Source: a virus
Direction: 5' to 3' (one strand)
DNA: 36,045 nucleotides
IMG/VR virus record: IMGVR_UViG_3300030118_002802
Span: 1 to 36,045 of that record
Below, in pieces: positions 1 to 36,045 of the stretch (position 1 is its first letter; each line of letters opens with the position of its first letter). The position numbers were made by a program, and so were the translations under genes. The notes beneath the pieces are model-generated. The model was not told the origin of the DNA, made no database searches, and was given only the letters and a program-made list of their open reading frames with translations.

Positions 1-2562
1 TATTTGTTTTTTAAACTTTGGTTTTCTTAAAAAGCCTTTTGTTTTATTTACAGCTCCTAAAGTTATTCTTTCACTTAAAACTTCACCAATACCAGTTAGT
101 GAAGCGTTTGTAAACATACTTGCCATACTGTGATCTGCGCCATACAAACCTCCAGAAGTATAATATAATTCTTTTTCTTTTTGCAATTGATCAAATTTAC
201 TTCCAACGCTACTAGCTCCTAAAAAATACAAACTAGTACCACCAGTAGCATACATTAAAGCAAGTTGAGGCACTTGAGCTGATATTAAATTAGTAGCCCA
301 CCTTAAACCACTTCCAAAACCATCTACATCATCAAAGGCTATAGGTTTTCTTATAACGTTTGTTATAGAGTTTGCTTGCCAATTATCTAACTTGTTTGAA
401 GTTCTATCAAAAAGACTTTCACTTAAACCTGTTGCTTCGTTTACATATTCATCTTCAAACAACATACCACCGCCAAGAGTAGCAGTAATAGCTATAGCTT
501 TTGACATTTCAGCATAAGGTGGTGGTAATAGATCTGTAAGTGAATCTAAACCTGACCAAATTGTATCAGCAAAACCAACAACTCCTTGAGCTAGATCTAT
601 AGCGTTATTAGCTAAGTTAGCAAAAACTTCTGTTACATAACCTGGGTTTCTATTAGCAGCTCTAAACAAAGCTGTTAAATCATCTTCTCCTTCTCTTATT
701 TCGTTTAGACTAGCAAAAAAAGAATCAGACAACTCTTTATAGTCATCAATTTTTCCTGCTAAAACTTTTCTAGTATCTAAAGCAGTATTAAAATCCTGCA
801 TTTTTTCAGATATGATTCTGTTAGCCTCGTCAACCTCTTCTTGCGTTGTGTATCTACCATCTTTAATAGACTCTATATCTTCTCTTAAATTAGATAAGGT
901 TTTATCTATTTCTTTAACACTTTCAATAACATTATTACGATCCTGATTTAACTGTGTTATTTTACCAACTATGTCTGTTGATTCTTTTTTTATAGACTCT
1001 AACCTGTCTTCAGCTTTTTGAGCAAGTGCTTTTTGTCTTTCTGAAGCAGTAAAAGCTCTCCAACCTTCTGACTCGTCTAAATTTTCTATTATTTGATTTT
1101 CTAAATTTTCAAGTCTTTTGTTTTTTTCAAGCTTTTCAACTATATCACTATACATTTTTATACTAGAAAAATCACCACCAGAGTTATCTACTTGTTCTTG
1201 CAACTCTTCTTCTGTTTCACGTACTATTTTTCTAAAATCATTACTATTTTTTATTTCTATTATTTTTCTATTTATTTCACTATCAGTTAAATCTTTAAAT
1301 GATATATTTTTTTCTTCTAAATATTTATCTAAAGCTAACTCTTGTATAATACCTTTTGCAGCTGTTTTAACTTCTTCATTAGCTTTTGCAATACTATTTT
1401 CGTCATCATAATTTACCATGACTTTTTTAGTATCAATAACTTTATCTATTGGGTTTCCGTAAATATCAGTTGGTTGAACAAGACCTAGTTCTTTTTGAAG
1501 GTCTTGTACTTCTTTACCAAGCTCAAACATGTTCCTTGATCTTTTACGACCATCTATACCATCTATAAGTATACGATTAAAAAAATCATTGGTGTCATCT
1601 GTTGTTTCTTCTACTGTTGAATCTAACCTGCTAACAGCTTTGTCAATTTCTCTATCAACAACATCAAACTCTTTTTCAACTTTTGAATTTACCCAACTTG
1701 TAATTAGTTTTGCTTTTTCCTTATTGCTCATTTCAAACAAACTAAAATCAGCATCTATTTTAAAAGTTTTACTTTCTCCTTTGTGTTTTCCCGACGTTAT
1801 TGTTATTTTAACAGCATCAGTACCACCTATAGCCTCTTCAAACTTAACATTATAACCTTCATATAAACCTCGTAATTTACTAACAGCTTTACCCTCATCT
1901 CTACTAGTTATATCTTCAGTTACTACAGGCTTTTTTTCTTTTATTTTTTTTACGTTAGCTAATTCTCTTGGGCTTTTACCTTCACTTTTATCAACAAGTT
2001 TATCTGATTTTGTTTCTTCTGTTAAAGAAGATTTATAGGTATTTAATTCAGCTTGAGAGTTTTTGTATAATTCTTGATTTTCACCTTTTAAACTCGCTAC
2101 ATCTTGCATGCTTGAGTTTACTTGTTTTATTATTTCAGTGTACTCTGCTAAAGGTTTTGGCTTACCATCTTGATTGAAAAATATTCTTCCACTTAAATAA
2201 TCTTCTTGTGTAATAGGTTGACCGTTAACTACAGCTATAGTGTTTGGATATACGGGTACACCATCAATTTGAGGAAAATCGTAAGATTCCAATATAGAAC
2301 TTTCCGATTTTGATCCCGAAGACGAGCTCTTTGATTTTCGCTCCACGTTCGAGCTTCTCGTGGAGCTTCTTTGGTTTCCCACTCCCATGAGTTTTTTAAA
2401 GTCGTTAATATTACCAGTGTAACCACCACTTGTAAACTCACTAAAAGCATCGTTTAAAGCATCTGGACTGTTAGCCATTAAACTAACAAAGTCTTGTATA
2501 CTACCTTTGTAGCCGCCTTTTACGAAAGCTTCGTAAGCGTCATTTATAGCTTCTTGATTCAT
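1..2562 (-). CDS. Large internal virion-type protein, C-terminus outside window
   Basis: The frame is open for 854 codons from ATG at 2562 to the window edge, so the C-terminus is missing. Residues 7-29 and 37-59 are a tandem repeat with period 30 and core xFxxGGYxGxIxDFxxLM. A Ser/Arg-rich linker follows, then a long charged region with coiled-coil character (about residues 330-590), then a Gly/Ala-rich, more hydrophobic part near the visible end. Its ATG overlaps the upstream stop as TAATG, so translation is probably coupled. As the third and largest of three consecutive genes (222, 406 and over 854 residues), it occupies the place of T7 gp16 in the gp14-15-16 ejection proteins. That role is inferred from order and composition; no lysozyme motif is visible in this part. 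Confidence 0.7.
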   Translation of the reverse strand, partial: MNQEAINDAYEAFVKGGYKGSIQDFVSLMANSPDALNDAFSEFTSGGYTGNINDFKKLMGVGNQRSSTRSSNVERKSKSSSSGSKSESSILESYDFPQIDGVPVYPNTIAVVNGQPITQEDYLSGRIFFNQDGKPKPLAEYTEIIKQVNSSMQDVASLKGENQELYKNSQAELNTYKSSLTEETKSDKLVDKSEGKSPRELANVKKIKEKKPVVTEDITSRDEGKAVSKLRGLYEGYNVKFEEAIGGTDAVKITITSGKHKGESKTFKIDADFSLFEMSNKEKAKLITSWVNSKVEKEFDVVDREIDKAVSRLDSTVEETTDDTNDFFNRILIDGIDGRKRSRNMFELGKEVQDLQKELGLVQPTDIYGNPIDKVIDTKKVMVNYDDENSIAKANEEVKTAAKGIIQELALDKYLEEKNISFKDLTDSEINRKIIEIKNSNDFRKIVRETEEELQEQVDNSGGDFSSIKMYSDIVEKLEKNKRLENLENQIIENLDESEGWRAFTASERQKALAQKAEDRLESIKKESTDIVGKITQLNQDRNNVIESVKEIDKTLSNLREDIESIKDGRYTTQEEVDEANRIISEKMQDFNTALDTRKVLAGKIDDYKELSDSFFASLNEIREGEDDLTALFRAANRNPGYVTEVFANLANNAIDLAQGVVGFADTIWSGLDSLTDLLPPPYAEMSKAIAITATLGGGMLFEDEYVNEATGLSESLFDRTSNKLDNWQANSITNVIRKPIAFDDVDGFGSGLRWATNLISAQVPQLALMYATGGTSLYFLGASSVGSKFDQLQKEKELYYTSGGLYGADHSMASMFTNASLTGIGEVLSERITLGAVNKTKGFLRKPKFKKQI

Positions 2563-3782
2563 TAGTTATGTTTTGAATATTTGTTTGAGTTTGTTCTTTC
2601 TGTTTCGTATTCTTTTCTAGTAGTTTTAGAGTTTTGATACTGCATCCTTGTCATGTAATCACCTAGATAATGTTTAGCTACTTCAAAGTTTTCTTCTTTT
2701 TTCATAAGATTTACTATACTTCTCTTGTCTTTATCTGAAAAACTAACAAAATCTATTTCTCCAACTTCTTCTTTACCTAAAATACCATCATTATTTTTAT
2801 CAAACTGTGTAGCAAACTTACCATCTTCTGAGGTTTTATCTGTTATTTTAAGATCTGCAAGTTTAACATTGTTAAAGTCTTCATGTTTTAGTATATCTTG
2901 TTCAAAAGTACTTTCGCCACCTATAAAATTATTACTAATCATTGATTGAAAATTATCTCTAGTTACTAATTGTCTATTGGCAGATAATTGTTGATTATAT
3001 AATTGAGAACCTGGTTCAAAATTAAACGTCTCTTGTTTTGCAGCTTGCTCATTTATTTTTTCCATAGACTTACCCCATTCATTTTGAACAGCTACAGGCT
3101 TTATATTTCTTTGTGCTATTTTATTGTAATCAGCTAAAGTAACATCTTTTGTTTGACCGTTTGATAGTGTTATTCTAAAAATCATATCTCCACCAGGTGT
3201 ACCTTTTTCTTCATCTGGATCTGTGTAAGCTATCTGTGCGTTTTCTTGAGAGTTTATAGCGTTTATTATTTCCATATCTTCTGTAGGCATGTTTTCAGCC
3301 CAAAGATCTTGACTCCAAGTATCTTTAGAACCTTCAACAACACCTTTCCACTGTTGTAATTGAGCAGATCTATTTTCTTGTTGCTTTAAAAGCTTAGCAG
3401 CTTCTTGATTATTACCAGCTTCTATAGCATTGTTGTATTCTGTTTGGTAATCTTTTTCTAATTCTGCAAATTGATCGTAAACTTCTGGCGTAGCCCAAGA
3501 ACCTCTATTATCTACTTTTTGCCAACACTCTTCCCATTTACCTTTTTCTTCGTTTAATTTATCTTGCTCTAGTTTTTCTTGCTCTGATTGCTCTTCTCTT
3601 GTTTTTATAATTGTTTTAGCAGCCCCGCCAATACTAGCCCCAACTTGACCAATCATACCAGCTGTGTTCATTAGCTTTGTATTATCTTCAGCAGCTTTTA
3701 CTCTATTTAATATATCAGCACTTAGACTGTAATCTAAACTTCTACTAGCCGGTGCTTTTGTTCCTGTTTTTTTTAATGCCAT
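2562..3782 (-). CDS. Putative internal virion protein with an EF-hand-like loop
   Basis: This 406-residue protein is rich in Gln, Glu, Lys and Asn. It has a small Gly/Ala stretch at residues 42-56 followed by a long helical, coiled-coil-like region. Residues 328-339, DKNNDGILGKEE, match the EF-hand calcium loop: Asp at 1 and 5, Asn at 3, Gly at 6, a hydrophobic residue at 8 and Glu at 12. The first residues, MALKKTG, resemble the MAFK starts of other late genes. It lies between the 222-residue and giant internal virion candidates and shares a TAATG junction with the latter. A position equivalent to T7 gp15 is inference. The sequence family itself I do not recognise with certainty. Confidence 0.65.
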   Translation of the reverse strand: MALKKTGTKAPASRSLDYSLSADILNRVKAAEDNTKLMNTAGMIGQVGASIGGAAKTIIKTREEQSEQEKLEQDKLNEEKGKWEECWQKVDNRGSWATPEVYDQFAELEKDYQTEYNNAIEAGNNQEAAKLLKQQENRSAQLQQWKGVVEGSKDTWSQDLWAENMPTEDMEIINAINSQENAQIAYTDPDEEKGTPGGDMIFRITLSNGQTKDVTLADYNKIAQRNIKPVAVQNEWGKSMEKINEQAAKQETFNFEPGSQLYNQQLSANRQLVTRDNFQSMISNNFIGGESTFEQDILKHEDFNNVKLADLKITDKTSEDGKFATQFDKNNDGILGKEEVGEIDFVSFSDKDKRSIVNLMKKEENFEVAKHYLGDYMTRMQYQNSKTTRKEYETERTNSNKYSKHN

Positions 3783-3793
3783 ATTTTATATTT

Positions 3794-4462
3794 TTATTGA
3801 CCACCACCAAACATACCACTAAGCTTAGCTTGTGCTCCTGCTCCAAACTGTCCTGTAGCAACACCAGTAAAAGCTCCAATCGATTGATTTATACCACTCA
3901 TCATTTGTTGTTGACCGGCAGCTTGTTCTGCTTTTGCATTAGCTAAAGCATCAGCAGACATACCCATTAATGAACTTATTTTACCAAACTCTGCTTGTCT
4001 ACTTATTAAATCACCTTCTCTTTCTAAACCTTGTAGTCTAGAAGCTTCTTGTCTTTCAGCCATTTGATTAGCTTGTTCTTGTTTACCAATAGATGTAGCT
4101 GCTTTTTGAGCATCAAGAGAACCTTGGTTAGCTAAAGTTTGTGCTAACGCCGCTATACCAGAACCACCAGCAGCACCTCTCATTTGTTGAAGTATATTAG
4201 CTTGATTTTGTTGTTGTTGTTGTTTCATGAACTCAGCTTCTTGTTGGTTAACAGTTAAGTCTTCCATAACGTTTTCCATGTTCATATAAGGATTAGAAGT
4301 ATCTAAATTTTCAAATCTTCTTTTATTTTTTTCTAACTCAGCCTTAGCTTTTCTAGCTTCTTCTTTAGCTTTTCTAGCTTTTATACCACCACCAATAGCA
4401 CTAACTATTCCTGATGCTGCGGTTAAACCGCCTGCTATTAAACCTACTGTTGCAAATGCCAT
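3794..4462 (-). CDS. Small internal virion protein, T7 gp14-like by context
   Basis: This is a 222-residue protein. It starts with a Gly/Ala-rich hydrophobic segment (residues 5-27) that could insert in a membrane, followed by a basic Lys/Ala/Glu helix and a Gln-rich stretch including a run of five Gln near residue 80. Then come Gly/Ala-rich segments and a Gly-rich C-terminus. This composition, and its place as the first of three genes after the appendage genes, fit the short internal virion proteins of podoviruses that help form a channel through the cell envelope. No catalytic motif is visible. Eleven bases separate it from the 406-residue gene. Confidence 0.65.
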   Translation of the reverse strand: MAFATVGLIAGGLTAASGIVSAIGGGIKARKAKEEARKAKAELEKNKRRFENLDTSNPYMNMENVMEDLTVNQQEAEFMKQQQQQNQANILQQMRGAAGGSGIAALAQTLANQGSLDAQKAATSIGKQEQANQMAERQEASRLQGLEREGDLISRQAEFGKISSLMGMSADALANAKAEQAAGQQQMMSGINQSIGAFTGVATGQFGAGAQAKLSGMFGGGQ

Positions 4463-4465
4463 AGT

Positions 4466-4930
4466 TTATTTTTTAATGTATTGTTCGTATTCTTCATAGC
4501 TACTAGCTACTATTTCTTTTTCTAAGTCTTTAACTTCTTTAATATTGTTAGGGTTTTTATGGGTATTGTACCAGTGAGAATCTTCATGCGCATACAAAAC
4601 TCTTTTTTCTCCTGGTCCTGCTATAATAAAACAAGGAGCTATATACTCAACAACACCTTGTCTACTAGCAACTGATAATTTTCCTTTTAACAGAAAACAC
4701 ATGTGTAGGTGTTTATGAATAGCTCCTATTACTATCATTCCTTTATACATTGTCATTTCTCTGACATAAACTCCGTCCATAAAGAAATGTCTAATAGGTA
4801 TTTGCTCGCTATCAGTTATTATAGGATCTTTATCTGTGCCTGCTATAATACTATTACCATCAGCAATAGACTTTAGATCATTCTCTAGTTTAGTCACTTG
4901 TGACTTGAAGTTTTTTTGTAACTTACTCAT
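4466..4930 (-). CDS. Cupin-like phage protein
   Basis: This 154-residue protein has a predicted helical N-terminus (about 1-40) followed by a beta-rich core. The core holds an H-x-H pair in GAIHKHLHM and, further on, a GPG turn followed by YAHEDSHWYN. The arrangement resembles the two cupin motifs, but the usual motif 1 Glu is not seen, so metal binding is uncertain. The C-terminal tail is acidic and helical. Similar short cupin-like proteins are common beside structural genes of marine phages. It sits 3 bases upstream of the small internal virion gene in transcription order. The substrate or role is unknown. Confidence 0.6.
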   Translation of the reverse strand: MSKLQKNFKSQVTKLENDLKSIADGNSIIAGTDKDPIITDSEQIPIRHFFMDGVYVREMTMYKGMIVIGAIHKHLHMCFLLKGKLSVASRQGVVEYIAPCFIIAGPGEKRVLYAHEDSHWYNTHKNPNNIKEVKDLEKEIVASSYEEYEQYIKK

Positions 4931-4983
4931 ATATAATTAAATTTAACTATATCTATAGTTACTCTTCTTGATCACTATTTACA

Positions 4984-5355
4984 CTATTGGCCCTGCGCGT
5001 TGCCACTGCTTTCAAACATGTTTAAGCCAACTTCATACAATTCAGCCTCACTAGTATCATCATTTACAAATTTTACAGAAGCGAAATAACCTAATATACT
5101 ACTTAAGTTTGCTTGATTATCTTTTCCAAAAAATATATATTTACTAGTAGTATTTAAATTACCAGGAGCTGTAGTGCTATAAGTTACCATTGATAATCTA
5201 CCATCATTTATTTGTCTTACCGAGCCTAATGATTGAATATTGTTAGAGTTTATAGTAAAACCTCCAGATGAAGATGTTGTTACATAATATACTTCATCTC
5301 CTACTTGACAAGATTCGTTTATTGGTTCAGTAAATATTAATGTTATTAATGCCAT
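4984..5355 (-). CDS. Conserved small virion-associated protein
   Basis: This 123-residue protein is predicted to be mainly beta strand. It has a QVGDEVYYVTT segment near the N-terminus and FFGKDNQANLSSILGYFASVKFVND in the middle. I recognise this pattern as a protein conserved next to tail or appendage genes in uncultured marine phages, but its function has not been assigned. Its ATG overlaps the stop of the upstream 715-residue gene (TAATG), indicating coupled translation. It may be an accessory of the appendage protein; that is inference. Confidence 0.6.
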   Translation of the reverse strand: MALITLIFTEPINESCQVGDEVYYVTTSSSGGFTINSNNIQSLGSVRQINDGRLSMVTYSTTAPGNLNTTSKYIFFGKDNQANLSSILGYFASVKFVNDDTSEAELYEVGLNMFESSGNAQGQ

Positions 5356-7502
5356 TATGATACGTTTATTAAATTATCTATATTTATATTACATGTTACG
5401 TCAGCTGGTATACTATCACATCTAAATGCTCCAGATATAATTATATTAGCACCAACCTTAACAACAGATTGTCTCGTTAAATAAATGTTACCAACTCCAC
5501 CGGTAAATGTTAAAACAGTGTTGTCTGCTATAGAAGTTGAAGCCTCAGATAAAGTGATAGATCTTGGGTTAACTAACTCGTTTAAAGTTACACCATCACC
5601 AACACCACTACCAAAAACAGACATACCAGCAACAAGCCCTTCATATTCATCTAATTGAACAGTGGCTGATTCTGAAACAGCACCGTCAACAGTTTTAGTT
5701 ATTGACTGCGGTGCTCCAAATATTTTATCTGTACTATTTTGTATTGTGTTACTAGTATTAACATTAAGAGTTGCTGTGCTGCCCTCTCCTTCTGTGCCAG
5801 GAGTTATAGTAAAACTAAAAGACTTTTCTCCATAAATTGGTTCAAACTGCAAATCAACATCAGATATAGCCTGCGCAGAGCTAAGAACAACTTTATTTGA
5901 TCTTCTATCAACTGACAAAACTGTAGTTCCGTCAGCCACGCTACCGGTAGATGAAGTAATTTTCATACCTGGCTTTATACGGTCTATTACTTTTTTATCG
6001 TTAATTATAAGTCTATCAGTACTAGCACCTCTGCTTTGACCTCTAACTTGTGTAGAGCCTTTTGAATAAATCTTATTCCATGTACTATAGTTTTGTTCTA
6101 GATTTGGAAAATTTGAACTTTGTTTTGTTACTGTTACGGCTGCTGGTAATGTACCAAAGTTTGATGCTGTGCTAGTGCTAACCTGTAGTGTAAAAGTAGC
6201 GTTTCCATATTGTAACATTTTAGCTTCGCCAGCAGCGTTTGGAACAGCACTAGCTAAAGTAGAGCCATTAGCTGAACCTACAACAATATCATATCTAGCA
6301 TTAGAACTACTAGATGGTATACTAATATCTTGAACATCTTGACCTTTAGCGTCTATGGTGCTAGTTAAAACTACTGGCATTGAAAGACTATTTAAATCTT
6401 GAAACTCGTCTGTTGTAAAATTATAATAAGCACCAGAAGCAGCTGCAGTGCTACTGTCGTGACCTGCTGTTTTTGTAACTTTCATAGTATAAGAAGCACC
6501 GGGCGTTCCTTTTACACAAACTCTTTTAGAACCACCAGTTGTTTTTATATCACTTGGAAAAACTACATTATATATATTACCACCGCTAGAAACAGGTAAC
6601 ATATTTCCAGCGTCACTAGGAATACCGTTTAACATATATTCAATGAACAGTTTGTGATCTAAAGGACACATACCTTCACCTGGATCTACAGCGCCACTAC
6701 CAATAGTAGGCGGTGTATAAAAAGCTTCTATTTTAAAACTAGTCATTCTTCCAAGACCATCAAAAATTTTATTAAAAACATTAAAACTATAATTGTTTGT
6801 ATAATCATGGTAACCGTTTTGGCTTTGCAATAAATTTTGAAAACCAGCAAAAGGAGAACCCGCTGAATAGTAGTGACCACTAGAAGCTGTAAAAGTTAAC
6901 TCCGCTATTTTATTAGCAACTCCTTCTGAAACAACACCGGTATGTTGAGTAACGTTTAAGTTTGACCAGCCAACCCCACCTGGTGTAGCGCTAGAGTTAC
7001 CTAAAGATGACTCTGTAATATTTGGACTTGTTATATCTGTAATACTAATAGTGTGATCTGAACCATAAGGATTTGGGTAAACAGTTTTTAAACAACATCT
7101 TCTTGTAGCTGCTGGTGGTGTGTCTGAAACCATCTCATCTATATCTACATATATATTTTGATTAGCATTGCCACTCGTAATAGAAGTACTGTTTAACGTA
7201 ACAGCAGCATTTATTGTATTTGTTGGATCACCAGCGGTTCCGTTGTCTGTAAATATAACATAATTAACTTCAGAGTCTACATTTCCACCTGTCCACTTAA
7301 AACCACTACCAACATTCACAGGACCACTAGCTCCACCTATTTTAAAGTTTTTAGCACTTAGATCGTGGCCAGAATAAGTACCATTTACAACGTTGCTTAT
7401 AGTTAAGTTTACAGTTCCAGAAGCGAAAGTACCTATCGTTGTAGGTAAACTAACGCTCGTAACTGTCCATCTAGGTGCTGTTTGTGTATTTGTACTTGCC
7501 AT
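5355..7502 (-). CDS. Beta-rich tail appendage or fibre-like protein
   Basis: The ATG at 7502 gives MASTNTQ and 715 residues. A start 11 codons further upstream would overlap the preceding gene by about 30 nt, whereas 7502 leaves 2 nt, so I prefer it. The protein is Thr/Ser/Gly/Asn-rich and almost entirely beta-like, with few charged helices, typical of exposed virion proteins. Two copies of a GMxVxxxGxxxDGTTLxxV...ITLSxA...LTF repeat are visible at about residues 512-553 and 626-667; this repeat type is frequent in marine phage appendage proteins. It follows the tail-stabilisation-like gene and precedes the 123-residue gene by a TAATG overlap. A receptor-binding role is likely but unproven. 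Confidence 0.65.
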   Translation of the reverse strand: MASTNTQTAPRWTVTSVSLPTTIGTFASGTVNLTISNVVNGTYSGHDLSAKNFKIGGASGPVNVGSGFKWTGGNVDSEVNYVIFTDNGTAGDPTNTINAAVTLNSTSITSGNANQNIYVDIDEMVSDTPPAATRRCCLKTVYPNPYGSDHTISITDITSPNITESSLGNSSATPGGVGWSNLNVTQHTGVVSEGVANKIAELTFTASSGHYYSAGSPFAGFQNLLQSQNGYHDYTNNYSFNVFNKIFDGLGRMTSFKIEAFYTPPTIGSGAVDPGEGMCPLDHKLFIEYMLNGIPSDAGNMLPVSSGGNIYNVVFPSDIKTTGGSKRVCVKGTPGASYTMKVTKTAGHDSSTAAASGAYYNFTTDEFQDLNSLSMPVVLTSTIDAKGQDVQDISIPSSSSNARYDIVVGSANGSTLASAVPNAAGEAKMLQYGNATFTLQVSTSTASNFGTLPAAVTVTKQSSNFPNLEQNYSTWNKIYSKGSTQVRGQSRGASTDRLIINDKKVIDRIKPGMKITSSTGSVADGTTVLSVDRRSNKVVLSSAQAISDVDLQFEPIYGEKSFSFTITPGTEGEGSTATLNVNTSNTIQNSTDKIFGAPQSITKTVDGAVSESATVQLDEYEGLVAGMSVFGSGVGDGVTLNELVNPRSITLSEASTSIADNTVLTFTGGVGNIYLTRQSVVKVGANIIISGAFRCDSIPADVTCNINIDNLINVS

Positions 7503-7504
7503 AA

Positions 7505-10500
7505 TTATTCGTTTCCAAAATTTTGAGTATCCCAAGCTCCACCACTACCATCATCACCTTGATAAGTGCTTGAAACATTGTTTTGTATTAACCAAGAACC
7601 TTGCTCTCCTCTATCAGGATCACCATGTTCTATCGTTGCAACACCTATACCTTGAGTTGAAAACTCTTTTTCATTCCAATTGTTATCTAAATTATCTATA
7701 CCACCTTCTTTACCTGTTACGTATCCATATTTTTTACCTTCTTTGTCTACAAAAAATATGTCGTTTCCAACTTGTAAATCAGTGTTTACATCGTCAACAT
7801 ACCAACCTTTTTGAGCTGTAAGTTTTCTATAGCTTAAACTTCCAAAGTCACTTGCGTTAACGCTAGCAGAATCTATACCGTTATTAGAACCAGAATTTCC
7901 TGTAAAAAAGTTTGTAGACTCACTTGTAAAAGAAGATATTTTTTCTTTACTACCTTCATAAGCTATTACATCAAAGCTTTTAACAGAAGCAGTTGGATCC
8001 GCAAATATTAAAGTTATGTCTGAGGTATACTGTTGTTCGTAAAAATTATTTCTTTTTTCATTACTGTGGTGTTTCCATAAACTACCGTTGTACCAAGTAT
8101 AATATTGATTATTTAAACTTATACCATCTTGAGGTGTAAATGATTTAAAACTAACCCAACCTTTAGATCTTTCGTTATAACTAACAGTAATTAACTCTGG
8201 TGACTCTTGATATTTTTTAAGTTTCTTTTTAATAGTTACGTTGTATTCTTTTTTCTTTTGATCATAAGTACCTAAGAGTTGGTGAACATTTTCTTTTAAT
8301 ATATCACTAAAATAGTTTTTCATACCTAGAGTAGATATAGTTCTTACACCTTCTCCAGATAGTGCACATATTTGACCTCTCATGGCATCACCAAAATACA
8401 ATTGATAAGGCGTAGCGACAAAAGACTCAGGGTTTTTAGATATACCATAGTTACCTTTGTAAGGTTGAGCTGCACCTAAAACTTTAGCTGTAGCTGTAAC
8501 ATTTGAATTACCATCAGCGTTAAATAAAGCGTCTTTATTAGATAATACTTTTAAAACCTTATCTTCACATAGTGTTATTAGATCTGTGTTTCTTTGATGT
8601 AATTTTTGTATACTACCATATTCAGGGTTTAAATCTTTAGTTATTGATTCAGCCATTATAAACTGATTAGTATTGTTAACGCCAGAGTTAGAGTTGTATA
8701 TACCAGACCATATAAAGCCATGCTCTCTTCTCTCTTCTCTTATAGGCTCTGCTAAAACAGTAGATGCTTTAACACCATTGTCCATTTGTTTTTGGTTAAA
8801 ATCATCTCTTGCTCTATCTGACTCTGCTCCGTTTAAAAAACTCCAGCAATTATTCCAATCAAGAACATGATACTCTTTCCATAAAGGATTAGTCGCGTAC
8901 TTATTTAAACCATGCAACTTCATACTTGTAGCCCCTTGACCAACAGCACCATTAGCATTACAGCCTAAATTATAATGATTTCTTTTTTCAAAATAAACAT
9001 CTTCGCCATCAGCTATTGTGTTAGCAGCATTGTTAGGTATAGCGGGAGTAAATGTAAACGTGTCTGCCGCTGTCCACTCTGTTATAGTATGTGTTGTTAC
9101 TGTTCCACTAGCGCTTTGAGTTTGAAAAGTACTACCTAAAGGTAAAAACTCTTCATTTGTGCTTTTAGTTAATTCTACAGGGTTTAAACCACCTACTTGA
9201 TAATATATATCAACATCAACACTTTCCTTAGGCTCTGTCTCCCATATAGCTGGGTTTTCAGTATAGTTACCAGCACCTTCACCATCTAAATCAACATAAG
9301 GTCTTAGTATTTCTATAACGTCTGCGTCTGTTGTGTCGTGGTGTAAAGCCCTTACAGGTGATGGCGCTCCAAATATAGTTCCTGTTACAGGGTTGTATTC
9401 ATTTTGAGAACCGTTGTCACCTATTCTAGGTGTTACTTTAAGAGTCCATCTTTGTCTTTTGTTCCAACTTTCATGTTGTTCTCTAATCTGCCAAGGATCT
9501 CTAGTTTTATAATTTCTTATACCCCAAACACCTACTACTTCGTTAGCTCCACTAGATCTCCACTTATTAGAGTTCCAACCACAATCTGGGTGATCAAACC
9601 TTTCTGCAGTGTAAATTGTCTCGTCTGGATCTTTTCTAAATCTAAACTTAGTACCTGGTGTACATAATGTCTCTATAAAGTTTTGAGCAGACTTGTATAT
9701 AGTAGCACTAGTTTCGTCTAATTTTTCTGGATAAGGTTTACTACCCCAACCATCTTCTTGACCAGGTTTACCCATACCTGTCCAAGATAAATCCATATAA
9801 CACTCATCATTTGGGCCAAACCATATACCTCTACTAGGTTGTCCTTTTTCATACTTTGTATTACCACATTTACCAGATGGAGAACCTTTTACACCTGTAG
9901 TAGTGCTTCCATAAGGACCAGCTTTTCCACACGCCACTTCACCAGCACTCCAAGTGTCACTAGCATATTCATTACCAGGTCTATCTCTTCCACCTCCAAG
10001 CACGCTGTTAAAATTTTCTTCCATGCTTGTCCAAGAGTAAGCTGTAGAAGCATCAATAAAAAAGTCTTGAAGACCAGAAGCGTATTGCCAAAACTCTCTA
10101 GCAGCAGGCGTAAAACCACTACCACCAGCAGACATAGTCCACGTGTCATCATTCATAGCATGGTTATGGCCATGTCTCATATCAAAAGCTCTTAGTCCGT
10201 TATTTACAGTAGGAACTTGTGCATTTTTTAAAGCCGAACTGCTATCGCTAGTTGCGCCACCCCATCTATAAGTATTAGAAGTAACAGTAGCTGAAGCACC
10301 ATTAGCGTTAGGAAAGGTAGCGCTACTATGGTGGTTGTACTCTGTAGGGTGAAAGTATCTATCTTCTTGAGAAGTACCAGTTTTTTCTTTTGTTTTACGA
10401 ACTATAGGACCTTTTAAAGATTTGTTTTGAGTGTTTGTAGATGTTTGGCTTGTCCAATTACCACCATTAGTATATGAGCTGCTTGTGTAAGCGTGGTTGT

Positions 10501-13500
10501 TTAAATATCTTAATTGCCAAGAAGCCGCCACAACATACTCTAAAGCGTTTTCACTACTGTTTAAAACATTATCTTCTAGTATTTGATCTCTATATACTTT
10601 TACAAAAAATCTACCATCAAACTCAGGTTTACTTTCTACCTCATATTCTATTAAGTCAAATTGTAAATCTCCTATTCTACCAGCCCATGTGTCATCGCTA
10701 GAAGCAAAAGCTACATCATCTTCTATTTTACCTACAAGCTTTATTTTGTAATCATTATTAGATATTTTACTAACTTTAGACACTTCATATTCTTTAGAGA
10801 TACTGTTTTGTCCAGAAAATATAATACCCATTTTATTTACGCTAGCAAAATCTATATGCGCATCTGTACCATACACAGCGTCAAAAGGTTGCCTTGCAAC
10901 AGTTATAAAAGTAGTGTCTTGCAAAGGATAACCTCTAGTACTATTACCTATATTATTACTTCCAGAGTTAAAAAAAGTTCCTAAGTTTTTCTTAGTTGTT
11001 TTTATAAAATCAGGAGCTTCATTTTCTATAGCTAATATTTTGTATCTAGCTTTTTGTGTAACAGGATTGTCATTACCATGAGCTTTTTTTAATACTAAAA
11101 ATGTTTCTTCGTCTAGTTTATTTCTTTCAGAAGAAGGAAAGCTTAACCATATATTACCATCAGCAGCATTATACCATCTGTCCATAGCTAAGCTATAATA
11201 TTCTGAAGAAGTTTCTTTTATATAAAAAGAAAAATACTTTGCCCAAGATGGCACTTGTGTACCATCCCAAAGCCTAGCTATTATTCTGTTTCTTTTATTA
11301 CAAAAGCTTTGATCTAAATTAATCATAGCTTCTTTAGAAGTTAACACCGGTGTTTCTCTCCCATACTCATCACTAAAAACTACACCTAATTGGTAGTTCC
11401 TCATAGATTTTACAGAAGGACGAGCGTAGTCTTCATCAGGAAAATGCTCATCTCCTCTAGAGTGTGTACTTATAACTATAACAGGATCTTTCTCAACAGT
11501 ATAGTTGTGAAGATAATTACCATATACAACTCTATTAGCAGAAACTTCTTGCGCTTTTGCTTTTCTAGGAACATTGTCATAAGGTCTTAACAACTGGTTA
11601 GAAGGTACTACCGCGTGAACTAAATCTGTAGTAACATTATAAACACCCCTATTAGGTTTGTCATTATCAGTACGTGTATGTGGATTAGCTTTTAAGTTAG
11701 GCCATATAGGATCACCATCTGTAGGTTTTAAAGTTTTTATAGTATATACAGTAGGGTTGTTTGTTTCTTTATATAGTAAATCTATTTCAACAACATCTTG
11801 TGGCATTATATCTTCTGGAAAAAAATAATTTCTTAATTTCAAACATCTTAATTGATTTCTCATACCAAGATTAAAACCTTTTTTTGGAAAATACTCGTAG
11901 TAATCTGGTAAAAAAGCTGTTTCAGAAAAAGGAGCAAAAGTAGAATACTCTCCATCTTGATACTTGTATCTATAAGAAAATCTAGGAAAACTATATTCAA
12001 ACAAAGCTTCACCAACCTTTCTTCTAACATTATAAATTGCACCTGGTGTTAAGTTTGCTTTTTCTTCAGATATAGATAATAAAGTTATTTCAAAACCACT
12101 AGAAGCTAAAGAGTTAGCACCAGCAACATTAGAAGATATAACCTTAGCTCTAATAACAGCATCTTGAGGATCTATTACGTTACTATAAGCTGAAGAGTTA
12201 TCTTCATCTTCATCTTGAGGTATAAAATATATTTCATCTCCAACCCTGTAATCAACAGGCGTGTCAAAGCTTATACTTACCGTAGCCCCAGCTTCTAAAG
12301 GTACTAAGTCTGGAGAAACGTTAGTATTTTTAAAAACACTTGGTGTTCCATTTGTGTGTGTTGTTGATATAGGATTTTCTGCTCCAGTAGAGTTTATTCT
12401 AGGTTCAGACGACCTGTACATTTCTATATGCAAAGGTTGTGTTGGTCCTTTTTTAATTACAGTTATATATTGTCTATCTGCATATACAGCTTTTTTCTTA
12501 TCAGAGGTAGTAACAACTCTCAATGTACCGTCGTTGTTCACATCTTTAACTAATCTAGTGTGGAAATAATTTGAATCACCATTAAAAACACCACTTGTTA
12601 AAGTAGTGTTTGTATTGTTAAAACCAGTTAAAGGTGTTGTAGCTCCTTGCAAATAAACAGAACCACCAGTACCTTTTATACTTCTTTCTATATTTATTTT
12701 TTTAGGTTCAGACTTGTCATCTGTCCAGTATATATTACCATCTAAAACGTTTACACCTGTTATTAAAGTTTCTTTATCAAACTCTAAAGCACTAGGTGCG
12801 CTAAATTTCGCAATGTCAGTAGCGCCAGTGGTTAAAGCTATAGATGTAAAAATTTTCCACCTACTATTAGAGCTATCCCATTGAATATCTGTAACAAAAA
12901 TATTATGTGATTTGAAAACTTGATAAGTATTTCCATTTGTTACAGTAGCACTTGTTATAGGGTGTGATATACTACCCCCGGTGTTATTAGTAAAAGTACC
13001 ACTTACCTTCATGCCTATTCTAATACCAGTTTTGTTTCCAGTAGCACCACCAGTTGGTTCTGCAGGTACTGTTATGAAGCTACCAGCCTCATTAGTAACT
13101 ACTTGTTTTCTTACTTCAAATATATCTACAAAGACATATTTTAATACTTGTAAAACAGTATCAAATTCTATTATGTAATTTTTTCTAGTTGTGGGTACAC
13201 TTAAATTATTTTGAGCAAAATCACCATCTGAAACAAAATAGTATATTTTATCTTCATCTGGAGCTGCTACTTTACCAACTATAGAGGCAGTACCTCGTAT
13301 ATCTATAGTTGTAAAGTCAAACATAGTATCTATTTTAGTATTACCTTTTATGTTTTGAGCTGTACCTATATCATCTGTATCTGTAGTAGAAACTTGTATA
13401 TTTAAAGCGTCTCGATATTGACCTTTAGCCGTTGAAGCAAAAAGTCTTTCATCGAGGTCTTTGTTCATTTTACCACCCGCAAAATTTCTTTTTATCTCCG

Positions 13501-13504
13501 GCAT
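7505..13504 (-). CDS. Giant tail stabilisation/tail tubular-like structural protein
   Basis: At 1999 residues this is the largest gene in the window. The N-terminus, MPEIKRNFAGGKMNKDLDERL followed by a YRDALNIQVST segment, is the signature I associate with the large stabilisation or nozzle-type proteins of crAss-like and marine Bacteroidetes phages. These are thought to be functional counterparts of T7 gp12 or P22 gp10. The rest is beta-rich with many aromatic residues. A stretch near residues 1640-1800 (ITLCEDKVLKVLSNKDALFN, later VSYNERSKGWVSFKSFTP) resembles the beta-propeller-like C-terminal part of such proteins. It lies 3 bases after the 298-residue adaptor candidate. Family identification rests on the N-terminus and context. 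Confidence 0.75.
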   Translation of the reverse strand: MPEIKRNFAGGKMNKDLDERLFASTAKGQYRDALNIQVSTTDTDDIGTAQNIKGNTKIDTMFDFTTIDIRGTASIVGKVAAPDEDKIYYFVSDGDFAQNNLSVPTTRKNYIIEFDTVLQVLKYVFVDIFEVRKQVVTNEAGSFITVPAEPTGGATGNKTGIRIGMKVSGTFTNNTGGSISHPITSATVTNGNTYQVFKSHNIFVTDIQWDSSNSRWKIFTSIALTTGATDIAKFSAPSALEFDKETLITGVNVLDGNIYWTDDKSEPKKINIERSIKGTGGSVYLQGATTPLTGFNNTNTTLTSGVFNGDSNYFHTRLVKDVNNDGTLRVVTTSDKKKAVYADRQYITVIKKGPTQPLHIEMYRSSEPRINSTGAENPISTTHTNGTPSVFKNTNVSPDLVPLEAGATVSISFDTPVDYRVGDEIYFIPQDEDEDNSSAYSNVIDPQDAVIRAKVISSNVAGANSLASSGFEITLLSISEEKANLTPGAIYNVRRKVGEALFEYSFPRFSYRYKYQDGEYSTFAPFSETAFLPDYYEYFPKKGFNLGMRNQLRCLKLRNYFFPEDIMPQDVVEIDLLYKETNNPTVYTIKTLKPTDGDPIWPNLKANPHTRTDNDKPNRGVYNVTTDLVHAVVPSNQLLRPYDNVPRKAKAQEVSANRVVYGNYLHNYTVEKDPVIVISTHSRGDEHFPDEDYARPSVKSMRNYQLGVVFSDEYGRETPVLTSKEAMINLDQSFCNKRNRIIARLWDGTQVPSWAKYFSFYIKETSSEYYSLAMDRWYNAADGNIWLSFPSSERNKLDEETFLVLKKAHGNDNPVTQKARYKILAIENEAPDFIKTTKKNLGTFFNSGSNNIGNSTRGYPLQDTTFITVARQPFDAVYGTDAHIDFASVNKMGIIFSGQNSISKEYEVSKVSKISNNDYKIKLVGKIEDDVAFASSDDTWAGRIGDLQFDLIEYEVESKPEFDGRFFVKVYRDQILEDNVLNSSENALEYVVAASWQLRYLNNHAYTSSSYTNGGNWTSQTSTNTQNKSLKGPIVRKTKEKTGTSQEDRYFHPTEYNHHSSATFPNANGASATVTSNTYRWGGATSDSSSALKNAQVPTVNNGLRAFDMRHGHNHAMNDDTWTMSAGGSGFTPAAREFWQYASGLQDFFIDASTAYSWTSMEENFNSVLGGGRDRPGNEYASDTWSAGEVACGKAGPYGSTTTGVKGSPSGKCGNTKYEKGQPSRGIWFGPNDECYMDLSWTGMGKPGQEDGWGSKPYPEKLDETSATIYKSAQNFIETLCTPGTKFRFRKDPDETIYTAERFDHPDCGWNSNKWRSSGANEVVGVWGIRNYKTRDPWQIREQHESWNKRQRWTLKVTPRIGDNGSQNEYNPVTGTIFGAPSPVRALHHDTTDADVIEILRPYVDLDGEGAGNYTENPAIWETEPKESVDVDIYYQVGGLNPVELTKSTNEEFLPLGSTFQTQSASGTVTTHTITEWTAADTFTFTPAIPNNAANTIADGEDVYFEKRNHYNLGCNANGAVGQGATSMKLHGLNKYATNPLWKEYHVLDWNNCWSFLNGAESDRARDDFNQKQMDNGVKASTVLAEPIREERREHGFIWSGIYNSNSGVNNTNQFIMAESITKDLNPEYGSIQKLHQRNTDLITLCEDKVLKVLSNKDALFNADGNSNVTATAKVLGAAQPYKGNYGISKNPESFVATPYQLYFGDAMRGQICALSGEGVRTISTLGMKNYFSDILKENVHQLLGTYDQKKKEYNVTIKKKLKKYQESPELITVSYNERSKGWVSFKSFTPQDGISLNNQYYTWYNGSLWKHHSNEKRNNFYEQQYTSDITLIFADPTASVKSFDVIAYEGSKEKISSFTSESTNFFTGNSGSNNGIDSASVNASDFGSLSYRKLTAQKGWYVDDVNTDLQVGNDIFFVDKEGKKYGYVTGKEGGIDNLDNNWNEKEFSTQGIGVATIEHGDPDRGEQGSWLIQNNVSSTYQGDDGSGGAWDTQNFGNE

Positions 13505-13507
13505 ATT

Positions 13508-14404
13508 CTAGTGTTTTATAATCTTACTACTATTTCTTAATATTTGTGCTATTTCTTCTGATTTAAGATTTGATAATCTTATCTTTGCTTTTCTAGTTTC
13601 AGCAAATCTTTCTTTTTTTATTTGAGCTAACAAACCAGCCGGCGTGTTTGCTTTAGCTAATAACACACCGTATAATATCCATTTATAAAGCGCTTCTTCT
13701 ACTAACTTTGGAATAAAACTTGTAGTAGTACTCATTTCATCATCAACAAGATTTGTTGCTATACCATCACTTATGTATTCCAATATAACTGTTTTACCAG
13801 CCATGTTAGAGCTAAAGTGAAATTTACCTGCTTGTTCATCAATATAAAAACTACCATTTGTTTGAGCGTGTTCAGGTGTTAAACCATATCTGCTTCCTAA
13901 CAAAGCATCATAAACATCTTTATCTGTATTATGACTTCCAGTGTTTGGATCAACTTCTCTTGCTTTGAAATTTTCTCTAGTAGTAGAAGTTTCGTCTACT
14001 GAATAATTAGCATCGTAACCTCCCCAACTTTGTATAGTGTTTTGATCTTGTTTTGGATTACCTGTAAATCTAGTTGGGTATATAATATGCTTTATACCGC
14101 CTTCGTCTGACCAAGAAAGTTTTTGGTAATTTATATAATCATGAGGCATTACAAGCATTAAAGAGGCTGGTATAACAACTTCCCAATCTCTTTTACTTCT
14201 TATAGTATCATAAGATAATTCTTGTAAAGCTCTTATAGCGTGGAACTGAACATCTCTAGCATCTATATCTTGACATATCTTTCCATGACCAACATAAGCA
14301 GCATTAAAACCATCTATAGCATCTTGCAGTGTAATGTATCTGTAACCACCATGGGTACCAATTTCTCTATAGTATGTATTATTTGTTTGAAATGTAAACG
14401 CCAT
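13508..14404 (-). CDS. Putative head-tail adaptor / tail tubular A-like protein
   Basis: This 298-residue protein contains YITLQDAIDGFNAAYVGHGKI followed by DARDVQFHAIRALQELSYDTI, a helical pattern that recurs in marine phage neck proteins encoded between capsid and tail genes. The C-terminus is basic and helical. It is placed directly upstream of the tail-stabilisation-like gene and 4 bases after the 244-residue protein. In short-tailed phages this position is taken by the adaptor (T7 gp11-like) that links portal and nozzle. The assignment is by pattern and order, not by a catalytic motif. Confidence 0.6.
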   Translation of the reverse strand: MAFTFQTNNTYYREIGTHGGYRYITLQDAIDGFNAAYVGHGKICQDIDARDVQFHAIRALQELSYDTIRSKRDWEVVIPASLMLVMPHDYINYQKLSWSDEGGIKHIIYPTRFTGNPKQDQNTIQSWGGYDANYSVDETSTTRENFKAREVDPNTGSHNTDKDVYDALLGSRYGLTPEHAQTNGSFYIDEQAGKFHFSSNMAGKTVILEYISDGIATNLVDDEMSTTTSFIPKLVEEALYKWILYGVLLAKANTPAGLLAQIKKERFAETRKAKIRLSNLKSEEIAQILRNSSKIIKH

Positions 14405-14408
14405 TTAT

Positions 14409-15143
14409 CTATATTTTTTGTAATGTTTTTTCAGTTTGATCTTTTACTTGAGCTAAATTAGCTAAGCCAGGTTTGTTTATAACTATACCTGCCATTTCTA
14501 ATATTTTATTTACTAAAGTATCTTCTTCACTTCTATGTAATTCAAAGTTTACAGCTACGTTACTATTGTATAAAGGTATACCTCTTACAACAACGTAACC
14601 CCAATTAACCGTTTTAGGTATTCTAAAACACTCTACTGTAACTCCACTTGTAACTTGATTAAGCTTATTATTGTAAACTTCTATATCACCACCACCGTAA
14701 GCATCTGTCCATATAGGATCAAAAGATTGATTGTAAGTTTGATGTCTAGGTGATAGTTTTATATTTTCTAAATCTACTCTTTCCATATACTTACACAAAT
14801 ATCTATTAGCTACAACTATATTACCATAATGAAAAATTTCTAAAGCTTGGCCACTAACAGTTATTGTAGTTGGAAATGTTGTTCCTGATGTTACAGTTTG
14901 AAAAGAGCTAAAAGGTTTTAATTTTTGATCTATTAATTTACTTATATTTCCTTCGTCAGTATGGTGATCTGGATCTGGCTCGTTTCTGTCTCTTTGATTT
15001 TTATCGTAAAAGTATTGCTCGAATATAGTCATTTGAGCTTGATTAGCCAGTAAATTAAACTCTTGAGGTGTTATATAACCTCTTTGCTCTTTGTTAGCTA
15101 GTGCTAATACTCTTTGATATACTGTGTCTATATTTACTGCCAT
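14409..15143 (-). CDS. Putative head completion/neck protein
   Basis: This 244-residue protein begins MAVNIDTVYQRVLALANKEQ followed by GYITPQEFNLLANQAQMTIFEQYFYD. I recognise this start from phage structural clusters, where it lies next to the head-tail adaptor. The N-terminal third is helical and the centre beta-like, with a putative helical C-terminal tail. The exact role (connector, head completion or tail) is not known. An mRNA hairpin at 15163-15189 precedes its start, so its expression may be tuned separately from the capsid genes. Confidence 0.6.
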   Translation of the reverse strand: MAVNIDTVYQRVLALANKEQRGYITPQEFNLLANQAQMTIFEQYFYDKNQRDRNEPDPDHHTDEGNISKLIDQKLKPFSSFQTVTSGTTFPTTITVSGQALEIFHYGNIVVANRYLCKYMERVDLENIKLSPRHQTYNQSFDPIWTDAYGGGDIEVYNNKLNQVTSGVTVECFRIPKTVNWGYVVVRGIPLYNSNVAVNFELHRSEEDTLVNKILEMAGIVINKPGLANLAQVKDQTEKTLQKI

Positions 15144-15162
15144 TTTATATTTTTTATAGTTA

Positions 15163-15189
15163 AGTAACCACCCTATAAGAGTGGCTACT
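15163..15189 (-). promoter_or_regulatory. Intergenic mRNA hairpin, weak terminator or processing site
   Basis: AGTAACCACCC (15163-15173) can pair with GAGTGGCTACT (15179-15189) across a 5-nt loop. That is an 11-bp stem with two G-U-type pairs when transcribed from the minus strand. No strong U-run follows on that strand, so it is more likely a weak terminator, RNase site or 5' stabiliser of the 244-residue gene. Confidence 0.55.
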
Positions 15190-15202
15190 CACTATAGGAT
15201 AA

Positions 15203-16006
15203 TTACGAGTTTAATCGCTTTTCTACATTTTTAAACACCTCCATTCCTTCATCAGTTTTAAACCAATGAGCTAATGCATTATATGGGTGCTCATCAAATG
15301 GTACTGTCATTATTTTTCTACCAGTAGAAGCCCAAGTAAATGTTCTTTGATCTGGTGAAAGTTTTAAAATATCAGACTCAACAGCTTTTACACCAATGTT
15401 TCTAATATGAACGTTATCGTCTTCTGCTATATCTAAGAACGTTAAAGGTGATTGTCTAGCAAATAGTAATAAATCTCTTTTTAATTCACTAGAACTCATC
15501 TCTGACACTCTAGAACCTATTTCTACACGTAATATAGCTTCTGCCTCTTGAACGTTTAAGCTTTTTGCTAAGTTTAAAGCTTCTATTTCTGCCTCTATAT
15601 AATCAATTTGATTAGCAGCTCTTTCCTCAGGTTTAACCTCTGCATAAACTCTATTTCTACCTGGGTGATATAAAGACAAAAACTTTTGAAGCATAACTTC
15701 GTTTTTAGGAACATATAACATTCCATTCCTAAACCAAACATGACCTCTTCTAATATCACCTTTCATTTCGTCTACAAAGCACGTTCTTTGGTTTCTTGAA
15801 TAACAAACTTCCCTTTCGTACCCAGCTTCTTCATCAAAATAATATAAACCAGAAGATCTTAAGTGATACGCTAAAGGACTCATGTCTTTTAAAACATAAG
15901 TTCTGTCTTTTACTTCCCATATAGGTTTTTTAGGTTTTGCTGTTGTAACGACTGGCGCTTCAACAACAGGTGCCTCCACCTTTTCAGTTTTTTGTTTTTT
16001 TGCCAT
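15203..16006 (-). CDS. Capsid-adjacent structural protein of unknown role
   Basis: This 267-residue protein is the first gene after the major capsid protein. Residues 1-30 are a Lys/Pro/Val linker with a repeated VEAPVV. Next comes a region rich in aromatic and charged residues (YYFDEEAGYEREVCYSRNQRTCFVDE), then a helical middle and a C-terminal segment with EHPYNALAHWF. The unstructured start resembles proteins that decorate or complete capsids, but I know no family for it. It is separated from the capsid gene by a strong terminator, so it is probably transcribed by read-through at a lower level or from its own unseen promoter. Confidence 0.55.
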   Translation of the reverse strand: MAKKQKTEKVEAPVVEAPVVTTAKPKKPIWEVKDRTYVLKDMSPLAYHLRSSGLYYFDEEAGYEREVCYSRNQRTCFVDEMKGDIRRGHVWFRNGMLYVPKNEVMLQKFLSLYHPGRNRVYAEVKPEERAANQIDYIEAEIEALNLAKSLNVQEAEAILRVEIGSRVSEMSSSELKRDLLLFARQSPLTFLDIAEDDNVHIRNIGVKAVESDILKLSPDQRTFTWASTGRKIMTVPFDEHPYNALAHWFKTDEGMEVFKNVEKRLNS

Positions 16007-16032
16007 AATATTATATAATTAAAAAGTTAAAA

Positions 16033-16060
16033 AAAAAGGGGAGGATTAACTCCCCTTTTT
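16033..16060 (-). terminator. Rho-independent terminator after the major capsid gene
   Basis: AAAAAGGGGAG (16033-16043) pairs perfectly with CTCCCCTTTTT (16050-16060) around a 6-nt loop. On the minus strand the stem is followed by a run of nine U residues (complement of 16029-16037). It lies 11 bases past the capsid stop codon, so capsid mRNA should end here with partial read-through. The stem is symmetric enough to act on plus-strand transcripts too. Confidence 0.85.
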
Positions 16061-16071
16061 AATAATTGCTA

Positions 16072-17640
16072 TTAGCTATCGTAGCTACCAGTTCCTTGTA
16101 TTAACATAAAGTTGTTAGCACCTTGAGTAACTAAACATCTTTCAGTTAAGAAATGCATGTGCATAGCATCTAAATCAGAAGTAGCCGCTCCAACTGAACC
16201 AGTAGTCCAAGTTTTGAATCGTCTGTCTTCCATTTGAGAAGCTCTGTATCTGCAGTGTAAGAAAGGACGCTTTAGATTTTTACCTAAAGTTTGGTCATAA
16301 ACAGATGTTACACCTGCTGGTACAAATATACCTCTTACTTGCTCAGTACCAACAACACCTCCTCTAGTAGCTAAATCATTTAAGTATTTCCAGTCAGACT
16401 TATAGAAGTCGTAAGAACCTCTTCTGAAACCAGAGAAACCTAAATTAAGAGCCATATCTTCGTCGTTGTCAAATACTCCGTAAGAAGTACCACCACTACC
16501 GTAAGAATTCATACTAGCTAACATGTCATCAACGCTAAGCATTAAGTCTCTGTTACCAAAAATCATGTATTCTTCAATAGCACCTTGCTTATCAAACTCA
16601 GCTAAAATTTTATCAAAGTCAGCTAAAACATTTGCACCTGAAAAATTAGTAGCAGTATTCGCTAGTAAACCATCAAATACGTTACCTCTAGAAGTTACAG
16701 CTGCAAATAAACCTTCAGTACCAGATATAGTACCTGCCGCAGTGTTTTGAGAACCTGAAGCAGATCCTGCTGCATGTCCTGTTAACGGGTCAAGACCATC
16801 AGCTGCGTTGTTATCAATATCTACACGCTCGTGCTCTATTAAAGTCATTTCGCAGTAATCTGCAAATCTCATTCTAGTATCACCAGCTGCTTTTAAATAC
16901 CACATGTAACCTGATTGTCCGTCTTCACCAGAAACTTCGATCCAACCAATTTGAGATGCATCAGATCCTGAAACCTCATACATATCTTTCATAATAACTG
17001 GTTTGTTAGTGAAAGATTTAAACTCAGGCTGAATAGCTTTAGTTCTACCTGAAGTACCTTTACCATACTCAGAACCATATACAAACAAAGATATATTGTC
17101 AGCTGTAGCGCTTTCTGTATCCGTGTCAGTAAAGTGATTATTAAGACCGTCAAAAGTTTTAACAGTAATTTTCTGATAAACTACAGTAGAAATAGTTTCA
17201 TCAGCGATTAAGAAAACATAGCCTTTTACAACTTTGTTTTTAGAACCTGCTTCTGACATAACTACTAAATCACCAACTCTAATACCTGTAGTTTTACCAC
17301 CCATTGCATTACCATCAACGTCTTTAGTTATAGTAATTTCATAAGCGTTTGAAGTAGCGTCTCTAGCGTTACCTTTGTAAGCTAAATGTAATCTACCTTG
17401 CTCTGACCAAATTACTTGATCAGCAGACATCGGCTCTTCTGCGCCGACCATCTCTAAGAAACCTCCAATTGTTCTATTACCGAACACTTCAGCTTCCGCT
17501 TCCATTAAATCTGGAAGATATTGTTGTGCCCAACCAGCAGTAGTAGTAGACGTAAAATCAATATAGTTTGATGTTAACGTTTGCTTGTTTGCTGTTGGCA
17601 CGCTGTTTAACGACCCACCGGCCGTAAAGTCTGTTGCCAT
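16072..17640 (-). CDS. Major capsid protein
   Basis: The ATG at 17640 gives MATDFTAGG and 522 residues. A TTG three codons upstream is the only in-frame extension, and I prefer the ATG. Identification rests on position (portal, scaffold-like gene, then this), its own strong terminator, the low-charge Gly/Ala/Thr-rich composition typical of HK97-fold shells, and a pattern recurring in marine phage capsid proteins (GWAQQYLPDLMEAEAEVFGN near the start, HFLTERCLVTQGANNFMLI at the end). Residues about 35-60 could form the N-arm helix. No protease gene was recognised nearby. The fold assignment is inferred. Confidence 0.85.
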   Translation of the reverse strand: MATDFTAGGSLNSVPTANKQTLTSNYIDFTSTTTAGWAQQYLPDLMEAEAEVFGNRTIGGFLEMVGAEEPMSADQVIWSEQGRLHLAYKGNARDATSNAYEITITKDVDGNAMGGKTTGIRVGDLVVMSEAGSKNKVVKGYVFLIADETISTVVYQKITVKTFDGLNNHFTDTDTESATADNISLFVYGSEYGKGTSGRTKAIQPEFKSFTNKPVIMKDMYEVSGSDASQIGWIEVSGEDGQSGYMWYLKAAGDTRMRFADYCEMTLIEHERVDIDNNAADGLDPLTGHAAGSASGSQNTAAGTISGTEGLFAAVTSRGNVFDGLLANTATNFSGANVLADFDKILAEFDKQGAIEEYMIFGNRDLMLSVDDMLASMNSYGSGGTSYGVFDNDEDMALNLGFSGFRRGSYDFYKSDWKYLNDLATRGGVVGTEQVRGIFVPAGVTSVYDQTLGKNLKRPFLHCRYRASQMEDRRFKTWTTGSVGAATSDLDAMHMHFLTERCLVTQGANNFMLIQGTGSYDS

Positions 17641-17669
17641 TCTTGTCAATTTTTAAATGTTAATATTAA

Positions 17670-18854
17670 TTATTTTCCTTTTCGCATTTTCAACTTTAAC
17701 GAATTAGAATCATTACCTAACACTTTAAACTTCATACCACCGACATTAACCTCGCCTTGAGCTTGTCTAGGGTTGAGTTGAACATTTTTATCTTTTGCTA
17801 CTCTTTCTTTCATAGCATCAGCTTTGCCTTGTTCATAAAAGTGTCTTGCAACTACATCTGGATTCATCGCAGTGTAAATGCTTTTGTGGTAACCTTGAGC
17901 ATCACCTATAACATTATCTTCATTTAAAAACTTTTTAAACAAATTATCCGCGTTACTTTGAGTCTCTTTTACCTGAGCAACATCATTGATGTTTAACCTA
18001 AACCTCTTATCTCCAACGTTGTATTCAAAACCTTTGAAATCTTTGTTGAAAACTTGGTTTGTTTTATTTACAAAAACTTTATGGTTGTTACCAATAATTT
18101 CTTGCTCCTTGTTATACCTGTTGAAAAAGTCTACAGCTTTTTGTTGCTCTGGCGTTAACCTTTTGTCTCTTGCTTTGACTTCCTCATAATATTTAGACTT
18201 TAAGCCGTCTAAGTGCTTTCTAGCGTCAGCAACTTGCTCTTTTAACGCTAGTTTTTTTCGTTTTATTTCTTTGTCGTCCATGCTTTCTTCATCGTAAGAA
18301 AACTGATCGTCCATAAGAAAATTTATTTCTTCTAAAGTTAAATGCGGTTTTGTTTTTCTATAATACTCTAACAAAGCGTCTTGATCATCTAACTTGCTAA
18401 TGTCTCTATTTAAAGCCACGTAATCATTTAAATCACCACCTGTTTCTTCCATAAAATCTACAAGCTTCTGTATGTTTTCTGGAAGTGGCTTGCCTGTTTG
18501 TTGAGCTTCAGTTATAGCTTCCTTAGTTTCTTCAACTAAATCTTCTACCTTTTTATCAACTTCTTCTTCTGTTATTTCTTCAACTACAGGTGTTTCTTCT
18601 TTAACCTCTTCTTTAGGCTGTTCTTCTTTTATTTCTTCAACAGCCTCAACCTTTTCTTTGTTTTCTGTTAAATCAACCTTAACAGGTTCTTCTGTTTTAT
18701 CTTCAACAGGTTTTGTTAAATCAATTTTAACATCTTTGTTTAAATTTGAAAACTTTTTAGGTTTTTTAATTTTTATTTTTTCAACCTTGTTATCTACTTT
18801 AGGTTGTTCTTTTTGTGTAGTTTCTTCAACTACTTCTTTTTTTGTTTCTTCCAT
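17670..18854 (-). CDS. Putative scaffolding protein
   Basis: This 394-residue protein lies between portal and major capsid genes, the usual place of scaffold. Residues 1-125 are extremely rich in Lys, Glu and Val with Pro, low in complexity, and probably disordered. Residues about 145-245 are charged helices with coiled-coil character. The C-terminus holds a basic patch ending KLKMRKGK, as expected for a segment that binds capsid or portal. No protease motif is seen. Function is inferred from position and composition; a head-associated internal protein is the alternative. Confidence 0.65.
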   Translation of the reverse strand: MEETKKEVVEETTQKEQPKVDNKVEKIKIKKPKKFSNLNKDVKIDLTKPVEDKTEEPVKVDLTENKEKVEAVEEIKEEQPKEEVKEETPVVEEITEEEVDKKVEDLVEETKEAITEAQQTGKPLPENIQKLVDFMEETGGDLNDYVALNRDISKLDDQDALLEYYRKTKPHLTLEEINFLMDDQFSYDEESMDDKEIKRKKLALKEQVADARKHLDGLKSKYYEEVKARDKRLTPEQQKAVDFFNRYNKEQEIIGNNHKVFVNKTNQVFNKDFKGFEYNVGDKRFRLNINDVAQVKETQSNADNLFKKFLNEDNVIGDAQGYHKSIYTAMNPDVVARHFYEQGKADAMKERVAKDKNVQLNPRQAQGEVNVGGMKFKVLGNDSNSLKLKMRKGK

Positions 18855-18869
18855 AATATAATATAATAA

Positions 18870-21230
18870 TTAGTTACCAATTTGTGGATTAAATTTATCT
18901 AATCCTATTCCACCTCCGAGTATATCATTACCCGAAGACTCGAATTTTTTAGCTTCTCTTTGATCTTTACGATCTTCTTTCATTGTGTCTACTTGCATTT
19001 TATCTTGTCGCTCACCTTGTCTCAGTTGTTGATTTAAATCAAACTCAAACTGCATAAGTTCTTTTTTAAGCTCAACTTCTCTTTGTAAGTGTACTAACCT
19101 AGCAGAAGCTCTCTGTTGTTCTAGACTAAGATCTAAATTTGACTTTTGCTCGTTTTTCTGCATTTCAGCTTGAGCAATAGCTTGTTGAGCCTGTGCTTGA
19201 GCTTGAGCTTGCGATTGTTGCATTCGCATTTGCATCTGTTGATCAACTTGTTGTTTCTTTTTTCTTTTTATTTTTAAAACCTGGTTTGCTAGTTTAATGT
19301 TTCTTATTTCTCTAATATCAATAGCATCGTCAAGTTCTATTAACTTCTGCGATAAAGCTGTTTGTATATTGTTTTCTAGCATTTGTTTTTGCTCGTCATC
19401 TGGTTCTAACTCTAAAAATATACCAAAGTCATAAAGATATAACTCAGACATTTCTTCTAAAGTCGCTACGTTATGAGCACCTAGAGTTTGAACAAAAGCA
19501 TTTTTAGTTTCTGAATATTCTAATATATCAGATATTCTAAGAGATAATCTTTCAGCTGTTTCAACTGTTAAAAACATTGAAGCGTCTAATATGTGTCTAG
19601 TAGCTACGTTTGAATTTGCTGCGGCTAGTTTTTGTACACCAACTAAAGATCTTTCAGCTGGTACGCTAGCATCTCTAGCTTCATTTAAACCTGTTACATC
19701 TCTTATCATTTGTAAGTAATAATTATAATTACCTATAAGAGCTGTCATTTTGTTACCAGCTCCTTGACCATTTGATATCTGTGTAATAGGCACTTTACCA
19801 GGGTTTGGATCACCATCAGCGTTTAAAGATCTACCAATAACACTACCCGTTTGAAAGAACATATTTAAAGCTTCTTGTGGATTGTAGTTTGTACCATTAC
19901 CTAAATCTATTTCAGCTAAACCATCAGCATCTAAATAAACACCATCAGGAACCATACGTGACATTACTTGTTGTAACTTTAAATGTGTAAGCTGTATCAT
20001 ATCAGCAAAACTAGTTATACGACTAACTAAGCTTTCTATTTTACCGTTGTACATACGTGGAGCGCATATAGCATAATTCATTTTAACTTTGTTAAAATCA
20101 CTTTTATCTCTCATCATGTTTTCAGCCATATTCCACTGTAGTAGCTTATCTGTTCCTAAAACTATAGCGCCTTCATAAACACACTCTACTTTTCTTATTA
20201 ACCTAGAATAATCCATAGCCATACCAGGAGGAGGATTAAACCCATCGTCTTTTGGTATTAACTTTTCTAAACCAACAGCTGTGGTTTTTAATTTATAAAC
20301 ATCATTTTTATATGTTTTGTAATTAAAGTACAACACTTGTATTTTATTTCTATCATTAACCTCTTTATAAGTATATCTACCACTAGGCCTTTTAGCAGAA
20401 CTTTGTATATCTTTTAAATCTGACTCTGTAAGATCTGGAAACTGTCTAGCTAATTCATTTATAGGTATTGTTTTCACTTCACCTATATAATATATATCTT
20501 CAAAGTAAGGTGATTCACAATATGAGTAAACAACGTTTGCTGGATCTACATATTCTACAGTGGCACCTTCGCTATAATTAAAGTTAGTTTTAACACAACC
20601 TATACCTAAAACAGTTAGATCATATAAAACTCTTCTTTTTATATTATCATAATTACACCCTTTTAATAAAGTATCTAAAGCTTGCTCTTCAGCTATTTCA
20701 ACAGCCTGCTTATAGTTTAATTGCATGTGTAATTCTAACTCTTCTTTTGATTCAGGTATATCTTGAGGAGCGTTTTCGTTTAAGTTTATATTAAACATTT
20801 GTTGAGCTTGGTTGTTAAAAGCTTTGTTTTGCATATCTCTTTGCAAAGACTCCATATACTTAGTTCTTTTATCTACGCCGTACTGATCCTGTGAATATGC
20901 TTTTATATGAAACATTCTATTGTCCATACCATTAACAACTATATCTACAAACTTAGGTATAATAGGAACTGGCTTCCAGTCTAAGTTTAAGTAGCTTAAG
21001 TCACCGTTAATAGATAACTCATCTTTATATTTTTGTATTGATTGCTCGCCCCTAGCATAAAGCCTAAGCCTATGAAAATTACTTTGAGTATCTAAATATT
21101 TACCAGCGTTATTACCGCTAAACCACTCAGCTTCTATAGCTCTAGCAACTTTAAGCCCATATTCAGGACTCATTTTTTCCATATCACTTACAGTTTGTGA
21201 AGGAAAATTTATATGTACTGACTCAGTCAT
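18870..21230 (-). CDS. Portal protein
   Basis: This 786-residue protein is directly downstream of the large terminase gene, overlapping it by 4 nt (ATGA). The N-terminal half has the mixed helix/strand character of portals, with WKPVPIIPKFVDIVVNGMDNR and later VEYVDPANVVYSYCESPYFEDIYYIGE, patterns I associate with large podovirus portals. From about residue 660 the protein becomes a Gln/Ala/Met-rich helix (QAQAQAQAQQAIAQAEMQ) and then a charged coiled coil, like the long barrel or tail extension of podovirus portals. It forms the DNA channel at the capsid vertex. Size and order are both as expected. Confidence 0.85.
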   Translation of the reverse strand: MTESVHINFPSQTVSDMEKMSPEYGLKVARAIEAEWFSGNNAGKYLDTQSNFHRLRLYARGEQSIQKYKDELSINGDLSYLNLDWKPVPIIPKFVDIVVNGMDNRMFHIKAYSQDQYGVDKRTKYMESLQRDMQNKAFNNQAQQMFNINLNENAPQDIPESKEELELHMQLNYKQAVEIAEEQALDTLLKGCNYDNIKRRVLYDLTVLGIGCVKTNFNYSEGATVEYVDPANVVYSYCESPYFEDIYYIGEVKTIPINELARQFPDLTESDLKDIQSSAKRPSGRYTYKEVNDRNKIQVLYFNYKTYKNDVYKLKTTAVGLEKLIPKDDGFNPPPGMAMDYSRLIRKVECVYEGAIVLGTDKLLQWNMAENMMRDKSDFNKVKMNYAICAPRMYNGKIESLVSRITSFADMIQLTHLKLQQVMSRMVPDGVYLDADGLAEIDLGNGTNYNPQEALNMFFQTGSVIGRSLNADGDPNPGKVPITQISNGQGAGNKMTALIGNYNYYLQMIRDVTGLNEARDASVPAERSLVGVQKLAAANSNVATRHILDASMFLTVETAERLSLRISDILEYSETKNAFVQTLGAHNVATLEEMSELYLYDFGIFLELEPDDEQKQMLENNIQTALSQKLIELDDAIDIREIRNIKLANQVLKIKRKKKQQVDQQMQMRMQQSQAQAQAQAQQAIAQAEMQKNEQKSNLDLSLEQQRASARLVHLQREVELKKELMQFEFDLNQQLRQGERQDKMQVDTMKEDRKDQREAKKFESSGNDILGGGIGLDKFNPQIGN

Positions 21231-23452
21231 ATTTTATTATTTATTATTTTGGACATATATCCTTTATTGTTATATCTTGCTATGTTAAGGTTTACTGGTG
21301 TTCTTTCTACTTTTACGTTAGGCGCGTATAAATGTCTATTACAAGCCATAACTGCTAAACCACTACTTATAGAAGCATCGTGTTTAGTTCTTTTATTTAT
21401 ATCAAATTTGCTCCAATCATTTAATGTGTCATTAAAATACATCGTACCATAATTACCATCACCTAAATGACCTACAAAATTATTTATATACATTTCTATA
21501 GCAGCCGCATGAGCTTGTTTTATATCTTCGCTAGAGTTAGGTATACCACCTATTTCTTTTTCTGTTGCAGATAATTTATTCCAAATCTTATCTGGCCTGT
21601 TCATACTAAAACCTCTATAGCCTCTTCTTCTAAAATGATATAATAATCTTGGTTTGTTATTCTCTGCAAGTATAGGCATACCGTAAAACACACATGCCAT
21701 TAACACGTCTTCAAAAAATATTTCCGCGGTTTGTGGTCTTGATATGTATTCTAAAAAAAACGAGCTTGGTGGCGCGTCTTCCATAGAGTATTTTGTTAAA
21801 CCGTGTAAAGACCCATTAGAACCTCTACCATCTACTGTTCCTGATATGTCATAACTATCACAACCAAAAGCACCTATGTGCTCGTTACCAGGATATTTTA
21901 TACCGTTTTTTACAAACATCTTGTTTTGAAGATGAACTGGCGGCACCCAGCTTATTTTAAATCTACCACTTGGATCAGGATTAAAAATAACTTGTGTATC
22001 TTTTATTCCATTTACCCAACTAAAATTACCCGTGTTAACAGGTGAGTTATATCTACTTCCTTCGTTATAGTCTATTTGCTCGTATATTTTTATAAGATTA
22101 AATAAACTATTCTTTGTTTCATCTCTAAACGCGTGCTCTACAGTTCTTGGAAACTGTCTGTAAAATTCGTTTAACGCATCTTGATCATCTTTTAATCCAT
22201 CAGCTTCATTCTCCCAACTATCAATAACACCTATATCTATTAATTCTCCATCTGGTCCGTAGACATCATCACTTGGATTATTAAAGACTGGACTTCCGTA
22301 TTCGTCAATAAATCCTTCGTAGTTCCACTCCATTGGGATAAAGAGAGAATAAAGGCCAGACTTTGTCTGTCCATTACGATTTCGCTTTGTAACATCTGAA
22401 TCATTATATATCTTTTTAAAATTGTTACCTCCTTTATCCAAAGCGTTTGAAGTACTACCCATCATACACTTACCAACTATTCTACTACCTAGCCTTAAAC
22501 ATGTCTTTGTTACACGCCAGTTATTTAATATATTGTCAGGCCTTTCCCATTTACCACTTTCATCGTGCACTAATAGATTAAGTTTTTCACCATCATAACT
22601 ATTATCACCTGTATTTTTCCAATCTATAGTAGTGTCTAAACCTTCTATCTCTTCAACTTTTTCGTTAGCCGTTATCTTTTTTCTAGTAAACTTACTAGCT
22701 GGTACTCTATACGCTAGTTCTGACTTAGGTCTATCCATACCGTCTTGTATAGGTTTAAAGAAAAAAGGATAGTTAATACTAATAGGTACAACTTTATCCG
22801 TAAACATTTTCTTTGCGTCAGCACCACTTTTCGATAGTATACCATATCTAGCATCACTTGATATAGTAGCCAAATTAACTGTTTCAGCACTACTCATAAA
22901 AGAAAAACCGCTACGTCTGTTTTTTAAATAACACATACCGTAACAGCGTTTATCAGCTTTACAAGCTTCCCAAAATATAAAGAACAGTCTATTAGCTTCT
23001 CTAAAATCTGGAGCACCTACATCTATTTTACTCCATTGTAAATACATATAATGAGCGCCAGTTATATATGTTGGCTTTTTATTGTTCATAAACCAAAAGC
23101 CTTCGTCTCTACGTTTGAACTCTTCGTCTATATAATCGTACCACTGCTCTTTTGATTCTTCAGGATAACTACGCCAATCAAATATATTCTTTAGTTTACT
23201 TAATTCTTTAGGATATTCTATTTTTTGCCATTTGCTTTTTTCATTGGCGTGCACGTGCACTGGTTCCAACGGCAAAGCAATTCGCAACCCTTGTATTTCA
23301 AGTATCTTACCAATCCTACCAGTTTTTGATATAACCACGATATCGTTTTCTTTATTGTATCCATATTTCCATTTTTTAGATTTGTTAAGTCGGTTAATAG
23401 TGTTTCTTTTAACCGGTTCAATTATTTTATATAAACTCTGTTTGTAACTCAT
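21227..23452 (-). CDS. terL: Terminase large subunit
   Basis: This 741-residue packaging motor has an ATPase domain with a deviant Walker A, LKNRRSGFSF (176-185), a Walker B with catalytic Glu, LNLLVHDES (291-299), and a coupling motif, MGSTSNALDKGG (331-342). In the C-terminal nuclease half, GAFGCDSYDISG (about residue 540) carries acidic residues that could bind metal. The protein cleaves concatemers and pumps DNA through the portal encoded next. It overlaps the upstream small gene and the downstream portal by 4 nt each, so terminase and portal are translationally coupled. It is somewhat longer than typical terminases (450-650), mainly through an N-terminal region of about 110 residues. Confidence 0.9.
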   Translation of the reverse strand: MSYKQSLYKIIEPVKRNTINRLNKSKKWKYGYNKENDIVVISKTGRIGKILEIQGLRIALPLEPVHVHANEKSKWQKIEYPKELSKLKNIFDWRSYPEESKEQWYDYIDEEFKRRDEGFWFMNNKKPTYITGAHYMYLQWSKIDVGAPDFREANRLFFIFWEACKADKRCYGMCYLKNRRSGFSFMSSAETVNLATISSDARYGILSKSGADAKKMFTDKVVPISINYPFFFKPIQDGMDRPKSELAYRVPASKFTRKKITANEKVEEIEGLDTTIDWKNTGDNSYDGEKLNLLVHDESGKWERPDNILNNWRVTKTCLRLGSRIVGKCMMGSTSNALDKGGNNFKKIYNDSDVTKRNRNGQTKSGLYSLFIPMEWNYEGFIDEYGSPVFNNPSDDVYGPDGELIDIGVIDSWENEADGLKDDQDALNEFYRQFPRTVEHAFRDETKNSLFNLIKIYEQIDYNEGSRYNSPVNTGNFSWVNGIKDTQVIFNPDPSGRFKISWVPPVHLQNKMFVKNGIKYPGNEHIGAFGCDSYDISGTVDGRGSNGSLHGLTKYSMEDAPPSSFFLEYISRPQTAEIFFEDVLMACVFYGMPILAENNKPRLLYHFRRRGYRGFSMNRPDKIWNKLSATEKEIGGIPNSSEDIKQAHAAAIEMYINNFVGHLGDGNYGTMYFNDTLNDWSKFDINKRTKHDASISSGLAVMACNRHLYAPNVKVERTPVNLNIARYNNKGYMSKIINNKI

Positions 23453-23727
23453 TTCGATCTACCTTCTGCAAAACCTTTAAAAGCTTTAGTCTTTTTCTCT
23501 TCTTTTGTTTTACCTTCTAATATGTTTTCTTCCTCTTGTATACGATTAAGTATTTCAAAAGCATCAAATATAGCTAGCTTTTTTGTAGCAGCTGCGTTTT
23601 TTAACCTATCAGCAGAAACATCATCATCTGTATTAGTAATAATCTTTTCTTTAGCAACGTTGATTAATTCTTCTACAGCTTTATGCCCAGCTTGGATTAT
23701 AAGTTTCTTCGTTTCCTTTATGTCCAT
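23449..23727 (-). CDS. Putative small terminase subunit
   Basis: This 92-residue, mostly helical, highly charged protein is encoded immediately before the large terminase with a 4-nt overlap. Small terminase subunits bind packaging sites and form rings, and their genes usually precede the large subunit. The Ala-rich helix around residues 44-66 and the charged C-terminus are compatible, but no clear helix-turn-helix is visible and the protein is short. Its only Met start lies inside the preceding GroES-like gene, giving an unusual 47-nt overlap in another frame. Identification is from position. Confidence 0.5.
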   Translation of the reverse strand: MDIKETKKLIIQAGHKAVEELINVAKEKIITNTDDDVSADRLKNAAATKKLAIFDAFEILNRIQEEENILEGKTKEEKKTKAFKGFAEGRSK

Positions 23728-24259
23728 ATTTAATTGTAATAAAATTTTTCATAACTCTATACATCTTGTTATTGTCTACGATAAACTCGTATTCACTTCC
23801 AGGCTCAAAACCAACTACATCACCTTTTTTAAAATTATCAGAATCAAAAGCAACTACTCCTTTAAGTTTTACTTCTTTGTCTAAAGTGTACTTGTTTTTA
23901 TCTTTTATAGGTTTTACAAAACAAAAACCTTTTAATGCTTTCCACTCTTTTCTTTTATAAGCAAATATTTGATCTAAAGAAACTAAATACCTGTTTTCAG
24001 ATAAAAAACATCTACTATTTTTTTCTATACCTTTAACGTTATGCCACCTGCGAAAAACATTGTGATGTACAATAATAATATCACCTACTTTTATTTCTGT
24101 TTCAAAAGCTATAGGTACAGATATAACTTTACCAATCCTATTTATAAACTCATGATTAAATATTTCGCTATTTAACACAAGTTTTTTATTACCAACCTCA
24201 ACCTCATTATTGTACCTTTCACCTACAGGCTCTACAATAAAATCAAAAACTGGCTTCAT
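23681..24259 (-). CDS. Tandem GroES-like (co-chaperonin-fold) protein
   Basis: This 192-residue protein contains two segments with the GroES beta-barrel pattern. Segment 1 is at about 5-100: FDFIVEPVGE, KKLVLNS, RIGKVISVP, EIKVGDIIIVHHN, then a closing YLVSLDQIFAY. Segment 2 is at about 109-178: KGFCFVKPI, KGVVAFDSDNFKKGDVVGFEPGSEYEFIVDNNKMYRVMKNFITIKY. GroES subunits normally have one barrel. The first domain keeps a possible short mobile-loop-like segment; the second has lost it. I recall similar double-domain proteins annotated as GroES in other marine phages. It lies away from the separate groES-groEL pair, next to terminase, so it may serve particle assembly. Chaperonin binding is inferred. 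Confidence 0.65.
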   Translation of the reverse strand: MKPVFDFIVEPVGERYNNEVEVGNKKLVLNSEIFNHEFINRIGKVISVPIAFETEIKVGDIIIVHHNVFRRWHNVKGIEKNSRCFLSENRYLVSLDQIFAYKRKEWKALKGFCFVKPIKDKNKYTLDKEVKLKGVVAFDSDNFKKGDVVGFEPGSEYEFIVDNNKMYRVMKNFITIKYGHKGNEETYNPSWA

Positions 24260-24480
24260 TAATACTCCAAGTTATATTCAACAGATATAGCCATGTTTTT
24301 ATTAAAGTCTTTCCAAGGTATAACAACATTGTTTTTTCTAATATAAACAGAGTACTTATCTTTTTCTTCTAGTATATCGCAAATAGTATGCCCACCGTAA
24401 ACATCTTGACCAACGGCATAATGCATAGCATCGTTTTTATAATCTTTACCTATAGTAATCTTTCTAATTATGTGATTCAT
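24259..24480 (-). CDS. Conserved phage protein of unknown function
   Basis: This 73-residue protein is predicted to be a small beta fold. Its core, GGHTICDILEE...YSVYIRKNNVVIPWKDFNKNMAISVEYNLEY, is a pattern I recall from other marine phage genomes next to the coiled-coil gene upstream. No catalytic residues are apparent. Its stop overlaps the start of the tandem GroES-like gene (TAATG), and its start overlaps the end of the 90-residue gene by 17 nt, so it is embedded in a coupled set. Confidence 0.6.
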   Translation of the reverse strand: MNHIIRKITIGKDYKNDAMHYAVGQDVYGGHTICDILEEKDKYSVYIRKNNVVIPWKDFNKNMAISVEYNLEY

Positions 24481-24736
24481 TGTATTTAATTTTTCCGCTT
24501 TGAATATCTACATCTGTAGTTCCGTATTCTTTTTTAAGCTCTTCTTGTAGCTTTCTTATGCTTTCTGTAATACCTAGGTGCATGTGAACAAGCTCATGTT
24601 TTCTAGCTTCTAATTGACCTATATCAAACTGTACCTTGTTTATTTGTGAAACAAGAGTTTGCATTTGTTGTAATTGTTTGTCTGAAATTTTTTCAGCCTT
24701 AAGGTTTTTAACCTTAGGAGTTTTTCTTTTTGCCAT
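24464..24736 (-). CDS. Small coiled-coil protein
   Basis: This 90-residue protein has a Lys-rich start (residues 1-15), a long amphipathic helix with coiled-coil character at about 18-70 (KISDKQLQQMQTLVSQINKVQFDIGQLEARKHELVHMHLGITESIRKLQEELKKEYG, given here in words as a continuous heptad-like stretch), and a short C-terminal strand ending DVDIQSGKIKY. Proteins of this shape are widespread beside holin and terminase genes in marine phages. A role as an oligomerising partner is possible, but the function is unknown. Confidence 0.6.
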   Translation of the reverse strand: MAKRKTPKVKNLKAEKISDKQLQQMQTLVSQINKVQFDIGQLEARKHELVHMHLGITESIRKLQEELKKEYGTTDVDIQSGKIKYNESHN

Positions 24737-24756
24737 TTTATTTAATTTAAGTTAAT

Positions 24757-25143
24757 TTATTTTTTCACTTTCTCTAGTGATCTACCACCAAAGTACGCAC
24801 CAATAACAGTTATTAGTACTAATTGTAATAAGTCCACCCATGATGCTTTAACTTCAAATGATATAACACCAGCGTCTATAAATATTAATAACACTGTTGA
24901 TACACATAAGAATATTAAAACTAGTGGTCTTATGTTTTTTGATAACCAAGAATCAGAAGCCATATCGACTTTCCATCTTTCAGTTACTTGCTTTTGCATT
25001 TCAGCTTCGTAACCCATTATCATTTCTTTTATTTGTTTTTCTGCTTCAAGCTTTTCTTCTTTTGAAGTGTGTAAGTTATCTATAACCCCACCAACACTTT
25101 TAACTAGTTCAGTAGCTCCGCTTGAAAATAGTTTATTTAACAT
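24757..25143 (-). CDS. Holin, 3TM family
   Basis: This is a 128-residue inner-membrane protein. Residues 20-60 are a charged helix, residues about 72-91 (IRPLVLIFLCVSTVLLIFID) a membrane segment, and residues 102-120 (WVDLLQLVLITVIGAYFGG) a second one, ending RSLEKVKK. The sequence WLSKNIRPLVLIF and the AYFGGRSLEK end are the signature of the 3TM phage holin family. Holins permeabilise the inner membrane at the end of infection to release or activate the endolysin. No endolysin was recognised in this window, so it is either outside it or one of the unknown neighbours. Confidence 0.8.
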   Translation of the reverse strand: MLNKLFSSGATELVKSVGGVIDNLHTSKEEKLEAEKQIKEMIMGYEAEMQKQVTERWKVDMASDSWLSKNIRPLVLIFLCVSTVLLIFIDAGVISFEVKASWVDLLQLVLITVIGAYFGGRSLEKVKK

Positions 25144-25145
25144 AT

Positions 25146-25385
25146 TTATTTTTTTCGTTTCATAAATTTTTGAGATCCAGGTGTTAATCCTTCTCTTTGA
25201 AGCTTTTGTATTTTTAATGGATCTTCAAAGCCAGGGTCTATTTTTCTAGTATCAAACCCTTCATCATCATAATTAGTTGGAACTTTATACGTTTCTTCTT
25301 TTAGTTCTATCTTTTCAGCTACAGGCCCAACTTTCTTTTTAGTTAAGTCAAATTTAAATACTGGTTCTTTTTGTTTGAATGCCAT
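25146..25385 (-). CDS. Small MAFK-type protein
   Basis: This 79-residue protein begins MAFKQKEPVFKFDLTKKK and is otherwise polar, Lys/Glu/Pro-rich and probably extended, ending in a basic KFMKRKK. It shares the MAFK opening with the neighbouring gene (MAFKMKRPVFKDK) and, more loosely, with the 207- and 149-residue genes further upstream. It ends 2 bases before the holin start. It may be a small virion or assembly protein; nothing in it points to an enzyme. Confidence 0.55.
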   Translation of the reverse strand: MAFKQKEPVFKFDLTKKKVGPVAEKIELKEETYKVPTNYDDEGFDTRKIDPGFEDPLKIQKLQREGLTPGSQKFMKRKK

Positions 25386-25388
25386 AAT

Positions 25389-25658
25389 TTAATCTTTTTC
25401 ATCGAACATCTTTGGAGTTCTACCACTAATATCACCTAAAGCGTTTAATATTTGAGACTCTGATTTGTTGTTTTTGATTTGAAATATTTTATCATCTTCG
25501 CTTAAACCATCAAACGTTTTTTTAGCCCAACTAGGAAGCTTTCCGTATAGTGGGTGTTTCAATTTACTTACAGCTTTTAAAGTTATTTTTTCAGAAGCAC
25601 TTTCGCCAGCGCCTGTGTGTTTATCTTTAAAAACCGGCCTTTTCATTTTAAATGCCAT
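25389..25658 (-). CDS. Small MAFK-type protein, paralogue of its neighbour at the N-terminus
   Basis: This 89-residue protein begins MAFKMKRPVFKDKHTG and has a later part with short helices (LPSWAKKTFDGLSEDDKIF, SESQILNALGD). The MAFKxKxPVFK opening is nearly identical to that of the next gene, while the remainder differs. This looks like a shared N-terminal tag rather than overall duplication. Function unknown; compact late-gene placement suggests a minor virion or assembly protein. Confidence 0.55.
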   Translation of the reverse strand: MAFKMKRPVFKDKHTGAGESASEKITLKAVSKLKHPLYGKLPSWAKKTFDGLSEDDKIFQIKNNKSESQILNALGDISGRTPKMFDEKD

Positions 25659-25659
25659 A

Positions 25660-26100
25660 TTATCTGTCTTTGTCTTTGATCATATCATCTATAGCTTTAT
25701 TATAAACTTTATCAGTATACGATCGGTTATTAAAAAATATACTTCTTTCTGACGTTGGTAAGTCTTCTTCACCTAGAAGTATCCTATATATCCTGCTTAT
25801 TAGTTGAGAGCATTTAAAAGAAGTTTTAAATATAGAATACTTAATACTAGTTCTATTTCTATGCCTCCACGTTTCTATCCAACCTTGTTTTCTAAGTTTA
25901 TCCCACCTACCTTTATTCCAACTCATAATGTAAGTTCCATCTATAAACTCTTGTCTAGTGAACCTACCTTTACAATCTAGGTAAACTAACAGCTCTAGTT
26001 CAGCATCTGTTAAGTCGTTTGTTTTACAAGCCCACTTTCTAACAAGCCTATAATATTTAAACAAACTTAAGTCTCTTATATCTTGAGCCGTAAGTCTCAC
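25660..26100 (-). CDS. Winged-helix (MarR-like) DNA-binding protein
   Basis: This 146-residue protein has, over residues about 30-100, the spacing of a winged helix: LTDAELELLVYLDCKGRFTRQEFIDG (helices 2-3), then WNKGRWDKLRKQGWIETW (recognition helix and strand), then HRNRTSIKYSIF (the wing). I recall similar proteins among genes of marine Bacteroidetes phages, in the same region as the chaperonin genes. It probably regulates late transcription or modifies host expression. Its start overlaps the groES stop by 4 nt. The target sites are unknown; the inverted elements in the 30.2-30.6 kb region are candidates. Confidence 0.6.
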   Translation of the reverse strand: MRLTAQDIRDLSLFKYYRLVRKWACKTNDLTDAELELLVYLDCKGRFTRQEFIDGTYIMSWNKGRWDKLRKQGWIETWRHRNRTSIKYSIFKTSFKCSQLISRIYRILLGEEDLPTSERSIFFNNRSYTDKVYNKAIDDMIKDKDR

Positions 26101-26354
26101 TCTACTATAACAACGTCTTTTACTGTAATTACATGGTAAAGCTCTTCATTTAAAGTAATACCATGACCAGCATGTTTATCGTAGTATATAGAATCGTTTT
26201 CTTTTATAAAATCTATATTTTCACCAACAGATATTACTTTAGCCTTTAAGTACCTATTGTCTTGATCTAGTTTTTCTGTTAGTATTAAGCCACCTATTTT
26301 TTTAGGCTTTACTTTTTCTTTTTTTATAATTAAATAATAATTAACTGCTTTCAT
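26097..26354 (-). CDS. groES: GroES-like co-chaperonin
   Basis: This 85-residue protein (E. coli GroES is 97) shows YYLIIKKEKVKPKKIGGLILTEK, corresponding to the first strand and mobile loop with the GGIVLT-like tripeptide region (here GGLILT). KAKVISVGENID then follows, and it ends with the barrel-closing strands YHVITVKDVVIVE. The usual roof loop is shortened. It should cap the GroEL ring encoded immediately upstream, with which it overlaps by 14 nt, so the two are co-translated. It probably helps fold a phage virion protein. Confidence 0.85.
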   Translation of the reverse strand: MKAVNYYLIIKKEKVKPKKIGGLILTEKLDQDNRYLKAKVISVGENIDFIKENDSIYYDKHAGHGITLNEELYHVITVKDVVIVE

Positions 26355-27912
26355 CTACTCTTATATTTGAAATTACACAATCAGCTGATATGATAGTTGA
26401 AACAACACTTACAGCGTTTTTAAGTGCTGACTTAGTTACAAGCACTGGATCTATAATACCGTGTTTTATCATATCAACACTTTCACCAGTAACAACATCT
26501 ACACCTAAACCTTTTTCAGGCCTTGGCGCTGTTTGTTCTAGACCAGCGTTATCAAGTATAGTGTGAAATGGAAAAGCTATAGACTCAAGTAGTATTTCTT
26601 CACCTTTGTTTTCTGCAGCTATACTTTGAGAAGCATTTAATAACGCTACACCTCCACCTGGTACAATACCTTCTTGTAAAGCTGCTTTTGTAGCATGTAT
26701 AGCATCTTCTACTCTATCTCTTTTTTCTTTTAGCTCTACTTCAGAGTCAGCACCTACTTTTACTATACCAACACTACCAGAAAGCATAGACAGTCTTGAT
26801 TCCAACATAGTTTTTATAAAACCGTCTTTCTCTTTTTTAATTAGTTTTTCTACTTGTTTTATTCTTTCGTTTAAATCTTCATGGTTTTCGTCATCAATAG
26901 TTAAAACTGTGCTTCTTGTATCTGTTACGCAATAATCTGCTTCTCCTAAATGATCTGGTGTTATCATGTTCATGTCATCACCTAGCTCTTCGTTTATTAC
27001 AGTAGCACCTGTTAATACAGCTAAATCTTCACAAGTATCTTTTTTAGTGTGACCAAAGCCTGGTAAATCAATTATATTTACTTTTATATTACCTTTAGCT
27101 TTATTCATTAACATAGCAGATTTTACTTGTTGAGCAACAGGAGCTACAATAAGCATAGGTCTATTGTTCTGTATAGCATACTCTAATACTATTTGTATTT
27201 TTCTAACATTAGGTATTTCGTCCATACATATTAAAACTAGTGGTTTTTCTAATTCACAAGTTTGATTGTCTGTGTTGTTTATGAAATGTGGTGAGGTTAA
27301 TGGGCATTTTATTTGAACACCATCAACAACATCTACATAAGTATCGTTTGTTTCAGAGTTTTCCATCAAAACAACACCATTTTTACCTACTATATTATAA
27401 GCTTTTGATATTATTTTACCTAAATCAATATCGTTATTACAAGATATAGTAGCTACATTGTCTAACATTTTAGAATCTACTTCTATTTTGTTAGAATCTA
27501 AGTATTCTATTACTTTTTTATAAGCGCTTTGCATACCGTCTTTTATTTCTCTAAGACTATTGTCGCTTGATTTGTTTTTGTAAAAGTTTTTGATTAGTGA
27601 TTCTGCTAAAACTGTAGCGGTTGTTGTCCCGTCACCAGCTTCTTTAACTGTATTTTGTGCAGATTGTTTGATTAAGGTTGCTCCCATGTTTTCAACCGGA
27701 TCATATAAGACTACGCTTTCCGCAACGGTTACACCATCTTTTGTGATTACCGGTTTGCCGCGTCCATCTTCGTATATTACGCATTTACCTCCTGCGCCTA
27801 ATGTGGATTTAACGGCTTTTGCTAGCTTTTCTACGCCAGCTATTACTTTATTTTGCGCTTCCTCGCCAAAATTAAGGTTTTTGACGAGTAAACTTGGTAA
27901 GTTGTACTCCAT
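26341..27912 (-). CDS. groEL: GroEL chaperonin, phage-encoded
   Basis: This 523-residue protein is complete over all three chaperonin domains. ATP-binding and hydrolysis residues are conserved: ITKDGVTVA with Asp59 (E. coli Asp52), GDGTTT at 93-98 with Asp94 (Asp87), and VEDAIHATKAA with Asp403 (Asp398), followed by PGGG at 418-421. The apical domain has PLTSPHFIN where E. coli has YLSPYFIN, so substrate and GroES-facing aromatic residues are changed. The flexible Gly-Gly-Met tail is missing; the protein ends IRVDESS. It pairs with the overlapping groES. Phage GroELs are known from a few large and marine phages and probably fold capsid or tail proteins. Confidence 0.93.
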   Translation of the reverse strand: MEYNLPSLLVKNLNFGEEAQNKVIAGVEKLAKAVKSTLGAGGKCVIYEDGRGKPVITKDGVTVAESVVLYDPVENMGATLIKQSAQNTVKEAGDGTTTATVLAESLIKNFYKNKSSDNSLREIKDGMQSAYKKVIEYLDSNKIEVDSKMLDNVATISCNNDIDLGKIISKAYNIVGKNGVVLMENSETNDTYVDVVDGVQIKCPLTSPHFINNTDNQTCELEKPLVLICMDEIPNVRKIQIVLEYAIQNNRPMLIVAPVAQQVKSAMLMNKAKGNIKVNIIDLPGFGHTKKDTCEDLAVLTGATVINEELGDDMNMITPDHLGEADYCVTDTRSTVLTIDDENHEDLNERIKQVEKLIKKEKDGFIKTMLESRLSMLSGSVGIVKVGADSEVELKEKRDRVEDAIHATKAALQEGIVPGGGVALLNASQSIAAENKGEEILLESIAFPFHTILDNAGLEQTAPRPEKGLGVDVVTGESVDMIKHGIIDPVLVTKSALKNAVSVVSTIISADCVISNIRVDESS

Positions 27913-27937
27913 TTTATTGAATTTAATTAAATTATTA

Positions 27938-28234
27938 CTATTTATCGAAAGTTTTTACTACTTTTGGGCCTTTCGTTGCCTCTAATTTCTTATTGAAGTG
28001 CTCAATACTGCCATTTATTGCGGCTTCTGCGCCTTCTAAAGTCTCTCTTCTTGTAACATCTGTAAAATCTTCAGCGTTTTCAGGGTGAGAAACCTCTGTT
28101 TGGTAGTATCCGTTTGGTAATTGGGTTATTCGCCAGTTCTTTTTATCGGCTAGGTGTGCCCATTGTTTAACGGTTTCTTCATTAATTTTAGGACTATTAG
28201 TCCATGTTGTAGTTTTGTAGTATAAATACGTCAT
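27938..28234 (-). CDS. Conserved protein of unknown function
   Basis: This 98-residue protein begins MTYLYYKTTTWTNSP and contains WAHLADKKNWRITQLPNGYYQTEV, then an Asp/Glu-rich helix and a Lys-rich end. I recall the NWRI..LPNGYYQTE type of segment from other marine phage proteins, without an assigned function. It is the gene just before groEL in transcription order, 25 bases away, so it is co-transcribed with the chaperonin genes. Confidence 0.55.
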   Translation of the reverse strand: MTYLYYKTTTWTNSPKINEETVKQWAHLADKKNWRITQLPNGYYQTEVSHPENAEDFTDVTRRETLEGAEAAINGSIEHFNKKLEATKGPKVVKTFDK

Positions 28235-28264
28235 TTTGGTTTTATTTATTGGTTAATATTTAGT

Positions 28265-28849
28265 TTATAAAGGTTCGTAAGCGCCTATTGCAGCATCTTC
28301 AAAACCTTCTCTTATTCTTTTTTCTTCTTGTCTCTTCTTAAATTTTCTATATATGCTATATCCTAGCCCTACAGGACCTAATAATATAGATCTTGCAACA
28401 TCTCCACCTGTTACATTAGCTTCTTTTGGTCCTAAATCATAATCAACTTCTTCTGTTTCATCTTTATGTGTGCTAGCAAACGGTCTAGATTCAGCAGCTT
28501 CAGCTCTTTGTTCCCATGGAAAGCTTTTATCACCTTCTGGTAACCACTGGCCGTTGTATTTTATATGACCATCTTTTCTAGGATAAGTCTTACCATCTGA
28601 TCTAACCCAGTCTTTACCATAAGCTATTCTACCGCTTTTCATTTCTTTAGCATGGTGAGCCTCGTGAGCAACTACTTCGTTATAGAACTTAGAACCTTTC
28701 TTTATATCTTTATCTACAATTATCTCGTTTTTACTTACAGCTTCACCATGAGTACCTTCTGGTAAGTTCTTTCTAGTTATTTTAAGTTGTACACCTTTGT
28801 TTTTAAAATCTCTAGCTACTGGTCTATTTCCTAGTTTGAATTTACCCAT
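28265..28849 (-). CDS. Putative zinc metallopeptidase (HExxH)
   Basis: The ATG at 28849 gives MGKFKLG and 194 residues. A longer frame exists upstream but would lie inside the preceding gene, whereas this start overlaps it by only 8 nt. Residues 59-72, VVAHEAHHAKEMKS, contain HEAHH (62-66), the HExxH zinc-binding pattern. A further Glu in WEQRAEAAE (112-120) could supply the third ligand. The region RIAYGKDWVRSDGKTYPRKDGHIKYNGQWLPEG is strongly conserved in the marine phage homologues I recall. It could process virion proteins or peptidoglycan peptides, but the domain is minimal and activity is unproven. A basic segment follows near residues 145-170. Confidence 0.6.
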   Translation of the reverse strand: MGKFKLGNRPVARDFKNKGVQLKITRKNLPEGTHGEAVSKNEIIVDKDIKKGSKFYNEVVAHEAHHAKEMKSGRIAYGKDWVRSDGKTYPRKDGHIKYNGQWLPEGDKSFPWEQRAEAAESRPFASTHKDETEEVDYDLGPKEANVTGGDVARSILLGPVGLGYSIYRKFKKRQEEKRIREGFEDAAIGAYEPL

Positions 28850-29291
28850 CGTAAGACATAGTGTAGTTACCACCACCCATCTCTTCATCAGGTACCTCTT
28901 GACCGTAGTTTGCGGCGTTAGGATCCATGCATACAGCTTTAAAAGCATACCCATTTTTATATTTATAAGGTGCCGATGCTGATTGAACATTTACATTGTC
29001 AGCTCCTAACGTAGGATTACCGCAACCTCCTTTATTAAAGGCTGATCCTTTATCTCCAGTTACTTTGTAAGTTTTGTTGTCTACGGTAAAAGTTTCTTTA
29101 CCAGCTTTAATAGCATCGTTTCTAGCTCCCATAAAAGCGTTACTCATAAGAGGAGATCCATTATGTTGAAATGCTGATGAAGCTGCTCTACCATCTTCTG
29201 GTTTGTCACCACAACAATCGTAGTTTAAAGCTAGAATTTCTCCATGCACTCTAGATCCGTGTATTACTGATGTTCTTTTTTTAAATGCCAT
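28842..29291 (-). CDS. MAFK-type Cys/Gly-rich protein
   Basis: This 149-residue protein begins MAFKKRTSVIHGS. It contains a Cys-Cys pair (YDCCGD, residues about 25-30), later GGCGNP and VCMDPNAANYG, and is Gly/Asn/Ala-rich in between. The four cysteines could bind metal or form disulfides. No family is recognised. It overlaps the metallopeptidase gene by 8 nt, which might mean that the peptidase and this protein act together (for example protease and substrate); that is speculation from context. Confidence 0.5.
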   Translation of the reverse strand: MAFKKRTSVIHGSRVHGEILALNYDCCGDKPEDGRAASSAFQHNGSPLMSNAFMGARNDAIKAGKETFTVDNKTYKVTGDKGSAFNKGGCGNPTLGADNVNVQSASAPYKYKNGYAFKAVCMDPNAANYGQEVPDEEMGGGNYTMSYDG

Positions 29292-29302
29292 TTTTTATTT
29301 TT

Positions 29303-29926
29303 TTAATTATACCAACAAGGTCCTTTTTTCTCAAACCATCTTGCAGGGTTTAGTCTTCTAAAACCTTTTTTAATGTTATAAGCCGCTCTTCTTCTTCTGT
29401 TTCTAAACTTATCTTCATCTATTAAATCTATTTTTTTAATCCTATCTATTAAAGAAGGTTTTCGTGGCTTTTTTGGAAACCTAATCTTACCTGCCGTAAT
29501 TGGAGTCATGTCAGGAGGATCTATTGGTAGTAGCTTCGGGCCTAATTTTGGAATAGTTGTTACTTCAGGAGTTACAAACTTTTCTTGCGTCTCAATGTTA
29601 GAAGTAGTGCTACTTGAACCTTTATTATAATCGTCTACGTATTTTTTCCAAGAATCTAAAGTTGGGTACTTACTCTTATCTGCATTTTTATAAGAGTCTT
29701 CGTAGCTTACACCGCTACCACCTCCTTTACCTCCAGTTGTCGATGTAGTAGTGTTGGTACGATTTCTAGTATATCTTTTTGGATTATTAGGATCTTGTAC
29801 CCAATCACTCCACTCTCCAGACGTAGTAGTTTCTGTGTGACCAGCTTCGTGCTTTCTAAACACACTGTTGTTCTTATCTAAACTTCTACCGTATAGATGA
29901 TTTTTTGTTTTTAATTTAAAAGCCAT
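29303..29926 (-). CDS. MAFK-type low-complexity protein
   Basis: This 207-residue protein begins MAFKLKTKNHLYG. It is followed by a polar section with many Thr, Ser, Gly and Asn (NRTNTTTSTTGGKGGGSG), a Pro-rich middle (TTIPKLGPKLLPIDPPDMTP), and a strongly basic C-terminus with RNRRRRAAYNIKKGFRRLNP. It looks largely disordered and could bind nucleic acid through the basic end. No recognisable domain. Likely a minor virion or DNA-associated protein; confidence in function is low. Confidence 0.5.
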   Translation of the reverse strand: MAFKLKTKNHLYGRSLDKNNSVFRKHEAGHTETTTSGEWSDWVQDPNNPKRYTRNRTNTTTSTTGGKGGGSGVSYEDSYKNADKSKYPTLDSWKKYVDDYNKGSSSTTSNIETQEKFVTPEVTTIPKLGPKLLPIDPPDMTPITAGKIRFPKKPRKPSLIDRIKKIDLIDEDKFRNRRRRAAYNIKKGFRRLNPARWFEKKGPCWYN

Positions 29927-30136
29927 TTATTTTCCTTTATTAGCGTTTGGGTCTGGGTTAGCCATTCCAAACATTTTATATGGCAAATCAGATCCGTCAC
30001 CTCCTTTTACTCTTTTAAAACAGTGTTTGTCAAATGGTTTAGATGTATTTGCGTTTTTCTTTTTTTCTATTTTCATTAAACCTGTTTTATCTTTCATTTT
30101 AAAACAGTGTTTTTTGTATGCGTGTTTACCTGGCAT
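29927..30136 (-). CDS. Small basic protein with two HCFK motifs; first late gene
   Basis: This 69-residue protein is basic and without predicted secondary structure of length. It carries YKKHCFKMKDKT (residues 8-19) and FDKHCFKRVKGG (36-47), a duplicated K-H-C-F-K core spaced about 28 residues apart. Paired His-Cys motifs could coordinate a metal ion. FKMK also recurs in the MAFK proteins. As the first minus-strand gene, it lies immediately below the 30.1-30.7 kb control region. Function unknown. Confidence 0.55.
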   Translation of the reverse strand: MPGKHAYKKHCFKMKDKTGLMKIEKKKNANTSKPFDKHCFKRVKGGDGSDLPYKMFGMANPDPNANKGK

Positions 30137-30205
30137 GATATATTCTTTATTATTAATAATTATTACACCATTATAGTTACATAGTGATTTTAGTTATTTA
30201 AAAAA

Positions 30206-30254
30206 TAGTGACACTTGCTTACTACTAAGTATTTATTAGGTACCTAATGTCACA
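30206..30254. repeat. 49-bp element, copy 1, with inverted GTGACA/TGTCAC ends
   Basis: TAGTGACA (30206-30213) is separated by exactly 34 bases from TGTCACA (30248-30254). The second copy at 30584-30632 has the same ends and spacing, a shared central TACTAA and 20 of 34 identical inner positions. Likely a binding site for a dimeric protein (initiator or regulator). Confidence 0.65.
30235..30248. repeat. Perfect 14-bp palindrome ATTAGGTACCTAAT
   Basis: The palindrome lies in the right half of 49-bp element copy 1 and contains GGTACC; a second GGTACC follows at 30255-30260. The equivalent stretch of copy 2 is not palindromic. It may be an operator site or a small cruciform. Confidence 0.6.
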
Positions 30255-30299
30255 GGTACCCGTACTCCGGGATATATTAAATATAGAAGTAGAGTGTTG

Positions 30300-30331
30300 C
30301 CCCCCTCCCTACCCCACCCCCTCCCCCTGGG
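30300..30331. other. C-rich tract; G-quadruplex motif on the minus strand
   Basis: C-runs of 6, 3, 4, 5 and 5 bases are separated by one or two bases (30300-30327), then TGGG. The minus strand therefore has five G-runs of at least 3 with 1-2-nt loops, the canonical quadruplex pattern. It is unique in an otherwise AT-rich sequence and lies upstream of the late genes in their transcription direction, so it would be in their leader if transcription starts further right. Confidence 0.75.
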
Positions 30332-30389
30332 AAACCGTAACTTTTTATAGGGCCCCCATGTTTATTCTTATATTTCCTACATATTTTTA

Positions 30390-30418
30390 CAAAATTAATA
30401 CTACTACATTTCGATAAT
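30390..30418 (+). promoter_or_regulatory. Early promoter motif, copy 1
   Basis: CAAAAT-TAATAC-TA-N9-GATAATA. The gap between the -35-like CAAAAT and GATAAT is 17 bases. It lies 47 bases upstream of the 31-residue gene at 30466. Confidence 0.7.
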
Positions 30419-30465
30419 ATATTTGTAAGTAATTTAAAAAATTCTAATAACTAAAAAAAATAATT

Positions 30466-30561
30466 ATGAAAAACTTTGAAAACATTTTAAACTTCGTTTA
30501 CATAACTTCAAACATGTATTTGTTTTACTACACTGCAGTGACTATCATTTCACAAATGTAA
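30466..30561 (+). CDS. 31-residue microprotein
   Basis: MKNFENILNFVYITSNMYLFYYTAVTIISQM: a short, hydrophobic, aromatic-rich peptide, possibly membrane-associated. It has a promoter motif upstream and an A-rich Bacteroidetes-type leader ending AAAAAAAATAATT before its ATG. Its stop codon falls in promoter motif copy 2. No family recognised. Real by context, but small enough to be chance. Confidence 0.45.
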   Translation: MKNFENILNFVYITSNMYLFYYTAVTIISQM

Positions 30562-30581
30562 TACTACAAATGTTAGATAAT
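30553..30581 (+). promoter_or_regulatory. Early promoter motif, copy 2
   Basis: CAAATG-TAATAC-TA-N9-GATAATA with 17-base spacing. It overlaps the stop codon of the 31-residue gene and is followed directly by 49-bp element copy 2 (3 bases later), which could therefore act as an operator for this promoter. Confidence 0.65.
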
Positions 30582-30583
30582 AA

Positions 30584-30632
30584 TAGTGACAATAGCAAGT
30601 TACTAATGTTTACTTAATTAGCAAATGTCACA
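30584..30632. repeat. 49-bp element, copy 2
   Basis: TAGTGACA (30584-30591), 34 bases, TGTCACA (30626-30632): the same ends and spacing as copy 1, 378 bases away. It starts 3 bases after the GATAAT of promoter copy 2, where the transcript start would be, which suggests repression of that promoter or an origin-linked transcript. Confidence 0.65.
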
Positions 30633-30687
30633 CAATTGCATAACGAGAAAAGCGGCGGAATACTTGTACACTATAAATAATAACTAA
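30625..30687 (+). CDS. Possible 20-residue microprotein
   Basis: ATG at 30625 opens MSHNCITRKAAEYLYTINNN. It is the only sizeable reading frame downstream of promoter copy 2 before promoter copy 3, and its start lies in the right arm of the 49-bp element. No A-rich leader is clear. This may be chance; alternatively the transcript is non-coding. Confidence 0.2.
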   Translation: MSHNCITRKAAEYLYTINNN

Positions 30688-30705
30688 ACAAAATATATAC
30701 TTTTA

Positions 30706-30734
30706 CAAAACAAATACTAATAACAATAGATAAT
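30706..30734 (+). promoter_or_regulatory. Early promoter motif, copy 3
   Basis: CAAAAC-AAATAC-TA-N9-GATAATA with 17-base spacing, 16 bases before the ATG of the 79-residue gene at 30751. Confidence 0.75.
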
Positions 30735-30750
30735 ATAAATAAAAAAAGAT

Positions 30751-30990
30751 ATGAACAAAATTAAAACAAATCAACTACAAATAATTAAATTAAATAATAA
30801 AACTTATTTACCTTATCAACTACACCAATTACCTAAATTTTATAATAAAAGTTTAGACCAATTTAACTTAAAAGGTTATTGTTATATTTCACTCGAAGAT
30901 ATACAAGAAAATTCACCATATTTTAACTTAAAAAAATTCAAAGAAACTTTAGTATTTCACAAAACATATTCTAGTAAAAATCATAGATAA
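30751..30990 (+). CDS. Early protein of unknown function
   Basis: This 79-residue protein is rich in Lys, Asn, Leu and Tyr with no recognised motif: KTYLPYQLHQLPKFYNKSLDQFNL in the middle, basic end. It has its own promoter motif 16 bases upstream and another right after its stop, so it is a single-gene transcription unit. As the first clear early gene it could be a host-takeover protein; that is a guess from position only. Confidence 0.6.
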   Translation: MNKIKTNQLQIIKLNNKTYLPYQLHQLPKFYNKSLDQFNLKGYCYISLEDIQENSPYFNLKKFKETLVFHKTYSSKNHR

Positions 30991-30992
30991 TA

Positions 30993-31021
30993 CAAAACAA
31001 ATACTAACACTAACAGATAAT
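30993..31021 (+). promoter_or_regulatory. Early promoter motif, copy 4
   Basis: CAAAAC-AAATAC-TA-N9-GATAATA with 17-base spacing, starting 3 bases after the previous stop codon and ending about 35 bases before the ATG at 31057. Confidence 0.75.
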
Positions 31022-31056
31022 AATAATAAATGTTTAACTAAATAAAATTAATAACT

Positions 31057-31284
31057 ATGTCAAATTTAAAATCAAAAAGATTCGTAGTGAGAAAGTCACT
31101 AGTCGGTAAAAATCAAACAATTGAAGTAACGTTCAAAAACGGTAATCAAGTAACTTATAATCACGATAAAGTATTCAATATCATGAAAGATACACTAACA
31201 AAATTACCATGTTTTGAAAAGTATGGAAGTTATACTGCAACGAATAATATTCCAAAAGTACTAAGAGATAAAAAATTAGTATAA
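31057..31284 (+). CDS. Small basic early protein of unknown function
   Basis: This 75-residue, basic protein has a strand-rich first half (RFVVRKSLVGKNQTIEVTFKNGNQVTYNHDKVF) and a helical second half. The first half could be a small beta fold, but I do not recognise a family. A promoter motif precedes it and its leader is A/T-rich (AAATAAAATTAATAACT). The stop overlaps the start of the next small gene as TAATG, so the two are translated together. Confidence 0.6.
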   Translation: MSNLKSKRFVVRKSLVGKNQTIEVTFKNGNQVTYNHDKVFNIMKDTLTKLPCFEKYGSYTATNNIPKVLRDKKLV

Positions 31285-31400
31285 TGAATAAACAAAAGTT
31301 CGTACACTACACTATGATGACGTTTTGTTATAGTGTAGGAGTAGGCACAGCAGGTGCAATAGTGTTTACTCTGTGTACAATATTCAAAATGTACCTATAA
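31284..31400 (+). CDS. 38-residue membrane microprotein
   Basis: MNKQKFVHYT is followed by a hydrophobic segment (about residues 11-38, including VGVGTAGAIVFTLCTIF), which should form one membrane helix with the N-terminus basic. The start overlaps the previous stop (TAATG). Single-helix proteins of this size in phage early regions often act on the host membrane or block superinfection; that role is a possibility only. Confidence 0.55.
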   Translation: MNKQKFVHYTMMTFCYSVGVGTAGAIVFTLCTIFKMYL

Positions 31401-31414
31401 TATAGTCGATAAAT

Positions 31415-31445
31415 ACTACATGTGAAGTGCTGATTAGCATGTAGT
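31415..31445 (+). other. Hairpin with 8-bp perfect stem
   Basis: ACTACATG (31415-31422) pairs with CATGTAGT (31438-31445) across a 15-nt loop. No U-run follows, so it is not a standard terminator. It starts the 169-base non-coding stretch that ends with the tRNA-like arm at 31498-31545. Confidence 0.5.
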
Positions 31446-31497
31446 GACTGTGCTCGTAGTTCCACTTGTTTAGCGAGTTATAAAAAATGCGAATGAG

Positions 31498-31545
31498 TAT
31501 CAGTAGTGATGGTCTGCAATGTGAGTTCGATTCTCACGCTACTAC
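31498..31545 (+). ncRNA. tRNA-like 3' portion: perfect T-arm and partial acceptor
   Basis: GTGAG-TTCGATT-CTCAC (31521-31537) is a flawless T-arm with the TTCRANY loop and G53-C61 pair. The following GCTACTA pairs with CAGTAGT (31501-31507) in 6 of 7 positions. TATCA/TGGTC at 31498-31502 and 31510-31514 could form a 4-5-bp anticodon-type stem around loop GTAGTGA. No D-arm or proper 5' acceptor strand is found, so it is not a complete tRNA. It may be a tRNA remnant, a tRNA mimic or the phage half of an attachment site. Confidence 0.5.
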
Positions 31546-31569
31546 TAATATGTGTAAAAATTATAAGAA

Positions 31570-31716
31570 ATGAAATTAATAATGAGAAAGATAGGTGGAC
31601 TTTGGATAGTTCAGTGTAGCAATAGTAGTCAAATATTCTTTTCACATAAGAGTATGATGACAACTTACAAGAAGCTAACACAAATCAAATACGAGAGTGG
31701 TAAGATAATAATATAA
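31570..31716 (+). CDS. 48-residue early protein
   Basis: MKLIMRKIGGLWIVQCSNSSQIF begins a small, basic, strand-like protein of unknown function. The ATG follows an A-rich leader (AAAAATTATAAGAA) a few bases after the tRNA-like arm. Its 3' end (31681-31716) contains promoter motif copy 5, which drives the next gene. A second in-frame Met four codons in is an alternative start. Confidence 0.5.
   Translation: MKLIMRKIGGLWIVQCSNSSQIFFSHKSMMTTYKKLTQIKYESGKIII
31681..31709 (+). promoter_or_regulatory. Early promoter motif, copy 5, inside a coding end
   Basis: CAAATC-AAATAC-GA-N9-GATAATA with 17-base spacing, overlapping the last 12 codons of the 48-residue gene and ending 18 bases before the ATG at 31728. 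Confidence 0.7.
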
Positions 31717-31727
31717 AATTATAAGAT

Positions 31728-31991
31728 ATGAAGAAGAAAGATTACAAAATAACACCAAAAGAGTTTAGTTTTGGCACTAGTTTTCACGTTGAAGTATGGG
31801 ACGACTATGGCAACTACTGTGGTGTTTATGAACAAAGCAAAGAAGATGCTTGGAAATTTATCTATGATTACTGGTCTAAGTCAGAAGAAAATCAAAGACA
31901 TAAAGAATCATTAAGCAAAGCAATACAAAGTTGTATTAAATTAGATAAAGAAGCAGGTATATTAACTGGAAATAGAGATGGATTAGATTAA
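31728..31991 (+). CDS. Early protein of unknown function
   Basis: This 87-residue, charged protein has a strand-rich first half (FSFGTSFHVEVWDDYGNYCGVYEQS) that could be a small beta sheet, and a helical second half with AWKFIYDYWSKSEENQRHKESLSKAIQSCIKLDKEAG. I know no family. The next gene starts 1 base after its stop. The promoter motif 18 bases upstream makes it the head of a two-gene unit with the 71-residue protein. Confidence 0.55.
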   Translation: MKKKDYKITPKEFSFGTSFHVEVWDDYGNYCGVYEQSKEDAWKFIYDYWSKSEENQRHKESLSKAIQSCIKLDKEAGILTGNRDGLD

Positions 31992-31992
31992 A

Positions 31993-32208
31993 ATGAAAAC
32001 AATGAAGTGTATAACAGTACTAGATTTTGAAACAGGAAAAGTACATCAATATGAAGTAATGAGACAAGAAGGTTGGAATCCTGACTCTGAAAGTATAGAA
32101 GATTTTTTAGAGAGTGTAGGTCACAATACAAACAACTGCGAGTGGATGGTGCATAGTGATTCTGAAATAGTTAGCAGAAAATCACAGTGGACAAGATTTA
32201 CAAAATAA
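31993..32208 (+). CDS. Early protein of unknown function
   Basis: This 71-residue, acidic protein contains KCITVLDFETGKVHQYEVM followed by an Asp/Glu-rich helix (DSESIEDFLESVGH) and a Trp/Ser-containing end. The layout resembles small phage beta-alpha proteins that carry an EDFLES..H motif, but no function is known. It is coupled to the 87-residue gene. Confidence 0.55.
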   Translation: MKTMKCITVLDFETGKVHQYEVMRQEGWNPDSESIEDFLESVGHNTNNCEWMVHSDSEIVSRKSQWTRFTK

Positions 32209-32229
32209 ATACGATAGTACAAAGATAAT
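32201..32229 (+). promoter_or_regulatory. Early promoter motif, copy 6
   Basis: CAAAAT-AAATAC-GA-N9-GATAATA with 17-base spacing. It overlaps the stop of the 71-residue gene and ends 19 bases before the ATG at 32249. Confidence 0.75.
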
Positions 32230-32248
32230 ATAAATAAAATTAAATAAT

Positions 32249-32710
32249 ATGTATAAAAATGAAGAAGAATATGAGTTCTTTACACAAAAACTGTGTAAAT
32301 GTGGCGATATAATACCTGAAGGCAGAGTTAAACTTGGTTATAAAGTATGTGTGCAGTGTTCTACTGTAGAGCAATATGGCTGCGTACCAATAACTTATCA
32401 CAAAACTGGCAACTCGATTCAAATAATGTCGAGCAAAGATGCAGCTACTATAGCTAAGTTAACTCGCCGAAAAGGTTATGGTACAATGTTAGGTGTATTT
32501 TTATCACTTGTAACGTTGTCATCTTGTGTTATTTTACCTAAATCTCACAAGCAAAATGAGCTAGATAAAGCTTTAGACAAGAATTATCTTGAGTATATAC
32601 ACAAAAGAGACTCTTTATTGTTAGAATATAAAAAATTAAAGACTAAAAAAGATGAAATAGACGAGTTTTATTCAGCTTATGATTGTGAAAACTGTGATGA
32701 AATAGACTAA
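32249..32710 (+). CDS. Zinc-ribbon (DksA/TraR-like) domain fused to a lipoprotein-like tail
   Basis: Residues 16-37, CKCGDIIPEGRVKLGYKVCVQC, form a Cx1C-x15-CxxC zinc site as in the short DksA/TraR-like proteins of phages. The adjoining HKTGNSIQIM and TRRKGYGTML are the conserved C-terminal part of that family, which normally ends there. Here the frame continues with a hydrophobic stretch (81-92), a lipobox LSSC with Cys93, and a charged coiled-coil tail of 60 residues ending CENCDEID. An internal ATG (residue 80, position 32486) could start the lipoprotein separately. Zinc-ribbon members modulate RNA polymerase; lipoproteins with coiled coils recall outer spanins. The union is odd; fusion or nested gene are both possible. 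Confidence 0.6.
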   Translation: MYKNEEEYEFFTQKLCKCGDIIPEGRVKLGYKVCVQCSTVEQYGCVPITYHKTGNSIQIMSSKDAATIAKLTRRKGYGTMLGVFLSLVTLSSCVILPKSHKQNELDKALDKNYLEYIHKRDSLLLEYKKLKTKKDEIDEFYSAYDCENCDEID

Positions 32711-32714
32711 AACA

Positions 32715-32743
32715 CGAAATAAATACGAACACTAATAGATAAT
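32715..32743 (+). promoter_or_regulatory. Early promoter motif, copy 7
   Basis: CGAAAT-AAATAC-GA-N9-GATAATA with 17-base spacing, 5 bases after the previous stop and 11 bases before the ATG at 32755. Confidence 0.75.
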
Positions 32744-32754
32744 ATAATAAAAAT

Positions 32755-33246
32755 ATGAATGTAAAAGAAGCATTACAACTACTTGATATTCAAGAAGTTA
32801 CAACGTCAAGGCAAAAGAAAAATGGTACAAGAGAGTTTAAGTTACCAGTAAAAGACCAATATGGCGGCGAAATACATGTAGCTAGTTTTGCTAGTGGTTA
32901 TGTGAGACGTACTAAAGCAGGTGGATATTGTCCAAGTTGGCAACTAAACAAAAGAGTTGAAAGCGAACCACAATACTATGGTCCATTTGAAAATGGTATG
33001 TACAGAAAATATACTACAAGAACTTGTAAATTAATACTAGATGAGCAAGAAAGATTAGAATACTTAATAAGCTTTTGTCTCAAAAACTATTACATTGGTC
33101 AAGCTAACAGGTTGTCAAGCGGTGAGTTTATACCTAAATGGAAACATGAGGACGAAATAAAACGAACTAAAGAGTTACATGTTTGGCAAGAAGAGCCAGA
33201 AGTAAAAGTAATTATTAATGGTCATAGATACAATATAACACCATGA
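32755..33246 (+). CDS. Early protein of unknown function
   Basis: This 163-residue protein has an N-terminal helix (VKEALQLLDIQEV), then alternating strands with many aromatic and basic residues (GYVRRTKAGGYCPSWQLNKR, YYGPFENGMYRKYTTRTCKLILDEQERLEYLISFCLKNYYIG). The mixed alpha/beta pattern could be an enzyme or nucleic-acid-binding fold, but no known motif is seen. Its stop overlaps the start of the next gene by 4 nt (ATGA). It heads the unit that runs into the structured RNA region. Confidence 0.55.
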   Translation: MNVKEALQLLDIQEVTTSRQKKNGTREFKLPVKDQYGGEIHVASFASGYVRRTKAGGYCPSWQLNKRVESEPQYYGPFENGMYRKYTTRTCKLILDEQERLEYLISFCLKNYYIGQANRLSSGEFIPKWKHEDEIKRTKELHVWQEEPEVKVIINGHRYNITP

Positions 33247-33389
33247 AACTAACAAACAAGCACAAAAAAGCTGTCAAAAGGCGAGTAGATCTCGAGCAAG
33301 GTGTGAGACCACCAGGCAGCTATGTGTTTGTTAACAAAAAGAAATACAATAGAAAGTTTAAACATAAAAAAATATGGAAACATTTTTAA
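33243..33389 (+). CDS. 48-residue highly basic microprotein
   Basis: MKLTNKHKKAVKRRVDLEQG followed by VRPPGSYVFVNKKKYNRKFKHKK: about 40% Lys/Arg/His, so it probably binds nucleic acid. No family is known. It is coupled to the upstream gene by ATGA and overlaps the next gene by 16 nt. Confidence 0.5.
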   Translation: MKLTNKHKKAVKRRVDLEQGVRPPGSYVFVNKKKYNRKFKHKKIWKHF

Positions 33390-33523
33390 CGTTTGGCGCT
33401 GGTTTAGCTTTTGGTTTATACCTTTGTAGTCAAATAATGAGCTATGTAGAGTCAAATATACAAGATAAAAACTTAAAAAAGAACTTAGAAGAGTTTGATA
33501 AAAACAATAAAAACGACAGGTAG
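33374..33523 (+). CDS. 49-residue membrane microprotein
   Basis: METFLTFGAGLAFGLYLCSQIMSYV forms one likely membrane helix, followed by a charged tail (DKNLKKNLEEFDKNNKNDR). The topology resembles small phage membrane proteins with a soluble helical tail. It starts inside the previous gene (16-nt overlap) and is the last gene before the GC-rich non-coding block. Confidence 0.5.
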   Translation: METFLTFGAGLAFGLYLCSQIMSYVESNIQDKNLKKNLEEFDKNNKNDR

Positions 33524-33536
33524 TGCACTAGTAGGA

Positions 33537-33866
33537 GTCTTCTAGACACGCTCTGAAAGGCACTAACCCTCGTTTAAAAAAATACGAGGTAAGGGTGGTA
33601 GCGCGTGAGATGTGTAGACTGGTGGCATTAGTCCCACGAGGCAGTCGTCGTAAGAAGCTTAAGACATTGCTTACAGATTGGTCATCTTACACTATAATTT
33701 GTTCATTTAGGACCATTGAGTGTGTACTCACTTGGCAGAACGGCAGGATAAAGCAGATATAAACGAGGCGTATGTGATGCCGACTATCGACGGATATAAG
33801 CGAGCGACGGAAGTGTATTACGCTGACAGATGTTTATACGAACCACACCTGCCCGGCCTCGTTTTT
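33537..33866 (+). ncRNA. GC-rich structured RNA candidate
   Basis: No gene occupies 33524-33919. The block is about half G+C, against an AT-rich surrounding, and contains many local stems: CACGC/GCGTG (33547-33551 with 33603-33607), CCTCGT/ACGAGG (33568-33573, 33584-33589), GACTG/CAGTC enclosing GTGG/CCAC (33617-33646), GTAAG/CTTAC (33650-33674), TGGTC/GACCA (33679-33715) and TGAGT/ACTCA (33717-33730). The 3' part has TATAAAC/GTTTATA (33758-33764, 33832-33838) inside GGCAGG/CCTGCC (33742-33747, 33848-33853). It ends in a U5 run. It matches no RNA family I know (not RNase P or tmRNA by conserved cores). The gene order suggests it is transcribed on the plus strand. Confidence 0.6.
33762..33866 (+). 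terminator. Alternative terminator-type stem of the structured RNA
   Basis: AACGAGGC (33762-33769) can pair perfectly with GCCTCGTT (33856-33863), followed by TTTTT (33862-33866). It shares bases with TATAAAC/GTTTATA and crosses GGCAGG/CCTGCC, so it is either an alternative fold or a pseudoknot. It probably marks the 3' end of the RNA; promoter copy 8 begins 2 bases later. Confidence 0.5.
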
Positions 33867-33867
33867 A

Positions 33868-33896
33868 CAAAATGAATACGAATAAAGCAAGATAAT
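33868..33896 (+). promoter_or_regulatory. Early promoter motif, copy 8
   Basis: CAAAAT-GAATAC-GA-N9-GATAATA with 17-base spacing, directly after the U-run of the structured RNA and 23 bases before the ATG at 33920. Confidence 0.75.
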
Positions 33897-33919
33897 AATA
33901 ACAAATAAAATTAAATAAC

Positions 33920-34312
33920 ATGCAAGAACTTGAAAACAAAAAAGCTGCGTTAGAGCTTTTACAAAACGAAACTAACGAAAAACTAAATGATTATAAGCAA
34001 CAAATATCTATATTACAAAAACAAATAGATGACTACAACAAGCCAGCATTGACACCAGCTCAAATAGATGCTGTGTATAAAGCTATCGAAGACGCTGTTG
34101 AAGGCTTTAACTTTGATGATACAGAAAATTATGAAGTTGAGTTTGGTATGGAATATGATGGTAAAGTACATTTAGAAACTATTGATTTACAGTGTGCTTA
34201 CGAGCTAACCGACCAAATAGTTAACTCTGTGATGAAATTATTTAAAGAAGCTGATTGTCCTGAAGACAAAGAAGCTGAAGAATTAAGTGATGAATTAAAT
34301 AAAGCACAATAA
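33920..34312 (+). CDS. Acidic coiled-coil early protein
   Basis: This 130-residue protein has a helical coiled coil at residues 1-40 (LENKKAALELLQNETNEKLNDYKQQISILQKQI as one heptad-type stretch), then TPAQIDAVYKAIEDAVEGFNFDDTENYEVEFGMEYDGKV, an acidic helix-strand region, and an acidic C-terminal helix. The strongly negative charge could mimic DNA, but there is no specific evidence. Promoter motif and A-rich leader (AAATAAAATTAAATAAC) are well placed. It heads a multi-gene unit. Confidence 0.6.
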   Translation: MQELENKKAALELLQNETNEKLNDYKQQISILQKQIDDYNKPALTPAQIDAVYKAIEDAVEGFNFDDTENYEVEFGMEYDGKVHLETIDLQCAYELTDQIVNSVMKLFKEADCPEDKEAEELSDELNKAQ

Positions 34313-34313
34313 T

Positions 34314-34595
34314 ATGAAATTAACTAGTAAAAAAGTAAAAGAATATATGAAATACAGGACAGATGAAACGTTTAAACACTGTCCAAAAGCTACAGCGGCA
34401 GCTTGTAATGACATGGCAAATAAGTTTAAAAATGAATTTACAGCGCCTAAAATAAAAGCAATAGACTTTATGAAGCTACTGTATTTTAACGACCCAATAC
34501 CTGAGCTACATACACATAGCTATGGCTTTCACACGGCAACAGGTAGGCACATTATAGAAACATTAAAAATGAAATATTATGAAAACGAAAAATAA
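34314..34595 (+). CDS. Early protein of unknown function
   Basis: This 93-residue basic protein starts 1 base after the previous stop. It is mainly helical: KVKEYMKYRTDETFKHCPKATAAACNDMANKFKNEF, then a middle with LLYFNDPIPELHTHSYGFHTATGRHIIETLK. The His-rich HTHSYGFH could bind metal, but this is not part of a family I know. It overlaps the following gene by 17 nt. Confidence 0.55.
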   Translation: MKLTSKKVKEYMKYRTDETFKHCPKATAAACNDMANKFKNEFTAPKIKAIDFMKLLYFNDPIPELHTHSYGFHTATGRHIIETLKMKYYENEK

Positions 34596-34827
34596 TTTAC
34601 CAAATTGGTTTAATGGCACTATATATCACGAAGGTAGTGAAGTGCAAAATAGGTTTGGCGGTGACAGTTGCTACTTAAATAAGTACGAGCTTAGTATGTA
34701 TGACTTTGTTATAGGTGCTAGCACGTGTTATGATTTAGGTATACCTGTTAATGTTGATGAGTTAAGAAAAGGCTTGGACTGGTTTAAACAACATAATCCG
34801 TCTGCTTACATGATCTTACTAGATTAA
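34579..34827 (+). CDS. Conserved phage protein of unknown function
   Basis: This 82-residue protein has a strand-rich start (LPNWFNGTIYHEGSEVQNRFGGDSCYLN) and LNKYELSMYDFVIGAS, followed by a helical end (VDELRKGLDWFKQHNPSAYMILLD). The LELSMYDF-type segment and final FKQHNPSAYMILLD recur, as I remember them, in several cyano- and marine phages. No function is assigned. Overlaps the previous gene by 17 nt; the next starts 1 base after its stop. Confidence 0.6.
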   Translation: MKTKNNLPNWFNGTIYHEGSEVQNRFGGDSCYLNKYELSMYDFVIGASTCYDLGIPVNVDELRKGLDWFKQHNPSAYMILLD

Positions 34828-34828
34828 T

Positions 34829-34912
34829 ATGGAATTAATAATATTACACATGCTATTTCTATTACTATTTTTTGTATTAGAGTGGCAAGAATCAAACGAA
34901 AAATTTAAATAA
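34829..34912 (+). CDS. 27-residue membrane microprotein
   Basis: MELIILHMLFLLLFFVLEWQESNEKFK: one hydrophobic helix (residues 3-17) and a short charged tail. It fills the space between two coupled genes (1 base on each side), which supports it being real. Function unknown. Confidence 0.45.
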   Translation: MELIILHMLFLLLFFVLEWQESNEKFK

Positions 34913-34913
34913 T

Positions 34914-35336
34914 ATGGCAACAAGAGCATTAATTAATTTTGTTGAAAGAAAAGATAAAGTATCTTTCAGCGAACATCCAGGTGTGGATAAAATACACATA
35001 CAAATATATAATCACTATGATGGTTACCCATCAGGGTTAGGTGTGACATTAGCCGATTATCTACAAGATTTTGTAGTAGTTAATGGGTTAAGTACTGGTC
35101 AAGGAAGAGTGGCTAACGGTGTAGGTTGTTTAGCAGCTCAAACAGTCCAATATCTAAAAGAAGGACCAGGTAATATATACTTACACAAACCAAGTGAAAA
35201 AGACTGGGAAGACTATGAATACTTTATATGGTGCAAAGAAGGTCATGGTGTATGGATAAGTATTTTTGACTATGAAGGTGAATGTATATTTGTAGGCGAA
35301 CCAAGTGATCTTATAACTAAATACCAAGAACAATGA
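34914..35336 (+). CDS. Conserved phage protein of unknown function
   Basis: This 140-residue protein begins MATRALINFVERKD and contains YNHYDGYPSGLGVTLADYLQDF, ANGVGCLAAQTVQYLKEGPGNIYLH, and DYEYFIWCKEGHGVWISIFDYEG. This is the signature of a widespread family in phages of many hosts whose function is unknown. The fold is probably a compact alpha/beta domain. It starts 1 base after the membrane microprotein and overlaps the lipoprotein gene by 4 nt. Confidence 0.7.
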   Translation: MATRALINFVERKDKVSFSEHPGVDKIHIQIYNHYDGYPSGLGVTLADYLQDFVVVNGLSTGQGRVANGVGCLAAQTVQYLKEGPGNIYLHKPSEKDWEDYEYFIWCKEGHGVWISIFDYEGECIFVGEPSDLITKYQEQ

Positions 35337-35446
35337 AAAAACTAATAACCTTTTTAATTATAGCTTTTTTATTATCTTCGTGTGCTAGTAGTAAATACTA
35401 CAAAGGCTGCGATGGTAAAAGAAAGTTTAGAACAAACATGCATTAA
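35333..35446 (+). CDS. 37-residue lipoprotein
   Basis: MKKLITFLIIAFLLSSCASSKYYKGCDG: a classic signal peptide with a lipobox (LSSC, acylated Cys17), leaving a mature peptide of 21 residues with a basic end. The size and lipobox fit outer-spanin (Rz1) proteins or small superinfection-exclusion lipoproteins, though its location away from the holin argues for the latter. Its ATG overlaps the upstream stop (ATGA). Confidence 0.6.
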   Translation: MKKLITFLIIAFLLSSCASSKYYKGCDGKRKFRTNMH

Positions 35447-35448
35447 CG

Positions 35449-35477
35449 CAAAACAAATACGAAAGATGACAGATAAT
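35449..35477 (+). promoter_or_regulatory. Early promoter motif, copy 9
   Basis: CAAAAC-AAATAC-GA-N9-GATAATA with 17-base spacing, starting 2 bases after the lipoprotein stop and ending 9 bases before the chosen ATG at 35487. Confidence 0.7.
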
Positions 35478-35486
35478 AAATTAAAA

Positions 35487-35762
35487 ATGACTGACGAAGA
35501 ATTAGCTAAATTAGCTATGATGATTGTTACTAGAATGAATAGATTAAAAACGCTAGAAGACTGGTACAAACACGTGGCTAGTACTAGTATGTCTTGGGCA
35601 CAATCATATAATGACTTAGAATTAACTGAAGAAGAAAATGCATTAGGTGAAGCTGCAAAGCTCATGACTCTAATGAATCTGTTTAAAGATGATGAAGAGT
35701 ATGAAAAATGTGCTATTATAAGAAACAGAATGAAACAAGTAAATAAAATATTAAAAAAATGA
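35487..35762 (+). CDS. Small helical protein preceding the ligase gene
   Basis: This gene gives 91 residues from ATG at 35487, which follows promoter copy 9; longer starts at 35466, 35412 or 35382 are in frame, but most would lie upstream of the promoter. The chain is almost all helix: MTDEELAKLAMMIVTRMNRL, WYKHVASTSMSWAQSYNDL, AKLMTLMNLFKDDEEYEKCAIIRNRMKQV. No family known. Its stop overlaps the ligase start (ATGA), so the two are coupled. Confidence 0.6.
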   Translation: MTDEELAKLAMMIVTRMNRLKTLEDWYKHVASTSMSWAQSYNDLELTEEENALGEAAKLMTLMNLFKDDEEYEKCAIIRNRMKQVNKILKK

Positions 35763-36045
35763 TGAGAAAAAAACCAATGCTAGCATATCCCGTTAGCGAC
35801 AAACCAATCGACTATACTAAACCTACATTTATGCAACCAAAGCTTGATGGCGTGCGTTGTCTTATACAATATGATGATGGTAAAGTTACAGCTTATTCGC
35901 GTACAGGTAAAGTGTGGCAAAACATAGAGCATATTACTTTAAACTTATACAAGTTTTTCGATAAACATCCTAATGTAATACTCGATGGCGAGTTGTATAA
36001 TCATGATTTTAAAGATGATTTTGAGTCTATAATATCTATGGTCAG
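35759..36045 (+). CDS. ATP-dependent DNA ligase, N-terminal part
   Basis: 95 codons are visible before the right edge. MQPKLDGVR (residues 25-33) is the ligase motif I with adenylated Lys28. It is followed by SRTGK (47-51, motif Ia-type) and LDGELYNHDF (75-84, motif III). This fixes it as a nucleotidyltransferase of the DNA ligase type; with no N-terminal DNA-binding domain before motif I, it is a minimal phage ligase that seals nicks during replication. Either of two adjacent ATG codons (35759, 35762) may start it; the first gives ATGA coupling with the previous gene. Confidence 0.88.
   Translation, partial: MMRKKPMLAYPVSDKPIDYTKPTFMQPKLDGVRCLIQYDDGKVTAYSRTGKVWQNIEHITLNLYKFFDKHPNVILDGELYNHDFKDDFESIISMV

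Follow-up and report, generated by a model that had tools for sequence, protein, structure and literature searches.

Phage-encoded sigma factors that redirect the host RNA polymerase are known from T4 (gp55) and SPO1 (gp28 and gp33/34). The FliA/sigma-28 promoter has the form TAAAGTTT-n11-GCCGATAA (PMC2859248), and the primary sigma factor of Bacteroidetes reads promoters of the type TTTG / TAnnTTTG (PMC6847099). We analysed bases 1-36045 of the 63,574-base viral record IMGVR_UViG_3300030118_002802 (this whole stretch is referred to as the window). The genome resembles T4 and SPO1 in combining a gene of the sigma-70 family with a dedicated class of putative promoters on phage genes, a likeness of description. 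Whereas the T4 and SPO1 promoters are located on late genes, those found here lie on the replication/takeover arm, and their upstream block spans -38 to -22. With FliA/sigma-28 the locus shares a small sigma factor, a GATAA core in the -10 element and an A-rich start of the -35 element, but the sequence similarity is weak, the motif has no GCC before GATAA, and its upstream block is different and longer; GATAA and the A-rich start are all that TTACAAAcTAAATACGA-N9-GATAATA has in common with the FliA form. The presumed host phylum is the one in which the Bacteroidetes consensus was described, yet host-type promoters are not enriched in the arm and, in agreement with the original prediction, neither TTTG nor TAnnTTTG is present in the motif (PMC6847099). 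Two features recall crAss-like phages (PMC10136315, PMC8375218), namely the two-arm layout of the genome and a muzzle-like protein weakly similar to crAss, but here a sigma factor and no polymerase was found.

The ends of the record have a repeat of roughly 100 bases in common, except for the last base, and one giant reading frame continues in frame across them, so that the genome looks complete and circularly assembled. Among the minus-strand genes are those for terminase, portal, structural proteins, GroEL and the muzzle-like protein, whose crAss match is under the Pfam cut-off. The plus strand carries, from 30.4 kb, many small genes leading to genes for a ligase, an HTH protein, a sigma factor, ERF, an exonuclease-like protein, a primase-helicase, thymidylate synthase, MazG and ribonucleotide reductase. 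Relatives of TerL are found in Flavobacterium, Cellulophaga, Tenacibaculum and Maribacter phages, and the host is therefore probably a member of the Bacteroidetes. The giant late protein (~3250 aa) results from joining 1-2562 (-) to record 56276-63574 (-), in frame over the contig ends, and its consensus contains a HAD-like FDFDET stretch. MW202828 encodes a related giant protein of 3859 aa, 31% identical to its counterpart in this genome, and a structural gene of similar size is annotated in elemoA. The phage-encoded GroEL (26341-27912, minus strand, late arm) is likewise present in elemo phages and MW202828.

Nine copies of the motif had been predicted in the window, and all nine are exact matches at 30390, 30553, 30706, 30993, 31681, 32201, 32715, 33868 and 35449; in 9/9 cases GATAAT is separated by exactly 11 bases from AATAC and by 17 bases from the CAAAAY-like hexamer. 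This number holds for the window and is too low beyond it, as the genome contains ten copies, the tenth matching at 41612, and relatives contain several hundred. The predicted promoters are:

30387..30425, plus strand: promoter copy 1, upstream box from -38, -10 GATAATA at 30413-30419, predicted +1 G30425, 31-aa ORF at 30466
30550..30588, plus strand: promoter copy 2, -10 at 30576-30582, predicted +1 G30588 (inside the second palindrome, see below), no ORF directly behind
30703..30741, plus strand: promoter copy 3, -10 at 30729-30735, predicted +1 A30741, ORF 30751
30990..31028, plus strand: promoter copy 4, -10 at 31016-31022, predicted +1 A31028, ORF 31057
31678..31716, plus strand: promoter copy 5, -10 at 31704-31710, predicted +1 A31716, ORF 31728
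32198..32236, plus strand: promoter copy 6, -10 at 32224-32230, predicted +1 A32236, ORF 32249
32712..32750, plus strand: promoter copy 7, -10 at 32738-32744, predicted +1 A32750, ORF 32755
33865..33903, plus strand: promoter copy 8, -10 at 33891-33897, predicted +1 A33903, ORF 33920
35446..35484, plus strand: promoter copy 9, -10 at 35472-35478, predicted +1 A35484, ORF 35487; among the upstream copies the closest to the ligase, HTH and sigma genes
41609-41647, plus strand: promoter copy 10, outside the window in the same record coordinates

Eight of the nine copies in the window are located 8-46 bases upstream of a reading frame (from the end of GATAATA to the ATG). The doubt raised about a frame behind copy 2 was justified, no ORF following it until 30751, which sits behind copy 3. 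The full pattern occurs nine times on the plus and never on the minus strand of the window, and ten times on the plus strand of the record; its absence from the opposite strand of the whole record bears out both the proposed strand restriction and the proposed lack of copies in the minus-strand late arm. The full pattern was found 0 times when the early arm was shuffled 300 times with dinucleotides preserved, and the loose AATAC-N11-GATAAT occurred 0.03 times on average (maximum 2) versus 10 times in the actual sequence. A loose match at 61106 was discarded as a chance match, its motif-matrix score lying below even the low scan cut-off of 10. The late strand shows no GATAATA signal (236 versus 233 in the control).

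A pattern scan over 2.9 million viral contigs matched at least 118 stretches, and the fetched loci were scored with a matrix built from this genome's ten copies (cut-off 20), giving many more sites, nearly all on one strand per locus, and 0 in reversed sequence at this cut-off. From the related viral contigs among the matches listed we collected 502 distinct copies with the consensus TTACAAAcTAAATACGA-N9-GATAATAwAAtR, the conservation of which is partly due to selection, as the motif positions were used for finding the sites. This selection made no use of TTA (-38 to -36), the A/T-rich bases following GATAATA or position 36. Essentially all 502 sites have a purine (A 0.50, G 0.50, C and T 0.00) at position 36, 12 bases past the G of GATAAT, and most have a pyrimidine before it (position 35, also outside the scoring matrix: T 0.68, C 0.12). 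With position 36 set as +1, CAAA begins with its C at -35 and GATAAT spans -12 to -7, so that the sites show features of sigma-70-type promoters, namely the -10 hexamer GATAAT, A at -11, T at -7 and a purine at the seventh base after the hexamer. Compared to the textbook -10 element TATAAT, GATAAT retains A-11 and T-7, the only difference being at -12. Because the purine occurs at a fixed distance of 12 bases although it was not used for site selection, GATAAT is the predicted -10 element (-12 to -7) and the conserved purine the signature of the predicted transcription start. The motif core proposed originally is thus correct, whereas its extent was underestimated: the conserved block is longer, starting with TTA at -38, and the conserved +1 purine had been overlooked.

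The gap between AATACGA and GATAATA is N9 in 201 cases and N8 in 2, other gaps tried being found 0 times, as was N9 in the reversed control; the spacing ACAAA-N19 occurs 244 times. An ATG frame starts within 60 nt downstream of 88% of the sites, compared to 45% of random points, with a median leader of 14 nt, and at 72/502 sites the ATG coincides with the predicted +1, which may yield leaderless messages. In a literature search that covered few subscription journals, we found neither the motif nor the sigma factor described.

The sigma gene is located as follows:

record 37365-38105: sigma-70-family protein, 246 aa, same arm as the motif, outside the window, Pfam regions 2 and 4

The protein matches sigma region 2 (PF04542, 27.2 bits, cut-off 24, also matched by PDB profiles) and the helix-turn-helix of region 4 (PF04545, 33.4 bits, cut-off 24.1), as well as the PHROG sigma factors (2.5e-22). 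Its best full-length profile match in the PDB is FliA/sigma-28 (1rp3, 3.3e-12), an almost full-length alignment covering residues 28-243, the middle part of which is poorly matched and modelled with low confidence. Comparison of the predicted model with solved sigma factors gave a probability of 1.00 and an E of about 1e-5. By sequence and predicted fold the protein is a member of the sigma-70 family, and binding to core RNA polymerase and initiation are its predicted functions. The suggestion of a polymerase or sigma factor specific to the phage thus stands as far as a phage factor is concerned, a sigma-70-family protein being encoded in the same arm, and gains no support for a special polymerase, as sequence searches, which divergent polymerases can escape, found no phage RNA polymerase. 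Homologues of the sigma factor are encoded in motif loci (E down to 1e-86) and in most whole records with the motif; in the bacterial/archaeal genome collection they are limited to nine stretches from metagenome-assembled genomes, including a phage-sized 63-kb contig, and cultured phages yielded no close match to either the sigma or the HTH protein. In one relative (L100:1149-1902, minus strand) the sigma gene is split into two pieces, reflecting an error or decay.

Like the motif, its fixed spacing, its one-sidedness, the start-purine signature and the sigma gene, the co-occurrence of sigma and motif is observed directly in the sequences. The motif is present in 28/28 records with the sigma gene, and the nine motif records lacking sigma are cut, their motifs heading towards the contig end. 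Eight complete relatives or near-relatives (MW202828, elemoA, phi38:1, phi46:3, phi18:3, Calle_3, Gundel_1 and phi10:1) have no sigma and no motif above control; these motif-free complete relatives are all outside the sigma/motif clade (TerL identity 64% or less, 64% for MW202828). When loci were retrieved from viral contigs by sigma alignment, the motif not being used, 64/80 contained it, with 273 sites on the sigma strand, 1 on the opposite strand and 0 in the reversed control. Most of the 16/80 sigma loci without motif comprise little sequence upstream of sigma, and five with about 8 kb upstream have retained GATAATA behind a box that is altered or weaker, the constancy of the -10 element against a varying box being partly built into the search, which was anchored on GATAATA. 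The variant box before GATAATA is GTTGACACGA in L254 (e.g. TTGACACGA), ACAAACAAAATAATA-like in L277, L250 and L286, and CGGACTTAATA-like in L281; L250, whose sigma is intact, has only two similar sites in this search. L264, with weak variants, has GTTTGACACGA in common with L254, though their sigma factors are only 67% identical. A distance-based co-variation test of sigma region 4.2 against the upstream box gave a rank r of 0.19 (p 0.05), compared to 0.28 for the neighbouring exonuclease, and sigma and motif may have been inherited jointly in one clade, neither reading the other.

We propose, with a probability of roughly 0.83, that the motif is a promoter read by the host core RNA polymerase together with the phage-encoded sigma-70-family factor. 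GATAATA would be recognised as -10 element by sigma region 2, and the 17-bp TTACAAAcTAAATACGA block (-38 to -22) would serve as an extended -35 element contacted by region 4 and possibly more of sigma, with initiation at the purine 12 bases past the G of GATAAT. Sigma as reader and the start point, like autoregulation and the part played by the HTH protein (see below), are what we infer from these features. The ten promoters would drive small plus-strand units of the replication/takeover arm, including the one encoding sigma, and since the sigma gene is downstream of copy 9 the circuit is probably self-reinforcing. The first supply of sigma would have to come from elsewhere, i.e. from a weak host-read promoter, read-through or sigma in the virion; upstream of the arm, host-type promoters show no enrichment. 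As the sigma gene itself lies downstream of these promoters, the arrangement suggests a delayed-early or middle mode of control if the virion does not deliver sigma, "early" being a reading of gene position. A classical -10 preference of the phage sigma, as opposed to the host TAnnTTTG, would keep phage transcription apart from that of the host.

The HTH gene adjacent to sigma and the palindromes associated with it are:

record 36748-37368: HTH gene, 206 aa, stop overlaps the sigma ATG by 4 bases, C-terminal helix-turn-helix
30208..30253: imperfect palindrome GTGACA...TGTCAC, 46 bp, in the divergent intergenic region between the arms
30586..30631: second palindrome copy, covers the predicted start of promoter copy 2
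record 36711-36754: third palindrome copy, outside the window, over the HTH start codon

The HTH gene usually overlaps or adjoins the sigma gene, and its predicted model has no fold match in the PDB at E 0.001 or better. In at least 39/77 cases its start codon lies inside an imperfect palindrome of ~45 bp consisting of TGTGACAatAGCCTgTTAcTa and its inverse, and palindromes were counted 120 times in motif loci versus 3 times in the control. They are absent from L234 and L285, which contain sigma and no HTH gene, and from the scanned stretches of MW202828 and elemoA. The HTH protein thus probably binds the ~45-bp palindrome, a putative operator, as a regulator, and not the motif. Promoter copy 2, at the head of the arm, may serve as a regulated start, and the palindrome over its start may explain why no gene is located directly behind it. 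The predicted transcript of promoter 2 is not more stably folded than shuffled sequence (z -0.36); we therefore rejected an RNA hairpin and read the palindrome as a DNA site.

It is unlikely that GATAATA is read by a host sigma on the host RNA polymerase while the 206-aa HTH protein acts as activator via the AAATACGA box. Such an activator would be in keeping with the HTH gene upstream of sigma in 77/80 loci and with the position of AAATACGA, where sigma-70 normally has no base contacts. However, L234 and L285 keep AATACGA-N9-GATAATA without an HTH gene (both are fragments, and the gene could be elsewhere), making the protein an unlikely reader of the AATACGA box, a better candidate site is the palindrome at the HTH gene's own ATG, missing from exactly these two loci, and the Bacteroidetes primary sigma reads TAnnTTTG, not GATAAT (PMC6847099).

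Quite unlikely, too, is a virion-packaged phage RNA polymerase of the crAss-like or N4-like kind that is injected with the DNA and reads the motif as early promoter. CrAss-like phages use such an enzyme for their early genes (PMC10136315; PMC8375218), and both the weak crAss match of the muzzle-like protein and the giant late protein of ~3250 aa would fit it. Yet no DFDGD-type motif was found and the giant protein has no polymerase match in Pfam, PHROGs or PDB sequences, a search that divergent polymerases can escape, and it or a gene of similar size is present in MW202828 and elemoA, both without the motif. Moreover, the -12/-7 element with its purine start fits a sigma-70-type holoenzyme, and the consensus has no inverted repeat of the N4 hairpin kind. 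The strict repetition on one strand, mostly between genes, might also suggest that the element is no promoter and serves as a repeated site for binding or replication or as a leader signal in RNA; this is highly improbable given the -10 element, the start purine and preceding pyrimidine at fixed distance, and the location 8-46 bases before genes, in an orientation fixed towards them in hundreds of loci.

Transcription by core polymerase and the phage sigma would amount to a transcription programme, concrete and open to testing, that applies to a large group of uncultured phages, with the start of hundreds of transcripts predicted to the base and each promoter set paired with its sigma. Sigma-70 does not usually contact DNA at the position of the conserved -28 to -22 box. 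To a more specific version we give slightly less than even odds: sigma alone would read a continuous 17-bp extended -35 element (-38 to -22) at strictly invariant spacing to a GATAATA of sigma-70 style, forming an orthogonal system in a widespread lineage of uncultured phages of Bacteroidetes, a phylum with a TAnnTTTG-reading sigma of its own, with the HTH partner exerting control via the 45-bp palindrome. If true, the contact between sigma and DNA at the -28 to -22 box would be of a new kind, and the natural variants of the upstream box offer a way to probe sigma-DNA recognition beyond the usual contacts. For Bacteroidetes, in which E. coli promoters do not function, promoter and sigma might be developed into a compact orthogonal expression pair.

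RNA families and tRNAs were sought in the motif region and none were found. A short stretch without clear gene (31420-31560), in which ARAGORN calls no tRNA, contains 'gtgagttcgattctcac', which resembles a tRNA T-arm. A second such stretch, at 33525-33865 directly before promoter copy 8, has no match in Rfam and tRNA searches; it is richer in G+C, lies between ORFs without a convincing reading frame of its own, and is possibly a noncoding RNA.
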